64,000 bases of DNA from a virus, in IMG/VR virus record IMGVR_UViG_3300025011_000018, positions 62,001 to 126,000 of that record; one strand, 5' to 3'. Positions 1-64,000 of this stretch are shown one piece after another. Under the pieces are notes generated by a model. That model made no database searches and was not told where the DNA came from. It saw only the letters and a list, made by a program, of their open reading frames with translations. Position 1 is the stretch's first letter. Each line of letters begins with the position of its first letter. The position numbers and the translations under genes were made by a program.

Positions 1-37
1 CTTGATCCTCAACCCATTTTATTATATATCATTATAA

Positions 38-70
38 TTTACGTCACTAAAACGTGATTGGTGACGTAAA
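38..70. repeat. 10-bp inverted repeat at the left edge
   Basis: Perfect arms TTTACGTCAC (38-47) and GTGACGTAAA (61-70) surround a 13-base loop. It lies just past the stop of the last leftward gene, but no T-run follows it on the minus strand, so it could be an operator or a processing hairpin rather than a terminator. Confidence 0.5.
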
Positions 71-92
71 CTTGAATCTGTTATACTAAAAA

Positions 93-302
93 TCATACTG
101 GAGTCCAAACATATCCATCGTCATCTGTTACTTCTACTAAAACTTCTCCTAGCTCATCAATATTTCCCCAGCAAGCGAATGCTCTTGTTATATGCATATC
201 TACATCTTGCTGACTACATTCTTCATTATAAACCTCTTCACCATTTAAAAATCCTTCGACTCTTGCCAATTTTATCAACCCCTTTTTACTATCTGTTTTC
301 AT
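93..302 (-). CDS. hypothetical protein, 69 aa
   Basis: No family recognised. It is a small acidic protein ending in a short VTDDDGYVW segment. The start codon overlaps the stop of the upstream 37-codon gene as ATGA (299-302), so it is probably translated by coupling and has little ribosome site of its own. It is the last gene of the leftward operon inside the window, and a TATAACAG-like motif follows it at about 79-90. Confidence 0.6.
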   Translation of the reverse strand: MKTDSKKGLIKLARVEGFLNGEEVYNEECSQQDVDMHITRAFACWGNIDELGEVLVEVTDDDGYVWTPV

Positions 303-412
303 TTTTTAAATGCTATTATTATATCTTTGTTTTCAAATTCTGATTTGTTAAAAAGTTCATTAATTATATTAATAATATCAGTTACTAATTGATTATTTAA
401 ATCATCCATCAT
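299..412 (-). CDS. small hypothetical protein, 37 aa
   Basis: Starts MMDDLNNQLV behind AAGGAG and stops in an ATGA overlap with the next gene, which supports real translation of both. The sequence is mostly Asn, Ile, Asp and Glu and predicts a helix. Function unknown. A GGTATAACAG motif lies upstream at about 437-447. ATG at 409 is an alternative start one codon in. Confidence 0.5.
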   Translation of the reverse strand: MMDDLNNQLVTDIINIINELFNKSEFENKDIIIAFKK

Positions 413-468
413 ATTACTCCTTGCAATTATATTTGAGTTCTGTTATACCATAAAACACATCATTTATA

Positions 469-801
469 TTAACACGCTAGTGCCATCCTAGATATCCCTA
501 ATGCCATTAATATATGCTCAACTACCACATTGACAGACTTAGGATTATAATTTGAAAAATCTAGTACATACTCACCAATTGCATACTGTTTTCCTGATAC
601 TTCGTTCATGTTGCTGATTTGTTTTAAATCCTTATGTGATACTTTAATCTTTATTAAATCAGATAAAAATATTGCATCTTTCTTAACATTAGCTCCCACT
701 TTAACTGGAGGCTTAAATTGTCTAAGAGTTAAATATCCATCAAATGTATTACTAGTGGCAATATCTCCATATCCAAAATAAATTATATTATCTTTAATCA
801 T
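469..801 (-). CDS. hypothetical protein, 110 aa
   Basis: Good ribosome site (GAGGAG, then seven bases to ATG). No recognised domain. The middle is rich in Lys and hydrophobics and the C-terminus is a short hydrophobic helix ending in Cys. It is a member of the minus-strand operon and has an ATAACAG motif just before its ribosome site. Confidence 0.6.
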   Translation of the reverse strand: MIKDNIIYFGYGDIATSNTFDGYLTLRQFKPPVKVGANVKKDAIFLSDLIKIKVSHKDLKQISNMNEVSGKQYAIGEYVLDFSNYNPKSVNVVVEHILMALGISRMALAC

Positions 802-840
802 TTTATATCTCCTCTCTGTTATCTTAATAAATCAAGTCTT

Positions 841-1074
841 TCATTTATTTAACTGCTTTTCTAAAAAATTTACAGTCATATTATAATAGCCAGATGGCTC
901 AGTATATTGCATACAGTCATAATCATTCTGTAATTCTGCATATTCGAGAGTATTAGCTATATTTAAATCTGTCAGTATTTTTTCTATCTTCCCATTTAAT
1001 ACCAACATTTTCCCTCCAGTGTTTTCACGTTGTTTTAAAAGTTTTAGTAACTCTTTAGGTATTTTATTCTTCAT
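841..1074 (-). CDS. hypothetical protein, 77 aa
   Basis: Begins MKNKIPKELLKLLKQR behind AGAGGTGAG, with GGTATAACAG between it and the upstream stop. The basic N-terminal helix is followed by a short alpha/beta-like body. No family recognised. Confidence 0.6.
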   Translation of the reverse strand: MKNKIPKELLKLLKQRENTGGKMLVLNGKIEKILTDLNIANTLEYAELQNDYDCMQYTEPSGYYNMTVNFLEKQLNK

Positions 1075-1117
1075 AGTCTCACCTCTTTCTGTTATACCAT
1101 AAAATAGTTCTTTTGTT

Positions 1118-1378
1118 TTATTTTGCTAATAATTTATCCACTTTTTTATCAAAAGCAGCGTTCATTTCCTCTCTTAGCTTTATTTTATATGTTGCTTTTA
1201 TCTCATCTACTATTTCTTTAAATGCATCTTGAATCATTTCTTCGACATCACTGGGATCAAACAAATATGTATCGCTTCTTTCTAAATCATCCCTAAATTG
1301 TTCTATTATTATTTCTTTAAAAGCTTGTTTTAGTTCTACCTCATCTTCCGAATTAAATATCTTAGCAATATTTTTCAT
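1118..1378 (-). CDS. hypothetical helical protein, 86 aa
   Basis: Almost entirely helical by composition, with alternating Glu/Lys and hydrophobic residues, so probably a small coiled coil. AAAGGAG ribosome site. Here the upstream punctuation motif is the AAAATATAATAAA type rather than TATAACAG. Function unknown. Confidence 0.6.
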   Translation of the reverse strand: MKNIAKIFNSEDEVELKQAFKEIIIEQFRDDLERSDTYLFDPSDVEEMIQDAFKEIVDEIKATYKIKLREEMNAAFDKKVDKLLAK

Positions 1379-1432
1379 AACATTCTCCTTTATTATATTT
1401 TAGTTATGTCATATTTCAAGCAAACAGTTCTT

Positions 1433-2116
1433 TCATATAGTTTTAAATAATAACCCATATTCGCTTAATTTTATATATTCTTTTGATATTATCTTTTCAT
1501 TTTCTTTAATGACCTTATAAAAACATTCGTTAAATATATCTCTATCTTCTAACCATGTTTTAAAATGCTTTACAGCAGTCATTCTTTCTGATTCTGGATA
1601 CTCTGCTCCTAAATCTGTTATATGAGTATCTGCTTCGAGAACATAATAAATTTCTTTCCCTAAATTATCGTGTTGTTCCGTATTCATTTTCACAATTTCA
1701 TCTAGCATACCAAAATCTGGATCACCTAATTCAATTCTCAATTCTTCTAATCCTTTTGCTTCTGTCATACTTATGCCACCTAATAAAGTTAATATTAATT
1801 CTTCCTCTTTTGTGTTATATGTCTTCCACATTGGACTTAAAACTCTTGTAAATCTATTCAATAGATTCTCGGTAGACAATTCAGCAAACATTCCAGAGTC
1901 AGATAAGAAACAATATAACTGACTTACCCAACGATAAACATCATTTGTTTCCACGTATTGGGCTTCACTTCCAACATATTTTGCTATCATATACTTTAAT
2001 ATTTCAATCCTATTCAACTCTATTTTATTAGCTTCTAAATAATCTGAAAACCAATTTTTAGAGAAAAGAATTATTTGCTTATCAAGTTCTGTTATCTCAT
2101 GTCTATTTTTATACAT
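1433..2116 (-). CDS. hypothetical protein, 227 aa
   Basis: One of the larger proteins of the left operon, acidic and predicted mainly helical, with no Cys clusters, signal peptide or membrane segment. AGGAGG ribosome site directly preceded by ATAACAG. I do not recognise the family. Confidence 0.65.
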   Translation of the reverse strand: MYKNRHEITELDKQIILFSKNWFSDYLEANKIELNRIEILKYMIAKYVGSEAQYVETNDVYRWVSQLYCFLSDSGMFAELSTENLLNRFTRVLSPMWKTYNTKEEELILTLLGGISMTEAKGLEELRIELGDPDFGMLDEIVKMNTEQHDNLGKEIYYVLEADTHITDLGAEYPESERMTAVKHFKTWLEDRDIFNECFYKVIKENEKIISKEYIKLSEYGLLFKTI

Positions 2117-2160
2117 ATCCGACCTCCTGTTATATTATTTTTTTGGTTAAAAATAACCTT

Positions 2161-2370
2161 TTATTTTGAATTACATTTAATACATTTAATAGGTAAATCT
2201 GTTTTAAATCTTAAATTAATACATTTTGTTTTATCAGGTGGGCAATAATTTATATGTGAATTAATTAAATCCTTTATATAAAATATATTCTCAGATTCTT
2301 TACAGTTTGGACAAGTTAGTTCTCCCTCAAATTCAGTATTGCAAGTCTCGCATAATATCTTATCATTCAA
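2161..2370 (-). CDS. zinc-ribbon protein, 69 aa
   Basis: N-terminal CxxC-x(10)-CxxC pattern (CETC, then CPNC) typical of a zinc ribbon, followed by three further Cys positions and a C-terminal CIKC. Probably binds one or two zinc ions, with a nucleic-acid or protein-binding role inferred. GAGGTGAT ribosome site. Small zinc ribbons are common in accessory regions of phages. Confidence 0.6.
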   Translation of the reverse strand: MNDKILCETCNTEFEGELTCPNCKESENIFYIKDLINSHINYCPPDKTKCINLRFKTDLPIKCIKCNSK

Positions 2371-2398
2371 TTAAATCACCTCTTATATGGACTTACTA

Positions 2399-2614
2399 TT
2401 ATTCAAAATTAATCAACTGGTCATATAATTGCTTAATACTATCTAATCTTTTATACAAGTTTTCTATTGGTATATTTTCAAGTTCTTTAAATTTACTTGA
2501 TACAGCAAATCCAAAATACATTGCATCTATCACTTCTTTGTAAGCAAGTATAGCATTGTTTAATCCATCAATTAAATTTGTTAAATCATTAACATCTATA
2601 TTATACTTAATCAT
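2399..2614 (-). CDS. hypothetical helical protein, 71 aa
   Basis: AGGAGG ribosome site at good spacing. Predicted all-helical, acidic, no Cys. No recognised family. Confidence 0.55.
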   Translation of the reverse strand: MIKYNIDVNDLTNLIDGLNNAILAYKEVIDAMYFGFAVSSKFKELENIPIENLYKRLDSIKQLYDQLINFE

Positions 2615-2640
2615 TCTTACCTCCTAATCAAACAAACCTT

Positions 2641-2802
2641 TTATTTACTTACATGCTCATGTGTTGTATATCCACTTCCACACTTTGGACATATATCAGA
2701 ATCGTAATTTCCATCATCGTCAAACTCATTCCCGCAATCTTCACAATGCCAAACTATTTTAGTATTTTCTAAATCAATCCCTTCGTGTAAATGGTCAACC
2801 AT
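2641..2802 (-). CDS. zinc-ribbon protein, 53 aa
   Basis: Short gene with CEDCGNEF near residue 20 and CPKCGSGY near residue 38: a CxxC...CxxC zinc ribbon of the rubredoxin-like type. The start follows GGAGGAATTGAA. It lies one gene away from the other zinc ribbon (2161-2370) but is not an obvious copy of it. Confidence 0.6.
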   Translation of the reverse strand: MVDHLHEGIDLENTKIVWHCEDCGNEFDDDGNYDSDICPKCGSGYTTHEHVSK

Positions 2803-2834
2803 TTCAATTCCTCCAATCCCATAAAATAAACTTT

Positions 2835-3050
2835 TTAATCAATTTCTTCAAAATATTCATAGATTTCTTCATTAGATACCAATACACACGTTCCGTTTTC
2901 ATCAGAATCTAAGTAATAACATTCATCGTCTTCTCTTTCTCCTGTGTATGTTTTACCTTCGATAAAATCTATTCCGTACACTTCAGGCTCAGATGCAAAA
3001 GTCTTTTTACATTTAAAATGTTTCTTGCCTTCTCTATCAAATTCAAACAT
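2835..3050 (-). CDS. hypothetical acidic protein, 71 aa
   Basis: Preceded by GGAGGGTAA. Very acidic, with many Glu/Asp/Tyr and a C-terminus rich in Glu. No domain recognised. Small acidic proteins of early phage operons often bind host enzymes, but nothing here shows a target. Confidence 0.55.
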   Translation of the reverse strand: MFEFDREGKKHFKCKKTFASEPEVYGIDFIEGKTYTGEREDDECYYLDSDENGTCVLVSNEEIYEYFEEID

Positions 3051-3079
3051 TCTAAATTACCCTCCTTTTTATATTTTGC

Positions 3080-3178
3080 TTAATGCCTATTTAAATACTT
3101 GTTCCAGAAGCATAATTCCTTCAAGTAATAACTGGCTGCTGTTATAAGTGATCCTGTTATAATTCCTAGAAGAAACAT
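3080..3178 (-). CDS. small membrane peptide, 32 aa
   Basis: MFLLGIITGSLITAASYYLK forms one hydrophobic segment followed by a short basic tail. AAAGGAAGTGAT ribosome site. Probably a single-pass membrane peptide; function unknown. Confidence 0.45.
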   Translation of the reverse strand: MFLLGIITGSLITAASYYLKELCFWNKYLNRH

Positions 3179-3283
3179 TTAAATCACTTCCTTTTCCTTT
3201 TTTAACTCAATACTTTTTTTGTTTTATATTTTACTTTTAGTGACTTAACATAATATATCATATTGCAATAAATTTTATTCTTC

Positions 3284-3520
3284 CTAATCTTCTTCAATTA
3301 ATCGAATACAATCGATGTGAAACATCCACATATTTCTTATTCCATTTTCATCTGCCCATGCATTTTCACCAATATCAAAATCAAACGCAACCAATGCAGC
3401 CTCTTCTCCCAAATCTTTAAATCCTTTAAATATACCTATATCTCCATCTTTAATATACGTATTTTGAATTGGGTACTTCTCACTACCAAATACTTTTACT
3501 TTAGCGTTAATATTTAACAT
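3284..3520 (-). CDS. hypothetical protein, 78 aa
   Basis: AAAGGAGAG ribosome site. The sequence has the look of a small beta-barrel (VKVFGSEKYP, then GDIGIFKGF, then AALVAFDFD), possibly SH3/KOW-like, but I do not recognise a named family. Confidence 0.55.
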   Translation of the reverse strand: MLNINAKVKVFGSEKYPIQNTYIKDGDIGIFKGFKDLGEEAALVAFDFDIGENAWADENGIRNMWMFHIDCIRLIEED

Positions 3521-3611
3521 TTAACACACTCTCCTTTTTTAATATATCTTATATCATTTTACCTTTTAGAGCAACTCTGAATATCTTTTTAATATAAACT
3601 AAGTTTTTTAT

Positions 3612-3767
3612 TTAAAATTCAATCCATTTTGCATTTATCCCTGTTGGTAAAATACTATCTTTACAAGTAAATATTGAAGCATTCCATATATTAGTAGTCC
3701 ATCCACATTCGTTATTCCAATATCCTTTATCTGATTTTACATAATAAGCTCCAAATTTTGCGTACAT
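3612..3767 (-). CDS. hypothetical protein, 51 aa
   Basis: Starts MYAKFGAYYVK behind GGGAGGTACGAAT. Rich in Trp and aromatic residues, with two Cys. Unrecognised. The strong ribosome site and position in the operon support it. Confidence 0.5.
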   Translation of the reverse strand: MYAKFGAYYVKSDKGYWNNECGWTTNIWNASIFTCKDSILPTGINAKWIEF

Positions 3768-3818
3768 ATTCGTACCTCCCTTTTATATTTTGTTTAAAAC
3801 TAATATTTCTTTAAATTT

Positions 3819-4109
3819 TTAATTTACTGTTTCAATGAATTTTAACATTTCAGGATTATCATTCCATGCTAATATATAATTTCTTTTAACTTCTTCTACC
3901 CATTTATCTATATCTCTCGATGCCCTTACTCCTCCATATACAATTAAATATCCTGTTAATTGACAACCATTAACTTCTATTGCGCAAGTTGGAGCATTTA
4001 AAATAGATAGATATACATTTTTATTTCTTTGATTATAACAATATTCTATTCCTCTTTTACTATATTCTTCTTTTAATTCTGTGGCTTCCTTCCATAATGG
4101 TTTTGACAT
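3819..4109 (-). CDS. hypothetical protein, 96 aa
   Basis: AAGGAGTGA ribosome site. Mixed alpha/beta composition with two Cys. A doubled ATATAAAATATAA motif precedes the ribosome site. Family not recognised. Confidence 0.55.
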   Translation of the reverse strand: MSKPLWKEATELKEEYSKRGIEYCYNQRNKNVYLSILNAPTCAIEVNGCQLTGYLIVYGGVRASRDIDKWVEEVKRNYILAWNDNPEMLKFIETVN

Positions 4110-4188
4110 TATTATTCACTCCTTATATTTTATATTTTATTCAATAGAATGGGTATTTGATCAAATATTTAACCCTTGCTGTTATCGT

Positions 4189-4458
4189 TTAAAATTGAAC
4201 CGCTTGCAACTCAACAAAAATACCTTCTCCTACTACACTTTCTTTACTATACCCTGTTTTTGGTGAAGTTCTTTTACTTTGTGTAGGACAACCGCAATAA
4301 GAAATGCACTTATTACCTTCATTATCGTTAATACTTGAATCTGATGTTATTACAAATAAAGAAGTTTGTAATTCATCATAAACAACACTACAATTTTTAG
4401 GACATTCTTTTTCTATTAGTTTCTTTAGTTTCTTGTAGAATTTAAGTAAATCTTCCAT
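4189..4458 (-). CDS. hypothetical protein, 89 aa (paralogue A)
   Basis: Clear paralogue of the gene at 4899-5177. Both begin MED, share FYKKLKKLIEKECP, VVYDELQT and LFVI, diverge in a Cys/Ser/Asn-rich middle, and end GEGIFVEL-AVQF. The conserved ends with a variable Cys-containing centre suggest a domain with a variable loop. AATAGGAG ribosome site. Function unknown. Confidence 0.65.
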   Translation of the reverse strand: MEDLLKFYKKLKKLIEKECPKNCSVVYDELQTSLFVITSDSSINDNEGNKCISYCGCPTQSKRTSPKTGYSKESVVGEGIFVELQAVQF

Positions 4459-4551
4459 ACATACTCCTATTTTAAAGCCCTACGGCTGTTATATCGTGCT
4501 GTTATACCTTTCAAATGCTTCTTCTTTGGCTTATTTTTTATTCCAAACCTT

Positions 4552-4794
4552 TTAGAATTCTTTTTCAAACATCATCATTGTGCTTGCTCTAATAATTTCT
4601 GAATTATTTTCCCCTACTAGTTCAATAAGTTCGTTTAATATTATATCACAATCAGCAAAATATTCTTTTTCCAGTTTATAATAAAATTCATCAAATTTGT
4701 TTTTTATATTTTGCGCCTTTTCAATATCTAAACCATATTGCAACATTAATAAATACATACTATAAGCCATTGAATTTAATTCTTTTTCATTCAT
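4552..4794 (-). CDS. hypothetical helical protein, 80 aa
   Basis: Lies between the two paralogues. AAGGAGGTG ribosome site with GTATAACA just before it. All-helical, acidic. Unrecognised. Confidence 0.55.
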   Translation of the reverse strand: MNEKELNSMAYSMYLLMLQYGLDIEKAQNIKNKFDEFYYKLEKEYFADCDIILNELIELVGENNSEIIRASTMMMFEKEF

Positions 4795-4898
4795 TTTTTT
4801 ACACCTCCTTGTTATACCCCTTAATACCTTTTCATGCCTTTTTAGACCTTTATATACCTTTTGTATACCTAATTATGTTTTGAAATGCTTCTTTTATT

Positions 4899-5177
4899 CT
4901 AAAATTGAACTGCTTCTAACTCAACAAATATACCTTCTCCAATTATATTACTTTTACTATGACCTGTTTTATTTGAACTTCTTTTGCCAATTGTAGTACA
5001 ACTAGAGTTAGGAGAGCATAGTTGTATACCTTTATTTTCATTATCGTCAACTTTTGAATCTGTATTAATTACAAATAACGCAGTCTGTAATTCATCATAA
5101 ACAACCCTACACTGTAGAGGACATTCTTTTTCAATTAGTTTTTTTAGCTTTTTATAAAATTTATTTGAGTCTTCCAT
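4899..5177 (-). CDS. hypothetical protein, 92 aa (paralogue B)
   Basis: Second copy of the family at 4189-4458, with the same conserved N- and C-terminal blocks and a different Cys/Ser-rich centre. GGAGGATTAAG ribosome site. The copies flank one unrelated gene, so duplication was followed by, or included, that neighbour. Confidence 0.65.
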   Translation of the reverse strand: MEDSNKFYKKLKKLIEKECPLQCRVVYDELQTALFVINTDSKVDDNENKGIQLCSPNSSCTTIGKRSSNKTGHSKSNIIGEGIFVELEAVQF

Positions 5178-5206
5178 CTTAATCCTCCGTATACTATTAA
5201 AATACT

Positions 5207-5641
5207 TTATTTATCTATTCTTTGTGTTGAATAGCTTGCTATTAAATTTTTAGCTTCTTGTGTTGTGTAAAAATGAATTGTAACTGTTAATAAACTATCC
5301 ATAAATCTTTCATCTAAACTTGATATAATTAGTGTCCTAAATGCTCCATCTAATATTTCTATTTTTTCAGATTGTATTATAATGCCATTTCCATTTTTAG
5401 ATACGCTATTTTCGCCATCTTTATTTATAGATAAATCAATTTGAAAACCTTCAACCTCTTTTATTTCTTCATTTTCGTTATATATTAATGCCAAACCTAT
5501 AGCTCTATGATATCCGTCAATAAATTGGTTTAAATTTATATATCCTTCTTTAATAAGATTGAGATAATCTCTAAAGGTTAAAACTCCTACATATTTATTA
5601 TCTTCAATTGATTTAAAATTGTTTAATACTAATTCTTTCAT
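5207..5641 (-). CDS. hypothetical protein with a DGxHR-like motif, 144 aa
   Basis: I chose ATG at 5641, ten bases from GGAGG, over an upstream TTG. The protein has IDGYHRAIGLAL, recalling the DGQHR box of DndB/ParB-like proteins, and a later DGAFRTLI segment, but it is much shorter than DndB. The relationship is tentative; it may be a stand-alone relative or an unrelated protein. Confidence 0.5.
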   Translation of the reverse strand: MKELVLNNFKSIEDNKYVGVLTFRDYLNLIKEGYINLNQFIDGYHRAIGLALIYNENEEIKEVEGFQIDLSINKDGENSVSKNGNGIIIQSEKIEILDGAFRTLIISSLDERFMDSLLTVTIHFYTTQEAKNLIASYSTQRIDK

Positions 5642-5684
5642 CGTGTTCAAGCCTCCTAATTTTTATTTAAAATTCTAATTTGGT

Positions 5685-5867
5685 TTAATCATTTAATACC
5701 CATTTTAATATGCTAATTTTAATATTGTTTTCATTTATCTTATTTTCGCATAGTCCAGCCATTTCCACATTTTGACTATCTTCAAATTCTTTTTTACGCT
5801 TTTCGTTTTTTAAATTATTAGAATTAAAGCATTTTATGGTTTGTAAAATTTCTTCTTGGCTTCTCAA
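5685..5867 (-). CDS. hypothetical protein, 60 aa
   Basis: Probable TTG start at 5867, five bases from GAGGTGG; a GTG at 5876 is too close to the ribosome site. Charged, helical, no recognised domain. Confidence 0.45.
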   Translation of the reverse strand: MRSQEEILQTIKCFNSNNLKNEKRKKEFEDSQNVEMAGLCENKINENNIKISILKWVLND

Positions 5868-5912
5868 TATATCCACCTCGCTTTTCGTCTATCAAATACG
5901 GATTTTATTAAA

Positions 5913-6173
5913 TTATCTTTTATTCTTAAACAACTCATATTCAACATATTTCTTTATTACATGTATAGAGTTTGGCTTTAAAACAGCCATATTTTCTGAA
6001 ATTATTCCCATGTCCTGTAACATCTCATAAAGCTCTGTAGAATTAAAATCTGCAACATCTTTTTCTTTCTGTTCTTCAAATGGTGTACACGCCTCTAATA
6101 TATTTTTATATGATTCTGACGTAAATTCGTTAAACTGACTTAAAAATTTTATCTTAGATGCTTCATTATACAT
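5913..6173 (-). CDS. hypothetical protein, 86 aa
   Basis: GAGGAGATATAAAA precedes the ATG. Helical with one Cys. Unrecognised; member of the left operon. Confidence 0.55.
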   Translation of the reverse strand: MYNEASKIKFLSQFNEFTSESYKNILEACTPFEEQKEKDVADFNSTELYEMLQDMGIISENMAVLKPNSIHVIKKYVEYELFKNKR

Positions 6174-6211
6174 TTTTATATCTCCTCATCAAATGCTGAT
6201 TTTAATTACTA

Positions 6212-6427
6212 TTATAATAAATCACTGGCAGTCTTTTTGATGTTTTTTGTTATTTTGATAACATTTTTACCTCTTAAATATTCAATATCAAAATTTAAAT
6301 ACTTAGTATTAAGTACGACATTTAATTCTTCGTCTGTTAAATTATCTAAGTCATATATACATGACTCTCCATGACCTAATTCTCTACCTTTTGTTACACT
6401 CTCTACTATATCTTTCAGTGTTCTCAT
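6212..6427 (-). CDS. hypothetical protein, 71 aa
   Basis: AAGAAGG ribosome site. Small mixed-composition protein without a recognised domain. Confidence 0.5.
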   Translation of the reverse strand: MRTLKDIVESVTKGRELGHGESCIYDLDNLTDEELNVVLNTKYLNFDIEYLRGKNVIKITKNIKKTASDLL

Positions 6428-6515
6428 AATAAAACCTTCTTTCTATTTGTTTTTTTAATCCCGATAATTTATTAATATTTGACCATTTTTAGCCAGAACG
6501 GTCAAACTGGTTCTG

Positions 6516-7349
6516 TTATACTATTTTAATTAAATCATATTTTCCTAAAAAGTTTCTAACTATTAAAGCTTCACAAGGCTTAAATTCATTATAATAATTA
6601 TCTTCATCATCGTATTCTTTATTTGTCTTAGGCTCTTTAGTTAACCAAACTATATCACTATCTGCTGTTGTCTTGCGCAATTCTTTTAACTCATTTAACG
6701 CTGCCTGAGATGGACTATATTTAGTGTCCCATTTTGCCTCTTCTTCATAATCAAGGGTAAAATCAAGGAACTCTTTTTCTGCTCTCTCTATTACATAATT
6801 TTTATGTGCATATTGACCCAATTCAAGACAATCTTTTAAATATTGGCTTCCATTTTCTAATATCCAGTTTTTCTTCTCTTCTTCTCTTGTTGCCTTTTCT
6901 TCTTGTTCTTTTCTTTTTCTTTCTTCAATTTCATATTCCTTTGCTTTTCTTTCTTGTTCCTTCTTTTCTATTCCATCTTGTTCTTTATTTGCATATTTAG
7001 CCAAAAATGACTTTGATAATTTAGAATTATCAGGAAATATAAGTTGATCAAATCTATGGCTTCCATAATTATTGATTTCTAATTCAAAACTAGTCCAACT
7101 ATACCAAACACTATATGTTGATATGAAAGGCTTAATACTAATGTCTGTTATTTTATATTCTAATTCTTCAGCTCTTTTCAACCATGCTTGAGTATTATCT
7201 TTTTGTAACTGTTTAATAATCTCTTCTTTTCCATTTTCAGCGAACCAGCCAGCTTGAGCATATCCCCTCTGTTCTTCTTCTGCTTTTTTATCACAAAATT
7301 TTACAACTTCTGCATGGATATGATTTACCAGTTCATTTTGATTATTCAT
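6516..7349 (-). CDS. hypothetical protein with central coiled coil, 277 aa
   Basis: The N-terminal third is alpha/beta with an aromatic stretch (VWYSWTSFELEIN), followed by a long Lys/Glu/Arg-rich segment (about residues 125-165) that must be a coiled coil, then an acidic C-terminal domain. AGAAGGAG ribosome site. One of the two longest proteins of the left operon; family unknown. Confidence 0.65.
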   Translation of the reverse strand: MNNQNELVNHIHAEVVKFCDKKAEEEQRGYAQAGWFAENGKEEIIKQLQKDNTQAWLKRAEELEYKITDISIKPFISTYSVWYSWTSFELEINNYGSHRFDQLIFPDNSKLSKSFLAKYANKEQDGIEKKEQERKAKEYEIEERKRKEQEEKATREEEKKNWILENGSQYLKDCLELGQYAHKNYVIERAEKEFLDFTLDYEEEAKWDTKYSPSQAALNELKELRKTTADSDIVWLTKEPKTNKEYDDEDNYYNEFKPCEALIVRNFLGKYDLIKIV

Positions 7350-7479
7350 AATAATTCTCCTTCTGCCTGCACATTACAGACTTTCAAAATTCATTAATTT
7401 TGTTATAGTTCCACATTCCTTGCAACTATAGAAGCTGTTGTGTTATGCCCTTTTATGGCTCATACACAAGCCATTTATT

Positions 7480-7743
7480 TTAAGCAATAGCTTTTAAAGC
7501 CCTGATGTCTTTTCTTATTCCGTCAACTAAAATCTTGAAGGAATAATATACGTTAGCCCTTGAACTACTGCAATATTGTTCTATTTGATATTTTTTGTTA
7601 TTGAATTTGAAAGAAAAGTTGTTTGTCCAATTTAGTCTTTTGCTTTTGTTATCTCCATTCCAGAAGTAAGAATTTCTAAATTGTTCATGTGTTGAAATGA
7701 TTTCTTGAACCTTTTTCGATGTGCTTAATACTTTAATACTCAT
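7480..7743 (-). CDS. hypothetical basic protein, 87 aa
   Basis: Basic, rich in Ser, Lys and aromatic residues, with an AAAAGGAG ribosome site. The composition would suit nucleic-acid binding, but no motif shows it. Confidence 0.5.
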   Translation of the reverse strand: MSIKVLSTSKKVQEIISTHEQFRNSYFWNGDNKSKRLNWTNNFSFKFNNKKYQIEQYCSSSRANVYYSFKILVDGIRKDIRALKAIA

Positions 7744-7909
7744 AATTTTTCTCCTTTTAGGCTCATTAGCCTTTTTTATTTATAACAGCTCATTAACTGT
7801 TATTTATTATTGTATGTTAGTCTGTTTCAACTGTCAATATTAGTATATTACTATCATATGCAATTGTCAACAATTTTATTCAATCATTTTATATTTTATA
7901 TTATTAATT

Positions 7910-8176
7910 TTAGTATTGCTCTATCAATTGCAATATATTAATACCTAAGATGTTAACCAGCTTTAAAGTCATTTCAAAGGCTATATACGTACGTTTTTTG
8001 TATTGCCTATACAAATATATTGTTTGTATGTCTATGCCCATTTTATCAGCTATAAATTGATTTTTAAAGCCTGATTCATCTATACATTTTGCAATATTTT
8101 TCTTTATGATTACAGGATCAATTTTGTTATACTGATTTATAAGTTCTTCTAATTCTCTTTGCTCTTGCGTTACTAT
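7910..8176 (-). CDS. HTH protein, 88 aa, apparent AUA start
   Basis: An open frame encodes a protein aligned end to end with the HTH protein at 9354-9632: TQ-ELEELINQYN, then an HTH with FIADKMGIDIQTIYLYRQY, then a C-terminal helix. It has no ATG, GTG or TTG in frame near its N-terminus. AAGGAAG is nine bases from an AUA codon at 8176; another AUA lies two codons upstream. An ATG at 8196 is out of frame and stops after five codons. Probably a DNA-binding regulator of the left operon. Confidence 0.55.
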   Translation of the reverse strand: MVTQEQRELEELINQYNKIDPVIIKKNIAKCIDESGFKNQFIADKMGIDIQTIYLYRQYKKRTYIAFEMTLKLVNILGINILQLIEQY

Positions 8177-8218
8177 GTTTATTCGCTTCCTTTCATATAA
8201 TATGTGTGTGGCTGCCTG

Positions 8219-8569
8219 TTATCCTATTTTTATAGATTCTCTTGTAACTTTTTCTATATTATAAGTATAAATAGCACTATATAATTTTTTTAATCCTTGT
8301 TTCCATGCCTCAATTTCTCTTTCTGTTGCTTTATAACCTTCTGAATTTTCCATAATATTAATATCAATTCTTCCATCTTCGTCACAGCTATTAATTTCAA
8401 TATCTTCCTCTTCTACTCCATAAAATTCTGTTATTTGTTTAATTAATTCTTCTATTGTTTCAGCTTTAAATTTAATATCTACAGTCCAACCTTGTGCAGT
8501 ATCGGGATTACATCCATTCTCATAATTATCCTCTTCGACAAATTTTAAAGCCTTACCAGATTCAAACAT
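8219..8569 (-). CDS. hypothetical protein, 116 aa
   Basis: GGAGGAAATATT precedes the ATG. Acidic; the middle (IEELIKQITEFYGVEEEDIEIN) looks like an alpha/beta repeat. Unrecognised. A TATAAAA-type motif precedes its ribosome site. Confidence 0.55.
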   Translation of the reverse strand: MFESGKALKFVEEDNYENGCNPDTAQGWTVDIKFKAETIEELIKQITEFYGVEEEDIEINSCDEDGRIDINIMENSEGYKATEREIEAWKQGLKKLYSAIYTYNIEKVTRESIKIG

Positions 8570-8664
8570 AATATTTCCTCCTTATAGTTTTATATTTTAT
8601 ATTCTAGTAACTTAAAAACATTTCTGTTATACAATTATTTTAAAATCATGGTTTCATTAAGTTA

Positions 8665-8838
8665 TTATCTTTCTTCTAAAATTAGCCGATAATCATTTTG
8701 ATAAAATTCTTCAATACAAACCGCTACCAGATCAATTCCGTCACATTTGCCAACATAATTATCATACTCAAATAGTAAATCTAAAATTTCATCCTTGCTT
8801 AATTTTTCTATATCATTCCAAACCTTATTTTTAGCCAT
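8665..8838 (-). CDS. hypothetical acidic protein, 57 aa
   Basis: ATG at 8838 is chosen because GGAGGAG lies just upstream of it; an earlier ATG at 8853 is part of that ribosome site region. Helical and acidic (DEILDLLFEYDNYVGKCDG). Function unknown. Confidence 0.5.
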   Translation of the reverse strand: MAKNKVWNDIEKLSKDEILDLLFEYDNYVGKCDGIDLVAVCIEEFYQNDYRLILEER

Positions 8839-8904
8839 TTTTAACTCCTCCATGTATTATATTTTTAATTGTGTTATGCCTTAAAATTGGATTTTTATAT
8901 TAAT

Positions 8905-9126
8905 TTATATATTCAGTTCATATGAAGCAAATATAACTTGATTATATTTTTCTTCAACTTCATTTATAGAAATTGCTTTACATTCTAATTCTTTTCTTAA
9001 AATAGTACCTTCTGTTGGATAGTCTTTCTCTTTTAAAATTTCTTCTTTCATAACTACTGCATAAAATTTTACTTCTGCATCCATACTACAACTTAAAAGT
9101 TCCTGCATTAATTCTCTTACTTTCAT
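8905..9126 (-). CDS. hypothetical protein, 73 aa
   Basis: Starts MKVRELMQELLSCSMDAEV behind GGAGGAT. The opening resembles small phage proteins of the form 'VKELIEELQKYPPDAEVKF', which are widespread but uncharacterised. TATAACAG-type motif upstream. Confidence 0.55.
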   Translation of the reverse strand: MKVRELMQELLSCSMDAEVKFYAVVMKEEILKEKDYPTEGTILRKELECKAISINEVEEKYNQVIFASYELNI

Positions 9127-9192
9127 TTTTAAATCCTCCTGTAATATATTTTTGATTCTGTTATACTACAAAATAGTAGTTTTATAGGCTTA

Positions 9193-9310
9193 TTATAGTT
9201 CCTGTTCTTGTTTTCTTCTTAAAAATTCGGCTATAATCTTTTCAAATTCTTCATTGCCTTGACTCAATATTTTTATATGTCCATTCTATGCTTTTCAATT
9301 CTTTTATCAT
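9193..9310 (-). pseudogene. small gene with an apparent frameshift
   Basis: ATG at 9308-9310 opens MIKELKSIEWTYKNIESRQ then stops. In another frame, starting near the AAAAATATTGAG stretch, the sequence continues ILSQGNEEFEKIIAEF to a TAA at 9193. Joining the two frames gives a plausible 39-residue helical protein, and the total span is not a multiple of three. A single-base change is the simplest reading, but the gene is short. Confidence 0.35.
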
Positions 9311-9353
9311 GTTTTCGCCTCCTGTTATATTGTATACTGATAAATTAACCATT

Positions 9354-9632
9354 TTAATGAAATTCCTTAATGAATTCTGTTATGTCAATTTCTAAAAAGT
9401 TAGCTATTTTCAAAGCCGTTAAAAAGTTTGGATAATTTGAAACATAATTCTTATTATATTGGTATAAAGTTTGTTCGCTTATTCCTGTTAATTTTGCTAA
9501 ATCTCTATAGCTATATTTGCATTCTGTTATAATTCGTTGAGCGTTTCTTTTAATGACTATTTTATTAGTATTGTTATATTGATTTATAAGCGTTTCAATT
9601 TCTTTTTGTGTATAGTGTTTCAAATTATCCAT
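9354..9632 (-). CDS. HTH transcriptional regulator-like protein, 92 aa
   Basis: The N-terminal helix (QKEIETLINQYN) leads into an HTH with DLAKLTGISEQTLYQYNK, followed by two helices. It resembles Cro/CI-type or phage activator HTH folds. It is a paralogue of the AUA-start gene at 7910-8176. Probably regulates phage genes; the target is unknown. Confidence 0.65.
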   Translation of the reverse strand: MDNLKHYTQKEIETLINQYNNTNKIVIKRNAQRIITECKYSYRDLAKLTGISEQTLYQYNKNYVSNYPNFLTALKIANFLEIDITEFIKEFH

Positions 9633-9650
9633 ATAGTTTTTTTACTCCTT

Positions 9651-10535
9651 TTATCCTGCTATTTCTGATAATTCATTTACTATATCGCATATATCCCCGT
9701 CATATATTTTGTTCAATTTTTCAAGTTGTTTTTTGCATTTTTTATATATTTTTTCTGCTGTCCTGCTGTCTGTATCATATCCACAATTAGAACAAAATTC
9801 CTCAAAACTTTCGTTTCCTGATACTGCGTCACTAACAAAACTATAAAAGGCGTTTAATATATCGTATTCGGTTTTTAGTTCTGGATTTGCTATACTTGCC
9901 CAAAATTCAAAAGTAATTTTTTGATTTGTTTCCGTATTGATAACTGTTATCATATGATTATTAAAGTTATTATTTGACCATTCAGCTTTTTTAGTGCCTT
10001 TATAACTTGCCTTAATTTCAAAGTTTTTGAATACTGCTTTATTTGTTATCTGTTCAATATTTTCTAATTTATTGTACTTCTCAAATATATCAATAATCTC
10101 TGTAATGGTTTTTTCTGGTATTAATTCAAGTAGCCACGAATTACCATATTTATAACTATTATCTTCATATAATCCAGCATCTTTCAACGCTTCACAAGCT
10201 GCCGTATAATCATATTTATTATTCTTTTTCCATTCATCAATAAAATTTTGTTGTTTTTCTGTTCCTGCCTTCATATCATTTAAATGCCATTTTTCCCATG
10301 TTTCAATTATTGTTTGCAAATCTTGCTTAGTAACAAATAACTCCTTATAATTATTAATATCTGCCGTTTCTTCTATGTTTTGACCACCATTCCCACAAAT
10401 CGAAAGTGTTTTGTATTCTGTTATCGTTTCAAGTGAAGTTGTTATTTTTTGTTTGTTCTCTTGTTTAATAGTCAATTCTACATACATTTTTTTACAACTA
10501 TTAGCAATACCAATATAAAGCTTTTTGTTATACAT
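9651..10535 (-). CDS. hypothetical phage protein, 294 aa
   Basis: It looks composed of two uncharacterised phage-type segments: an N-terminal half with WHLNDMKAGTEKQ followed by YTAACEALKDAGLY, and a C-terminal half ending FCSNCGYDTDSRTAEKIYKKCKKQ. From memory of phage proteins, both patterns recur in early operons, often as separate genes. AAGGGGAA ribosome site. Function unknown. Confidence 0.65.
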   Translation of the reverse strand: MYNKKLYIGIANSCKKMYVELTIKQENKQKITTSLETITEYKTLSICGNGGQNIEETADINNYKELFVTKQDLQTIIETWEKWHLNDMKAGTEKQQNFIDEWKKNNKYDYTAACEALKDAGLYEDNSYKYGNSWLLELIPEKTITEIIDIFEKYNKLENIEQITNKAVFKNFEIKASYKGTKKAEWSNNNFNNHMITVINTETNQKITFEFWASIANPELKTEYDILNAFYSFVSDAVSGNESFEEFCSNCGYDTDSRTAEKIYKKCKKQLEKLNKIYDGDICDIVNELSEIAG

Positions 10536-10599
10536 ATTTTTCCCCTTATAACCTACCTGCTATAAAATAGTTCAGGATTTACGGCTTTTACTGCTACCC

Positions 10600-10622
10600 T
10601 GCAAGGCTTGTTATACCTTGCA
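10600..10622 (-). other. intercistronic hairpin with TATAACA in the loop
   Basis: TGCAAGG (10600-10606) pairs with CCTTGCA (10616-10622); the loop holds the minus-strand TATAACA motif. It lies in a 134-base gap between 9651-10535 and 10670-10966, which shows no gene. Confidence 0.4.
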
Positions 10623-10669
10623 AACGCTCAGGGCTTAAAGTCTATTTATACACGCCCTAACGTGTTATA

Positions 10670-10966
10670 TTAATAATTTTGAATAATAAAGCTTTCATCG
10701 TCAATTATAATTACTATTGTATTTTGTTCCAATTCTTCAATACTTTCAATATCTGGATAACTATTTTGTAATTCTTTTAAATTCTCATATTCTGTATATT
10801 CACAACATAATGCAATTACATCTAATTCTATTTCTGTTCCTGTATCTTCCTCATATGATTCCAGATATTCAAATAATGCCTTTAAACCTTCATAAGTAAA
10901 ATTATTAACTCTATCCATTTTTTTAAAACTATCCTCAAAGTCATAGAAATTAACTGATTTTTTCAT
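10670..10966 (-). CDS. hypothetical acidic protein, 98 aa
   Basis: AAGGAGATAAAA precedes the ATG. Strongly acidic with a 'YLESYEEDTGTEIELDVIAL' segment; a similar pattern is common in small uncharacterised phage proteins. Unknown function. Confidence 0.55.
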   Translation of the reverse strand: MKKSVNFYDFEDSFKKMDRVNNFTYEGLKALFEYLESYEEDTGTEIELDVIALCCEYTEYENLKELQNSYPDIESIEELEQNTIVIIIDDESFIIQNY

Positions 10967-11033
10967 AATATTTTTATCTCCTTAAAATTTATTTTAGAGT
11001 TTGTTTACTCTATACACTATACAATATCAACTG

Positions 11034-11300
11034 TTATACTGCAATATTGATATTATATAGCCTAACAATAAACAAGTGATAAAAGTTATATTTTATTAAA
11101 TATTTTGATAGTCTATATCGAATCGGCAACCAAAAAAACCAATAGGTTTTGTTTTTAGGAATATTCACCTCTACAACTTTTTCAAAATCAATATTATACT
11201 TCTCCAATTCATTTTTAGTATATAATTCATTTTGTACTAAAATTGAATTGTCTGTTCTTCTCGTGTTATCAAATTCGGGCAATACTTTAAAATATGTCAT
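11034..11300 (-). CDS. hypothetical protein, 88 aa
   Basis: ATG at 11300 is favoured, nine bases from AAGGAGC; a GTG at 11309 abuts the ribosome site. The C-terminus is aromatic and hydrophobic (KTYWFFWLPIRYR and onward) and may contact the membrane. Unrecognised. Confidence 0.5.
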   Translation of the reverse strand: MTYFKVLPEFDNTRRTDNSILVQNELYTKNELEKYNIDFEKVVEVNIPKNKTYWFFWLPIRYRLSKYLIKYNFYHLFIVRLYNINIAV

Positions 11301-11331
11301 ATTTTCCACGCTCCTTATCTATTATATTTTA

Positions 11332-11670
11332 TTAACTTACTTTTTCAATGTATCTTTGTTTTTCTTCATCATATTCGCAAGTTTCAATTACATTCAAAAT
11401 ACTATATAGTTGACCAAGTATTTCATTTAAGCAATATTTTAATTTTCCGTCTAGTATTTTTTTCGTTTCGCCACAATTAATTGAAATTTTATATTGACTA
11501 AAGGAATAAAAATATTCTGGCTCAAATAAGCAACTGTTAATACTCATACATTTATGTAATATTTTTCTAACCTCTTCAAATTGTGTTTTGTGAAAAACTT
11601 TTTTAGTTGTTGTTATATTAAATTGCTTTATTTCTTCAATCATACTTTTAACTTCATATTTGTTATACAT
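11332..11670 (-). CDS. hypothetical protein, 112 aa
   Basis: ATG at 11670 lies after AAGGAGATTTTATAGC; upstream in-frame codons lack a ribosome site. Helical with four Cys. No recognised family. Confidence 0.5.
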   Translation of the reverse strand: MYNKYEVKSMIEEIKQFNITTTKKVFHKTQFEEVRKILHKCMSINSCLFEPEYFYSFSQYKISINCGETKKILDGKLKYCLNEILGQLYSILNVIETCEYDEEKQRYIEKVS

Positions 11671-11759
11671 GCTATAAAATCTCCTTTGATTAATATTTTT
11701 GGTACTGCAAGGAATAAACACGACCTGTTATATTGCATTATATGTTTTATATTTTAGTT

Positions 11760-12191
11760 TTATAACTGCCAAAAATTTCTATTTGTTAAATATAAACATA
11801 CTATATTAATTAATATTGATTCTATAAAAATATATGCTATAATATTTTTGATGACTTTAAAAAACTTTTTGTTTTTTGGCTTGTTATAATTTACAGGATT
11901 ATAGCAAGTTTTTTCTATTAATGCATATGTAGTCATTCCACTCCATATTACAGTATAATTATTATATATATCTTGCTTAGTTATAATGTAATTACTATAT
12001 TCTTGTTTGTATTCATTAAGTTTTAAGCACCAGTATGTATTGTCTTTATCATCTTTTATAATAACATATTTAGGTAGTTTTTTGTCAAATTGACTTCCTG
12101 CAAATTCTGGTGCTTTTTCTGTAATTACTTGTATATCACTTTCATAATACATTACTTTATTTAATAGGTTTCTAACTATTTTAAAATCCAT
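11760..12191 (-). CDS. hypothetical protein with C-terminal membrane segment, 143 aa
   Basis: First gene of the left operon. ATG at 12191 follows AGGAGGTGCGAACG. The soluble N-terminal part contains KYVIIKDDKDNTYWCLKL; the C-terminal 30 residues form a membrane helix (IIAYIFIESILINIVCLYL). A candidate promoter lies 43 bases upstream. Confidence 0.55.
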   Translation of the reverse strand: MDFKIVRNLLNKVMYYESDIQVITEKAPEFAGSQFDKKLPKYVIIKDDKDNTYWCLKLNEYKQEYSNYIITKQDIYNNYTVIWSGMTTYALIEKTCYNPVNYNKPKNKKFFKVIKNIIAYIFIESILINIVCLYLTNRNFWQL

Positions 12192-12233
12192 CGTTCGCAC
12201 CTCCTAAGTCAATACTTACTTTTCTATACTTTT

Positions 12234-12262
12234 ATTATCTCATACTTAGATTGATATTGCAA
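12234..12262 (-). promoter_or_regulatory. candidate sigma-A promoter of the left operon
   Basis: On the minus strand TTGCAA (12257-12262), 17 bases, then GATAAT (12234-12239), about 40 bases before the first start codon. Two mismatches from consensus. Confidence 0.5.
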
Positions 12263-12615
12263 TACTAATTTTATATTTTATATCTATAATATTAATATGC
12301 AAATACATTCAATATTATACCTATTCACAATGTCTATACAAGGTCATGAGAGGCTCATGGTTGAATGTTTATAGTGTTTATATGAAAGTATATAGCTAAG
12401 TGGTTATAATTGATATATGATAGCATTTCAGCTATTATAATTGATCTGGATATTAATGTTAACTTATTGTTAATCAATTATTGATTGTATGTTAATAAAA
12501 CAGTTAGTACCAAGTCATAATTGTGGTTTGTATATACTTATTTTAATATGTTTTTATGGTCAAAGTGGAGATTAATTGAAAACAGTATAGTAATTAAGTA
12601 AAATATAATAGATAT

Positions 12616-13076
12616 TATTGGGTAAAATTGATTAGATGAAGCAAAACAGGCTATTTAATGGATTAATGTTGCTTATGTACACTATTAACTAAAAATTGTG
12701 TTCGTGCAATTAAGGTATCATTTTAGATGAAGATATTTTGCAGGATTTATTGCATATTGTTTGAAGTATGAAGGATTCTGTGCAATTGTATTCTGATCAT
12801 ATTGGTTATGATTATATAACTATTATGTTTATATAAGTATATGTGAATGTAAGTAAAAACAGTTGGCAAAATAGCAGTATAGTTTTTAGTACCAGATATT
12901 AGTATCTGATAGTATATTATTTACAATTAATGTTGAATTGGTTATGTTTATATAACTATATTTTTAAGTGTTCACAGTTCGCTGCCTTGTTATAAACGAT
13001 GAACAAGCACTTATTATCCAATTAATCCCATATATTAATAATATCCATATTATCCCATCTATTATTTTACCCAATA
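12616..13076. repeat. 13-bp inverted repeat around the skew switch
   Basis: TATTGGGTAAAAT at 12616-12628 and its exact reverse complement at 13064-13076, 435 bases apart; weaker complementarity continues past the left copy (TTAGATG, against ATAGATG in the mirrored right copy). Confidence 0.5.
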
Positions 13077-13915
13077 AGCACCAGTATAATATTCAACAAA
13101 TCGCATATACTAATATATTAATATACTATTCAATTTTTATCAAATTTACTCCAATAATAGCAATGTTGGTTATAAGTGTATTTATAGCCAACTCTTAAAA
13201 GCCTTGAGAGAGTAATGGACGGGGCATAGTTTACAATATATTCAAGTATTATAATATCATAATATCCCCTAGCACTTCCACTCACACACCAAACTTAAAA
13301 AATTCACTTTCAATTTCTAAATTAAATTTATCTTCAACAGAATAATCCTAAAATAATCCTAAAATTATCATCTCACTAATTATTACACTAATATTACAAC
13401 AAATCCACAAATAGCCCAATAATCCACCATTTCCACTCGTAACCTCTATCGACAAAACTCACTGATACCAACCATTACAGCCATTTTAAAATACACTAAA
13501 TTAGCCTATATTTCCACCTAATCAACCTCAAACCCTACTCTCACAGCACCTAAACGATATCACCAATATTTCAACTAATTATTCATTTATTGGATTCCTA
13601 ATTTTAACCAAAAATCACCTTCAACTACTACTCTATCTAAGGTTATATAGATATTTAATAATATTTTGGCGATAGACAAAAAGAATACCCATACTATAAT
13701 CTATTTCTAAATTATAATATGAGCTTAAATTTTGATTGATGGGTAGTATTATTTTGTGGATTCATTTTTACTATTTAGTAATTGTATAATTAGTAGAAGA
13801 GAATAGTATATAAAAATTTAACCTACACTTTTACTTTTATTTATTAATGTAGGCTAATACTATTTATTGGTGAATTTAATATTAGTAATATATTTAGTGA
13901 ATAATCAGTGGTATG

Positions 13916-14001
13916 TAAGGTTTTGAGCCTATAATAACCCTCGTGTCGCTGGAGTCTAATATAAGAGGGACGAAACCACCCCAAACCGCTATCAAACCTT
14001 A
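13916..14001. other. folded element near the putative rep gene
   Basis: TAAGGTTT (13916-13923) pairs with AAACCTTA (13994-14001), enclosing CCCTC (13938-13942) paired with GAGGG (13965-13969). It is richer in G+C than its surroundings. It could be an origin hairpin or a small RNA controlling replication. The orientation of any transcript is unknown. Confidence 0.4.
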
Positions 14002-14029
14002 GAAACACTAATGTTTACAGGTTTAAAAG

Positions 14030-14080
14030 TCACGTAAAAAATCTGACTAATATGGCACTTTTCACGTAAAAAATCTGACT
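14030..14080. repeat. two 19-bp direct repeats (iteron-like)
   Basis: TCACGTAAAAAATCTGACT occurs at 14030-14048 and again, identical, at 14062-14080, a 32-base period (three helical turns). Located just beyond the 3' end of the putative rep gene. Such phasing fits protein binding on one face of the DNA. Confidence 0.6.
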
Positions 14081-14123
14081 CACTAGTGCGTTTGAGGGCA
14101 ATGGTTATGTAAACTAGTTACAT

Positions 14124-15005
14124 TTATTGGAAGAATTTCTCCATTATGTTGAATATATCATCAACTTCCATTCCTCCAAATATAACTTGTGGATTTATGC
14201 AAACTTTCTTTTTAGTAATATCAGTATCACACTCTACAAATGAAATAATATTAGATCCGTCTTTTAACTTTATGTTTAATAAATCTTTTCTTAGTTGGAA
14301 TAAATATTTTTCATCGTAATCAAATAATTCGGCAAGCTCGCCTAATGTAATAATATTTATTAGTTCTAAATTATTTTCAGTTGGGTTAATGCAAAGTAAA
14401 TTCCATTTTAAATTTATATATGGAATCATTCTAAATATCAATCCCAAATGTTTATGTTTAGTGGCAGATACATTATTATATAAATACCTAATTGAATTTA
14501 TATATAGTCTTGTGTAATCTTTTTGTTTTATATATGCTTTATGTACAGATACCTCTCCCTTAAAAAAATATTGTTTATTTAGATACAATTTATCTTCGTC
14601 CTGATATATTATATTTAAATTTACTAACTTGTTGTAAAATTTACAAAATGTTTCATTCCCTAACTTTAATACTTGGTTCATATTATTCTTATTTATAGAC
14701 TTTGCATTATCAGATAACAACATTCCATTGTAGCCAACATATGTAGCCAACATTATTAATCTAGCTAAGTCGCACTGGTTTAATTCTTTATGATTACTAA
14801 ATTCTTTACAATGTTTAAATATAGAGAATATAAATCCTCCATATTCATTAGTATAAGTTTGAAAGAACTCTTTTTTTTGTTGCTGCTCCCGCTTTAATTT
14901 AATTATCTCTCTGGTTTCATTTGTCGAATATTTAAATCCATCCTGTTCAGTGAACTCTTTAAGCTCTCCCGTGTCTGTATCTAAAACTTTTATAATTTTA
15001 CTCAT
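14124..15005 (-). CDS. putative replication initiator (Rep-like), 293 aa
   Basis: Start behind AAAGGAG. The order of features suggests a plasmid Rep with winged-helix domains: a basic N-terminal helix, a first HTH-like region (LARLIMLATYVGYNG, then KSINKNNMNQVLKLGN), and a second (TLGELAELFDYDEKYLFQLRKDL). This resembles plasmid and RepL-like initiators of Firmicutes in general form, but I cannot assign a named family. Its neighbours (ParB, ORF6C protein, iteron-like repeats, skewed non-coding region) favour a replication role. It could instead be another winged-helix regulator. Confidence 0.45.
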   Translation of the reverse strand: MSKIIKVLDTDTGELKEFTEQDGFKYSTNETREIIKLKREQQQKKEFFQTYTNEYGGFIFSIFKHCKEFSNHKELNQCDLARLIMLATYVGYNGMLLSDNAKSINKNNMNQVLKLGNETFCKFYNKLVNLNIIYQDEDKLYLNKQYFFKGEVSVHKAYIKQKDYTRLYINSIRYLYNNVSATKHKHLGLIFRMIPYINLKWNLLCINPTENNLELINIITLGELAELFDYDEKYLFQLRKDLLNIKLKDGSNIISFVECDTDITKKKVCINPQVIFGGMEVDDIFNIMEKFFQ

Positions 15006-15028
15006 TTTTTCTCCTTTAATTATTGGTT

Positions 15029-15061
15029 AAAAGTATAGCCCAAAACATGAGCCATACTTTT
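15029..15061 (-). terminator. hairpin between ORF6C gene and rep
   Basis: AAAAGTAT (15029-15036) pairs with ATACTTTT (15054-15061) in the 77-base gap before the rep start. On the minus strand it ends in TTTT, so it may act as an attenuator or weak terminator controlling entry into rep. Confidence 0.4.
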
Positions 15062-15082
15062 ATATTTTATTTCTATAATATT

Positions 15083-15625
15083 TTAGTTAAATTTAACACT
15101 GTCAATAAATTCTTTTCTTTCTCTTAACTTCTTTTCATCTGGATACCAGTCATCTATACCTCTCATAATACTGTCATAGAATCTCTTTTCGGTTCTCTCT
15201 ATTTTACTAGCTTTACCATATCTCTTAAGGAATCTATATAAATCTCGTATGTAAACTCTATAGTATTTAATTTCTTCTTCGGAATTTCTATCCAAGAATT
15301 CATATATCTTTGATCTAGATTTTTCTACTACACAACTTACCTGACTGGTACTTAGCTCAGTGTTTAGTTTTAATTGTTCAATCTCATTATCATGAGTTGT
15401 TAGTTTAATGTTTGTATCATCAGCTAGTTTAAATATCTCTTTAATTAATCTATCATGTGATAGTAGTTGTGCTGAATGTATATCCAAAGTTTTATTAATA
15501 CTATTGTTTGTTTTAACTAATGCCTCGTTACTTCTCTCTATTTGGGACATAAGTTTAACCATTAAATCTTCTATATTTCCATAAGAATTATTATTGTTAT
15601 TATCAAAACTTCTTGCTGCTTCCAT
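15083..15625 (-). CDS. ORF6C-domain protein, 180 aa
   Basis: An Asn-rich N-terminus and a long helical, probably coiled-coil middle (about residues 20-95) precede a C-terminal block (SRSKIYEFLDRN to RGIDDWYPDEKKLRERKEF) that matches the ORF6C domain found at the C-terminus of phage antirepressors. The usual N-terminal BRO/AntA part is absent. AAAAGGAG ribosome site with AAAATATAAAAT upstream. It lies between ParB and Rep, so a role in plasmid maintenance or in control of the lysogenic state is possible. Confidence 0.6.
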   Translation of the reverse strand: MEAARSFDNNNNNSYGNIEDLMVKLMSQIERSNEALVKTNNSINKTLDIHSAQLLSHDRLIKEIFKLADDTNIKLTTHDNEIEQLKLNTELSTSQVSCVVEKSRSKIYEFLDRNSEEEIKYYRVYIRDLYRFLKRYGKASKIERTEKRFYDSIMRGIDDWYPDEKKLRERKEFIDSVKFN

Positions 15626-15668
15626 ATTATTTTTCTCCTTTTATTCTTATATTATTTTATATTTTAGT

Positions 15669-16802
15669 TTATAGATACATTTTTAAATTAGCCTTTATTG
15701 CAAATGCCCACTGTTCTACTAATTCAACAGTTTTAATGTATGCTTTCTTTTCATTAGGTGGTAATTCGTTTATATGTCCAGCTAAATAAGCCAATCCACC
15801 AACTTGAGAAATAAAATTCTCAATCTTAGCACAGAACAGTATCGCATCGTCTTTCAGTTTCCTACTATGTTGTTCTTCTGGAGAAATATCGACCATAGAT
15901 TTAATTTGCTTCTCTAATTCCCCCATCTTCTCAACTTTTACATCATATTCTCTTTTTAGTTTATTGTAGTATCCCTCATTATCTTTTATCTTTTGTTTTA
16001 GTTCTTCGTAATCTTTAGGAGCTTTCTCAACTGTAGGTCTTTCTTCTAGCTCCATCTTTAGTAATTCAATTTCATCTTGTAAATTGATTTGTTCTTTTAG
16101 TTTTGCTTGTAGTTGATCCTTTTCTCGTTCAAGTAAAGTCTTTTCTTTAACTAGTTGTTCGGTTTGCTTTTGTGTTAATTCTGGAATTTTATCCTTTCCA
16201 ATATCCTGAAACATTTTCTCTTGTTCATCTGGAGATAGTTTAGCCCATACCTTATATGCAGTAGTAGCACTAAGTTGATCTGTCTCAACTAAATCTTGGA
16301 GTTCGGGGATTAGGGTTAAGAGTTTTTTGTAGTCTTGCAGTTGTTGTTGTGATATCCCAAAGTCAGAAGCTAAATCTTTTTGAGTTTTCCCATTAAGATT
16401 ATCTGTATCGGTAATTCCAGCACTACCTTTTCTTATTCCATATAGCCTCTCTAATTCTTGAATACACCTAGCAAACTTCATAGAATTAGTATTACCAATG
16501 CCTCGCTGCCTGAGATTAGTTTCTAGAAGATTTTTTAATATCATATCTTCTTTTGACCATCTAGTAGAATCTTCGTATAGCTGAAGTCTATAAGGCACAG
16601 CTTCAATACCTAATTCTTCACATGCTCTAACTCGTTGATGTCCAGATACTATTACTTTGTCCTGAGTAATTACTATTGGTTCAATTACTCCACTCGTCTT
16701 GACTGATTCTAGAAACTCTTTCCAGTTGTCACCATGAATATCATCAAAAAATTCATTGTTTCTAGTATGGGGGATAAGTTTATTTACTTCAATTGTTTCC
16801 AT
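15669..16802 (-). CDS. ParB/RepB/Spo0J-family protein, 377 aa
   Basis: METIEVNKLIPHTRN opens a ParB N-terminal domain, with the signature GHQRVRA at about residues 54-60 and an HTH with DLASDFGISQQQLQDYKKL near residue 150. The C-terminal part is a long Lys/Glu-rich coiled coil. ParB proteins bind centromere sites and load on DNA; with a ParA they segregate plasmids. No ParA is seen nearby, so segregation by this protein alone is unproven. I start at 16802 (GTGAGGAAACTT ribosome site); an earlier start at 16850 would lie upstream of the predicted transcript. Confidence 0.8.
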   Translation of the reverse strand: METIEVNKLIPHTRNNEFFDDIHGDNWKEFLESVKTSGVIEPIVITQDKVIVSGHQRVRACEELGIEAVPYRLQLYEDSTRWSKEDMILKNLLETNLRQRGIGNTNSMKFARCIQELERLYGIRKGSAGITDTDNLNGKTQKDLASDFGISQQQLQDYKKLLTLIPELQDLVETDQLSATTAYKVWAKLSPDEQEKMFQDIGKDKIPELTQKQTEQLVKEKTLLEREKDQLQAKLKEQINLQDEIELLKMELEERPTVEKAPKDYEELKQKIKDNEGYYNKLKREYDVKVEKMGELEKQIKSMVDISPEEQHSRKLKDDAILFCAKIENFISQVGGLAYLAGHINELPPNEKKAYIKTVELVEQWAFAIKANLKMYL

Positions 16803-16834
16803 AAGTTTCCTCACTCTCTTTATTCTTCTCATTA

Positions 16835-16863
16835 ATAATAATTGAATCAAATTAATTTGTCAA
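16835..16863 (-). promoter_or_regulatory. sigma-A promoter before parB-like gene
   Basis: Minus strand TTGACA (16858-16863), 17-base spacer, TATTAT (16835-16840), some 33 bases before the chosen ATG. AAAATATAAAAT lies just upstream of the -35. Confidence 0.65.
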
Positions 16864-16949
16864 TACTATTTTATATTTTAGTTCATTAAAACGCTACGTT
16901 TCTATGCAAAATACACAGAAATTACGCTAAACATTATAATAATCCTCAA

Positions 16950-18029
16950 TTACTTCCCGATTTTATCCATTATATTTATAAAGACACCAATATCACATTT
17001 TTTTATAGCTGCAAGTAAATCTTCTTTACTATAATTATCTAACAAACTTAAATCAATATCTTCATCCATTATATAACTCAATTGACTAGTGTAACTTTTG
17101 TCACCTTCTGCATATGTTTTTATTGTCAAACTTGGGTCGCTATGATGTCCTTGTTTTTGTGTCTTCTTAACATCTTTAGTTAATTTCCAAGCCATATTAC
17201 ATGAGCTTTTTTTAAGAGAATGTATTCCTATTTTTCTTTCCTCTTTATCAATATTATATTTTTCACAAAATCTACCTAGTATTTCATATAAATAAGTATC
17301 GCTTACATTGAATATCCTTTTTTTATTATCATCGTCTTTTTTTAGTTGTAATAATTTTTCATAAAACTGATCGCTTATTGCAGTAGGATCTTCGTTTCCA
17401 CCTTTATCTATTACTTTTATAATCCAAACCATTTTCCCAGTTTCAACATCTTCTTCTCTCTTAATATCTTTCCATTTCATATCTAAAACCGCTGATTTTC
17501 TAATTCCAGTAACGTAACAGGTTTGAAAATATAAAGATGCTATTAATCCCTTACCTCTATAGGTATAAGTTTCTGAAAATTCATATAAGTCTTTTCTTTC
17601 TTGATTTGAGAATGGAGAATAACTGTCTGGATTATCTTTAAGAGATTTCATGTAAAAAATATTAGGATCAATTTCATTATTTTTTGTATGTAGATATTTA
17701 AATAGTGACCTTAATCCTCCTATTTTAGAATTTATCGTACCATTAGAATTTTTTACTTTACCAATCTTTTTACTTTCTTTTGTTGATAAGTATGTAACAA
17801 ATAGCTCCACGTCGTCACTATTTAATTTTTTTAAATCATCCCATGTTAATATACTTAAATCTTTTCCTGTGGTATATTCAAAGAATTCTTTAATATAGCC
17901 TTTATAGCTTGATTTTGTACAATCACTCTCTTGTTTATCTAAAAACATATTAATGTAGCTATATACAGAATTATTTTTAAATCCTACAACCATTGCTCTC
18001 GAACCCTTCATTTCCTCTAACTGTGTCAT
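16950..18029 (-). CDS. tyrosine recombinase / integrase, 359 aa
   Basis: N-terminal core-binding domain (about residues 20-120), then a catalytic domain with Arg in TGIRKSAVLDMKW (R177), Lys in VIDKGG (K209), His in IHSLKKS (H270), His in GHHSDPS and the nucleophile Tyr in TYAEG (Y306). The second catalytic Arg of the usual HxLR box is Lys here. Likely integrase or resolvase of the replicon; it sits beside the partition and replication genes. GGAGGAAATATT ribosome site. With the Arg-to-Lys change activity cannot be assumed. Confidence 0.8.
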   Translation of the reverse strand: MTQLEEMKGSRAMVVGFKNNSVYSYINMFLDKQESDCTKSSYKGYIKEFFEYTTGKDLSILTWDDLKKLNSDDVELFVTYLSTKESKKIGKVKNSNGTINSKIGGLRSLFKYLHTKNNEIDPNIFYMKSLKDNPDSYSPFSNQERKDLYEFSETYTYRGKGLIASLYFQTCYVTGIRKSAVLDMKWKDIKREEDVETGKMVWIIKVIDKGGNEDPTAISDQFYEKLLQLKKDDDNKKRIFNVSDTYLYEILGRFCEKYNIDKEERKIGIHSLKKSSCNMAWKLTKDVKKTQKQGHHSDPSLTIKTYAEGDKSYTSQLSYIMDEDIDLSLLDNYSKEDLLAAIKKCDIGVFINIMDKIGK

Positions 18030-18123
18030 AATATTTCCTCCAATTTTTATATTTAATCTTATTTATAAATTAATTGTAGCAAACTTCCAAATAATAGTCA
18101 ATACACAAATGTAAAATATTTAT

Positions 18124-18150
18124 AAAAAAAAGGAATGCCTTGCAGCATCC
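18124..18150 (-). terminator. rho-independent terminator of the 18-23 kb operon
   Basis: On the minus strand GGATGC-loop-GCATTCC (18132-18150, one bulged T) followed by a run of eight Ts, three bases past the Spo0E-like stop codon. Confidence 0.75.
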
Positions 18151-18153
18151 CCA

Positions 18154-18327
18154 CTACTTCTTATCTGCCTCGTCTTTCATTAGTTTATAATAATCGTTAA
18201 TTACCTTATCTAACATATCGTTTATCTTTTTAGTTCTATATGCATCTACTCCCTCAATTTCTATCAGCCTATATAACTCAGTCCTTAGATCATCAATCTT
18301 TTTGATGACTTCTTCTATTTTGTTCAT
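18154..18327 (-). CDS. Spo0E-like aspartyl-phosphate phosphatase, 57 aa
   Basis: The sequence has the Spo0E family layout: helix one IDDLRTELYRLIEIEG, a short turn, helix two with NDMLDKVINDYYKLM. The family motif SQxLD reads NDMLD here: the Asp is kept and the Ser replaced. Family members dephosphorylate Spo0A-P and delay sporulation. Size (about 57 aa) fits. GGGTGAT ribosome site. A phage-plasmid copy could keep the host from sporulating, or time that step. The family call is good; activity is inferred. Confidence 0.65.
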   Translation of the reverse strand: MNKIEEVIKKIDDLRTELYRLIEIEGVDAYRTKKINDMLDKVINDYYKLMKDEADKK

Positions 18328-18413
18328 AATATCACCCTATATTAATTTGCCCAAATATCGTGTTTTTATTTACTGTATTAATATAGAGTGCTAAAAATTA
18401 TTAATCGTATCAA

Positions 18414-18647
18414 TTAAACAACATTTTGCATTTGAAACATTTCCTCATTCTCCCACATTTCTTGAACGTCTGCATCTTCAAACCTAAACCAATCCCAAGG
18501 TAAAATTAGCACCTCTCCTTCAAGCAAAATTGAACATACTATACCATCATTACTTACGTCTACTTCTTCGATGAATGTGCCTTCCAGACCCTTGTAGTCA
18601 CCGTCAATTACCATCACTATCTGATTCTCATAATTTCCATATAACAT
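18414..18647 (-). CDS. hypothetical protein with KOW-like segment, 77 aa
   Basis: GAGGAGG ribosome site. VMVIDGDYKGLEGTFIEEV resembles a KOW/SH3-like beta-barrel motif, and the C-terminus is acidic and Met-rich. No firm family. Confidence 0.55.
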   Translation of the reverse strand: MLYGNYENQIVMVIDGDYKGLEGTFIEEVDVSNDGIVCSILLEGEVLILPWDWFRFEDADVQEMWENEEMFQMQNVV

Positions 18648-18659
18648 ACTAATTCCTCC

Positions 18660-18854
18660 TCAAAATATTTTACTAATAACTACTGGCAATATTCTTACAG
18701 ATATATATCCCGCCAATAAAAAACTTGCACAGAATAAATTTAAATTTAGTGATTTTTTATCAACCTCTTTTTCATTTGAAATCCTTAAAATATTAAGAGT
18801 GATAACAATTAATCCAAATGCCAATGCTAATTTACTAATAATAATATAAGTCAT
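18660..18854 (-). CDS. small membrane protein, 64 aa
   Basis: ATG at 18854 lies after GGGAGGGATTAGT. Two hydrophobic segments (LALAFGLIVITLNIL; LFCASFLLAGYISV) separated by a charged loop: a small two-pass membrane protein. Part of the putative transfer operon; function unknown. Confidence 0.55.
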   Translation of the reverse strand: MTYIIISKLALAFGLIVITLNILRISNEKEVDKKSLNLNLFCASFLLAGYISVRILPVVISKIF

Positions 18855-18931
18855 ACTAATCCCTCCCAAATATATAATCATGATATTTTAAAACTGTTTC
18901 AATAATATAAATTCTCACCTTACTCCACATA

Positions 18932-19555
18932 TTACCACTCCTTAATTTGGTTATAATCTTTATAAACATAGTTCAATTCTACTTTCTTGAGTTTATCTAT
19001 AATCCCCTTAACTTTTTCAACATTAGTTGTAACAATGATTATCGGGGGATACTTTTCAAAGTACTTTAAATATTCTTCGCTCTCATAAAAGGCTTCCCAA
19101 GATTCTACTTTACTATCAAACCTCCTTCCGCTTAAATCAATTTCTATAAAATACCATCTATCAATATTTATCAATATGTCAGGTCTAAATGAATATTTTC
19201 GTCCAGAATGTTTAAAATAATATTGTATTTCCAATTGTACCGATGTGGGGGATTTGTTTCTTATACTACAGTAGAAATCGCTACAAGCTAAACTGTGAGA
19301 CAACTGAGTAGGCTTATTGGTATTAGTATAACAAACGCTTAATATATTGCATCCTTTTTTACTTATACAATAAACAAATTCTCCACATTCAGTACAATCA
19401 ATAACTTTAATATAACCAACTTTTACCATTTGTTTTAATCTGTATTGGCAATTTTTAACAGTTTGGTACAATCTACAAATTCTTTTAGTGTTTAGATATT
19501 TTACTAAGTATAAATCCTTTAAAAACTTCCTATCTCGCTCAGTTAATCTAATCAC
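18932..19555 (-). CDS. Replic_Relax-type protein, 207 aa
   Basis: GTG start seven bases from AGGAGG. N-terminal winged helix (LTERDRKFLKDLYLVKYLNTKRICRLY) and a C-terminal part with SFRPDILINI and FIEIDLS, a PD-(D/E)xK-like arrangement. This is the layout of the 'replication-relaxation' family found on conjugative plasmids and integrative elements of Gram-positives, usually beside a VirD4-type ATPase as here. Its biochemical role is not firmly established; plasmid DNA processing is presumed. Confidence 0.65.
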   Translation of the reverse strand: MIRLTERDRKFLKDLYLVKYLNTKRICRLYQTVKNCQYRLKQMVKVGYIKVIDCTECGEFVYCISKKGCNILSVCYTNTNKPTQLSHSLACSDFYCSIRNKSPTSVQLEIQYYFKHSGRKYSFRPDILINIDRWYFIEIDLSGRRFDSKVESWEAFYESEEYLKYFEKYPPIIIVTTNVEKVKGIIDKLKKVELNYVYKDYNQIKEW

Positions 19556-19660
19556 TATATTGCCTCCTGAAATACTATAATGTACTGAGCCGCTTTAACT
19601 TTTCAAATCCACACGGTTCTAGGCATTCAACTATTAATAAGACAAAGATACTGTCAACAC

Positions 19661-22156
19661 CTATATACACACCTTATCCTTATCAATTCCTTTGCCTTTT
19701 ATCATCATTGGTTCTTTAAATAGTTCCTCATAATAGTCTGTCTGTTTAACTCCATATCTGGCAGCACACAAGCTATCTAAATTACTTCTATCAATCTTTT
19801 TTCTCTTAGTTTCTATTGGTGGTAACAACTTTAACACCATTGGATAATTAACATTTTTGTGATGCCAGCTAACTAAAGCAAATCTACTTCTGCTATGTTT
19901 GGCATTTAGTTTTTCCACCTCTTTTAGTTCATCATAAGTATACGGGGAATAAAACTCACTAACCTTGCTAAAATTGTACATACTTGTTGGCATCATTAAT
20001 ATACTGACTCCTGCCGATCTTAAATTCTCAAACATGCGTCCAAAAATATCAACCGAGTGGATATAAAATACGTATTTGAGCCTCCATTTACGTGACGCAA
20101 TTATATTATCTGTTAGCAAAAGCACAATATTGGGAAATTTGTTGAATTCATCAATTAATAAGTGGCATTGTTTTCTTTTATCTTCTGGAATATCATATCT
20201 ACTACTGGTAACAGCCAACCAAAGCTTCTGGACTAGGAATGTCACTATACTGTTTACATTTGAGCCAAATCTACTTTCTGGCACATTTATAATTACGCAA
20301 TATCCTTCATTAGCCCATTTAGCAAAATCAATCTTTTCTTTTCCCTTCTTAATTGAGAATAGTTTTTTCATTACTTGGTTATCCATCAACACATTCAATC
20401 TGCTTTCTATTCCTCTTATTGTTTGTGAATTATCTGGCTCATCGTCTATTTTAAATATATCTCTTACAAACGGTATCTGTGTTGGCAAGTTTAAATTATT
20501 TAAAAGTTTGTGTCTTAACTTTTTATCATGTAAGCACTCTCTAACCATTCCTAGGTTACCTTCATTCATAAATACCAGTTGTGCAACATCACACAGCATC
20601 TTGCTCATTAATGGTGTTAGCATTTGCTCTCTAGATTCAATCTGTATCGTATCCACAAATGTCCTTAAATGACTTGCCATTATTCCCGAAAACTCTTCCA
20701 TAATTTTAAATTTTATTAAATAATTCTCTTCTTTTTTTATTTTCTTCATATAAAAGTCAATGATTTCCCCCCATTCTAGTGGGAGTATGAATTCGTCTGA
20801 AGCATAATCTAAAACTATAATTTTTTCTTCTGGATATTTTTTATCAATAAATGACTTAACATGATCTTTAGTTTTGCCATCTATTGTATCGAATAAAAAC
20901 ACACCATCACCATGTTCAATACAGCCTATGGCATAATTTATATTCAAAGTTGTTTTCCCTGCTCCTTGTGGAGCTATGAACATCATAGGCTTACTATTAC
21001 TATCAGCATCGCTACCTGTATAAAAAGGTTTGCTAGTGCTTCCTTTATACATTTCTCCTAACTGAACACCTTTCTCGAATAGATCTTTAGGAATATCTAA
21101 TTCAGCTATGTTGACGGTGTCTACGATATCCTCATACTGTTTTAACATAGATTCTGAAGGTGTTTTTACTAGTTGTTTAACCTCCTGTGTATTCATAATA
21201 TATCCACCTTTGATTTGTCTAGTAATTTGGTTAACTACTTTTGCCTTGCCACACTTCAATGAATTATCTCCATTTAAATCTTGAAATATCGTTTGTGCGT
21301 TCCTACTTACATTCTGGATAGTTAAATTGCTGTTGCTTTTGATATATAAATTCACATTTGTATTAAACCCATCAAAAACTCCTTTGTGTTTTGAATTTGT
21401 AGATAAATCTTTTGCAAAATTCTCTTTCTCTTTTTTGGCATTAACAGCTTCTTCTCCACAAATTACTAAAGTTACTGCGTTCATCATCAAGTCTAAATGG
21501 TATAAAACAAAGTCACCAAGCTTATCTATAATCTCAAAGATATTATTGTAGTTTTGTATATTTCCAGTAGTAGCATACTTATCATAATTAGTCTGCCATT
21601 TATCCGCCCACTGATAATCAAACATTGGCTGCATCACATATTGAACTAAAATCTTATCATCTTCATGCTGAATATCTTTGTGCAGAACTATTAAGCTATC
21701 ACTAATGTTAACTCCATCGTCATTGTTTAAACTGAATATCCAGTTGTTTTTATATTTATAACTTTGCTTATAGCAATTTACGAAATCCTTTGTATAATCT
21801 TCAACTTCAATAATGTCGCTTTTATCTAGCAGAAATCTAAGCTTATTTAGAAATACAGATTTATACATTGTAGGGATTGCGTAACAATACTGAATTTTAT
21901 CTTTGGTATATAAAATCTCATAGCATATGGGTTGTTCAGGATAATATACTAATTCTTTCGTTTCTTTCCTTAATTCAATCCTGTCTAATAATGGCTTATT
22001 GAATTTAGCCAATGTATTAATAACTTTTTCAAAAGCTTTTCCATTGTATCCAGTCTTATATGAATTGATTTTTAATAGTGAGTACGGGGCATTTTCAATC
22101 TTAAATTTTCTAGGTATGCAATCTAGTACCCACGATATATTTTTAGCTAATTCCAT
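19661..22156 (-). CDS. VirD4/TraG- or HerA-type DNA-transfer ATPase, 831 aa
   Basis: The N-terminal ~380 residues are unassigned. The ATPase domain has a Walker A motif MFIAPQGAGKTT (K near residue 401) and a Walker B motif CHLLIDEFNKFP (around residue 670). This layout is that of coupling proteins and related conjugation ATPases that feed DNA into a secretion channel. The start overlaps the stop of the upstream membrane gene as TAATG, so the two are co-translated. It is distinct from the terminase at 31.5 kb. It could serve conjugative transfer of the phage-plasmid or another DNA-moving process. Confidence 0.75.
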   Translation of the reverse strand: MELAKNISWVLDCIPRKFKIENAPYSLLKINSYKTGYNGKAFEKVINTLAKFNKPLLDRIELRKETKELVYYPEQPICYEILYTKDKIQYCYAIPTMYKSVFLNKLRFLLDKSDIIEVEDYTKDFVNCYKQSYKYKNNWIFSLNNDDGVNISDSLIVLHKDIQHEDDKILVQYVMQPMFDYQWADKWQTNYDKYATTGNIQNYNNIFEIIDKLGDFVLYHLDLMMNAVTLVICGEEAVNAKKEKENFAKDLSTNSKHKGVFDGFNTNVNLYIKSNSNLTIQNVSRNAQTIFQDLNGDNSLKCGKAKVVNQITRQIKGGYIMNTQEVKQLVKTPSESMLKQYEDIVDTVNIAELDIPKDLFEKGVQLGEMYKGSTSKPFYTGSDADSNSKPMMFIAPQGAGKTTLNINYAIGCIEHGDGVFLFDTIDGKTKDHVKSFIDKKYPEEKIIVLDYASDEFILPLEWGEIIDFYMKKIKKEENYLIKFKIMEEFSGIMASHLRTFVDTIQIESREQMLTPLMSKMLCDVAQLVFMNEGNLGMVRECLHDKKLRHKLLNNLNLPTQIPFVRDIFKIDDEPDNSQTIRGIESRLNVLMDNQVMKKLFSIKKGKEKIDFAKWANEGYCVIINVPESRFGSNVNSIVTFLVQKLWLAVTSSRYDIPEDKRKQCHLLIDEFNKFPNIVLLLTDNIIASRKWRLKYVFYIHSVDIFGRMFENLRSAGVSILMMPTSMYNFSKVSEFYSPYTYDELKEVEKLNAKHSRSRFALVSWHHKNVNYPMVLKLLPPIETKRKKIDRSNLDSLCAARYGVKQTDYYEELFKEPMMIKGKGIDKDKVCI

Positions 22157-22518
22157 TATCCATGCACTCCCATTCTCACTAAGACATTAAAAATTCTAAA
22201 CAATAAAAGTATAAATGAAACAAATAGCAATTGCTGAGTATCTTCTGGCTTTCCTTTGAACATTACTCTAACACACAGGTATGTCATCCATCCTACAATT
22301 CCAATACATATAACTGCTAATAACTGATCTAATAGATTCATAAAAAATGGATACATAAAGTTCAATTTTTCCTGAATTTTTATATTTACAGTGTTTCCTA
22401 TAGTATCTAGTTTCTCCGCTATCTTTTGATCAATCTGATTTCCTACTGAAGACTTTAGTTCATTAACTTTATTTATTGCATCCATTCTAAATTGGCTAAT
22501 TCCACTAAATATATCCAT
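22156..22518 (-). CDS. membrane protein of the transfer-like module, 120 aa
   Basis: A soluble N-terminal helix (about residues 1-50) is followed by two hydrophobic segments (LLDQLLAVICIGIVGWMTYL; LLFVSFILLLFRIFNVLV). Overlaps the ATPase start, which suggests stoichiometric assembly with it. No named family. Confidence 0.55.
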   Translation of the reverse strand: MDIFSGISQFRMDAINKVNELKSSVGNQIDQKIAEKLDTIGNTVNIKIQEKLNFMYPFFMNLLDQLLAVICIGIVGWMTYLCVRVMFKGKPEDTQQLLFVSFILLLFRIFNVLVRMGVHG

Positions 22519-22526
22519 ATAATCAC

Positions 22527-22787
22527 CTATCTCATATTTCTTAAAATTTCATTACATATCTTATCAGTCATTTGTATAATAATTGGAATACCCCTTCCAA
22601 ATAAGTAGCCTATGAATGCTGTGGTCACTCCAGCATATGGATTTCCACCACTCATTCCTCCAGATCCACCAGTTCTACTTCTAATTATCTTTATGGCATT
22701 GCTGAACAAAGTAAAAGCTAACGCTAATTTTAAAATTCCAAATAAATATGGGGATAATGAATTAAATATAACTGAAAATAAATCCAT
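22527..22787 (-). CDS. small membrane protein, VirB2/TrbC-like in form, 86 aa
   Basis: Two hydrophobic stretches (LFGILKLALAFTLFSNAI; VTTAFIGYLFGRGIPIII) separated by a Gly-rich loop (RTGGSGGMSGGNP). Small two-helix proteins of this form beside a VirD4-like ATPase suggest a pilin- or channel-like subunit. This is an analogy only. Confidence 0.5.
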   Translation of the reverse strand: MDLFSVIFNSLSPYLFGILKLALAFTLFSNAIKIIRSRTGGSGGMSGGNPYAGVTTAFIGYLFGRGIPIIIQMTDKICNEILRNMR

Positions 22788-22927
22788 TACTTCTTCCTCC
22801 TTTTTGGATTATCTATGTTTTTAATTTCTTTTTTAATGATTGGTAAACCTAATTGCGTTAGCTTAAACAGTACGTAACCTAAACACAGAGTTCCTATGAC
22901 GTTTGATACACTTATCAAATTTTCCAT
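22787..22927 (-). CDS. small membrane protein, 46 aa
   Basis: ATG at 22927 is chosen by spacing from AAAGGAG; an ATG 9 bases earlier is too close to it. One membrane segment (VIGTLCLGYVLFKL) and a highly basic C-terminus (NPKRRKK). First gene of the 22.9-18.1 kb run; its stop codon overlaps the next start. Confidence 0.5.
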   Translation of the reverse strand: MENLISVSNVIGTLCLGYVLFKLTQLGLPIIKKEIKNIDNPKRRKK

Positions 22928-23006
22928 AATCTTCATATCTCCTTTATGAATATAAAATATAAAATTGCACATAATATTATCACAATACTTTATCGGAGGT
23001 GATTAG

Positions 23007-23078
23007 ATGTTCACATTAACATTAGTAAGTTTAGGAGTAATTTTCGTAAGTGATGTAGTTACAATGTTCGTTAAATAA
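23007..23078 (+). CDS. 23-codon hydrophobic peptide
   Basis: ATG six bases after a full GGAGGTGAT ribosome site; the product is almost all hydrophobic (LTLVSLGVIFVSDVV) with a single Lys at the end. It is followed 18 bases later by a terminator, so it is a complete mini-transcription unit on the opposite strand to its neighbours. In form it resembles type I toxin peptides or small membrane regulators; no antisense RNA is proven. Confidence 0.5.
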   Translation: MFTLTLVSLGVIFVSDVVTMFVK

Positions 23079-23096
23079 TTAAATTTAATTTACTTT

Positions 23097-23120
23097 AGCA
23101 TCTCAATGGTGCTATTTTTT
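23097..23120 (+). terminator. terminator of the small peptide gene
   Basis: AGCATC (23097-23102) pairs with GGTGCT (23108-23113), followed by ATTTTTT. It overlaps the 3' end of the convergent minus-strand gene. Confidence 0.65.
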
Positions 23121-23361
23121 ATATTGTTTTTATTTTTTCAATTCCAGCATTTGTGATGTAATAAGTTTTTGAATTATGATCTACTGCACCCTCTTTGACA
23201 AATCCTAGTAAATTTAATACTTTAAAGGTTATTCGTATCTTATTGGTTGAAAGATTAATCAATTCTTCTATTCTTTTAATAGTGCATGATTGCATTTGTG
23301 ATATAAAACCATTATCTTTCATTATTATTAGAATTCTAAAGTCATTTTTACTTAGCGTCAC
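23119..23361 (-). CDS. winged-helix DNA-binding protein, 80 aa
   Basis: GTG start behind GGAGGTGAAGTT. The pattern DFRILIIMKDNG, IKRIEELINLSTNKIRITFKVLNLLGFVKEG and YYITNAGIEKI is a MarR/PadR-like winged helix with wing. It sits next to the divergent promoter at 23.5 kb and may regulate it. Confidence 0.65.
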   Translation of the reverse strand: MTLSKNDFRILIIMKDNGFISQMQSCTIKRIEELINLSTNKIRITFKVLNLLGFVKEGAVDHNSKTYYITNAGIEKIKTI

Positions 23362-23500
23362 AACTTCACCTCCTTGTTTAACTTACCACTCATTTACTGT
23401 TGCTTTATATTCTATATCTATTGCATTAATATGGTTAATATGCCAGTACATTACAAATTAATTTAATTATATTTTTATAAACTAAAATATAAAATAGTTG

Positions 23501-23530
23501 TTGACAAGTAATGGTAATATATATTATAAT
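23501..23530 (+). promoter_or_regulatory. sigma-A promoter of the rightward operon
   Basis: TTGACA (23501-23506), 18-base spacer, TATAAT (23525-23530), 23 bases before the first ATG. Both hexamers match consensus exactly. AAAATATAAAAT lies just upstream. Confidence 0.8.
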
Positions 23531-23553
23531 TAACATGAAGCGAGGTACATTAT

Positions 23554-23724
23554 ATGAACGAGTTAGAAAAGAAGGTCAAAGATATTGGCTCAGATAATGT
23601 TTGGAGTAGAATAAAGTATGATATAGAAATAGAATTAAACAGTATTAGTAACTGTGGTGAGTGCAGAATATTAAGCAAGGAACAAGCAGAAGAAGTTCTA
23701 AAGAAGTATAAAACTAAAATATAA
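23554..23724 (+). CDS. hypothetical protein, 56 aa
   Basis: First gene after the rightward promoter, behind GCGAGG. Charged helix-rich protein with CGEC near the middle. The last codons run into an AAAATATAAAA motif. Unrecognised. Confidence 0.55.
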   Translation: MNELEKKVKDIGSDNVWSRIKYDIEIELNSISNCGECRILSKEQAEEVLKKYKTKI

Positions 23725-23740
23725 AATTAGGAGAATGTTT

Positions 23741-23896
23741 ATGGAAGATGAAAGTTGCAGAAATTGTGGAAATCATAATGGGTACTACTGTACTCTTTTA
23801 ATAGAGTTAGACCCTTTAGAAGAAGTAGATGAATATTGTTTTAACTACAAATATAAAAGACAATTGAATATTACATATGATGAAAGCGAGGAGTAA
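23741..23896 (+). CDS. small Cys-rich protein, 51 aa
   Basis: GGAG ribosome site. Four Cys in CRNCGNHNGYYCTLL and EYCFNYK, a likely single zinc site of the kind seen in small clostridial and phage proteins. Followed five bases later by the CoiA-like gene. Confidence 0.55.
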   Translation: MEDESCRNCGNHNGYYCTLLIELDPLEEVDEYCFNYKYKRQLNITYDESEE

Positions 23897-23901
23897 TATT
23901 A

Positions 23902-24819
23902 ATGCTGGTTTGTAAAGTTGGAGATAAAGATGTGAATACTGTGGATTATAATAAGGATGATTTGCGGCTATGGTCAAATAAGAAAATTTTAAAGTGTCCA
24001 GTTTGCGATAATAAACTGATATATAAAAATGGTTTAGTTAAAATACCTCATTTTGCTCATGCAAATAATTGTGATTGTCATGATTTTTATTATGAAAATG
24101 AAACCAAAGAGCATATGATGGGTAAGATGATTCTTTATAAATGGTTAAAAGAATTTTCTGATATAAAAGTATCTAAATTAGAAGCATGGATTTCTGAAAC
24201 CAAACAAAGACCAGATTTATATTTAGAATTACATGATGGTACAAAAATAGTCATTGAATTTCAGTGTACTCCAATAACTTTAGAACAATATTTAAATAGG
24301 CATAACTTATATAAATTAATTGGCATTAATGATTTTTGGATATTAGGAACTGATAAGTATAAGTTGTTTAAATCTCAAAAAGGTAGACTGAAAGTATTAC
24401 AAGAAGAACTGTTAAGAGAAAACAATTATGTCTTACATTTAGATGCATATAATGAGAAAATTTATAAATATTTTAATCTAAAAGAATTTAGAAATATTAA
24501 CAAAAATATAAAAGATGTAGTATTTAATTATGATAATGTTTTTAATTTTAATATTGGTGATAATGTAGACATTTATGATCCATTTGAATATATGAAAGAA
24601 AAGTGTAAACAAGGTTATTTTCAAAGTAATAAAGATATGAATTTTCCGTTGTATAGAGTTTTAGAAAATACAAAGGAAGATAAATATGTAATTATAGGTG
24701 ATTTTAAATATGAAAACCAAGCAAAGAATTATATTAATATGTATATGAAAGAACTTAGAAATAATTTTAAAATTATAAAAATAGAAAAAGGAGATAACTA
24801 TGGGATCGGTAAAAATTGA
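23902..24819 (+). CDS. CoiA-like nuclease-type protein, 305 aa
   Basis: N-terminal zinc-binding part (LKCPVCDNKLIYKNG, then HFAHANNCDCH) and a central nuclease-like block RPDLYLEL...IVIEFQCTPI, the arrangement of competence protein CoiA. CoiA proteins promote recombination of incoming DNA in naturally competent bacteria; in phages the role is unclear. The C-terminal third is divergent. Its stop overlaps the next gene by 20 bases. Confidence 0.7.
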   Translation: MLVCKVGDKDVNTVDYNKDDLRLWSNKKILKCPVCDNKLIYKNGLVKIPHFAHANNCDCHDFYYENETKEHMMGKMILYKWLKEFSDIKVSKLEAWISETKQRPDLYLELHDGTKIVIEFQCTPITLEQYLNRHNLYKLIGINDFWILGTDKYKLFKSQKGRLKVLQEELLRENNYVLHLDAYNEKIYKYFNLKEFRNINKNIKDVVFNYDNVFNFNIGDNVDIYDPFEYMKEKCKQGYFQSNKDMNFPLYRVLENTKEDKYVIIGDFKYENQAKNYINMYMKELRNNFKIIKIEKGDNYGIGKN

Positions 24820-25849
24820 TATTTATAAAGATGATAAAAAATATTATGATACTTCATATTCAAGCGAAGAGGATATATACGACATTTTGTGGTTATTGGA
24901 TATTATTCTTCAAGACGCACAAAAGGGAAATAAAGAAGCTTTAATTACCTTAAAAGATTTAAATAATTTATTAACAATTTATTATCCTGTATTATCGGAA
25001 TATTGCAATATTCAAATGGGATTTAAGCCTATGAAACTTGAAGACCAACAAAAAGAAATAATAGAAGTTGTTTCAAGTAGATTAAACATGACAAAAGAAG
25101 AGTGTGAACGTGAGATATTAATTGCCGTATTACATATTAAGAAAACGAATATGAATAATTGGTATAACTGTATTAATAAAAACTATAAAAACTATATAGT
25201 TGCTGCCAGTAAAAAGAATTTCGTCGATGCTCTAATATCACTACCAAGAAGAACATTAGTTAGTTATGAAGGGAGTAAGATTACGTCTGAGAGCTTGTGG
25301 CAGGTCGATTACTGCAAGAAATATGTAGTTGCTAAACATATTTACAAGGGGGATATTTATCCTGAAGATTTGCAGGAGTTAATTGAGTTGCAAAGTAAAA
25401 ATGAAATATTGGTTAAAACTCTAAGTAAAAATAAAGATAAGAATAAACAGGAGAAGCTGGAACTAAGTAAAAGAATTAAGTTACGAAAGACACTACAAGA
25501 AGATATTAATATTTTAAAAGATCATTATAGAATACCTAGAAATCATTATTATACTGAAAGTCAAGACGTTAGTCATAAAGAATTAATGTACTATAAGAAA
25601 AAATTACCGCCTCGTGAAGAATATGTTGAGCGAGAATATGATAATACAGAAGTATTAGATGAATGGCAGGTAGAGAAAGTAAAAGACATAGCTAATAAAA
25701 TTTTAACTAAGAGGCAAATGGTCATATTTAGTCTTTATTATGAGGCTAGACTAACTCAATTGGAAATTGCTAACATAGTTAACGATACTCAAGGTCATAT
25801 TGCCAGAGATTTAAAACAAATTATAAAAAAAATACAAAATAATATATAA
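24800..25849 (+). CDS. protein with sigma region-4-like C-terminus, 349 aa
   Basis: The last ~60 residues (ANKILTKRQMVIFSLYYEARLTQLEIANIVNDTQGHIARDLKQI) form a sigma-70 region 4 / ArpU-like HTH. The first ~290 residues are unassigned, helical and basic in the middle. Phage late-gene activators and sigma-like factors have such a C-terminal HTH. It lies upstream of the structural genes and could direct their transcription. GGAG ribosome site; overlaps the CoiA-like gene. Confidence 0.55.
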   Translation: MGSVKIDIYKDDKKYYDTSYSSEEDIYDILWLLDIILQDAQKGNKEALITLKDLNNLLTIYYPVLSEYCNIQMGFKPMKLEDQQKEIIEVVSSRLNMTKEECEREILIAVLHIKKTNMNNWYNCINKNYKNYIVAASKKNFVDALISLPRRTLVSYEGSKITSESLWQVDYCKKYVVAKHIYKGDIYPEDLQELIELQSKNEILVKTLSKNKDKNKQEKLELSKRIKLRKTLQEDINILKDHYRIPRNHYYTESQDVSHKELMYYKKKLPPREEYVEREYDNTEVLDEWQVEKVKDIANKILTKRQMVIFSLYYEARLTQLEIANIVNDTQGHIARDLKQIIKKIQNNI

Positions 25850-25916
25850 AACATGGTATATTTTTGTAAGAGTGTATCCCTATATATGTAGGGGTAATTA
25901 ATAATTGGAGGAAATT

Positions 25917-26720
25917 ATGTATTTAAAATTATATAACAATACAAATATGAAATTAGAATTATTCCCGACGTTCAATCAGAGAGTTGAATATATAAATGAA
26001 AACTTATTTAACAATAAGGAACACGAAATATATTATAATATTTGCTCTAGAAACTTTAGTAATAAAGATCAGATAAAAAATATAGAAAACAGATGGCTAG
26101 GTATTAAAGTTGTAAACAAACCTAATAAGGATGAAAAGTTAAAAGCTACTCTGAATTATATAGCTGGATATCTCTTGGGAGCAAAAGAGTATTCGATAAA
26201 TAGCAAAATTAGAAGATATCTTGAATTATCAAGATTATCTGAACCAACTAAAAATGAGTTGGCGGAATTAAATATTTTAAAAGGCAACGTCCTATATTGT
26301 AAAAATTATAAAGCTAGAGATAATAGAAAAGATTTTGTAATTATGATTAATTCTCATATGGAAAATCTTCTAAGGCATAACTTAGACAAACTAGAAAAAA
26401 TAGAAAACAGAGAATATACAGAACAGTTTATGTATGACCACACACTTGAAAGACTAAATGTTTGTAATGACATAAAAGATAAAATAATAAGCATTGTAGA
26501 TACTTTACAAAATAACACAATTAAAAAAGAAACCTTGTTCAGAGAAATACAAGCTGAATACAAAAATATTCAGAACTCTGAAGATACAATAAAATATATT
26601 TCTAGCATAATGAAAGATATAAAAAAAATAGATTCCAACAATATCTACTTAGAAAAGCAGATTGAATATCTAAATGACGAGTATTTAATGGCGACAGAAT
26701 TTATCTATAACAATAATTAA
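25917..26720 (+). CDS. hypothetical protein, 267 aa
   Basis: ATG at 25917 follows GGAGG at good spacing. Basic, mostly helical, with a probable coiled coil in the last third. A short CCCTA/TAGGG hairpin lies in the 67-base gap before it. Family unknown. Confidence 0.6.
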   Translation: MYLKLYNNTNMKLELFPTFNQRVEYINENLFNNKEHEIYYNICSRNFSNKDQIKNIENRWLGIKVVNKPNKDEKLKATLNYIAGYLLGAKEYSINSKIRRYLELSRLSEPTKNELAELNILKGNVLYCKNYKARDNRKDFVIMINSHMENLLRHNLDKLEKIENREYTEQFMYDHTLERLNVCNDIKDKIISIVDTLQNNTIKKETLFREIQAEYKNIQNSEDTIKYISSIMKDIKKIDSNNIYLEKQIEYLNDEYLMATEFIYNNN

Positions 26721-26746
26721 AAACATAAAAATATAACCCATTCTCA

Positions 26747-26867
26747 CAGCCTTTTTAAGCTAAATAGTTACTTAAACGTAAAAGTATTCATGAAAAATTT
26801 TTTCGTCTAACCACGGGGCTATCAGAATCATTTATGGATTTTACGTTTTTGAAACCCTTGTGGCTGT
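26747..26867 (+). ncRNA. candidate structured leader RNA
   Basis: Nested long-range stems: ACAGCC (26747-26752) with GGCTGT (26862-26867), and AAACGTAAAA (26774-26783) with TTTTACGTTT (26839-26848). An alternative stem CCAC (26811-26814) with GTGG (26860-26863) excludes the outer one, which is switch-like. It lies in the 200-base gap before the gene at 26921. Confidence 0.4.
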
Positions 26868-26920
26868 AGGCTTTCAAAATGGCAAAAATCACTTAATTTG
26901 AACGACGAGGTACGAATATC

Positions 26921-27097
26921 ATGGCAAAAGAAACTGAACAGTTTTTTACTCCAGAACCTTGCATAAATTGCTTGGGGAAATGCAAAAGAGAAATGAATGT
27001 AATTTTTAAATATGGATTTGAAACTGGTAGAAATAAAATACTTTGTGGTAAACAGATAAAAACGAAAAAGGGGAATAAACTTGAAGCAAATAAGTAA
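26921..27097 (+). CDS. small Cys-containing protein, 58 aa
   Basis: ATG behind ACGAGG. Pattern CINCLGKC plus a later LCGKQ suggests a small zinc-binding fold; C-terminus very basic. Lies directly downstream of the candidate structured leader. Confidence 0.5.
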   Translation: MAKETEQFFTPEPCINCLGKCKREMNVIFKYGFETGRNKILCGKQIKTKKGNKLEANK

Positions 27098-27212
27098 AGA
27101 GCTATTTTTAAAAGCAATTAAAGTTGGCAGAAGAGATTTAGTAGCTAAAACAAAGAATAAACGTTATGGAATCGACAAAATTGAGTATGAAATAAGAAGG
27201 TCAATAAAGTAA
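27081..27212 (+). CDS. small basic protein, 43 aa, TTG start
   Basis: TTG after AAAGGGGAATAAAC, overlapping the previous gene by 17 bases. Very basic (KVGRRDLVAKTKNKRYG), possibly nucleic-acid binding. Its stop runs into AAAATATAAAAT. Confidence 0.4.
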   Translation: MKQISKELFLKAIKVGRRDLVAKTKNKRYGIDKIEYEIRRSIK

Positions 27213-27252
27213 AATATAAAATACGAATACAAGAATAAAAGGAGAGAATATT

Positions 27253-27885
27253 ATGGAGATGAGTATTACTAGAGGTTTGTCTGAACTAAAACTACTTAAA
27301 GACAGAATAGAGCGAAAAATACAATCATCAAAGTATATCGTAGGCAATAAGAAAAGTAATAAAAAAATAGATGGAATTTACACTAAGGAAGATTTAGTGA
27401 CAACAATAAAAGCTGACTATCAAAGCGTATTGGATTTGATTAACAGAAGGAAGCTGATTAAAGCTGAAATAGTTAAATCAAACGCTAATACAATAGTTAA
27501 AATTTCTGAAAAGGAAATGACTGTTGCTGAAGCAATTGAAAGAAAAGAATCTATTCAATTTGAAAAGATTCTACTTAACACTATGGAGCAGCATTATAGA
27601 TCTGCAATCGCAAAAGTAGCAGTAGAAAACGAAAAGGTTCAAGTAAATTTAGACAATCTTCTCAATACTACTTTTGGCAAAGAGAATAAGAATAAAACAG
27701 CGGAGAATGAGATTAAAATAATTTCAGATCCATATCTTGAGCAGAATGAGTGGGAAGTAATTAATCCGCTTAAATTGCAAGAGGAGATAGAAAAGTTGAA
27801 AACTAGCATAGAGGATTTTGAAACGGAAGTGGATTTTATTCTCTCGGAATCAAATACGATTACTAAGATTCAAATACCTGATTAA
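27253..27885 (+). CDS. DUF6847 / DIP1984-like protein, 210 aa
   Basis: Starts MEMSITRGLSELKLLKDRI behind AAAGGAG. The block TTIKADYQSVLDLINRRKLIKAEIVKSNA followed by EMTVAEAIERK is typical of a phage protein family of this length related to DIP1984/septicolysin-like proteins. Helical, function unknown. Commonly found in early or accessory parts of clostridial phages, as far as I recall. Confidence 0.6.
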   Translation: MEMSITRGLSELKLLKDRIERKIQSSKYIVGNKKSNKKIDGIYTKEDLVTTIKADYQSVLDLINRRKLIKAEIVKSNANTIVKISEKEMTVAEAIERKESIQFEKILLNTMEQHYRSAIAKVAVENEKVQVNLDNLLNTTFGKENKNKTAENEIKIISDPYLEQNEWEVINPLKLQEEIEKLKTSIEDFETEVDFILSESNTITKIQIPD

Positions 27886-27898
27886 GTGGATTAGTGCT

Positions 27899-28045
27899 TT
27901 GGAAACTTGTGAAGCCCAGAGCCTTGTAAATAGTTTAATATTTTGTAGTTATCCGAAAACTATAGACTTAAATCACCCAATTCTTCAGGGTATATTGAAG
28001 AAACAAGAAGAACAATTAAGTTTATATTCAAATGGTGAATATTGA
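27899..28045 (+). CDS. possible small protein, 48 aa
   Basis: Open frame from a TTG 14 bases after the previous stop, without a clear ribosome site; the sequence (LETCEAQSLVNSLIF...) is compatible with coding. The following 265 bases up to 28310 show no gene. Confidence 0.25.
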   Translation: METCEAQSLVNSLIFCSYPKTIDLNHPILQGILKKQEEQLSLYSNGEY

Positions 28046-28309
28046 TATTAATATAATACACTTTATCTACATATAAAGTAACTCTAGATAAAAGTTCAAA
28101 GATTAAATTTCAATATTCAAAGTTTAGAATTTAAAGCTCTTTTTGATTAAAGTTATAAAACATAAGTCTAAAAGCTCGATAAAATCCAAGATAAAAGGTT
28201 TAAGTGTTGATTTAATTGACTTATAGTGATCCTCTTGGCTGGATAGTTACAAGTAAAATTTTATAGATAAATTCAAAATATAAAAACGGAATAAAAGGAG
28301 AAAAATATT

Positions 28310-28504
28310 ATGGCTAAAAGCAAGAATACGGTAAGTTTTAAAAATGCAGAGTTGATTTTTGGAGATAAAACAATTGAAATTCAGGAAACTGAAAAAGAAT
28401 GTGTAAAATGTTTCGATTTGATTGCAGAGTTGAAGAAATTTAAAAATATAAAAGGTATTGCTTTGACATTATCTAATGATGAAGAAATTGAACCAATAGA
28501 TTAA
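28310..28504 (+). CDS. hypothetical protein, 64 aa
   Basis: AAAGGAG ribosome site after AAAATATAAAA. Alpha/beta small protein with two Cys (ECVKCFDL). Unrecognised. Confidence 0.55.
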   Translation: MAKSKNTVSFKNAELIFGDKTIEIQETEKECVKCFDLIAELKKFKNIKGIALTLSNDEEIEPID

Positions 28505-28529
28505 AAAACTGGAAACCCCTTGCCATATA

Positions 28530-28650
28530 GTAGGGAACTGAAAATTCAGGTGAGTCACTACCAATAAGTGTGAAATTTAACATTGGTCGGGATGAAGACC
28601 TAAAACTCATTCCCATTGTATAAGGAGTTATAAACTAGCTCCTTATTTTT
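28530..28650 (+). ncRNA. candidate structured RNA ending in a terminator
   Basis: Stems: GTAG/CTAC (28530-28533, 28558-28561) around CTGAA/TTCAG (28538-28542, 28545-28549); CCAAT/ATTGG (28561-28565, 28582-28586); GGGATGA/TCATTCCC with one bulge (28589-28595, 28607-28614); finally TAAGGAG/CTCCTTA (28621-28627, 28639-28645) plus TTTTT, a rho-independent terminator. It fills the gap before the phosphoesterase gene. Confidence 0.5.
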
Positions 28651-28685
28651 GTTTGTAAAATTAAGGAACAAAGGAGTGTATTCAT

Positions 28686-29843
28686 ATAGAATCACTAATT
28701 GAGGTTTGCTATAAAAAGATTAATCATGAAATAGAAGATAATTGGTCTGATATAGCCGAAAAATATAACTACAAAGACGGAGAATCCCTGCGTCAATGGT
28801 TTAAAAAATATAGACAATCTAAAAATGAACTTCCAAAAAGAGAAGATGTCAGAACTGTGCAAATAACTAAAACTTTAGATGAAATAGAATTAAAAAAAAT
28901 AGAATTAAAAAAAGAAAAAGTTAAAATGCAAGACCAGCGAAATGAATTAAATAAAGCAATACGTCAAACTGCTAGGTTTGAATCGTTGTCAGATTATATA
29001 AATCAAGCGTTCATAAACCTAAAAGATAAGGATTTTGTTTTTAAACCAATTGAGTTCAAAAAATATGAAAACAATGGAAATGATTTATTAGTTTGTTTAA
29101 ATGACCTTCATGCAGGAATAGTAGTTAAGAATTTTTGGAATGAGTTTGATTTTAATGAATTAAAAAATAGAATGAATTTATATTTGTCTAAAATTTTAGA
29201 AAAGAAAGATCTCCATAAATCGTATGGACTCCATGTATTTATTGGTGGCGATAATATTTCTGGGCTGATCCATAACTCTCTCAGATCAGAAAGCACTGCG
29301 AACGTAATTGATCAAGTTATTATGGTTACAGAGTTGATTAGTAATTTTATTTATGAATTAAGTAAAAACTTTGCATTTGTTAGAATTATAAGTGTATCAG
29401 GCAATCATTCTAGATTATTTAGTAATAAATCCGATGCAGTAAAAGGAGAAAGGTTGGATAATATTACTCCTTGGTATCTAAAAGCTAAATTACAAAATGT
29501 ACAGAATGTTTATTTTATTGATAATGCAATTGATGAAAGTATTGGAGTATTAGATATTAAAGGTAAACTATATTATTTTGTTCATGGAGAATATGACACT
29601 CCAGCTAAAGTTATTCAAAATCTAACTATGATGCTAGGTTCTAAGCCTTATGCAGTCGCAATGTGTCATAGACATCATTTTGCCATTGATACTCAACATG
29701 ATTCTAAAGTTATAATGTCTGGATCAATGCTTGGAACAGATTCATACGCAATAGAAAATAGGCTTTCGGGTAAGGCAAGTCAAACTGTATGTGTATGTAC
29801 TAATGATGGTATAGATGGTTTTTATGATATTATTTTAAACTAA
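28686..29843 (+). CDS. HTH + calcineurin-like metallophosphoesterase, about 385 aa, apparent AUA start
   Basis: The catalytic part holds the metallophosphatase motifs NDLHAG, GGDNISG, SGNHSRLF, FVHGEYD and CHRHHF, so it should bind two metal ions and cleave phosphoesters; the substrate is unknown. The frame extends 57 codons upstream of a GTG at 28857 through an HTH-like block (NWSDIAEKYNYKDGESLRQWF) and a coiled coil. AAGGAG lies nine bases before an AUA at 28686 and no usual start codon exists upstream. Either AUA is used or an ATG has been changed. Confidence 0.75.
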   Translation: MESLIEVCYKKINHEIEDNWSDIAEKYNYKDGESLRQWFKKYRQSKNELPKREDVRTVQITKTLDEIELKKIELKKEKVKMQDQRNELNKAIRQTARFESLSDYINQAFINLKDKDFVFKPIEFKKYENNGNDLLVCLNDLHAGIVVKNFWNEFDFNELKNRMNLYLSKILEKKDLHKSYGLHVFIGGDNISGLIHNSLRSESTANVIDQVIMVTELISNFIYELSKNFAFVRIISVSGNHSRLFSNKSDAVKGERLDNITPWYLKAKLQNVQNVYFIDNAIDESIGVLDIKGKLYYFVHGEYDTPAKVIQNLTMMLGSKPYAVAMCHRHHFAIDTQHDSKVIMSGSMLGTDSYAIENRLSGKASQTVCVCTNDGIDGFYDIILN

Positions 29844-29871
29844 AATATAAAAGAATAAAAGGAGATTTCAA

Positions 29872-30228
29872 ATGGAATTAATTGAAAAAATCAATGTTTA
29901 TAACGATAAAATAGTAAAAAGTTATTATATTAACGGCGCTTCAGTTTCGGCAGAAGATTATGGAGATGCACTAGAAGCTTGTGATGGCGATGAAGGAGAA
30001 GGTTGTGGATATGATTGTGATTGCTGTGATGATTATCCAGACCATGTTGAAGAATTAATAAAAGATTGTATTGAAGACATATCAAATCCAGAAGGAATTT
30101 GTGAAGATTGTTTAAAATCAAATTTGCGTAATTTGTATAACGAAGGCTATAAAGAAGGCTCAATAGATACTAGATTGGGATTGATTGGTCAACTTAGCGA
30201 CGAAATAGAAGAATTTGAAGAAGATTAA
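29872..30228 (+). CDS. acidic Cys-rich protein, 118 aa
   Basis: AAAAGGAG ribosome site with AAAATATAAAA just before. Highly acidic with a Cys cluster (GCGYDCDCCDD) and CEDCLKSN later, suggesting metal binding. Unrecognised. Confidence 0.55.
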   Translation: MELIEKINVYNDKIVKSYYINGASVSAEDYGDALEACDGDEGEGCGYDCDCCDDYPDHVEELIKDCIEDISNPEGICEDCLKSNLRNLYNEGYKEGSIDTRLGLIGQLSDEIEEFEED

Positions 30229-30252
30229 TAATTGAATTTTGGGTGTATAGTG

Positions 30253-30282
30253 CCTGTCTGTAGGTTCAGACGGGTATTCTTA
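30253..30282 (+). terminator. terminator-like hairpin
   Basis: CCTGTCTG (30253-30260) pairs with CAGACGGG (30267-30274, one T.G), followed by TATTCTTAT. Confidence 0.5.
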
Positions 30283-30335
30283 TGCTCAAAATTAGCATGA
30301 AATGTGAATTTTAAGGAATAAAAGGAGGCAATTGT

Positions 30336-30464
30336 GTGAGTGATAAAATTTATACATTTGAAGATATTTGGTATATGCTTAAACAGTTTGCTATGAAAGA
30401 TGAGTATAAAAGCATATTTAAAAAGATGCATGAGTTAGAGATAAGATTTATCTGGTCTAAATAA
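30336..30464 (+). CDS. small hypothetical protein, 42 aa, GTG start
   Basis: AAAGGAGG ribosome site. Short helical, aromatic-rich protein. Immediately upstream of the packaging genes. Confidence 0.5.
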   Translation: MSDKIYTFEDIWYMLKQFAMKDEYKSIFKKMHELEIRFIWSK

Positions 30465-30491
30465 ATATAATTTATAAAAGAGGTGATTTAA

Positions 30492-31496
30492 ATGCCGAAG
30501 GTTGGTAAATCAATAAAAGTAGATAATAAAAAAGCACCTGACAAGATGATTTGTCAAAATATAAATTGTAAGTTAGCAGGAAAAGAACAATCAAACACGG
30601 CATTTTATAATACCAATTCACAGTTAATGCCAAAGTATCCTGTTTGTAAAGCATGTGTTCAAAAAACAATTAATCTATCTGATATGGAGTCCGTATATAA
30701 GGTTTTAAAAGATATGGATATATTATTCGTTAAATCTATATGGGACTCTGTTTGTGAAAAAACTCCCAATAATCCGTTTGGCATCTATATTCGCCAGATG
30801 AATTCATTGCCTCAATATCGTGGTATGAGTTGGAGAGACTCTATTTCTCTACCTCAATCAAATAATAATATACAGAATTTATCTGAGTTTGTGGCTACTG
30901 ATGATATATATGAAAAGTGGGGTTTTGGCTATTCTGCGGATGAATACAGTTATTTTGAGAAGAAATGGAATAAACTTATAGATAATTATGGAGAAAAAAC
31001 ATCTCTTCATATTGAAGGTTTGAAAACTTATATTAGATTTAGAGTTAAAGAAGAAATGGCAACGGCAAAAGGGGATGTGAAAGACGCAAAAGACTGGGCT
31101 GCTTTAGCTTCGTCTGCCGCAACAGCAGCAAAAATCAATGTTTTACAACTATCTAAATCAGATATTAGTGGAGGCGTGGAATTACTTCCTCAATTGTTTG
31201 AAGCCGTTGAATCTAAAGTTGGTATAATTTCAATTTTACCAAAACTAAAAGAACAACCAATGGATGATGCTGATTTAATTATTTGGTGTATTATAAATTA
31301 CAACCGAAGACTTGAAGATAAATCAAGAATTGAATATAGAGAAATATGGAATTTTTACGATGAAATGCTTAATGAGTATTTTAATAATCAAGGATATACA
31401 AAAGATCAGATAATGATTGAAAAAGATAAAAGGAATAGTATATTTAGAGACTTAGGAAAAGTATACAGAGAGCCTGTTTATGAAGAAGGTGAATAG
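30492..31496 (+). CDS. probable terminase small subunit-like protein, 334 aa
   Basis: Position directly before the large subunit, with two bases between them. The N-terminus carries a zinc-finger-like set (MICQNINCKL...PVCKACV), followed by a helical body. Small terminase subunits recognise phage DNA and regulate the large subunit. The family match is by position and general form, not a known signature. Confidence 0.5.
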   Translation: MPKVGKSIKVDNKKAPDKMICQNINCKLAGKEQSNTAFYNTNSQLMPKYPVCKACVQKTINLSDMESVYKVLKDMDILFVKSIWDSVCEKTPNNPFGIYIRQMNSLPQYRGMSWRDSISLPQSNNNIQNLSEFVATDDIYEKWGFGYSADEYSYFEKKWNKLIDNYGEKTSLHIEGLKTYIRFRVKEEMATAKGDVKDAKDWAALASSAATAAKINVLQLSKSDISGGVELLPQLFEAVESKVGIISILPKLKEQPMDDADLIIWCIINYNRRLEDKSRIEYREIWNFYDEMLNEYFNNQGYTKDQIMIEKDKRNSIFRDLGKVYREPVYEEGE

Positions 31497-31498
31497 TT

Positions 31499-33268
31499 TT
31501 GGCTGGTTATCCTAAATTTGAAAGTAAAAATAATAAACACGAACACGATAGATATGATATATATGAACCAGAGTTTGAGTCTCCTTTTAAAGAATCGGAA
31601 TATAATTCAACTATAATTACAAAAAATATAAAAGAATTTTCTGAATTATGCTCATATCTTCGTTGGATGCCTGACATATTCTGGGATTTATACAAACCTG
31701 AAAGTGGTGGAATGAATTTTGATTTACATCAAAGAGTTATGATGAGATTATTGTCTAGATTTCCAGAAAACTACTTTTGCGCACCAAGAGGTATAAGTAA
31801 AACGCAAATTCATATAATGTCACAATATCATACTGCCTGTTGTTTTCCGAATATAACATTATCAATAACAGCATCTACAAAAGAGAGTGCAGTTAAAATT
31901 TGGAAAGATAAACATGACGAAGTGATTAGATTTTATCCTTCTTTTGCCGCTAATATAAAAACAGCTAATTTCTCCAAAGATAGTGGAAGAGTAGAATTTG
32001 TAAATGGAGCAGTAATAGATAATCTTGCAAATTCACAGCAAAGTAAAGGCTTGAGACGTAGGCGTGGTGGATTAGAAGAATCAGCTTTAATAGATAAAGA
32101 CACATATGATGACTGTATTGAGCCAATTTTTAATATGGCAAGAACAACAATGACTGGTGATATAGATCCTGAAGAATTAAATGGTGCAATCAACAGGTAT
32201 AGCACATCTGGGTATAAAAACTCTGATGAATTTTCCAAAATATTAACAATGTCAAGAGATATGATTGATTTAAAAGGAACGTTTGTATTTGGTTCAGATT
32301 GGTTTATCCCTGTGCATTTTGGTAGACAGAAAAAATCAGTTATTGATAAGGCAAGAAAAAGTAATCTAATTAGATTTAAACAAAATTATTTATGCGATTG
32401 GGTTGGAGTAAGTGATGGGGCATTAATTAATATAAGTAAATTGATTAAAGCAAGAGTAGTAAGTCCCCCAGAAATGGAATGTCCAAGAGATAAAAAAGGA
32501 AATTTAGATTTATGTGAGTATGTAATTGGGGTAGATGTAGCAAGAAGTAGCTCTGAAAGTAATAATAAAACTTCAATAGTTGTTTTAAAAATTATAAGAA
32601 ATACAAGTGGCTCTATTAGACAGATACAATTACATAATATAATCAATCCTCCAAATGGTTTAAATTATGAAGAACAGTCAGTTGTTCTAAAAAGAGTTTT
32701 TTATAAATACGGAGGAAATTTAGATCTAATTAAATCAAGAGTAAAAGCTGTGGTAATTGACGGAAATACTATTGGACAAGGATTAGTGGAGAAATTATTA
32801 GAAGATGTTACAGATTATGAAACAAATGAAGAATATGGGGCTTGGGCGACTATTAACACAGATGATAAAACAAAATCTAAAAATGCTCCAAATATATTAT
32901 ATGTATTAAAAGCTCAAGGAATCAACGGTGATATTATAAGAACTTTTATTAATTATGTAGAATCTAATAAATTAAAGTTGATTAAAACTTTTGATGATAT
33001 AAAAGATAATTTGCCTAAAGATTTAAAAGAAGATTATTTACTAGATATTGAAGCCGCTTGCATCCAAGTGCAATTACTGATTGATGAAGTGGCAAACCTT
33101 AAACTTAAGAAAACTCAAACCGCTGTAACAGTAGATCCAGTTATAAAAAGGATTGATAAAGATAGGTACTCAGCGACAGTTTACGCTCTATTTTATATAT
33201 CATTATTTTTAGAGAATGATATAGAAGAAGATGAGACAATTGATTGGCTAAGTTATTGCATGTATTAA
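31499..33268 (+). CDS. terL: terminase large subunit, 589 aa
   Basis: TTG start behind GAAGGTGAA. N-terminal ATPase with a Walker A-like CAPRGISKTQ (about residues 94-103) and the arginine/glycine-rich RRRRGGLEESALID block; C-terminal RNase H-like nuclease with VIGVDVARSSSES and AVVIDGNTIGQG. It powers DNA packaging and cuts the concatemer. Length is usual for the family. Confidence 0.85.
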   Translation: MAGYPKFESKNNKHEHDRYDIYEPEFESPFKESEYNSTIITKNIKEFSELCSYLRWMPDIFWDLYKPESGGMNFDLHQRVMMRLLSRFPENYFCAPRGISKTQIHIMSQYHTACCFPNITLSITASTKESAVKIWKDKHDEVIRFYPSFAANIKTANFSKDSGRVEFVNGAVIDNLANSQQSKGLRRRRGGLEESALIDKDTYDDCIEPIFNMARTTMTGDIDPEELNGAINRYSTSGYKNSDEFSKILTMSRDMIDLKGTFVFGSDWFIPVHFGRQKKSVIDKARKSNLIRFKQNYLCDWVGVSDGALINISKLIKARVVSPPEMECPRDKKGNLDLCEYVIGVDVARSSSESNNKTSIVVLKIIRNTSGSIRQIQLHNIINPPNGLNYEEQSVVLKRVFYKYGGNLDLIKSRVKAVVIDGNTIGQGLVEKLLEDVTDYETNEEYGAWATINTDDKTKSKNAPNILYVLKAQGINGDIIRTFINYVESNKLKLIKTFDDIKDNLPKDLKEDYLLDIEAACIQVQLLIDEVANLKLKKTQTAVTVDPVIKRIDKDRYSATVYALFYISLFLENDIEEDETIDWLSYCMY

Positions 33269-33316
33269 ATCAAATAATCTAAAATATAAAATAAATCCCA
33301 AGGAGGTGATACGTCT

Positions 33317-34819
33317 TTGCCAAAACAAAATAAAAAAACAACTTCAGTTATTGAACAAGCTATGCCTGAAGAAATTATATTCCAAAAACAAAATAAAATA
33401 AACGATAATTTTTTTATACCTCGTAATTACGCAAGGAGTAATGTTCAGCCTCTTTGGGCGACAACTTCCACTACATCCGTAGGTTCTTTCACTAATGAAC
33501 AAATTGCCACAATGTTAAAAAATCCATATGCAAATTATAAACAATTACAGATGGTTAGTGAATACCTTATAAACACAAACAGTAATTATAATATTATCGT
33601 AGATTATCTAGCAACAATAATGACATTTGACTATGTTCCATTTCCTTTTGGAATTACTGAAAACCAAACAACTGTTAAAAATAGGATTATGAATTCTTTG
33701 AAAATCATCTCGAAAATGAATTTAAAAAATATGTTTCCATATATGTTGAAACAAGCAATTATATATGGAGAATCATATTGGTATGATTTGAGTGATGGCG
33801 ATAACACAATTATTGAAAAATTACCAAAAGAAATATGTGTTCTTTCACAAATAGATGATGATAACTTATGGAGAATGTATATTGATTGTGCATTAATTCT
33901 TCCTACTAAAGTGTATGAATTGCCAGAAGAAATTCAAAATGCATATCACGACTATATAGAAAGAAAGAAGCCTAAAGGTAAAAAGAAAGTAAATGAATAT
34001 ACTTTTATACCAGAAAGTTACTATGAAGTTAGTAAAAAGGGATTCGCAATTTTTATTCACATGGAAAAAAGGGCGCATGACTATCCCATGCTTGCGCATA
34101 TGTTTTCAGATTTATCATTGTTGAATAGTGATAAGACATATTTTAATGAATTTATTAAAGACGATGCGGTGAAAACCGTACATCAAAAAATACCAACAAA
34201 TGATGAAGGTATACCTCTAATGCCAAAAGAGATAATAGAGGCTTATCATAATGCAAGTAAGGAAAATGTTGGAAGAAACATATCGGTCATGACGAACCCA
34301 TTTATTGTCGAGGGAATAACATTAGATGGTTCTCAAAAATCAGCTATTAATGTTGTTGAACACGATATAAAAGTAATTCAAAATAACTCTGGTATATCAG
34401 AAACAATATTCAATGCTAATACTACAAATGGATTGTCTTATAGCACTAAGGCTGATTCTGCTCGTATGTTCCCTACTTTATATTTTTTCACTAATTTTGT
34501 GAATTATAAAATAAAGCAACATAAGTGTCAGGTTGAGTTTTTGCATATCAATATTTTTGAAAAAGTAGATGCACATGAAAGCCACAGGGCTGATTTATTA
34601 AGTGGTGGATCAAGAAGTTTATTTATGGCAACATCAGAAATTGACTTATATAGCTATATGAATTTGGCTGAAATGGAAAAGTTGTTGGATTTTGATAGTA
34701 TGTTGCCACCCAAGGTTAATGCTAGTCAACAAAGCGGAATAGAAAACGACAACGGTAGACCAACTACCAAAGAAAAAGACAAGGCTGATAGTACCGTTGT
34801 CGTAGATGGATTTAAATAA
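33317..34819 (+). CDS. portal protein, 500 aa
   Basis: TTG start behind AAGGAGGTGAT. Follows TerL; the central part (LKQAIIYGESYWYDL) and the extended helical C-terminus are typical of portal proteins, which form the dodecameric gate for DNA at one capsid vertex. AAAATATAAAAT precedes its ribosome site. Confidence 0.75.
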   Translation: MPKQNKKTTSVIEQAMPEEIIFQKQNKINDNFFIPRNYARSNVQPLWATTSTTSVGSFTNEQIATMLKNPYANYKQLQMVSEYLINTNSNYNIIVDYLATIMTFDYVPFPFGITENQTTVKNRIMNSLKIISKMNLKNMFPYMLKQAIIYGESYWYDLSDGDNTIIEKLPKEICVLSQIDDDNLWRMYIDCALILPTKVYELPEEIQNAYHDYIERKKPKGKKKVNEYTFIPESYYEVSKKGFAIFIHMEKRAHDYPMLAHMFSDLSLLNSDKTYFNEFIKDDAVKTVHQKIPTNDEGIPLMPKEIIEAYHNASKENVGRNISVMTNPFIVEGITLDGSQKSAINVVEHDIKVIQNNSGISETIFNANTTNGLSYSTKADSARMFPTLYFFTNFVNYKIKQHKCQVEFLHINIFEKVDAHESHRADLLSGGSRSLFMATSEIDLYSYMNLAEMEKLLDFDSMLPPKVNASQQSGIENDNGRPTTKEKDKADSTVVVDGFK

Positions 34820-34826
34820 TAATTTT

Positions 34827-34894
34827 AAATTAGAGAGATAGGAAGGATTAATTACCCTTCTAATAAGTGACCTCTGACATTTCTCTCTAATTTT
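34827..34894 (+). terminator. long hairpin before the first zinc-ribbon nuclease gene
   Basis: AAATTAGAGAGA (34827-34838) pairs with TCTCTCTAATTT (34882-34893); a smaller GAAGG/CCTTC hairpin lies inside. Separates the portal gene from the inserted endonuclease-like gene. Confidence 0.6.
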
Positions 34895-34926
34895 ATTTGT
34901 TCAGGGGAGAATTCAGGGGGTATAAA

Positions 34927-36099
34927 ATGTTAATAAAATGGAATTACAAGTTAGTAAAAGAATACATTGAAAATTTAGGTATGATTTTAATAAGTGAGAA
35001 ATATAAAAATGCTAGGACACCATTGATAATTAAAGATAACTGTGGTTATATGTACTATGTATCGCTCGATTCATTAAAGCGTCGTAATATACCGACAAAA
35101 TTTTATATGAGTAATCCTTATACATTACACAATATAAAGTTATGGTGTACATTAAATAACAAAACATACGAACTTATTGATTATCATTATAAATCAAACG
35201 ATACCTTAATGAAGTGGAAATGTTTAAAAGAAAATTACAAAGAAGAATTTCTTTCTAAATGGACAAATATCCAGACTGGATATGGTTGCCCTTATTGTGC
35301 GAATCAAAAAGTAGGTGTATCTAATTGTCTTTCAACTACAAATCCAGAATTAGCCAAACAATGGCATCCAACTTTAAATGGAGATTTAACTCCATATGAT
35401 TTTGTTAGCGGAAGTCATAATGAAGTTTGGTGGCAATGTTCTAAAAATCCTAAACATGAATGGAAGTCTATAATTTATAATAGAAATAGAGGAAATGACT
35501 GTCCTTATTGTATTAAAACATGTGGAGGATATACATTAGCAAGTTATAATTATAATCTTTTAATATGCAATCCTAAAGTTTCGGAAGAATGGAATTATAA
35601 GAAAAATGATAAAAGACCAGAGGAATATACTCCAGTTTCAGGTCAATATGTTTGGTGGATATGTAAAGAATGTAAACATGAATGGAATAGTAGAATTGCA
35701 GATAGAGACGAAGGATGTGGGTGTCCGAAATGTAATGAATCAAAAGGAGAGAAAAAGATTAAAGATATATTAAGTAATTTTAACATTTCTCATGATAAAG
35801 AGTATACTTTTGATGATTTAATAGGTCTTGGTGGTGGACTATTAAGATTTGATGTATCAGTATTTTAGAACAATGAAAAAATAAATCTAAGGTTACTTAT
35901 TGAATATGATGGAGTTTTTCATTATAAAAAACAGTATGATAATGATAATTTTGAATTATTAAAAGCACACGATAAATTAAAAGATGAATATTGTAAAAAT
36001 AATAATATTCCATTGCTTCGTATTCCCTATTGGGATTTTGATAACATAGAACAAATCTTACTTAAGGAGTTAAATATCAATTCAATTAAAACAATATAA
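34927..36099 (+). pseudogene. zinc-ribbon/Vsr-like endonuclease gene 1, interrupted by in-frame TAG
   Basis: ATG at 34927 (AGGGGG site). After an N-terminal domain there are repeated zinc-ribbon units (CPYCANQ; WWQCSKNPKHEW; CPYCIKTC; WWICKECKHEW; CPKCNESKGE). The TAG at 35866-35868 interrupts the frame, which then continues with LIEYDGVFHY and LLRIPYWDFDNIEQIL, a PD-(D/E)xK-like nuclease end shared with the other three copies. As written only the zinc-ribbon part (313 residues) is made. Probably a decaying free-standing homing endonuclease. Confidence 0.7.
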
Positions 36100-36132
36100 T
36101 AAATAAAAATAAGAATTAAAGAAGGTGTTACA

Positions 36133-36324
36133 ATGAAGTTTATCTACGTATTTTCAGATGACGTTGCGAAAGACATGGAAATCTCTGGTTTTAAAAAATT
36201 AGAAGAAAACAACGAAGTGAATATTGATGGTAAAAAGGCAATAGTTTTTCTTAACAATAAGGAGAGTTATTTAAATAAATATCAAAAACAATACATACTT
36301 CTTTCCAACAAATTATTCTTCTAA
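36133..36324 (+). CDS. hypothetical protein, 63 aa
   Basis: AAGGTG ribosome site. Alpha/beta small protein (MKFIYVFSDDVAKDM), located between portal and protease, apart from the inserted endonuclease gene. Function unknown. Confidence 0.55.
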   Translation: MKFIYVFSDDVAKDMEISGFKKLEENNEVNIDGKKAIVFLNNKESYLNKYQKQYILLSNKLFF

Positions 36325-36359
36325 TTATTATAAATATAAAATAAAGGCGGTGAATATAT

Positions 36360-37862
36360 TTGAAGAAAAAGTTTATGAGTGTGCCTATACAATATAATCA
36401 GTCTGTAAAATTTGAAGCTGATGATATTAAAATACCAGTAGAAATATTGGTCATGCATGACAAAATTAATTTAAATAAGTCTAATTTTGAAATGGAAGCA
36501 ATTGAATCTGCTAAAGAATCCATTAAAAATATTCCAATCTTAGGATATATAAAAAAGGTTGATGGTACTGATTCAAAAGATTTTGCAGGACACGAAATTG
36601 AACTATCTATTAAAGACGGTAAATTAAAACTTGTATACCTTGAGCGTCCAATTGGCGTAATTCCTGAAACAAATAATTACGAATATGTTGAAGTTAATGG
36701 TAAAACATATGTGAAAGTACTTGGATACATTTGGAAGGAGTACTTGAACGAGGGGTACGAGATCCTACAAGAGAATCCGAACAAAAGCGTAAGTATGGAA
36801 ATCACGGTAGATGATTATGTAGTTAATAAAGATGGAATTGTTGATATTAAATCTTATCGGTATTTAGGTGTTACGATTCTTGGAGATTCCGTTGGAGCAG
36901 GTATGGAAGGTGCCAATATGCAGGTTGTTGGTCAATTTTCTGAAAAGTTTTCTACTGATTTTTATGAGAAAGTTGAATCATTGAATAATGAATTAAAAGA
37001 AAGATTTAGTAATACAGATTCTATCGAAGGAGGTGACAATAAAGAGGTGAATATACAAAAGGAAGGTGAAAATATGAGTGATTTAAGTTTTTCAGCTACA
37101 TATAGACAGAAAAGAGAAGCTTTGTGCAATGCTTTAGACCCAATTGTAGTTAGAGATGGTGAAGATAAAATTGTAGAAGAAACTTTTTTTTATGTAGAAG
37201 ATTTTTCGGATGAATACGTAATGGTGGAGAAATATTATTGGACTGATAATAACTCTGAGCGTATATGTGGCAGATTTGCATATTCTTTTAATAATAATTT
37301 AATGACTGCCACAGTTAATATGGAATCATGGGAAAAAATGATGATGATCTGGGTAACTGAAACAGAAAATATAAAAATTGAAGAAGATAGAAAAGCGATT
37401 GAAACTATGTCTGCTGAATTTGACGCACTAAAAGTAGAAGTTGAAACTTTCAAGTCAACGATATCTAACTTAGAATCCGAAAAGGAAGATTTGGCAACTA
37501 AGGTTTCTGAATTTGAAATAAGTATCACTGAAAGAGATTCTACCATTTCAGAACTTCAAGCGTTCAAAAGTAATGTTGAATTAGAAATTAAACAATCTGA
37601 AATTGAAGATGTGATTTCTGAATTCGAAGAAGCTATTGGTGAAAACGAAGAGTTCAAAGCAATTAAAAATGATGCTATGAGTTATGAGATTGAAGCATTA
37701 AAAGAAAAGCTGTATGCATTAGAAGGTAAAATTAAGCATTCAAAATCTAATAAAATTACGAAAAAAACTCAAGTTTTTAGTAGCAAGGTTAGTGTAATCG
37801 TACCTGAAGTTACTGATAATGAAAGTTATTACGGGGATGCTGTGAAGTATATAAAACAATAA
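36360..37862 (+). CDS. capsid maturation protease-scaffold fusion, 500 aa
   Basis: TTG start behind GGCGGTGA. The N-terminal ~190 residues (PILGYIKKVDGTDSKDFAGHEIEL; NPNKSVSMEITVDDYV) look like a prohead protease domain. The middle has its own small domain. The C-terminal ~150 residues are a long acidic coiled coil (about residues 335-475) of scaffold type. Its place between portal and capsid genes agrees. AAATATAAAAT upstream. Confidence 0.65.
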   Translation: MKKKFMSVPIQYNQSVKFEADDIKIPVEILVMHDKINLNKSNFEMEAIESAKESIKNIPILGYIKKVDGTDSKDFAGHEIELSIKDGKLKLVYLERPIGVIPETNNYEYVEVNGKTYVKVLGYIWKEYLNEGYEILQENPNKSVSMEITVDDYVVNKDGIVDIKSYRYLGVTILGDSVGAGMEGANMQVVGQFSEKFSTDFYEKVESLNNELKERFSNTDSIEGGDNKEVNIQKEGENMSDLSFSATYRQKREALCNALDPIVVRDGEDKIVEETFFYVEDFSDEYVMVEKYYWTDNNSERICGRFAYSFNNNLMTATVNMESWEKMMMIWVTETENIKIEEDRKAIETMSAEFDALKVEVETFKSTISNLESEKEDLATKVSEFEISITERDSTISELQAFKSNVELEIKQSEIEDVISEFEEAIGENEEFKAIKNDAMSYEIEALKEKLYALEGKIKHSKSNKITKKTQVFSSKVSVIVPEVTDNESYYGDAVKYIKQ

Positions 37863-37910
37863 TATAAAATATATTTAAATTCCAATAAAGAATTAAATAT
37901 TAATAAAATT

Positions 37911-37939
37911 AACAACAGTAAAAATACTGTTGTTTTTTT
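37911..37939 (+). terminator. rho-independent terminator
   Basis: AACAACAGTA (37911-37920), four-base loop, TACTGTTGTT (37925-37934), followed by Ts. Between protease/scaffold and decoration genes. Confidence 0.75.
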
Positions 37940-37991
37940 ATAGCAACTAAAAAATAAAATAATATGTGTAAATTTAAGGAGGATTTTAATT

Positions 37992-38465
37992 ATGGCTAAC
38001 CAAATCGTGTTGAATAACATCAAGGCTACGGCTTCGATAAAAAATGTTGTAGTTCCTGCTTCTACTGTAAATGGTGGAATCTTAGTTCTTGGAACTCAGA
38101 ATGTAGATAAGACTTATGCTGGATCAGCTTGTAGTGCTGTTACAGATATGGGAATGGTAATTGTTTTAGATGTACCAATTTCATATGAAGTAGAAAAAAT
38201 TGAGAATGACTATGTAATCGGTACTGGGGCAACTGTAAGGGCATATGTTCCAGAATTAGGAGATGTAATTTCTATCCCTGTTGCAAACGTAACTGCCACA
38301 GCAGCATTAGGTATCGGGAAAGTAGTAGTTCCCAAGGCTGGTGCAATTAAGCCTGAATGCCTTGCTGCTTTTGCAGGTACAGAAATTCTTGGATACGTGA
38401 TTGATGAAATGTACACAAAAGCAGGCATTCCTATGGTCAAGCTAAGGTGTGTAAGAGTAGGTTAA
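37992..38465 (+). CDS. probable capsid decoration/head protein, 157 aa
   Basis: AAGGAGG ribosome site. Val/Ala/Gly-rich beta protein just before the major capsid gene, where small decoration or head-stabilising proteins usually lie. Assigned by place, size and composition. Confidence 0.55.
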   Translation: MANQIVLNNIKATASIKNVVVPASTVNGGILVLGTQNVDKTYAGSACSAVTDMGMVIVLDVPISYEVEKIENDYVIGTGATVRAYVPELGDVISIPVANVTATAALGIGKVVVPKAGAIKPECLAAFAGTEILGYVIDEMYTKAGIPMVKLRCVRVG

Positions 38466-38496
38466 TCAAAAATATAAATTAAAGGAGGATTATTAA

Positions 38497-39492
38497 ATGA
38501 ATAGTTTTGTAATGAATGACATACAAAAAATAGCTTTTGGAGCAGTTACAGGAGTAACTAAAGAAGGTTTCACTAAAGAACAGATGAACGAAGCTGTAAG
38601 AAATGCGGTTAAAGATGTTTGCGGGGGCGAGTGGAACTATTACAAGTTCATGGAAAATAGATACAAAGTGTTTGCAATAATGGCAGAAATTTTACCTATT
38701 GCTATGAATGCAAATCTAGCAGGCAAGTTTGACGGATTTGCGGAATTTAAAGATACGGCTTTGCTTGACAAGCCATATTTCTATGTTGAAGATAATCAGA
38801 CTTATCCAGTTTACACTTCTGCTAGAGGTAATGGAGATATAGAAAGACAGAAAATTATAGACAGGAACTTTACAGTTCCTACAGTTTCTAAATCAATAAA
38901 GTTCTATGAAGAAATGGATGCGTTCCTTTCAGGTAAAATGGATATGGGTAGATTGACAGAAAAAGCAACTATATCTATGGTTAATTATGTTGGAGAACTT
39001 ATTTCTGACACAATTTACGGTTCATATGCTGCTGTTGATACTGAATTTAAAGCAACTGGTGCTTTTGCTGCTGCTACTCTAGTTTCAATAATCGAAAATG
39101 TAAAAGCTGCAACTGGAGCAGAAAGACTTCAGATATTCGGTACCACTACTGCATTGTCAAATGTAGCAGACGGTGCTGGTTATTCCGATAGAGCAAAAGA
39201 CGGATTTAACTCATTGGGTTATTACGATACATTTAGAGGTACTGATTTGTTTGCATTGCCACAGGCTTATGCTGCACAAACTCAGACTCTCAAGGTAAAT
39301 AATGCTCATATAATTATACTTCCTGCAAATGAAAAGATAGTAAAGGTTTTATTTGAAGGCGAAGCACTTGTAGACATGAAAGACGGAATGAATAGAAATG
39401 ATATGCAACCAGAAGTACTTTTCACAAGAAGAGTTGGTGCAGCAGCTATTACTATTCCTGAAGGAAAGTTCGGCTTCTATAAGTTTCAATAA
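38497..39492 (+). CDS. major capsid protein, 331 aa
   Basis: AAAGGAGG ribosome site. HK97-fold-like length and pattern: N-terminal helix, middle with LISDTIYGSYAA and a conserved end PEVLFTRRVGAAAITIPEGKFG. Probably builds the capsid shell. Its upstream gap carries AAAATATAAATT. Confidence 0.7.
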   Translation: MNSFVMNDIQKIAFGAVTGVTKEGFTKEQMNEAVRNAVKDVCGGEWNYYKFMENRYKVFAIMAEILPIAMNANLAGKFDGFAEFKDTALLDKPYFYVEDNQTYPVYTSARGNGDIERQKIIDRNFTVPTVSKSIKFYEEMDAFLSGKMDMGRLTEKATISMVNYVGELISDTIYGSYAAVDTEFKATGAFAAATLVSIIENVKAATGAERLQIFGTTTALSNVADGAGYSDRAKDGFNSLGYYDTFRGTDLFALPQAYAAQTQTLKVNNAHIIILPANEKIVKVLFEGEALVDMKDGMNRNDMQPEVLFTRRVGAAAITIPEGKFGFYKFQ

Positions 39493-39504
39493 TTAAAAAT
39501 ATAA

Positions 39505-39546
39505 AATATTATGCTTGATGAGTTTTGACTTGCCAAGCATAATATT
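39505..39546 (+). terminator. 13-bp hairpin after the major capsid gene
   Basis: AATATTATGCTTG (39505-39517) pairs exactly with 39534-39546. The T-run is poor, so it may protect or process the capsid mRNA rather than end it. Confidence 0.6.
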
Positions 39547-39590
39547 TAAATTAAATTTCATTTTACAAGAATGATAAGGAGAGAGATTAT

Positions 39591-40316
39591 ATGCCAAAGC
39601 CTAACAATAGTGCAAAAAAAGAAAATATTAAAAAAGACGTGCAATTAGAAAATAACACACAAGAAATTGATATGAAAATTTTAATACAGCAAGTTACACA
39701 AGAGATTAGTGAAAAACTTAAAACAGAATATGAATCTAAAATATTAGATTTAGAAAATAAGTTAAACGAGAAGCCTATCGAAACAATAAAAGTAGAAAAT
39801 AATTCAAAAATTAATAAGAATAAATATAAATTTATACCCGATCATACAAAAATAAGATTGAAAAGTAATATCGGTGGATTGTTTACTTTTAGCGAAGATA
39901 GAGGAAAAGTTAGAGTATTCTTTCAAATAGATAATTTTGGTCAAAGTGCAACAATATCTTTTGAGGAATTAAGTATATTTATTAGTTCTTCTCCTACATT
40001 TATAAATAGCGGAAGTGTGGCTATCGTTGATGCATACAGTGATTCCGATATAACCGTAGAAGATGTGATTATAGATAAAAGACTTGAAAAGTTGTATTTT
40101 GATGAGAATAAAATCAATCCTATGTGTGTTGAAGATTTATTTGATGATAATATTACTTCTGAAAAAGAATTTGAAAAGAAGCTTAATAATACTCTCGAAA
40201 TGGCTGAAACAGTAATGGAGGCAGGTCATATTCTTTATAAACGTGGATTATTTACTAATAACACTAAGATGAATACTATTCGTCAAATATTTAGAAAACC
40301 TAATTTATTTAAATAA
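39591..40316 (+). CDS. hypothetical virion-region protein with coiled coil, 241 aa
   Basis: Lys/Glu/Asn-rich N-terminal ~70 residues with a coiled coil, then a compact beta-rich part (KIRLKSNIGGLFTFSEDRGKVRVFF) and a helical C-terminus. Lies where head-completion proteins are found; unassigned. Confidence 0.55.
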   Translation: MPKPNNSAKKENIKKDVQLENNTQEIDMKILIQQVTQEISEKLKTEYESKILDLENKLNEKPIETIKVENNSKINKNKYKFIPDHTKIRLKSNIGGLFTFSEDRGKVRVFFQIDNFGQSATISFEELSIFISSSPTFINSGSVAIVDAYSDSDITVEDVIIDKRLEKLYFDENKINPMCVEDLFDDNITSEKEFEKKLNNTLEMAETVMEAGHILYKRGLFTNNTKMNTIRQIFRKPNLFK

Positions 40317-40330
40317 GGGGGTTAATTTAT

Positions 40331-40759
40331 ATGCCTACCCTTTTCAGCAGTATATACACTAAAGCAAATGTTTTATTTCAAGATGCTCAATTACTTGAAA
40401 ATTTGACAGATGATGAACTTGAATATTTGCTTGAGATATTTTTAAGTAAGGCTAAAACTCTTCATTTTAAATCTTGTACAAAAGATTTAACAGATGTTGA
40501 TCTAGTTTTAAAGCAGTTTAATTCTACGCTTTCTGAAGAGGAAGAGTGGATTTTAGGGTTAGGGATTCGGTTAGTATGGTTGGAAAGAAAATTATATAAA
40601 GAAGAAAATCTTAGAAATAGAATTACAACGAAAGATTATAATTCATTTTCGGGTGGAAATCTTATTGATAAATTAACAATATTAAAAAATGAAACTCAAA
40701 AAGAACTTAAAAGTTTAGTAATTGATTATTCATTCAATTCGTTTGAGGGTTTTAATTAA
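40331..40759 (+). CDS. probable head-tail connector protein, 142 aa
   Basis: Helical protein (TDDELEYLLEIFLSKAKTLHF) of the size and place of gp6/gp15-type adaptor proteins that attach to the portal. AGGGGG ribosome site. Confidence 0.5.
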   Translation: MPTLFSSIYTKANVLFQDAQLLENLTDDELEYLLEIFLSKAKTLHFKSCTKDLTDVDLVLKQFNSTLSEEEEWILGLGIRLVWLERKLYKEENLRNRITTKDYNSFSGGNLIDKLTILKNETQKELKSLVIDYSFNSFEGFN

Positions 40760-40797
40760 AATAAATATTAACGTTAGTAATTTATTTTGGGGATAGA

Positions 40798-40860
40798 AAT
40801 GAACTAGCTATTCATTTTGAAAAGTGTAACTCCGATACGCTTCCCTATTTTATCTTTTTT
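40798..40860 (+). terminator. double hairpin before the second zinc-ribbon nuclease gene
   Basis: AATGAA/TTCATT (40798-40803, 40811-40816) and AAGTGT/ACGCTT (40822-40827, 40837-40842), followed by a T-rich tract ending in TTTTTT at 40860. Confidence 0.5.
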
Positions 40861-40889
40861 CGGATTTTATTATTTGGAGGTAATAAATA

Positions 40890-41845
40890 ATGATCAAACG
40901 ACATTTATATGAATACATAAAAGAATTTATAGAAAATTTTGGTTTTACTTTATTGAGTAAACAATACAAGAATAATTCTTCTGAGTTAATTATTATGGAT
41001 AAAGAAGGATATGTTTATACAACTTCTTTTGCAAAATTCAGACATAAAAATACAATTAATAACATAGGAAGATTTTTCAAAAACAATCCATATACAATAC
41101 AAAATATAAAATCATGGTGCAAACTTAACAATAAGCCTTTTGAGTTAATTAGTGATATGTATAATGGAAGTCATGATAAATTAAAATGGCAATGTTTGAA
41201 AGAAGATTGTGGTGAAATATTTGAAGCAAGTTGGAGTCACATTTATTATAACCATGAATGTGGTGTTTGTAATGGGAGACAAGTTAAATTGCATAATTGC
41301 TTAGCAACTAAAAGCCCAGAACTTGCTTCTGAATGGCACCCAACTAAAAATGGCAATTTAACACCATATGACGTTACTTTTAGTAGTGGTAAATATGCGT
41401 GGTGGAAATGTAAGGAATGTGGTCATGAATGGGAATCTTCTATCACTAATAGAAATAACAGGGATGTCCAAAATGTAATTTATCAAAAGGTGAAAATATA
41501 ACATATGATAAATTAAAGTATTATAATATTAATTTTATTTCACATTATAAATTCAAAAATTGTAAATATAAAAATGTTTTAGAATTTGATTTTTATTTAT
41601 TAGATTATAATTTTTGTATTGAAATCCAAGGAATTCAACATTATGAACCAGTTGATTTTGCGGGGAAAGGTAAAGAATGGGCAGAAAAGGAATTTAATTT
41701 AAATCAAATAAAAGACCAAATCAAAAGAGATTATTGTAATAACGAAAATATAAAATTATTAGAAATACCGTATTGGGATTTTAATAATATTGAACAAATT
41801 CTCATTAAAGAATTAAATTTAATTAAAAATAAATTAGCAATATAA
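40890..41845 (+). pseudogene. zinc-ribbon/Vsr-like endonuclease gene 2, frameshifted
   Basis: GGAGG ribosome site. The N-terminal part matches copy 1 (FEASWSHIYY, ECGVCNGRQVKLHNCLATKSPELASEWHPTKNGNLTPYD, WWKCKECGHEWESS). At about 41460 the frame is lost: in the other frame the sequence goes on GCPKCNLSKGE, then VLEFDFYL, IEIQGIQHYEP and LLEIPYWDFNNIEQIL to TAA at 41845. A one-base change restores one long protein. Likely an inactive homing endonuclease. Confidence 0.7.
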
Positions 41846-41901
41846 ATTTATTGCAATTTATATATGAAAAATATAAAATAAAGAAAGGTATGGTGTGTGG
41901 C

Positions 41902-42759
41902 ATGGGATATACACAGTTTCATAAGAAATGGTTTAATACCTCAACTCCAGTTGCAGGAGTAAAAGCGTCGGGGATACTCACAATTTCATCGGTTGTAAGT
42001 GATACAGAGAAAGTAACAATCGGAAGTAACACTTATGAATTTGATATGACAGGTGCAGTAACAGCAGGAAATATAGCTGTTGATGTCGGCGATTTAAGAA
42101 ATGAGGCACAAGGAACAATTACATTTACAGGAGTTGTTCTTGCAGGACAGACCGTCACTATTGGTACGGAAGTTTACGAGTTTGTTGCCGTAGCTGGAGA
42201 TATCGCAGATCCAGCAAATATTCCAGTAGTAATGGGTGCAGATATGTCTGCTGATAATGCGGTTACACAATTAGGTTTAGAAATTAGTTCTAATTCTGCA
42301 ATTGTTGATGCTGTTGCAAATACTACAACTGATACAGTTTTAGTTATCGCAGATGCTAAAGGAGTTGCTGGTAATACAATAGCTAGTACAACTACCTGTA
42401 TAAATGCATCTTTTGCAGCAGTTACTCTTATTGGTGGTTTAGCAACTATTACTGCTCCTAGTGCTGTGACGGCTTTAGTAGCTGCGATAACAGCTAATGA
42501 TGCTTACGTAACCGCCGTTGATGGTGCTTTAGATACAGTAGTCGTAACTTATAAATGGGTTGGGACTGACGGAAATAGTATAACTACAACTGAGACTATG
42601 GCAAATGGAGCTTTTGCCGTAGCGACATTAACGGGCGGAGTTTACGCAACTCCTGTTAATTGCGCAGCATTTATAATACTTGATAACGTTTGGTGGATAG
42701 CTGATGCTCCAGTTAGTAAATATACTTTAGGTGGATGGAAAAGTGCAACACCGTCATAA
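41902..42759 (+). CDS. repeat-containing virion-region protein, 285 aa
   Basis: ATG at 41902; nearer ATG at 41890 is too close to AAAGG. Thr/Ala/Val-rich beta protein with repeating units of the form ILTISSVVSDTEKVTIGSNTYEF and TITFTGVVLAGQTVTIGTEVYEF. Such units occur in exposed phage structural proteins. It could be a head-fibre or tail-sheath-like decoration. Confidence 0.6.
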   Translation: MGYTQFHKKWFNTSTPVAGVKASGILTISSVVSDTEKVTIGSNTYEFDMTGAVTAGNIAVDVGDLRNEAQGTITFTGVVLAGQTVTIGTEVYEFVAVAGDIADPANIPVVMGADMSADNAVTQLGLEISSNSAIVDAVANTTTDTVLVIADAKGVAGNTIASTTTCINASFAAVTLIGGLATITAPSAVTALVAAITANDAYVTAVDGALDTVVVTYKWVGTDGNSITTTETMANGAFAVATLTGGVYATPVNCAAFIILDNVWWIADAPVSKYTLGGWKSATPS

Positions 42760-42795
42760 TCTAAAACAAATATATAAAAGAAGGAGGAATTTCAA

Positions 42796-43764
42796 ATGGG
42801 ACAATATGATTTGTTTAGAGTAATATCACAATCTTATTTAACCACAAAAGAACGTGATGTTAACCAAATTAAATATGATATATTATTTGATTTTGATGAT
42901 TCTCCTTCTTTTGATTCTGTATTAATTAATAATATATCAAAAGGTGTACATATTATTGATGAAAACGCTATTACAAAGAATCTCAATAAGAAACGTTTGC
43001 TTTGTAAGTCAGATGAAAACATCGCTGTGGGTGATCAAGTATATTGGGGAAATAATTATTGGATATGTACTAATATAGATAGTGATAACGCTGTACAAGT
43101 TAAAGGTATCATAGAAAAAACCAATAATACTCTAAAGTTCTATAAAAACCACATTTTATTTCAAGTTCCATGTATTGTTAATAAAGGTAATATAAACATG
43201 GACGAAAATAAGTTTATCTCAATTGCTGCTGATGAGTATATTTTGGTTTGTCCTAATGCATCGGACAGTTCAAACATTGATTTAAACACTAGATTCATAT
43301 TGACTGGTAGTGCTTATAAGGTTGTTGGAATTGACAATATTAGTAACGTTGGTTTGTTAAATATTAGAGTTAAAGAGGATGTTGTAGTTGAAGATGATAA
43401 TGTAGAGTTAGGAATAGCTAATTATTACAGCAATCAAATTATCGTAGACACTAGTACAGCAGATATTACAATTACTCCATTAGATACAAATATAAAAGTT
43501 GGGAAAAGTGTAACATATACGGCAAGATTTACTGATGATGGTATTGAAAACAATCTAGTTCATTTTAATTGGGAATTAAGCAATGTAGACGGAAGTAATA
43601 ATATTTATGCGACTATTGTGTCTAATTATGATAATAAATCTTGTACAATTACAGGAGCTAATTCATATTCAGCAATTGGTAAAATAATAAATATAAAAAT
43701 TTCTTTAGTTGAGAATCCAACTAGATTTATTGAAAAACAATTTAAAATAACTAGTTTGATATAA
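42796..43764 (+). CDS. structural protein with C-terminal Ig-like domain, 322 aa
   Basis: AAGGAGG ribosome site. First ~220 residues resemble a connector or virion protein. The last ~100 (ITITPLDTNIKVGKSVTYTARF...WELSNVDG) form a BIG_2/Ig-like domain, often used for weak binding to cell surfaces. Confidence 0.6.
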   Translation: MGQYDLFRVISQSYLTTKERDVNQIKYDILFDFDDSPSFDSVLINNISKGVHIIDENAITKNLNKKRLLCKSDENIAVGDQVYWGNNYWICTNIDSDNAVQVKGIIEKTNNTLKFYKNHILFQVPCIVNKGNINMDENKFISIAADEYILVCPNASDSSNIDLNTRFILTGSAYKVVGIDNISNVGLLNIRVKEDVVVEDDNVELGIANYYSNQIIVDTSTADITITPLDTNIKVGKSVTYTARFTDDGIENNLVHFNWELSNVDGSNNIYATIVSNYDNKSCTITGANSYSAIGKIINIKISLVENPTRFIEKQFKITSLI

Positions 43765-43774
43765 GGAGGTAAGA

Positions 43775-44245
43775 ATGAGATTAAAAGAATTATCTGATTA
43801 TAAAAATAAAATTATCTCTAAAATTATTGATAATGAAAACTTAGTAAAAGCATTGTCTAATAATACAGAAGATTTTTTAGACCAGCCTCTTATATCTGAT
43901 GTAACAAGTATTATATATAAAAATGTTTTCCCTTATAAATATATACCTTCAGCACAAGAAACAGCAAGTTCATATATTACTATGGCATTTACGAATTTTT
44001 CACCGCAAGGTAGAGAATTTAAAATTGGGAATATTTATTTCTATATAATATGTCACAACGATCTATTAAAAACTAATTATGGCTGTCTTAGATATGACTA
44101 TATAGTTAATTTAATAGACGAAACATTTAATGATACTGGAAATATAAGCATTGGGGATTTCAAATTTGATTCTATGAGTGACTTTCAGGTAGACAGTAAT
44201 CATATGGGATGCTGGATTTGCTATGAAGCTAGGAGTTTTAATTAA
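43775..44245 (+). CDS. probable head-tail joining protein, 156 aa
   Basis: AAGGAGG ribosome site. The position between connector region and tail tube, the size, and a pattern with FSPQGREFKIGNIYFYIICHNDLLKT suggest a tail-completion or stopper-type protein. The stop overlaps the next start by one base (TAATG). Confidence 0.5.
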   Translation: MRLKELSDYKNKIISKIIDNENLVKALSNNTEDFLDQPLISDVTSIIYKNVFPYKYIPSAQETASSYITMAFTNFSPQGREFKIGNIYFYIICHNDLLKTNYGCLRYDYIVNLIDETFNDTGNISIGDFKFDSMSDFQVDSNHMGCWICYEARSFN

Positions 44246-44928
44246 TGAATAAAATGAGGATGTTAGCAAATTTACCTATTTATGTTGATAAAATTCCCAT
44301 ATATTCACCAACTCTTAAAAGTATTGCAGAAATAGGCAAAAAAGAATATTCAACGTTTTTATCTAGCTGCATTATTACTAAAGACATGTTAATAGACAAA
44401 GATATTTTTCATGATATAAATGATTTTGATATATTAACTCATATGTGTCTCGAAAGTAATTTATATCCCACATTTATAAATTCTTTATTTTTTTTTACTA
44501 AATTAGAATTTAGTATGTCTGAAATTAATAAAGAACTAGTTTTTATGTGCAACGATATTGAGTTAAATAAAGCTAATTATCACTCATTTATCAAAAATAT
44601 AAAATATGTTAACAGGTTAGAAGTCCAAGAGACTAAAGAAATGGATGAATTTGATAGGCGTTGCGCTGAAGCAGAGAAAAAAATTCAAGAACATGCTAGT
44701 AAAGATGGTCAGCCTGAGTTAGAAGATTTAATTTCTGCTGTAGCTAATATGGATGGAAATGGTCTTAACATAATAAATATTTGGGATTTAAATATTTATC
44801 AATTTTATGAACAACTACAAAGAGGTCAATTGAAAGAACAATATAGATTGGCTATGAAACAATTGTTAACTGGATTGGTAAAACAAGAAGAAGTAACAGT
44901 TGAATCATATTTTAAAACAATTAAATAA
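44245..44928 (+). CDS. hypothetical tail-region protein, 227 aa
   Basis: Translationally coupled to the previous gene. N-terminal ~100 residues alpha/beta, then an acidic coiled coil (EMDEFDRRCAEAEKKIQEH) and a helical C-terminus. Unassigned. Confidence 0.55.
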   Translation: MNKMRMLANLPIYVDKIPIYSPTLKSIAEIGKKEYSTFLSSCIITKDMLIDKDIFHDINDFDILTHMCLESNLYPTFINSLFFFTKLEFSMSEINKELVFMCNDIELNKANYHSFIKNIKYVNRLEVQETKEMDEFDRRCAEAEKKIQEHASKDGQPELEDLISAVANMDGNGLNIINIWDLNIYQFYEQLQRGQLKEQYRLAMKQLLTGLVKQEEVTVESYFKTIK

Positions 44929-44953
44929 AATATAAAACAGGAGGTATTTTAAC

Positions 44954-45742
44954 ATGGCAATTGGACAAAAACAAGTCTGGGCAAAAGTTCTTGACTTTAC
45001 AATTCAGGATTATTCCACTAAAGATGTTGTGGCACAGGTAAAATATGCTACAGATGCAAGTATATCTGAAGCTTATGAGAAATTAGAAATTAAAGGTGGA
45101 AGTGATAATCAAATTCAATATACAAATTATCATTCACCAACAGCTAAGTTTTCTGCAAAATTACCATTGATTGATGATAATATAGTTGCAGTTAAGACAG
45201 GTGCTTCAAACGTAACTGGAGCGCAAACAAATGCTTATGACGACACTTTTACTGTAGATGCTACGGCTGGAACTATTACTCTGCCAGTCACAGGTATTGT
45301 TGCTGGTACATTGAAGGTTTATAACGTTGATACTGATGATAATCTTGGTACAGAAATAACTGCGGTTGCTTCCGCTCCAACATTGGAACAATATTCTATT
45401 ACTGGAAGTGTTCTTACTTTTAACACAGGTAAAAAAGGTACTAGAATGCTAGTAATTTGTGATTATACAACTGGAGCTACTGCTAGTGGAGTTAAAATGA
45501 TAAGCGGAAAACTTCCAAAGCTTATTAGAATTACTGCTAAAACAAAAGTTGAAGACAAGTCTGGCAATATTGCTATTAAAACTATAATAATAGAGAAGGC
45601 TAAACCCGATCCAAATTTTGAATTCGCAACTTCAACTTCGGCAGCCAGCTTGGCATTTGATTGTGAAGTGTTTGGATGGACAAATGCAAGCGGCGATGAT
45701 CAGTTCTTCAACTTAGTGACAGATCCAGAACTTGACGTATAA
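44954..45742 (+). CDS. major tail (tube) protein, 262 aa
   Basis: AGGAGG ribosome site with AAAATATAAAA before it. Begins MAIGQKQVWAKVLDFTIQDY; the middle (YDDTFTVDATAGTITLPVTGIVAGTLKVYN) is an inserted beta domain, the end has IIIEKAKPDPNFEF. Matches tail tube proteins by place and pattern; forms the tube through which DNA leaves. Confidence 0.65.
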   Translation: MAIGQKQVWAKVLDFTIQDYSTKDVVAQVKYATDASISEAYEKLEIKGGSDNQIQYTNYHSPTAKFSAKLPLIDDNIVAVKTGASNVTGAQTNAYDDTFTVDATAGTITLPVTGIVAGTLKVYNVDTDDNLGTEITAVASAPTLEQYSITGSVLTFNTGKKGTRMLVICDYTTGATASGVKMISGKLPKLIRITAKTKVEDKSGNIAIKTIIIEKAKPDPNFEFATSTSAASLAFDCEVFGWTNASGDDQFFNLVTDPELDV

Positions 45743-45753
45743 GAGGTGATACT

Positions 45754-45945
45754 ATGACAAAATTTCTTGTTTACTGTCATCCATCAGTACCAAGTATAGG
45801 TATAAAAATCAATACATGGTACTCATTAGAAGAACTACAACTAAAATATAGTTTAGAGCATATTAAGTGTTTTTTTCATCCCGCAAACTTCGGTTGGGAA
45901 GAAATTGAACCTGAAGTAAAACCAATAGTAAAAACAAGTAAATAA
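45754..45945 (+). CDS. hypothetical protein, 63 aa
   Basis: GAGGTGAT ribosome site, 11 bases after the tail tube gene. Small protein with an aromatic N-terminus; unknown. Confidence 0.55.
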   Translation: MTKFLVYCHPSVPSIGIKINTWYSLEELQLKYSLEHIKCFFHPANFGWEEIEPEVKPIVKTSK

Positions 45946-45961
45946 CAATATGATCATGGTT

Positions 45962-46025
45962 TATTATTAAGGTTGCAACCTTAATAATAGTAATAAAAGA
46001 CATGTGCCAGTACACATGTCTTTTT
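45962..46025 (+). terminator. 28-bp perfect palindrome followed by a strong terminator
   Basis: A 28-base perfect palindrome without loop (45962-45989, centre GGTTGCAACC), then AAAAGACATGTG (45995-46006) paired with CACATGTCTTTT (46013-46024) and a T-run. It stands between the tail genes and the third zinc-ribbon nuclease gene. Confidence 0.75.
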
Positions 46026-46058
46026 CCAATTATTCTCTAATACTGGAAGGAGAAAATT

Positions 46059-47203
46059 ATGGCTAAAAAACTTACATATGAAGAAGTAAAAAACTTTGTA
46101 GAAATAGAAAGCAATAGTGGATGTAAATTATTAAGTACAAATTATAAAAACAGCGAAGAATTATTGTTGTTCCAATGCAAATGTGATAATGAATTTACAG
46201 CTAGATTTACTAATTTTGTATCACAAAATAAAAGACAATGTAATGGTTGTGGAAAGAATAAAAGAGTTCAAAAAATGTAAAAACTCACGAACAATTTTGT
46301 TCAGAGGTTTATAATTTAGTTGGCGATGAATATGAAATATTGAGCAAATATGAAAACAATCGAAAACACGTATTAATAAAGCATAATATTTGTAATCATG
46401 AATATTTAGTATCACCTAGTAATTTTCTTAGAGGTAAGCGTTGTCCTAAATGTAATGGTGGTATAGCGAAAGCTCATGAAGAATTTATTCAAGCATTAGA
46501 TAAAAAATATAATAGTGAATACGAAGTATTAGATATATATGAACGAAGTTCTCAAAAAATTAAAGTTAAACATAAAATTTGCGGATTTGAATACGACGTT
46601 TTACCTTATGCAATTTTAAATATGGGAAATACTTGCCCTTGGTGTTCTGGTCATTATCAAAACACTGATAGGTTTAAGCAATGGATATTAGAAAATTGTG
46701 GTGAAGAATATAAGGTTATTGGAGAATATGTTTCTGCTGTTAAAAAAGTAAAAATGTTACATATGAAATGTGGCAAAGAATTTGAAGCTACTCCTAATCA
46801 TTTAAAAGGCGGCAATAGATGCTCTTATTGTAAATCATCTAAAGGTGAAAAGATAATTGAGCAGTATTTAATTAATGAAAATATAAATTTAAAATCACAA
46901 TATAGAATTAAAGAATGTAGAAATAAAAACCCACTTCCTTTTGATTTTGCTATATTTGATTCAAATGACAAATTATCATTTTTGATAGAATTTCAGGGAA
47001 GGCAGCATTATGATGAGTATATTCTAAGAAAAAATAGAAAATATTCTAATTTGGCATATATTCAAACAAACGATAATATTAAAAAAGAATATTGTTTGAA
47101 TAACAATATAAAATTATTGACTATTCCATATTGGGAAATGAAAAACATTTCTGAAATTCTAACAGACTATTTAAAACAATTCAATAACAAACAATCAGCA
47201 TAA
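46059..47203 (+). pseudogene. zinc-ribbon/Vsr-like endonuclease gene 3, frameshifted at a poly-A run
   Basis: AAGGAGA ribosome site. The first frame ends CNGCGKNKRVQKM at 46280, just after six As; in the next frame THEQFCSEVYNLVGDEYEIL continues through more zinc ribbons (CPKCNGG, CPWCSGH, CSYCKSSKGE) to the nuclease block LPFDFAIF, LIEFQGRQHY and LLTIPYWEM. Total length is not a multiple of three. A one-base change in the A-run, real or a sequencing error, explains it. Confidence 0.7.
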
Positions 47204-47504
47204 AATCTAAAATATAAAATTTGGTTATCGCAAGGAGTGCAAGCCTTCTAACCATTTCAAAACCTATGAATATAACGAGATTTCTTCTCGTTTCTATATA
47301 AACAATTCAAAAACAATCTTAAAATTCAATCAAACGAAGATTTTATTAAATTTTCAAATTTTCAACACCTACTGCCACAAGGCTTTCATTTTACTCAAAT
47401 ATAAAACAAAATGATATTAAACATATCGGATTATAAAGAGAAGGGTTTGCTTCCTTTTTATATTTCTAAATTTAAAATTTCAAAATTCAGAAAGGAGAAT
47501 GAAA
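47204..47504 (+). other. 300-base gap with hairpins, no gene
   Basis: Holds AAAATATAAAAT near 47209, a GGTTA/TAACC stem containing AAGG/CCTT at about 47223-47252, the hairpin AACGAGA/TCTCGTT (47274-47280, 47286-47292) and a second CAAATATAAAAC. No open frame was found. Confidence 0.5.
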
Positions 47505-47843
47505 ATGGGAAGAAATGTTAGACAAATTATATTACCATTTCACACTAATGCTTCAGCAATTGCAGATGGGGGCGAACTTAATGTTGGGGCAGGTCATGTT
47601 CTTATGAATGTAGCAGTTACGGGAGACGCAGTAGATTTTATTTTGGTTATAGAAGGCAAAGCAAATGATAATGATGATTATACAGGAATAATGTGTCCGA
47701 ATCTTGAAACTTTCGCTATGTCAACAACAATTACAGCTAATGGCAAGTATCAATTGTCTCTTGAGGCAATAACAAGACTTCGTATTCGCTTGTTATCTAT
47801 AAGCAGCGGTGCGGTAAGTGTAATAGGCACTGTTGTCAACTAA
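47505..47843 (+). CDS. hypothetical virion-region protein, 112 aa
   Basis: ATG at 47505 suits AAAGGAG better than the ATG two codons before. Small beta-rich protein (IILPFHTNASAIADGGELNVGAG). Assigned only by place in the tail region. Confidence 0.5.
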   Translation: MGRNVRQIILPFHTNASAIADGGELNVGAGHVLMNVAVTGDAVDFILVIEGKANDNDDYTGIMCPNLETFAMSTTITANGKYQLSLEAITRLRIRLLSISSGAVSVIGTVVN

Positions 47844-47887
47844 AATATATTTGAAAAGATAGATTGAGCCTCATGAACTCAATTGAT

Positions 47888-47919
47888 AAGAGTGGGAATC
47901 CTTGCCCCACTCTTCTTTT
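47888..47919 (+). terminator. rho-independent terminator before the fourth zinc-ribbon nuclease gene
   Basis: AAGAGTGGG (47888-47896) pairs with CCCACTCTT (47906-47914), then CTTTTA. Confidence 0.65.
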
Positions 47920-47963
47920 AATATTTTAAAACAAGGAAATAACACATCAAGGAGTGAAGTTTT

Positions 47964-49298
47964 ATGATTTTACAAAATAATGTAATTACAACATGGAACG
48001 CATCAAATAAAATATATTATCAGTCAAAAGGTTATTCTTTTACTAAAATGTTTAATACTATTTTAATTGATGTTAAAGATTTAAAAGAGAATAGTAATAT
48101 AAAGATAAGAGTTAAATGTAGTTTATGTAATAAAGAAAAATATATTGCATTTAATAATTATAATACGTGTATTAAAAATACTGGATTTTATCATTGTGAT
48201 GAATGTTCTTATAAAACAACAAAAAATGAAAGTTTATTAAATACCAAACTACAAAAATCTATATCGTTTGAACAATGGTGCATTGAAAATGATAGGCAAG
48301 ACATATTTAATAGATGGGATTATGAATTAAATAAAAAACAACCTTCAAAAGTATGCTATAGTTCTAAATTAAAGTATTATTTTAAATGTCCTAATAGAAT
48401 ACATAAAAGTGAATTAAAAAATATTAGTGCTTTTACGGGTGGTCAAGAGGGTAGCATTAGATGTAACCAATGTAATTCTTTCGCTCAATGGGGTATAGAT
48501 AATATTTGTTCTGATTTTTTAGAAAAATATTGGGATTATAAAAAGAATATAATTAGTCCTTGGGAAATTTCATTCGGAAGTAAAAAAATAATATGGATTA
48601 AATGTCAAGAAAAAGATTACCATGGTTCTTATAAAATTATCTCGAAAAATTTTTCAATTGGACAAAGATGTTCTTATTGTAGTGGTAATGATATACATAT
48701 AAAAGATAGTTTGGGAATATTATATCCAAAAATTTTGGGAATTTGGAGTGATAAAAATAAAGACACTCCATACGAATATGCTCCAAAATCAAATAAAAAA
48801 ATCTGGTTTAAATGTAAAGATGGAAATCATGAAGATTATTTAAGATGTATAAATGAATCAAATGTATATAATTTTCGTTGTCCAAATTGTGTTCGTGAAC
48901 GAGAAGAAAGTTTTTTACAAGAAAAAGTTAGACTACATTTAGAATCTTTAAAACATACAATTTTGCATGAACATAAATGTAAGATAAAATGTGTTAACCC
49001 AAAAACTAAACATGTTTTACCATATGATAATGAAATTGTTGAATTAAAATTAATTGTTGAGGTTCATGGTGTACAACATTATAAAACACAAAATATTTTT
49101 AATTATAAAAAATCAAATCACAATAATACAACACTAGAATATGAGCTTCATTACCAACAATTAAAAGACAGATATAAACGTATCTTTGCTAAAAGGCAAG
49201 GATATTTTTATTTAGAGATACCTTATTGGACTGATGATAAAGAAGAAACTTGGAAAGATTTGATTATTAATAAAATAAAAGAAATTTCAAATATATAA
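47964..49298 (+). CDS. zinc-ribbon/PD-(D/E)xK homing-endonuclease-like protein, 444 aa, intact
   Basis: Start behind AAGGAGTGAAG. Repeated zinc ribbons (CSLCNKEKYI; CDECSY; CNQCNS; CSYCSGND; CPNCVRER) are followed by a nuclease end with LPYDNEIVELKLIVEVHGVQHY (likely D...E-x-H catalytic core) and FYLEIPYWTDD. It is the only uninterrupted member of the four-copy family. Probably a free-standing homing endonuclease that spreads into phage structural regions; its cut site is unknown. Confidence 0.65.
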   Translation: MILQNNVITTWNASNKIYYQSKGYSFTKMFNTILIDVKDLKENSNIKIRVKCSLCNKEKYIAFNNYNTCIKNTGFYHCDECSYKTTKNESLLNTKLQKSISFEQWCIENDRQDIFNRWDYELNKKQPSKVCYSSKLKYYFKCPNRIHKSELKNISAFTGGQEGSIRCNQCNSFAQWGIDNICSDFLEKYWDYKKNIISPWEISFGSKKIIWIKCQEKDYHGSYKIISKNFSIGQRCSYCSGNDIHIKDSLGILYPKILGIWSDKNKDTPYEYAPKSNKKIWFKCKDGNHEDYLRCINESNVYNFRCPNCVREREESFLQEKVRLHLESLKHTILHEHKCKIKCVNPKTKHVLPYDNEIVELKLIVEVHGVQHYKTQNIFNYKKSNHNNTTLEYELHYQQLKDRYKRIFAKRQGYFYLEIPYWTDDKEETWKDLIINKIKEISNI

Positions 49299-49330
49299 TA
49301 CTTCATATTTCATAAAGGAGATGATATTAA

Positions 49331-50698
49331 ATGGGTATAGAAATTGATATAATTGCAAGAGCGTTAGCAAAACAAGCTATTACAAATAGCTTCATTAGCA
49401 CTGGCACAGTAATAAAACCAACAATTGAATATAACACAGGTGGCACTGTAACTGTAGGTTTAGGTACGTTCAGACTTTTCTCAACCACTGATTATACTGG
49501 AGCGCTTACAGAAAATGTTATTAATCAATCAAATGTTGCAGTGGTAGATGGGACAACAACCTATGTAATAGTTGAATATAATTCAGGCACCCCAAGATAT
49601 AATGTTACAACTGATTTGTCTAGTATTAATTTTTCAAATAATTTCCCTGTTTACACTGTTTTCCGAATAGGTGATGCGGCGGTTGATATTTTAGATTGGG
49701 ACGAGCCAGCATTAGGCTTGGCAAATAAACTTCTTCGTAGAAATATGGAGTGCAGACGATTTGAAAGAGTGTCTGGGTTAACTTTATCAGAAGAAGCTAC
49801 AATGAAGATAAAAATATCAGAAGGGGCAGTATGGCAAGGAAGTTTTCGTAATTCTCGAAATGCTGTTGATTCTTCAGTAGATTTATGCTTTTTATATTAT
49901 GATGATGGTGTTGGAGGCTATGCAAGTGCTGATATTACACAATATGACAACACGCATTATAATGATGGTTCTGGGATGTTGCAGACGCTGACTGATGGTA
50001 GGTATGCTGTAAACTGGGTATATCGTGCAATGGGAAAAGATGCAAATGCTATCATTGTTTATCTAGGCACTGGAGATTATACCTTAGAACAAGCTAAAGC
50101 TTCACAGCCGCCTAATACTTGGATAGGCGCATCTACCAATACAATGTTGGTTGGCAAAATAGTTGTACTAAAAGGTGCTAGTATGGCAACTCAAATTGAT
50201 AGTGCGTTTACAACTTTATTTGCCCCTGCTGTTGTAGCGCCACCAACGGGGATTGTTGGAGAAATAAAAGCATATGCTGGTGCTTCTGCTCCTTCGGGGT
50301 ATTTGCTTTGTAATGGTTCGGCTATATCACGCTCAACTTATATAGATTTATTTAACATTTGCGGAACTTCCTACGGTGCAGGCGATGGCTCAACTACATT
50401 TAATATACCTAATTTAAAAGGCAAGATACCTGTAGGACTAGATTCGACACAATCTGAATTTGACACATTAGGTGAGACAGGTGGCGCTAAGACACATACA
50501 TTAACAGTAGATCAAATGCCATCTCATACGCATCAATATAATGACACATATGGGGTACAAAATTTAGAGGGTGTATTTAATAATGCAAACGCTTGTGATG
50601 AGACAGAAAGATGGGAAACAACAAGTTCAACTGGTGGAGGACAAGCACATAACAACTTACAACCTTATGTAGTAATGAATTACATAATCAAGTATTAG
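49331..50698 (+). CDS. tail fibre with collar domain, 455 aa
   Basis: AAAGGAGATG ribosome site. The C-terminal ~160 residues hold a phage tail collar domain (GEIKAYAGASAPSGYLLCNGSAISR; YGAGDGSTTFNIPNLKGKIPVGLD; DQMPSHTHQYND; HNNLQPYVVMNYIIKY). The front part is a beta-rich shaft or attachment domain. Such proteins bind host surfaces. Its site before the tail chaperone and tape measure genes, rather than after them, is unusual. Confidence 0.75.
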   Translation: MGIEIDIIARALAKQAITNSFISTGTVIKPTIEYNTGGTVTVGLGTFRLFSTTDYTGALTENVINQSNVAVVDGTTTYVIVEYNSGTPRYNVTTDLSSINFSNNFPVYTVFRIGDAAVDILDWDEPALGLANKLLRRNMECRRFERVSGLTLSEEATMKIKISEGAVWQGSFRNSRNAVDSSVDLCFLYYDDGVGGYASADITQYDNTHYNDGSGMLQTLTDGRYAVNWVYRAMGKDANAIIVYLGTGDYTLEQAKASQPPNTWIGASTNTMLVGKIVVLKGASMATQIDSAFTTLFAPAVVAPPTGIVGEIKAYAGASAPSGYLLCNGSAISRSTYIDLFNICGTSYGAGDGSTTFNIPNLKGKIPVGLDSTQSEFDTLGETGGAKTHTLTVDQMPSHTHQYNDTYGVQNLEGVFNNANACDETERWETTSSTGGGQAHNNLQPYVVMNYIIKY

Positions 50699-50781
50699 GA
50701 GATACGAAAACGGAATTTGTCATAGAAATTTTAACAGAGGAGTAAACAATAGAACAACATAACGAACTAAGAAACATACAC

Positions 50782-50820
50782 AAGCAGAGATTGATGTAAT
50801 ATTTAATCTCTGCTTTTATT
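50782..50820 (+). terminator. rho-independent terminator after the fibre gene
   Basis: AAGCAGAGATT (50782-50792) pairs exactly with AATCTCTGCTT (50805-50815), then TTATT. Confidence 0.7.
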
Positions 50821-50882
50821 TAAAATATCGGTTTTATTTGAACACGTTAAAATTAATTAATAATGAATTAAAGGAGAAAATT

Positions 50883-51431
50883 ATGAAAATATTTGAACAA
50901 ATCAAACCTATCGAAATAAATTTCCAAGATGAACAAATACTGGTGAATCAACATATTTCACTATTAGACAAACGTGTTTTTGTGAACATATGTGTTGAAA
51001 AATATTTCATTAAAGATGAGGTTGCTGAAGAAATAATTGGGACTTCTGATTTTGAAAAAGATAATTCTTATTTTTATTGCATAATTAAATATATGACCAA
51101 TATAGAAATTTCAGATGATATGATAATGTCAGACCTTTATGATAATATAGTTGGAAGTGGATTGTATGATTTAATTTACGATGCGATACCTTACAACATA
51201 AGAAGTGACATTAATCGTAAAATTGAGGATTCTATTGATGATATTAAATATAAAATAAAAGAAAAAAATAGTATCAAAAATATAATATTTGACGCTATTC
51301 AGAATATATCCAAAATGATCCCTGATGAAAAAGAAATCCAGAAATTAATGAAGAAAGTGAAGAAAGAATTTGATAACTTTAACCCTAATAAAATGCAAGC
51401 AATGAATGACATGATAAAAGCTGCAAAATAA
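50883..51431 (+). CDS. probable tail assembly chaperone, 182 aa
   Basis: ATG at 50883 follows AAAGGAG. Helical, acidic-to-basic protein in the place of the gpG-type tail assembly chaperone upstream of the tape measure gene. No frameshifted extension was found directly after it. Confidence 0.45.
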   Translation: MKIFEQIKPIEINFQDEQILVNQHISLLDKRVFVNICVEKYFIKDEVAEEIIGTSDFEKDNSYFYCIIKYMTNIEISDDMIMSDLYDNIVGSGLYDLIYDAIPYNIRSDINRKIEDSIDDIKYKIKEKNSIKNIIFDAIQNISKMIPDEKEIQKLMKKVKKEFDNFNPNKMQAMNDMIKAAK

Positions 51432-51538
51432 CAAATTAATGAAACAGATATTTTATTAAAATTTAGGATTTGAAAAACGGAGCATAAGCGAGCTATAGTG
51501 AGTATGAGTGAGTTTGGTTTTTGGAAAGTGGTGATAAA

Positions 51539-51994
51539 ATGGCTACAATTGCAGAGCAGTTGAAGTTAATAGAAAAGCATATACAGCTTAAAATACAAGA
51601 TGCAATGCAGAAAGAAGTTGCAGAAACAGTTAGAAAGACAATGCAAGACCATATACAAAAAGATGTTTATAATACATATATTCCTTATTCAAAAGGTGGT
51701 GTAACGCCTCATTATAAAAGAACTTATAAATTAATTGCAGATAATACTATAAGAAGTAAAATGATTAATAATAATACCTTACAAGTCACTAATGAAAGAG
51801 AAGAAGATGGGATAGATATTGTAAAAGTCATCGAATACGGAAAAGGTTATACGTGGGGTTACACAAGAGATTTAGATGAAGAGATTGGAGCTAGACCGTT
51901 TATAAAAAACACCAGAGAAGATTTAAGGATAAATAAGCAGCATGTAAGGGCTTTGAAATTAGGGTTAATAAGAAATGGCGTAAAAGTTGTTTAA
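51539..51994 (+). CDS. HK97 gp10-like tail/head-tail protein, 151 aa
   Basis: ATG at 51539 with GTGGTGAT upstream. Layout fits HK97 gp10-like proteins: N-terminal helices, PHYKRTYKL, a central VIEYGKGYTWGY and RPFIKNTRE near the end. These join head and tail. It lies later in the cluster than usual. Confidence 0.6.
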   Translation: MATIAEQLKLIEKHIQLKIQDAMQKEVAETVRKTMQDHIQKDVYNTYIPYSKGGVTPHYKRTYKLIADNTIRSKMINNNTLQVTNEREEDGIDIVKVIEYGKGYTWGYTRDLDEEIGARPFIKNTREDLRINKQHVRALKLGLIRNGVKVV

Positions 51995-52011
51995 ATAAAA
52001 TGTGCTTTTAC

Positions 52012-52040
52012 AGAGTAGGGAGAAATCTCTACTCTTTTTG
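52012..52040 (+). terminator. rho-independent terminator
   Basis: AGAGTAG (52012-52018) pairs with CTACTCT (52029-52035), followed by TTTTG. Sits before the second recombinase gene. Confidence 0.7.
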
Positions 52041-52091
52041 TTTTGGAAATTATTAATTTATATAGATATTAAATATAAAAGGCGGTGGAAT

Positions 52092-53117
52092 ATGCCAAGA
52101 AAAACTTTTAGAAATGTAATAACTACTCCAGAGCTAATAGAACAAATAAATCCCGTAAATAAAAACTTAATGAAGCGATACTTAAAAGAAAAAAATACAA
52201 GATGTGCTGATGGAACAATAGAAGGATATGAGAGTGATTTAAACATATTCTTTACTTGGAATCTATTAAATAATGAAAATAAAGAATTCCCATTTATTAA
52301 AAAAATAGAAATGGCTGACTTTTTTAGTTATTCCGTAGATGAATTGCAATGGGGTTCGAGCAGATTTGGTAGAGTAAGATCGGCATTAAGCCAATTATCT
52401 GTTTTTATAGAAAAATTTTATGATGAAGATTATCCTGCTTTTCGTAACGTAGTTATAAAATCTATAGAGCTAATGCCAAAGGTTCTTAAAAGAGAAAAAA
52501 CTATTTTATCTGAAGACCAGATTAATGGATTGCTTAACTATCTTAAAAATGAAATAAATAAGCCGCAGGAAGCTTGTTTACTTGCTATTGCAATAAGTAG
52601 CGGAGCCAGAATTTCCGAATGGCTTAGATTTACAACATCAATTATAGACGAAAACAATACGGCTTTTGATGACATATTTTTAGAAACATTGAAAGAGATC
52701 AAGACGAAGGGTCGAACAAAGGCTGGCAAAATGTTGATAAAATATTTGATAAAAGACACATTCTTACCATATTACAAAGATTGGCTTATAGAACGTGAAA
52801 AAATAATGAAAAAGAATAATAAAGAGCATGATTTTATTTTTATTAAAAGTAATGGAGAGCCAGCCACAGAATCTACTGTAAGAAGTTGGGTAATGAAGTG
52901 GGAGAAACATCTTGAAGTAAATTTTTATCCGCATTGCCTAAGGCATTATATCGTAACTCACTTAACTAGACTTGGATTAGGTAGTGATTTCATTATAGCC
53001 ATTATGGGTTGGACATCATCGGATATGTACAAGATCTACAACGACCTTTCAGCCAAAGAAACCAAGTGGAAAGACTTAGATAAGCTAAAAGGACATTTAG
53101 ACAAACAAAATAAATAA
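52092..53117 (+). CDS. second tyrosine recombinase, 341 aa
   Basis: ATG at 52092 behind GGCGGTGG, with AAATATAAAA upstream. N-terminal SAM-like domain (YLKEKNTRCADGTIEGYESDL) and a catalytic domain with Arg in SGARISEWLRF (R173), His-x-x-Arg in PHCLRHYIVTHL (H281, R284), Trp in GWTSSDM and Tyr in YNDL (Y316, or Y313). The main catalytic residues are present. It is isolated by terminators on both sides (52.0 and 53.2 kb) and inserted between tail genes, which is unusual for an integrase. Confidence 0.8.
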   Translation: MPRKTFRNVITTPELIEQINPVNKNLMKRYLKEKNTRCADGTIEGYESDLNIFFTWNLLNNENKEFPFIKKIEMADFFSYSVDELQWGSSRFGRVRSALSQLSVFIEKFYDEDYPAFRNVVIKSIELMPKVLKREKTILSEDQINGLLNYLKNEINKPQEACLLAIAISSGARISEWLRFTTSIIDENNTAFDDIFLETLKEIKTKGRTKAGKMLIKYLIKDTFLPYYKDWLIEREKIMKKNNKEHDFIFIKSNGEPATESTVRSWVMKWEKHLEVNFYPHCLRHYIVTHLTRLGLGSDFIIAIMGWTSSDMYKIYNDLSAKETKWKDLDKLKGHLDKQNK

Positions 53118-53173
53118 TAAAACCCTTATTTTAACAAAATCTAGCCTTAGAGCCTCAACCACTCTAGGGCTTT

Positions 53174-53229
53174 ATAATCTTCATTTTTGAGTTCATTGTA
53201 GTGGATTGAAAAGTGAAGATTATTTTTTT
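53174..53229 (+). terminator. rho-independent terminator before tape measure gene
   Basis: ATAATCTTCA (53174-53183) pairs with TGAAGATTAT (53214-53223) and runs into seven Ts. A shorter stem (AGCC-TAGAG / CTCTA-GGCT, 53143-53171) lies just before. Confidence 0.7.
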
Positions 53230-53260
53230 ATGAAATTTATTGAGAGGAGATGATGCACTT

Positions 53261-55215
53261 ATGAATGATATGTCAATTGTATTAGGTACTAAGATAGATA
53301 CTTCCGCAACTCAGGTAGCAAAGCTAGAAGAACAGATTAAAGTTCTGTCTAAACAAATAAAAACTGCAATATCAGTAAAGTTAAGTATAGACTCTAAAGA
53401 CATCCAGTTTATTACTGAAAAAATAAATGAAGCTCAGAAAAAAGCATCTGTTAGTGGGAAAAATCTATCAAAAATTAAAGTATTTGACAGAGAAAAACTT
53501 GAAGAAGACGGCAGACAGTTTTATATGTCAGCGAATGGAATAGTCAACAGAATAAAAAAAGATTTTAAATCTCTTGGGGATGTAAATGTAGACATATTCA
53601 AAAATGCTAAAGGTCAAATAACTGGATTTAACGCTGAAGTTAAAAAATTAGACGGAACTATTGAAAAGCTGAGATTTGATCAAGCAAAAATTAAAACAGG
53701 TAACAGCACTCAAAAAGGATTTGTTTTAAGTAATTCGCTTTTAAATGACACTAATGCTGGAAATAATTTAAATGCTACTTTGAATAAATTACAGCAATAT
53801 CAAACTAAGATTGATAAAATTAAAGAAAGTTTTTCCAGCTCAGCAGGTGTAAAGGATCAAACTAATCTTACCCGTTTGAATACCGAATATTCATCTATAT
53901 TAAACCAAATTGAGAAGGTTCGTAAATCTCAGGCGTATATGTCTGATGAACAAAAGAGAAATATTGATAAGCAAATAAACTCTTTAACCTCTTTGTCAAA
54001 TAAATATAAGAATATTGAGAATGTCCAAAAAAATAGTCAGGGGAAGCAAGCTACCACCGCACAAGACGTTTCTGGAGTCGTAAAATTACAACAATCATTA
54101 GAGAAAATACAACAGAAATATTCTTCTATTAAAAGCGGTATTAGTGACCCACTTAAACTTCAGGAATTAAACACTCAATTTGACGTAATTACAAATAAAA
54201 TTACAGAATTAAAAAATAAGACAGCTAGTGGTGTGATAAATAAATCCGAATTAATTAATAATAAAACACAAATCGGACAATTAAATCACGAATTAGACTT
54301 AATGGCAAAAAAATATAAAGATTTACAAGGTTCTACTTCAGGCACTAAGACAAATGTTTTAAATTCTCAAGCAATTGAAAATGAAATTCAAAAAATAAAT
54401 AACTCTCTTGCTAGATTAAAGGTTAATAAAGATAAAGTATTTGCAGATACAAGGGTTTCTACCGAAGTAGATAAACTAACCCAAATGGAGCAATCTTTTA
54501 AAAGAGGTGAAATTTCAGCCAAAACTTATGCTTTACAAATGGATAATATACGGACTAAGGTTGCTCAAGTTTCTGGAGAATTTCAAAATATAACTAAAGA
54601 TGGATATAATTTTACTCAAATGATTGAATTAGCGGCAAAAAAAATAGTCATATGGGCTATTAGTACGCAATTAATCTACGGTTCATTAAGAAAAATACAA
54701 GAAGGACTTTCTTTTATCGAAGATATGAACAAAGTATTTGTAAATCTCCAAATGGAAATGACAAATACCAAACTTGTTTTTAGTGATATAACTAAAATTG
54801 CAAATGACTATGCTGTTGCAATGGGTTCTACGACTGCTAATGTAATGAAAGCAATATCTGTTTTTGGTACTTACACATCGACTATGGATGAAGTTTTGCA
54901 GAAATCTAAAGCTGCTATAATTTTAAGCAACATCACAGGGCAAAATGTAGAACAAACTGCTGATGCGCTCATGGGAACTCTTGCCCAGTTTAATTTACAA
55001 GCAGAAGATTCTATGCACGTAGCTGATATTATTACAGGAACAGCCCGCCAGCTTCAGTTAGATTACCCAAGGGCAATTCAAGAAATAAGTGATGGTTTAC
55101 GAACCGTGGGAAGCGTAGCAAAAGAAAGTAAAGTACCAATTGAATTACTATCATCTATGCTTGGAACATTAACTGAAAAGACGAGAAGGAGCGGTACGGA
55201 AATAGCCAATTCCCT
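53261..55215 (+). CDS. tape measure protein, exon 1
   Basis: ATG at 53261 follows GAGAGGAGATG. The exon codes for about 650 residues: long coiled coils, then the conserved tape measure block TTANVMKAISVFGTYTSTMDEV...LLSSMLGTLTEKTRRSGTEIANSL. It ends after U55215 within the Leu codon CU-A; joined to exon 2 it reads NSLRTIFGRI, the expected family sequence. The spliced gene is 6,210 nt, 2,069 aa. The protein sets tail length and aids DNA entry. Unspliced mRNA would stop eight codons into the intron. Confidence 0.85.
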
Positions 55216-55404
55216 AAATTTTGGGGCTATAGCGGCATAATAAATAAACTGCTATAGAAAATTCTCTCTAATGGTTACAATTTTTGTGGTAAAAAATTGT
55301 AGTTAACTTGGAAGTCCTATGGCGGGACGACAGGGGCGAACTTATATTGATTAATTTAATATATAAATTTTAAAAAGATAGGTGGGAGTAATTGCCCCAT
55401 TAAA

Positions 55405-55439
55405 AAAGAGTAGATTCCTAAACTACTCTTTCTTTTTTT
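55405..55439 (+). terminator. hairpin before the intron ORF
   Basis: AAAGAGTAG (55405-55413) pairs with CTACTCTTT (55423-55431), then CTTTTTTT. Terminator-like structure inside the intron, directly upstream of the endonuclease ribosome site. Confidence 0.6.
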
Positions 55440-55480
55440 GTTGTTTTTAGGAAAAGAAATATTCTATAGGAGGAATTGCA

Positions 55481-56506
55481 ATGAATGAAAATAAAATATA
55501 CTATGTTTACGAGTGGATAAGATTAGATACTAATGAACCTTTTTATGTAGGTAAAGGTCATGGAGATAGGTATTTTAGAACAAATAGCAGAAGTGATTAT
55601 TTTAAGAATATATATAAAAAAGTACCAACAGCTGTGTCTATTTTAATTGAAAATTTATCAGAAAAAGAAGCGTTGGAATATGAGTGCTGGTACATAAACG
55701 AATATAAATTTGTATTTGGATATGATTTGTGCAATCTTACAGACGGTGGAGATGGAATTAGTGGATATAAGCATACCGAAGAAAACATTAAAAAAAATAG
55801 AATGCAAACGCATGGATTTGATATAGAAGAATATAAGGACAACATTATTGATATGTATTGTAATAAATCCGCATCAACTTATGATATTGCCAATACTTAT
55901 GGCGTAAGCGATGTATGCATTGGAAGAGTATTGAGGAAATTTAGTATTCCACTAAGAATCAGTGGGCAAGGCAATGTGAAATATACTGGGTTGAAAAGAT
56001 ATAATACAAAATGCGTCTTAATAAAAGATATAAATAATAATATCATTGATTGTTTTGAGTCGTTTACTAGTGCTGGAATATGGATATCTAAAATTGGATT
56101 AACAAATCACCCAAACGGAGGCAAGAAAGCTATCCGTGTAAACATAGATACAAATATTAATTATAAAGGATTATTATTTTATGCTATTAACACATCGGAA
56201 TATTATGATTATAATCTTAATAGGAATGATTTTGTTAATTTTTATATCAATGATTTAAATATACAATCAGCAGGAAATTCAAATATTATCGAGATGTATG
56301 GGAATAAAAACACTTTGATTAATACATTTGGTTCACTAACTCAGTGTGCGAATTGGTTAGTAGAAACGAAATTTACAAATTCATTTAGTTCGGCAAATGA
56401 TGCAATATATAGAAGTAATAAAAATAATAAATTTTATAAAAAACAATATAAATTTAAAATATACTCCAAAAGTGAATATAACCAAAAAATAAATCAAGCA
56501 GTTTAA
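55481..56506 (+). CDS. GIY-YIG homing endonuclease, 341 aa
   Basis: ATG behind ATAGGAGG. N-terminal GIY-YIG nuclease in the variant form YYVYEWIR...PFYVGKGHGDRY, with EALEYECWYI and CNLTDGGDG; then HTH/NUMOD-like DNA-binding modules (SASTYDIANTYGVSDVCIGRVLRKF; SFTSAGIWIS). It would cut intronless alleles of the tape measure gene and spread intron 1. The motif Tyr, Gly and Glu residues appear intact. Confidence 0.8.
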   Translation: MNENKIYYVYEWIRLDTNEPFYVGKGHGDRYFRTNSRSDYFKNIYKKVPTAVSILIENLSEKEALEYECWYINEYKFVFGYDLCNLTDGGDGISGYKHTEENIKKNRMQTHGFDIEEYKDNIIDMYCNKSASTYDIANTYGVSDVCIGRVLRKFSIPLRISGQGNVKYTGLKRYNTKCVLIKDINNNIIDCFESFTSAGIWISKIGLTNHPNGGKKAIRVNIDTNINYKGLLFYAINTSEYYDYNLNRNDFVNFYINDLNIQSAGNSNIIEMYGNKNTLINTFGSLTQCANWLVETKFTNSFSSANDAIYRSNKNNKFYKKQYKFKIYSKSEYNQKINQAV

Positions 56507-56634
56507 CATAGTACCACCTATGGTTTGATTTATTATTTAATCAATATGAGACGCTGAACGACTTAATGAGAGAAGTCCATTTATAATGGATGTGCGAAAG
56601 TCTGAACTCCCCCATATGCCGATTTAGAAAAGGG

Positions 56635-57259
56635 AGAGAAATGGTCGCTGGTAATCAGACCAGCTAAAGAAGAACCGTTTCCGCTATTCAGTGCGAATAG
56701 TCAGTAGCCTTAAATCAAGGTGAAAGTAATAGAATGAAGAACAATTTTCGGAAGAATTTTAAATGTTGGCGAAGATGCAGACTCTGAGTCATTTAAGAAA
56801 GTTGAAAAATCATTAGATAATATTGGTGTTAAAATTAGAGAAATTGGTGGAGATGGTCAAACTCTACGTCCAGTCGGTGATATATTATCTGATTTAGCAA
56901 GTAAGTGGGATACACTTTCTGACACACAAAGACAGTCCATCGCAATGGATTCTGCGGGTAGACATACATGCCCGAATATACAGTAATGTATATAAAGAAA
57001 TTGGCTATATCGGTGAAACCCCAAACCGTAAAGGACGGTGGGCAATACCGAGAGAAGGCTTTTATTTGATATAGCTTATTTATTCAAATAAAAGAACTCG
57101 TAACGACTGCAAGCCAATCCCCTTCATAGGGTGAAGATACAGTCTGATCTATATGGAGACATATAGAGAAATGGTCGCTGGTAATCAGACCAGCTAAAGA
57201 AGAACCGTTTCCGCTATTCAGTGCGAATAGTCAGTAGCCTTAAATCAAGGTGAAAGTAA
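56635..57259 (+). repeat. 95-nt direct repeat shared by both introns
   Basis: 56635-56729 and 57165-57259 are identical. Each is the 3' part of its group I intron, containing the hairpin GCTGGT-AATCAG-ACCAGC and the segment up to GTGAAAGTAA. The region between holds exon 2 and most of intron 2. Confidence 0.9.
56737..56959 (+). CDS. tape measure protein, exon 2
   Basis: A 223-nt exon between the introns, coding for RTIFGRILNVGEDADS...ILSDLASKWDTLSDTQRQSIAMDSAG. This is the continuation expected in tape measure proteins. It ends with a complete GGU codon at the 5' site of intron 2. Confidence 0.8.
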
Positions 57260-57267
57260 CAGTTTTG
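56960..57267 (+). ncRNA. group I intron 2 in tape measure gene, 308 nt, no ORF
   Basis: Exon end CGGGU pairs with GCCCG at 56969-56973 (U.G at the splice site). P7: AACGACTG and ACAGTCTG; P9: CTATATG/CATATAG. The end G57267 is fixed by frame and by P10, where exon 3 AUGUA pairs with UACAU immediately before the guide. Short and self-contained, like Twort-type IA introns. Confidence 0.85.
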
Positions 57268-60200
57268 ATGTACCGTAAAAATATATTCATGACATTAATG
57301 GAGAACTATACAGATGTTATAAAAAATAATGAATATGCTATTAATTCTAATGGTGTAGCCCTCCAAAAAAATGAAATTTTCCAGAATTCGCTACAGTCAT
57401 CATTAAATAGACTAAAAGCAAGTTGGGAAGGGTTTTACTTAAATTCAATAAGTAGCGAAGCATTTAAAGGATTTGTATTAGGAGCAACTAAGCTCATAGA
57501 AACATTCGGAAATTTAAGAACAGTTGTTACTTTAGTTGGAACTGGTTTTGCACTATGGAAAGGTGCAGAAATACTTAAATTTTTCACGTTATTGCCACTG
57601 AGTGTACGAAGTAGTATCGTAAGTTTACAATTATTTAAGGATATATCTACTGCATCAACTATGGTCGCAAACAGAGAGGCGACTGCCTTACAAGGGCTAT
57701 CTTTAGGGTTTCAGTCTTTAGGTATGTCAATCAAAGCGGTTTTTTTATCTAATCCTTTAGGGTGGATAGCAATAGGAGTTACCGCTGTTGTTTCAGCCAT
57801 GAATATTTACGATCAAAAACAAGAAGAACAAAGGCAACAAGTAGAAAAAAATATAGAAGCTTTTAAGCAACAACAAGCTGAAGTTAATAATTTAGCATAT
57901 ACCTACAAACAAAACGCTGACCTTGCAAAAACAGATGAAACAGCAAAGTCTAAATTACTTGAAGTAGAACAACAATTAGTAACCATATTTGGTGATAGTG
58001 CAAAAGGCATAGATTTACAGAACGGTTCTATAGATGACAATATTGCTAAAATTAGAGAATTGAATAAAGAAAAAGCAAATTCTTTTATTATTGAAAATCA
58101 GCTTTTAGCTCAAAGTCAGCAAAAAAAGATATCAGGTAATAAATACGCTGCTCCTGAATTAAGAATTACATCTAATGAAATATCTGGGGCATCTTTTAGT
58201 ATGGATTTTACAAAGGGAATATTTACACAAGGTATTGGTATAAAGGAATATAAAAAATCATTAACTGAAACCTTAGAGTTGATTACCAACGCTAAAGGAG
58301 ATTATAAAGATTTATCATTAGAGGTTAGATCTGCATTAGGAGATCAAGTTCAAAAAGAACTAACTAAGACTAATACAAAAATTCAAGAATCCGAATCTTT
58401 AACTCAGCAACTACAAAATGCATTTAAACTTTTGGCAGAATCTTCAGTAAGTAGTTTTGCTAACTTAAATGATAAACAAAAAAATATTTATGATACCTTG
58501 AATAAATCTTTAAATTTTGACGTAACTAAGCCTTTAGAATATCAAAACGCACTAGGTAAAATTATTAATATTGTTCAAAATTTTAATGGTAAAACCCTTG
58601 ATTCTTTAATCGTACAATTAAAACAACTTCCTGAGTTAAAAAATGTTGATTGGAAGAATTTAATCGGCGATAATCAAGATATAAAAAATGTTACCAACGC
58701 AATTGCAGATATGGACACCGTTGTTAAAAAAGCATTTGATTCCCAAAAAGATTACGTAGACCTCCTTCAAAAAATGAAAGACGGAGAAAAATTAACTGCC
58801 GAAGAAGCTGAAAACTTAGCTAAAAATCACAAAGAATTAATACCTTATATACATGAGACATCTGATGGGTATACCGTAGAGACAGGTGTATTAGAAGATT
58901 TAAGAATTAAGTCTATACAAGTTGCTTTAGATAGAATAGCAAGTGAAAAGGAATTAACAAATAAGGTTTTTGAAGAAGTAGACGCTAGAATACAAAAATA
59001 TGGATTTGAAGTAGAGGCTATTAACGAATTCAAAAAAAATATTATTAGTAGTCCACTTGATTCTAGCGATCCTGAGTATGTTGAAAAATTTAATGCAAAC
59101 ATATCAACAGCGTTGCATAAACAAATTTTATCACAGATGAAAACTGCTGGCGTAAATATGGCAGATAAAGCAGCATATAAAAAAGCATACGATGAATTTT
59201 ATAATAAAAACATAAAAAATAATGATGACGGAGAATTATATAATTTAGGCGTTGCATTGCAGAATAAAACACAGGCAGAAACTGAAGGCGATTTTTTTGC
59301 AAATTTATTAAATAGACCTATTACAAAATCAAAAGATAAAAAAGGTTCTTCCACTGGTCAATCTTTTGATGAAAAATATGTTAAAGAATACAATGCAGAA
59401 GTCGATAAATCTTCAAACAAAATTAGGCATCTCACAAATGAATTGGATGTACTGAACGCTCCAACATCCAATTACGGAGAAAAGCATAAAAAAGTTAACG
59501 AAATTCTTGATGAACAAAAAAATAAACTTAAACAAATAACTCTATCCTCTGAAAAGTTAACAAGTAAAAAATCAGATTTAGAATTAAAAATGGACAAGAT
59601 GGGAATTAACCCAAACTGGTCAGAATCAAAAAAGAATAGTGTATTTGATTCTTGGGGAAAAGATACAGATAAGAAAAAATTGTTTAATGAATTGTATAAG
59701 GACTGGCAAGAAACAAGTAATGGAATTATACAAAATGACGATGCTTATTTTAGTACAGTTAAAGAAATATTTGCTAATAGAAAACAATTAGTAGATGATC
59801 AGGTTAAACAAGTCGAGGATTATCAGTCTAAACGTATTGCTAAAAATGAACTTCTTTTGAAACAATCTCAAGGTCGCCAATCATTATTAAAAGAAGGAAC
59901 TCCAGAATACAGTAAAGAAATAGACGTGCAAGTTAATCTGCATAAAGAGAAGCAAAAAATATTAGAAGACGAAGCAGAAAGACTTAAAAAAATATTAGCA
60001 ACAAACAAAAATTTAACCGAAGAAAACCGTACTCAAATTCAACAGAAAATTGATGCTAGGTCTAGTGGTTGGTGGGATAAAGAACAAAATATAAATTCAT
60101 TGATAAGAAAACGTCAGGAAGATGAACTCAAATACGTAGAAGATGCTCAAAACGCAATGATGGATATGCGTAAAAAAGCTGGCGAAGAAGAGAAGAAAAT

Positions 60201-61299
60201 CCTAGACAAAAATTTAAAAACATACGAAGACAACATAGATAAAAGAATAAAACTTCTCGATGAATTAATTGATAAAGAAAATTACGATACTAGTATTCAA
60301 AATCAAGATAAAGACATAAACAAAAAGCAAGCAGAGATTGACGCATTAGCTCTCGATAATTCTACCGAAGGATTAGCCCGAAAAGCTCAACTAGAAATGG
60401 ACTTAGCGGATTTAAAATCTAAAAAATATGATGATATTAATAAACATAAAAGGGACGAAGAAAAGAAGTCTTTGCAGAATCTCAAGGACGTAGAAAGTAA
60501 AAAAGTCGAAGTTGAAAAAACAGCGATTGATGAAAAATTAAGTGATGCTAAACTATTCAACACAGTTCAAGTAGAATTAACTACATCAACAGTAGGTCAA
60601 ATAATTGATGAATACGAAAAAATGGCAAAAGCTATCGGTGGAAATTATGACACAATGATAGAAAAAGCTAAGTTTTTCAATGCAGTTTCAGCAGCTAAAA
60701 GTGTTGTCAATAATGAAAATTCAGCTTACCGTAATCCAATTGATATTACAAAAGACTATAATGAAGCTTCTGGGAAAGATGTAAGAGGCACATTGCTTGA
60801 CAATATGATTAGTCTAAAAGAACAATATGGTAAAGCTACTACTGCATCTCAACGTGCATCAATACATAGTCAAGCTGAATCTATAAGAACTCAATTACCA
60901 TCCGACGTAGCTCAACAAACATCATTGTTAAATACTGAACAGTTAAAGAAGTATAAAGAATCCCTTGTGAGTGCTGGAAGAGTATATGAAAAAGGTGGAC
61001 TAATTGATTTTACTGGTGGTGCTATAGTTCATGGTAGTACCGTTAGTCCAGAATATATTTTAAATGCTATGGATTTTAAAAATTTACTCAAAATTGTAGA
61101 TATCACAAAAACCATAATGCCCATGCTCAATTCCAACATACCTAATTTAGTTAATAACAACTCTAATAAAAACGTAACAGTTCAATCAACTATACATGTT
61201 AATGGAATTCCATCAGAAAGCATGGATGGATTAGTTAAGCGTATAAAATCCGAAGTTTGGACTGATATGAGTAGAAAATTAGCTACAGAAGGAATTTAA
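57268..61299 (+). CDS. tape measure protein, exon 3
   Basis: Starts at AUG57268 (internal Met, MYRKNIFMTLMENYTD) after intron 2. It has two membrane-like segments (VVTLVGTGFALWKG; FLSNPLGWIAIGVTAVVSAMNI), long Lys/Glu/Gln coiled coils and a C-terminal domain ending KSEVWTDMSRKLATEGI. The frame is open upstream to a GTG at 57250, but this lies in the intron and is not expected to be a start. Confidence 0.85.
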   Translation: MYRKNIFMTLMENYTDVIKNNEYAINSNGVALQKNEIFQNSLQSSLNRLKASWEGFYLNSISSEAFKGFVLGATKLIETFGNLRTVVTLVGTGFALWKGAEILKFFTLLPLSVRSSIVSLQLFKDISTASTMVANREATALQGLSLGFQSLGMSIKAVFLSNPLGWIAIGVTAVVSAMNIYDQKQEEQRQQVEKNIEAFKQQQAEVNNLAYTYKQNADLAKTDETAKSKLLEVEQQLVTIFGDSAKGIDLQNGSIDDNIAKIRELNKEKANSFIIENQLLAQSQQKKISGNKYAAPELRITSNEISGASFSMDFTKGIFTQGIGIKEYKKSLTETLELITNAKGDYKDLSLEVRSALGDQVQKELTKTNTKIQESESLTQQLQNAFKLLAESSVSSFANLNDKQKNIYDTLNKSLNFDVTKPLEYQNALGKIINIVQNFNGKTLDSLIVQLKQLPELKNVDWKNLIGDNQDIKNVTNAIADMDTVVKKAFDSQKDYVDLLQKMKDGEKLTAEEAENLAKNHKELIPYIHETSDGYTVETGVLEDLRIKSIQVALDRIASEKELTNKVFEEVDARIQKYGFEVEAINEFKKNIISSPLDSSDPEYVEKFNANISTALHKQILSQMKTAGVNMADKAAYKKAYDEFYNKNIKNNDDGELYNLGVALQNKTQAETEGDFFANLLNRPITKSKDKKGSSTGQSFDEKYVKEYNAEVDKSSNKIRHLTNELDVLNAPTSNYGEKHKKVNEILDEQKNKLKQITLSSEKLTSKKSDLELKMDKMGINPNWSESKKNSVFDSWGKDTDKKKLFNELYKDWQETSNGIIQNDDAYFSTVKEIFANRKQLVDDQVKQVEDYQSKRIAKNELLLKQSQGRQSLLKEGTPEYSKEIDVQVNLHKEKQKILEDEAERLKKILATNKNLTEENRTQIQQKIDARSSGWWDKEQNINSLIRKRQEDELKYVEDAQNAMMDMRKKAGEEEKKILDKNLKTYEDNIDKRIKLLDELIDKENYDTSIQNQDKDINKKQAEIDALALDNSTEGLARKAQLEMDLADLKSKKYDDINKHKRDEEKKSLQNLKDVESKKVEVEKTAIDEKLSDAKLFNTVQVELTTSTVGQIIDEYEKMAKAIGGNYDTMIEKAKFFNAVSAAKSVVNNENSAYRNPIDITKDYNEASGKDVRGTLLDNMISLKEQYGKATTASQRASIHSQAESIRTQLPSDVAQQTSLLNTEQLKKYKESLVSAGRVYEKGGLIDFTGGAIVHGSTVSPEYILNAMDFKNLLKIVDITKTIMPMLNSNIPNLVNNNSNKNVTVQSTIHVNGIPSESMDGLVKRIKSEVWTDMSRKLATEGI

Positions 61300-61304
61300 C
61301 CTAT

Positions 61305-61338
61305 ATAGTCCACTTATTAATTTAGGTGGGCTATTCCC
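61305..61338 (+). terminator. terminator-like hairpin after tape measure gene
   Basis: ATAGTCCAC (61305-61313) pairs with GTGGGCTAT (61326-61334, one T.G), followed by TCCCTTT; weak T-run. Confidence 0.45.
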
Positions 61339-61389
61339 TTTGAAAATAATAAATTTAACATATAAAAATAAAATAAGGAGGTGCAAATA

Positions 61390-62178
61390 ATGCATGGAAC
61401 AACCTTTTTTACTTTTGCAGATATTACAAGTGAATCTATGGGAGTAACTTTCTGCAAATATTTAGATCAATCTATAAAAGATATTTTTGTATCTAGCAGA
61501 GATATTGTATCTGAAACAATTCAACATAATAACAAGTCTCAAAACTATCTCTATAAAATAAATAAAAATCCACACACATTTAAAATTGAATTATACCACG
61601 AAAATTTAGACGATGATAAACAACGTGAAATAGCTAGATGGTTTTTTGACCAGCAAGATTATAAACCATTTATTCCTACAGATACTAATAGAGTTTATTA
61701 CATATTAGTAACTGGAGAGCCTGAATTTATAACTAACGGAAAAGATGGAATTATATCATTTGATGTAACTACTCAAGATAGTTTTTCTTATAGTAATTGG
61801 TATACACAGGTTTTTGATTTATCAGCTAGTATTACAACCCAACAAATAACTGTTGAAAATCTAGGTGACATTGAAATCTATCCATATCTTAAATTAAACA
61901 TAACAGAAAGCAATAGTTCTATAGTACTAACCAATACAACGAATGGTGGAAAATTCATATCATTAGGAACGAATTCTAGTAACCCATTAGTCGCAAATGA
62001 AAATATTGAAATAAATTTAGATTCCGAAATTATATCAACTGACCAATTAGGATTATATAGATATAGCAACTTATTGAGTGGTTCTGAATTCTTTGGTTTA
62101 GTAAGAGGCAATAACAATATAAATGTATCTGGAAAAGTTGTAATCACAATGTATTATCAGTACAAATATTTAATCTAA
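61390..62178 (+). CDS. distal tail protein (Dit-like), 262 aa
   Basis: ATG at 61390 after AAGGAGGTG. Position after the tape measure gene, length and sequence (VTFCKYLDQSIKDIFVSSRDIV; FKIELYHENLDDDKQREIARWFFDQQDYKPFIP; SFDVTTQDSFSYSN) fit the Dit/phage-tail-component family, which caps the tail tube and holds the baseplate. Confidence 0.7.
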   Translation: MHGTTFFTFADITSESMGVTFCKYLDQSIKDIFVSSRDIVSETIQHNNKSQNYLYKINKNPHTFKIELYHENLDDDKQREIARWFFDQQDYKPFIPTDTNRVYYILVTGEPEFITNGKDGIISFDVTTQDSFSYSNWYTQVFDLSASITTQQITVENLGDIEIYPYLKLNITESNSSIVLTNTTNGGKFISLGTNSSNPLVANENIEINLDSEIISTDQLGLYRYSNLLSGSEFFGLVRGNNNINVSGKVVITMYYQYKYLI

Positions 62179-62191
62179 GGAGGTGCTAGTT

Positions 62192-64000
62192 TTGGAAAAT
62201 GTAAAAATTACCCTACATAAGCGTGACCGAACAATGGTGTATAACCTTTATGATATAATAAATCCAGTATATACAGAAGTTTATGGAGGTATCAATACTC
62301 TAAATTTTAGTATTCCTTTTGTTTGTTCTGATTTTTTAACACACGAAACGATTGATAATCCAGTGGTTAGTCTAATTAAACCTTTTTATTTAGTAAAATA
62401 TGATGGCGAATGGTTCATCATAGATAAGGTTGATAAGATATCAGATGATAAAAGTGTTCTTAATATAAGAACTTATTCTTTAGGATATGAACTAAAAAAT
62501 AAAAACATTAGAGCTTTTAAAACTGGCGTTGTTGGCAATCCAGTAAAAAACTTAACAGACACAATGAATTTATTATTAGTCAATACGAACTGGATAGTAG
62601 ACCACGTAGATACTTCTTTAGATTTACTATACAGAGCGATTGAGATATCTGATAAATCAGTATTAGATGCAATAATTAACGATGTATGTATTAAATGGGA
62701 TTGTGTTCCTAAATTTTCGACAGAAACTAGAAAGATATCATTTGTTGATTATAAAACCGATGGTGTCGATTTAGGATTATATATATCTGAAAATAAGTAT
62801 CTGAAAAATATTCAGTTTGAGATGGAAGAAGATTCAATTTGTACTAAGCTTAAAGTTTTCGGGAAAAATAATATAAGTATAAATCAAGTGAATCCAAGTG
62901 GTCAAAATTATATTAGTGATTTCAGTTATTTTAAGCAAGATGGGTATATGACTTCGGGTTTGAAAACTGCTCTCAATAATTATGAAACAGCCATAAGTAA
63001 TAACCAAACAGCGTTTCAGAATTATGTTTCTCAAAAAACAATTTTACAAACTCAACTTCTAGATAAAGAGCATGAATTAGATGTTTATAAAACAGATTCA
63101 ACATTAGGACTTAACGCAATACAACAAGCCAAAGATATTGCAATTAGTAATGGTCAAGATATAAACGCTACTCAAACTACAATTGAGAGTGGATTATTAC
63201 AATCAGCTACTTCAAATACTGCTGTATTAAGCACTAATACATTGAGTGATAGAAATGATTATTATAATAATTGCAGTATAACCATTACTTCTGGAACTGG
63301 AGTAGGACAAACTAAAACTATTACCGATTATGTGGCAAGTAGTAATACTATAACGGTAAATACTATTTGGGCTACAATACCTGACAATACTTCAATGTAT
63401 AATATCACTAATTCTTCTATTTTAGCTGAAGAAACTAGAAGGCAGAATATAGTTAACACAATTCAATCTGAAGTTGATTCACTTGAATCACAAATTGATG
63501 ATATTAATGATAATATTTTAATACTTAGAAATTCTATTGATATTTCAACCTATTTAACTTCCAATCAATTAAAGGAATTAAATGATTGGACTGTTGAAAA
63601 AGTTTATACAGATAATAGTATTACAGAACAAGGGGATTCATTAGATGTTTTGCAGCAACTATTAACCGAAGCTCAAAAGCAATTATCATTACAAAATCAA
63701 CCTAGATTTAATGCTAGTATTGATTTGGTGGATTTTTGTCAGGCAGTAAATGTTGATATTTCTGAAAAAGATAGATTGAAAATTGGCAGTATAGTATTGG
63801 TTAGACATTCAAAATTGAATATAGATTTAGTTTGTAAGATTATAGAAATAGAACGTGATTATTTTAACTATAAGATTACAATAAAGATTGCTAATGAGAA
63901 AAGTATTAAGAACGGGTTCACTCTCATAAAAGATATATTGAAAAATGTTTCTACCACCAGTGCTTTTTTATCATTAAATTCTGATTCTTGGTCTAATGGC
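62192..64000 (+). CDS. tail-associated lysin/prophage endopeptidase tail protein, partial
   Basis: TTG at 62192 behind AAGGAGGTG; the frame is open for 603 codons to the window end. N-terminal part (VKITLHKRDRTMVYNLYDI; FYLVKYDGEWFIIDKVDKI; AIEISDKSVLDAIINDVC; CTKLKVFGK) is typical of the prophage tail endopeptidase/Tal domain, followed by coiled coils. It forms the tail tip and may carry a wall-degrading domain further on. Confidence 0.75.
   Translation, partial: MENVKITLHKRDRTMVYNLYDIINPVYTEVYGGINTLNFSIPFVCSDFLTHETIDNPVVSLIKPFYLVKYDGEWFIIDKVDKISDDKSVLNIRTYSLGYELKNKNIRAFKTGVVGNPVKNLTDTMNLLLVNTNWIVDHVDTSLDLLYRAIEISDKSVLDAIINDVCIKWDCVPKFSTETRKISFVDYKTDGVDLGLYISENKYLKNIQFEMEEDSICTKLKVFGKNNISINQVNPSGQNYISDFSYFKQDGYMTSGLKTALNNYETAISNNQTAFQNYVSQKTILQTQLLDKEHELDVYKTDSTLGLNAIQQAKDIAISNGQDINATQTTIESGLLQSATSNTAVLSTNTLSDRNDYYNNCSITITSGTGVGQTKTITDYVASSNTITVNTIWATIPDNTSMYNITNSSILAEETRRQNIVNTIQSEVDSLESQIDDINDNILILRNSIDISTYLTSNQLKELNDWTVEKVYTDNSITEQGDSLDVLQQLLTEAQKQLSLQNQPRFNASIDLVDFCQAVNVDISEKDRLKIGSIVLVRHSKLNIDLVCKIIEIERDYFNYKITIKIANEKSIKNGFTLIKDILKNVSTTSAFLSLNSDSWSNG

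Follow-up and report, generated by a model that had tools for sequence, protein, structure and literature searches.

Introns in phage virion genes

The tape measure gene sets the length of the tail in phage. That such a gene can carry several introns is already known from ICP1, whose tape measure transcript was resolved by RNA-seq and RT-PCR into four exons and three introns (PMC10448857). Like the gene described here, that of ICP1 combines multiple introns with an intron-borne endonuclease, and its endonuclease content is variable; the ICP1 enzyme, however, belongs to the HNH-3 type rather than the GIY-YIG type, and splicing there is proven by RT-PCR whereas here it is predicted from sequence (PMC10448857). 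Phage genes with group I introns (one to three) and a mixed set of endonucleases are described in the Bastillevirinae, but in polymerase, terminase, thymidylate synthase and ribonucleotide reductase genes and with mostly IA-like matches; the authors of that work suggest that phage introns reach beyond the named subgroups (PMC11878797).

Two further systems share particular traits with the present locus. The mycobacteriophages LittleE, BAKA and Optimus have virion-gene introns with a near-identical segment (156 bp, 98%) that are otherwise different, as here, yet their segment is a 5' end found in different genes and phages, whereas here a single gene has two introns that share their 3' domain (PMC3706429). 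The introns of IStrons, which belong to group IA2, have an extended P9 region with P9.1 and P9.2, as do those described below, but they also have P7.1/P7.2 and IS-element genes, and our introns have neither (PMC4227781). Finally, a virion gene of Bacillus phage AR9, g205, is annotated as three joined pieces, much as the gene considered here is assembled.

An interrupted tape measure gene

The gene lies within a 64,000-nucleotide stretch of viral DNA, referred to as the window, whose numbering is used throughout. A sequence-only reading had proposed that three out-of-frame pieces become a single frame of 2,069 residues once 55216-56736 and 56960-57267 are removed, and these coordinates proved exact: the joined segments give 2,070 codons with a single stop, at the end.

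53261-55215, plus strand: tape measure exon 1 (PF10145, E 1.2e-11; phrog_4211, E 2.1e-23)
55216-56736, plus strand: intron 1, 1,521 nt, assigned to group I, carrying an endonuclease gene (exon continuity; same-site introns in L155 and L016; helices traced)
56737-56959, plus strand: tape measure exon 2, 223 nt (phrog_4211 785-839; alignment to homologues)
56960-57267, plus strand: intron 2, 308 nt, assigned to group I (RF00028, 70.6 bits at 56949-57166; site uninterrupted in L155, MaeS and L016)
57268-61299, plus strand: tape measure exon 3 (phrog_4211, E 6e-39)

The identity of the gene comes from matches to PF10145 and to a tape measure family, PHROG 4211, against which the exons were searched one by one. 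Consecutive parts of PF10145 (201 positions) fall in exon 1 (3-137) and exon 2 (148-198, at 19.6 bits, below the Pfam cut-off), and PHROG 4211 likewise runs in order through exons 1, 2 and 3 (171-773, 785-839 and 841-1725). Both junctions align without a gap to two homologues, the tape measure proteins of Microcystis phage MaeS, which is intron-free at both sites, and of L016, which lacks an intron at site 2 and from which the site-1 intron was taken out before comparison. In the relative L155, site 1 is occupied by an intron and site 2 is empty. Two other IMG/VR contigs carry the whole gene letter for letter, which makes a one-off misassembly unlikely. The earlier reading had also called two introns in one tape measure gene notable; both introns are borne out, but the rarity is weaker than implied, given the three of ICP1 (PMC10448857).

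Intron anatomy and group I assignment

55211-55227, plus strand: P1 of intron 1, exon UCCCU (55211-55215) with guide GGGGC (55223-55227), four of five pairs, U.G at the splice site
56955-56974, plus strand: P1 of intron 2, exon CGGGU (56955-56959) with guide GCCCG (56970-56974), five of five pairs, U.G at the splice site

The features predicted for a group I intron, a U before the 5' cut, a terminal G, a guide pairing and P10, were all found in both introns, the guide pairing at 4/5 positions at site 1 and 5/5 at site 2. When introns 1 and 2 are set beside those of L155, L016 and MaeS, the exon-guide pairing ends in U.G in all five, and the strands of P1, P3, P7, P9.1, P9.1a, P9.2, P9.3 and P10 pair in every one with many letters differing; the sole P1 mismatch is that of intron 1. 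The site-1 intron of L155, 80-81% identical to intron 1 outside the reading frame, has P1 strands GCAUU and GGUGC that pair at all five positions, and in L016 the letters of P3 and P8 differ from those of intron 1 with pairing kept. The guide, P3, P8 and P10 strands are still paired despite changed letters in other introns at the same site. Within intron 1, P3 pairs at 7/7, P7 at 4/4 and P8 at 6/6 positions. In all five introns the helix strands were chosen by eye and checked by a script for presence and complementarity rather than uniqueness.

The covariance search suggested earlier bore out only one of the two introns. Intron 2 matches RF00028 over model positions 1-253 of 253 with 70.6 bits (E 2.4e-17; gathering score 50) in a local search only, but intron 1 has no match at E<=5. 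The L016 intron likewise goes unmatched at E<=1; the MaeS intron scores 27.5, under the gathering score of 50, and a default whole-window Rfam search at gathering threshold found neither intron of the window. For intron 1 the group I class comes from hand-traced helices and from its relatives. Protein continuity, the empty site 2, the RF00028 match of intron 2 and helix strands re-paired with other letters make group I introns at exactly the proposed boundaries the best reading.

Other identities were considered and rejected. A group II intron was set aside because intron 2 scores as group I. Subgroup IA2, which includes the IStron introns, is defined by P7.1 and P7.2 between P7 and the returning P3 strand (PMC3428280, PMC4227781); both elements are absent here, the interval being 4 nt in intron 1 and 3 nt in intron 2. 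An IStron or transposon end was ruled out on the same absence and for lack of an IS-type frame, there being no IS200/IS605 or IS607 genes among the frames of at least 60 aa inside introns 1 and 2.

We infer that each intron would be removed by guanosine attack at the U.G pair of P1, the exons then being joined in an alignment provided by P10.

A probable endonuclease gene in intron 1

55481-56506, plus strand: probable homing endonuclease gene, GIY-YIG or Seg-like, 341 aa (tblastn; conserved motif residues)

The frames of at least 60 aa within intron 1 are this gene and an 82-aa antisense frame, and intron 2 contains none. Residues 7-105 match, by tblastn, records annotated as endonucleases, one of them a Seg-like homing endonuclease. 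The GIY-YIG signature consists of GIY...YIG followed by Arg, Glu and Asn, and YVY, FYVGKG, R30, E66/E68 and N85 are invariant in all three sequences compared. The protein matches no Pfam family at E<=10 and no NCBIfam family at E<=1, and its AlphaFold model is of low confidence (mean pLDDT 48.6). We infer that the gene sits in the P6 region of the intron. In L155 the site-1 intron has a frame open across endonuclease residues 7-341 (start codon not placed).

Intron 1 would encode a homing endonuclease of the GIY-YIG type, and an intron of the same kind occupies the same site in a diverged relative. Intron 2, frameless and 308 nt long, would be an occupant of a second site that is empty in a relative possessing the site-1 intron.

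A promoter and terminator scan of 55200-57300 gave no clear excess over shuffled sequences (12 against 12.6 and 1 against 0.6). A hairpin with a T-run lies ahead of the endonuclease gene and was not called.

A conserved 3' domain

Both introns appear to belong to a phage group I subfamily marked by a conserved 3' domain. The domain comprises P9.1 with P9.1a, P9.2 and P9.3, and ends in GGUGAAAGUAAYAG a few bases before the terminal G.

56599-56736, plus strand: conserved 3' domain of intron 1, from the P7 3' strand to the 3' splice site (R1 match 56599-56738, 76.2 bits; training sequence)

Matches in the window to R1, the 3'-domain model, hold by construction, since window sequences are in its training set.

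Fifty-seven non-redundant examples of the family were aligned. Among the 46 distinct 3' exons, tape measure accounts for at least 23 and head proteins for 8, and 26 of 112 loci have two to four copies. The domain also lies in a tape-measure-like gene in the cultivated, non-pathogenic bacteria Sporosarcina globispora DSM 4 (L129) and Terribacillus aidingensis (L120). Near-duplicates were removed by identical flanks, and at 88% identity for alignment A1. Left unaligned were 15 of 100 distinct occurrences for which the 230 nt upstream lack AGTCYRA (contig ends, AGTCTGG variants, and L020, L088 and L089), and left unclassed were 22 of 91 that had no open 3' exon of 40 codons. L020, L088 and L089, where the pattern lies in apparent coding sequence with no P7 strand, were omitted from the 3'-exon count and the model search, and a MAFFT alignment of the trimmed tail (A2) was dropped because it misplaced the CGCY strand.

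Across the 57 sequences, all 449 cells for the eight base pairs in P9.2 and P9.3 show standard pairing, against 22-41% of cells when the pairing is slid. Changes on both sides occur in 41 cells, all in P9.2 (shuffled mean 11.1, with 0 of 500 shuffles as high), while the number of pairs showing such a change, three, is not above shuffles (146/500); these shuffles take no account of relatedness.

Such introns largely escape Rfam: a gathering search found 1 of 32 family introns (14 loci), and a search at E<=0.01 found 0 of 10 (three loci). The 3'-domain model, for its part, has no match at E<=0.1 in T4, SPO1, SPBc2, qdvp001 or Clostridioides phage AR1086-1, nor in ICP1 or AR9, which differ from the present locus in this respect. 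Twort has two matches and 812 has one, all weak (20-22 bits); on reading, these have the P7/P9 part, and the CAGTARCC...GGTGAAAGTAA strands are absent. A plasmid search with the L155 tail gave no match. The exact pattern occurs in 1 of 299 genomes of the phylum of G007, namely the centre genome itself, and in 14 contigs of the whole genome collection, so the element looks to be mainly one of phage.

Near-identical tails in one gene

56635-56732, plus strand: 98-nt tail, copy 1, with P9.1, P9.1a, P9.2 and P9.3 (99% identical to copy 2; fold z -3.58)
57165-57262, plus strand: 98-nt tail, copy 2 (fold z -2.71; R1, 73 bits, training sequence)

The sequence-only reading had passed over the fact that the two introns carry these tails in copies identical at 97 of 98 positions (one base differs), next to cores that are 68% identical. 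The best Rfam score for the tail, 16 bits (E 0.72, IS009, at the 3' splice site), gives it no identity there. Introns 1 and 2 differ at 3/102 tail against 25/79 core positions (Fisher p 9e-8), whereas the control pair, intron 1 and its L155 counterpart, differs at 20/100 against 24/127 (p 0.87); both values are rough, the core and tail boundaries having been set by the analyst and the short cores aligning with many gaps. Among 48 pairs of introns sharing a locus, near-duplicate contigs included, the window pair ranks first in 3'-domain identity (0.94; next 0.82, median 0.75) with a core identity of 0.64.

This conflict between tail and core suggests that the two introns, which lie 530 bases apart, recently exchanged their 3' domain, with gene conversion or recombination as the likeliest route. 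All told, we regard it as highly probable that a tailed-phage tape measure gene here contains two self-splicing group I introns, both of a subfamily with a conserved 3' domain, whose 3' domains were recently made near-identical.

A different history, possible though doubtful, is that intron 2 began as an ectopic duplicate of intron 1 (or of one like that in L016) and later had its 5' part replaced, so that its tail is original and its core the newcomer. L016 joins a 92%-identical tail to a 66%-identical core, and core replacement is as compatible with the data as tail conversion. There is, however, no direct sign of a replaced core. The 3' core of intron 2 is nearer to that of MaeS (53/68) than to that of intron 1 (54/79), but so few tails do not reveal a direction.

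Less probable still, and in our view unlikely, is that the shared tail is ancestral, kept by strong selection on a protein-binding or tertiary-contact domain with no exchange at all. The domain is indeed conserved family-wide, but constraint alone does not usually yield 97% identity, given a median same-locus 3'-domain identity of 0.75 and the 20/100 tail positions at which the same-site intron of L155 differs. Strong constraint on the tail in this lineage could nonetheless mimic exchange, though L155 shows no such effect. Lastly, three frames and a metagenomic origin might suggest a tape measure gene broken by two inactivating insertions, its frames relics of decay, but this is most improbable: both insertions have group I ends that return an exact frame, no stop interrupts the 2,069 codons of the exons, L155 retains a related site-1 intron with the endonuclease frame open, and three assemblies are identical.

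Implications for phage intron evolution

A broader, speculative view, which we put forward only tentatively, takes the 3' domain as a semi-independent module moving between group I introns of phage virion genes and marking a distinct subgroup with a preference for tape measure and capsid genes. The module might offer landing homology, or be bound by a shared splicing helper, and so let introns without an endonuclease, such as intron 2, multiply in one gene.

More immediately, the domain gives phage group I introns that largely escape the Rfam model a signature in sequence and structure. Where such an intron goes unnoticed, a virion gene can end up split into several short genes in the annotation. 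The MW202674 record lists its P22-type coat protein as two coat genes flanking a short hypothetical gene, and the 38 nt leading up to the second coat gene match the end of the domain. The near-identical tails, in turn, allow one to ask on a concrete example whether the swapping of 3' domains is a way in which group I introns evolve.

The tape measure gene and its splice sites

The source IMG/VR record comprises 154,102 bases, and the window (its bases 62001-126000) carries a tape measure gene that begins at 53261 and is spread over three frames. The features discussed here are as follows.

10592-10665 (-), Pistol ribozyme RF02679, 62.9 bits (gathering score 34.5)
52089-53117 (+), tyrosine recombinase gene (PF00589), immediately 5' of the tape measure gene
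53261-61299, tape measure gene
55216-56736, intron 1, inserted at site 1
55408-55441, hairpin followed by a T-run
56635-56732, 98-nt tail of intron 1
56960-57267, intron 2, inserted at site 2
57165-57262, 98-nt tail of intron 2

The sequence-only reading had proposed that removing two introns restores one frame, and a script bore this out: 53261-55215, 56737-56959 and 57268-61299 join into 2,070 codons with a single stop at the end. Searched apart, the exons match consecutive stretches of PF10145 (201 positions; exon 1 covers 3-137 and exon 2, under the Pfam cut-off, 148-198) and of PHROG 4211 (171-773, 785-839 and 841-1725 for exons 1 to 3). Letter-for-letter copies of the whole gene occur in two further IMG/VR contigs. 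The location of the recombinase gene seems unusual; L016, the second tape measure gene of a 349-kb IMG/VR contig, has a PF00589 gene in the same relative place (6448-7452, +).

The splice points proposed earlier agree with relatives, since two other tape measure proteins, those of Microcystis phage MaeS and of L016, align gaplessly across both junctions. At one junction the window reads NSLRTIFGRI against NSLKTIYSRI and TALKSIISRT; at the other, DSAGMYRKNIFMTLMENY against TLAGRYQLSRFLALMNNY and QMAGTWHYSKFIALMENY. MaeS is intron-free at both sites and carries its own intron elsewhere in the gene; in L016 site 1 is occupied and site 2 empty. For the splice sites, the most informative relative is L155, a locus located via the intron 1 endonuclease (62% identity in the best segment). 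Its site-1 intron matches intron 1 at 206 of 257 positions 5' of the endonuclease frame and at 103 of 127 between frame and tail, and its site 2, read directly, is uninterrupted (GCTGGT-ATGTATAGAAGAAAT). The 349-kb IMG/VR contig G001 contains two different tape measure genes, at about 116595 and 294224, and an intron interrupts each of them at the same first site; the contig may combine two tailed phages or be a single large element that has two tail modules.

Group I features of the introns

The proposed covariance check came out positive for intron 2, which in a local Rfam search covers the whole of the group I model RF00028 (70.6 bits, gathering score 50, E 2.4e-17), and negative for intron 1, with no match at E<=5. 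A gathering search of the whole window missed intron 2. The MaeS intron reaches 27.5 bits, short of the gathering score, and the L016 intron has no Rfam match at E<=1.

Helix strands were chosen by eye in introns 1 and 2 and those of L155, L016 and MaeS, and a script tested their presence and complementarity, not their uniqueness. The U.G expected at the 5' splice site closes P1 in all five introns, and P10, claimed for the window's two, is paired in each. The claimed guide pairing with the exon end is complete in four, including intron 2; in intron 1 it contains one mismatch. P2, P3 and P7 are paired in 5/5. P8 has 6/6 pairs in each of the three site-1 introns (for intron 2 and MaeS the strands chosen are unequal in length and left unscored), and intron 2 has one unpaired position in the P4/P5 strands chosen. 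Across the five, the letters of P1, P2, P3, P8, P9.1a and P9.2 vary while pairing is kept. Since only 4 nt (intron 1) and 3 nt (intron 2) separate P7 from the returning P3 strand, P7.1/P7.2, which define IA2, are absent from both. We infer that both introns are spliced.

A shared 3' domain marks an intron family

Both introns end in a direct repeat of 98 nt with one difference, which had gone unnoticed in the earlier reading. Three hairpin units make up the fold of this tail (z-scores -3.58 and -2.71 for the two window copies), and the tail's only match at E<=0.01 in a phage collection is MaeS (blastn, 75.9%). The last two elements of the tail, written as the pattern CAGTARCC N4-20 GGTGAAAGTAAYAG, occur in 104 IMG/VR stretches and 14 contigs of a genome collection. 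An AGTCYRA P7-type strand lies at most 230 nt upstream in 85 of 100 distinct occurrences; three that lack it (L020, L088 and L089) are apparently fortuitous hits within coding sequence.

An alignment of 57 non-redundant sequences, which include both from the window, also has invariant columns outside the pattern, such as the CGC at which P9.2 opens and the GU that precedes CAGTA. For the eight P9.2 and P9.3 pairs, 449/449 cells hold standard pairs, and slid versions of the strands pair in 22-41%. Changes on both sides fill 41 cells, every one of them in P9.2; shuffles average 11.1, and 0/500 reach the observed count. Three pairs show any such change, no more than shuffling gives (146/500 as high). 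The search pattern does not include P9.2; P9.3 is weak evidence because the pattern fixes all its letters save one.

R1, a covariance model of the 3' domain (110 positions), gave 126 matches over 96 loci and 22 over 16, most training sequences and near-duplicate contigs included. Two to four matches apiece fall in 26 of the 112 loci, counted from listings with near-duplicates. Several loci (L021, L028, L071, L118 and others) hold three or four, some a few hundred bases apart; L127 has three close together (5165-7296, minus strand), and the exon piece tested there has no Pfam match. Rfam gathering recovers one of 32 R1 introns in 14 R1-matched loci and, at E<=0.01, none of 10 in three loci.

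Host genes and phages of the family

The 3' exons stay open for at least 40 codons in 69 of 91 distinct occurrences. Among 46 distinct exons scanned, totals per family, without member-by-member assignment, were 23 for PHROG 4211 (tape measure), 10 for PF10145, eight each for head protein PHROG 283 and for PHROG 1357, seven for P22 coat protein (PF11651) and one for SU10 MCP. By eye, the 3' exon looks like tape measure in genomes L120, L128 and L129, and less clearly so in L122. Run on known phage records at E<=0.1, R1 matches MaeS, which is in its training set, at 85.2 bits and an unverified faecal phage record at 45.8; Twort and 812 match weakly, and T4, SPO1, ICP1, SPBc2, AR9, qdvp001 and AR1086-1 give no match. 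In MW202674 (L160, 2015-3530) the deposited annotation divides a P22-type coat protein into two genes separated by a short hypothetical one, and a 38-nt match to the 3'-domain end reaches as far as the second coat gene.

Intron-encoded proteins

GIY-YIG enzymes carry a signature of GIY...YIG, Arg, Glu and Asn. Residues 7-105, approximately, of the 341-aa intron 1 frame match records annotated as endonucleases, one Seg-like. In keeping with that signature, a comparison of three sequences shows YVY, FYVGKG, R30, E66/E68 and N85 unchanged in all. Pfam and NCBIfam returned nothing for the frame, and its AlphaFold model is poor (pLDDT 48.6). The L016 site-1 intron has instead a DUF4379-type protein, and the available part of one paper (PMC12350094) treats proteins of this type in connection with phage introns; site 1 has thus held two endonucleases that appear unrelated. 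The hairpin and T-run at 55408-55441, just before the endonuclease gene and also present in L155, were not called by a terminator scan.

Relation to known introns and history of the 3' domain

Two introns in one tape measure gene, earlier considered notable, have a precedent in ICP1, whose tape measure gene likewise has several: three, established by RNA-seq and RT-PCR, with no class stated in the available part of the paper (PMC10448857). Several introns per gene are also described, in the parts available, for Bastillevirinae (PMC11878797) and Moonbeam (PMC4299906). In mycobacteriophages, by the portion available, introns of different genes share a near-identical 5' segment (PMC3706429), whereas the window introns share the 3' domain. 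Multi-intron tape measure genes are thus already known, while for the 3' domain of these putatively spliced introns no description was found in the open-access literature, a scope that leaves out most subscription papers; among the matches listed to its letters in open-access papers, only the 10-letter GTCAGTAGCC appeared, in papers on other subjects by title.

Introns 1 and 2 agree at 99 of 102 positions from the tail to the splice site and at 54 of 79 in the 3' core just before it.

Differences in tail and core between introns (gap columns excluded, boundaries set by the analyst; p values rough)
Intron 1 and intron 2: tail 3/102, core 25/79, p 9e-8
Intron 1 and L155 site-1 intron (control): tail 20/100, core 24/127, p 0.87
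Intron 1 and L016: tail 8/100, core 30/87, p 8e-6
Intron 2 and L016: tail 7/100, core 21/74, p 3e-4
Intron 2 and MaeS: tail 16/94, core 15/68, p 0.43

In a comparison of 48 same-locus pairs from 27 loci, near-duplicate contigs among them, the window pair ranks first in 3'-domain identity, at 0.94 (0.82 for the runner-up, 0.75 at the median), and is low in core identity (0.64 against a median of 0.74); the 95th percentile of identity for 1,968 between-locus pairs is 0.84. From these differences and this ranking, the tails and cores of the window introns seem to have had different histories. The conflict would be explained by gene conversion between introns 1 and 2, in whichever direction, and also by a core having been replaced while the tail was retained.
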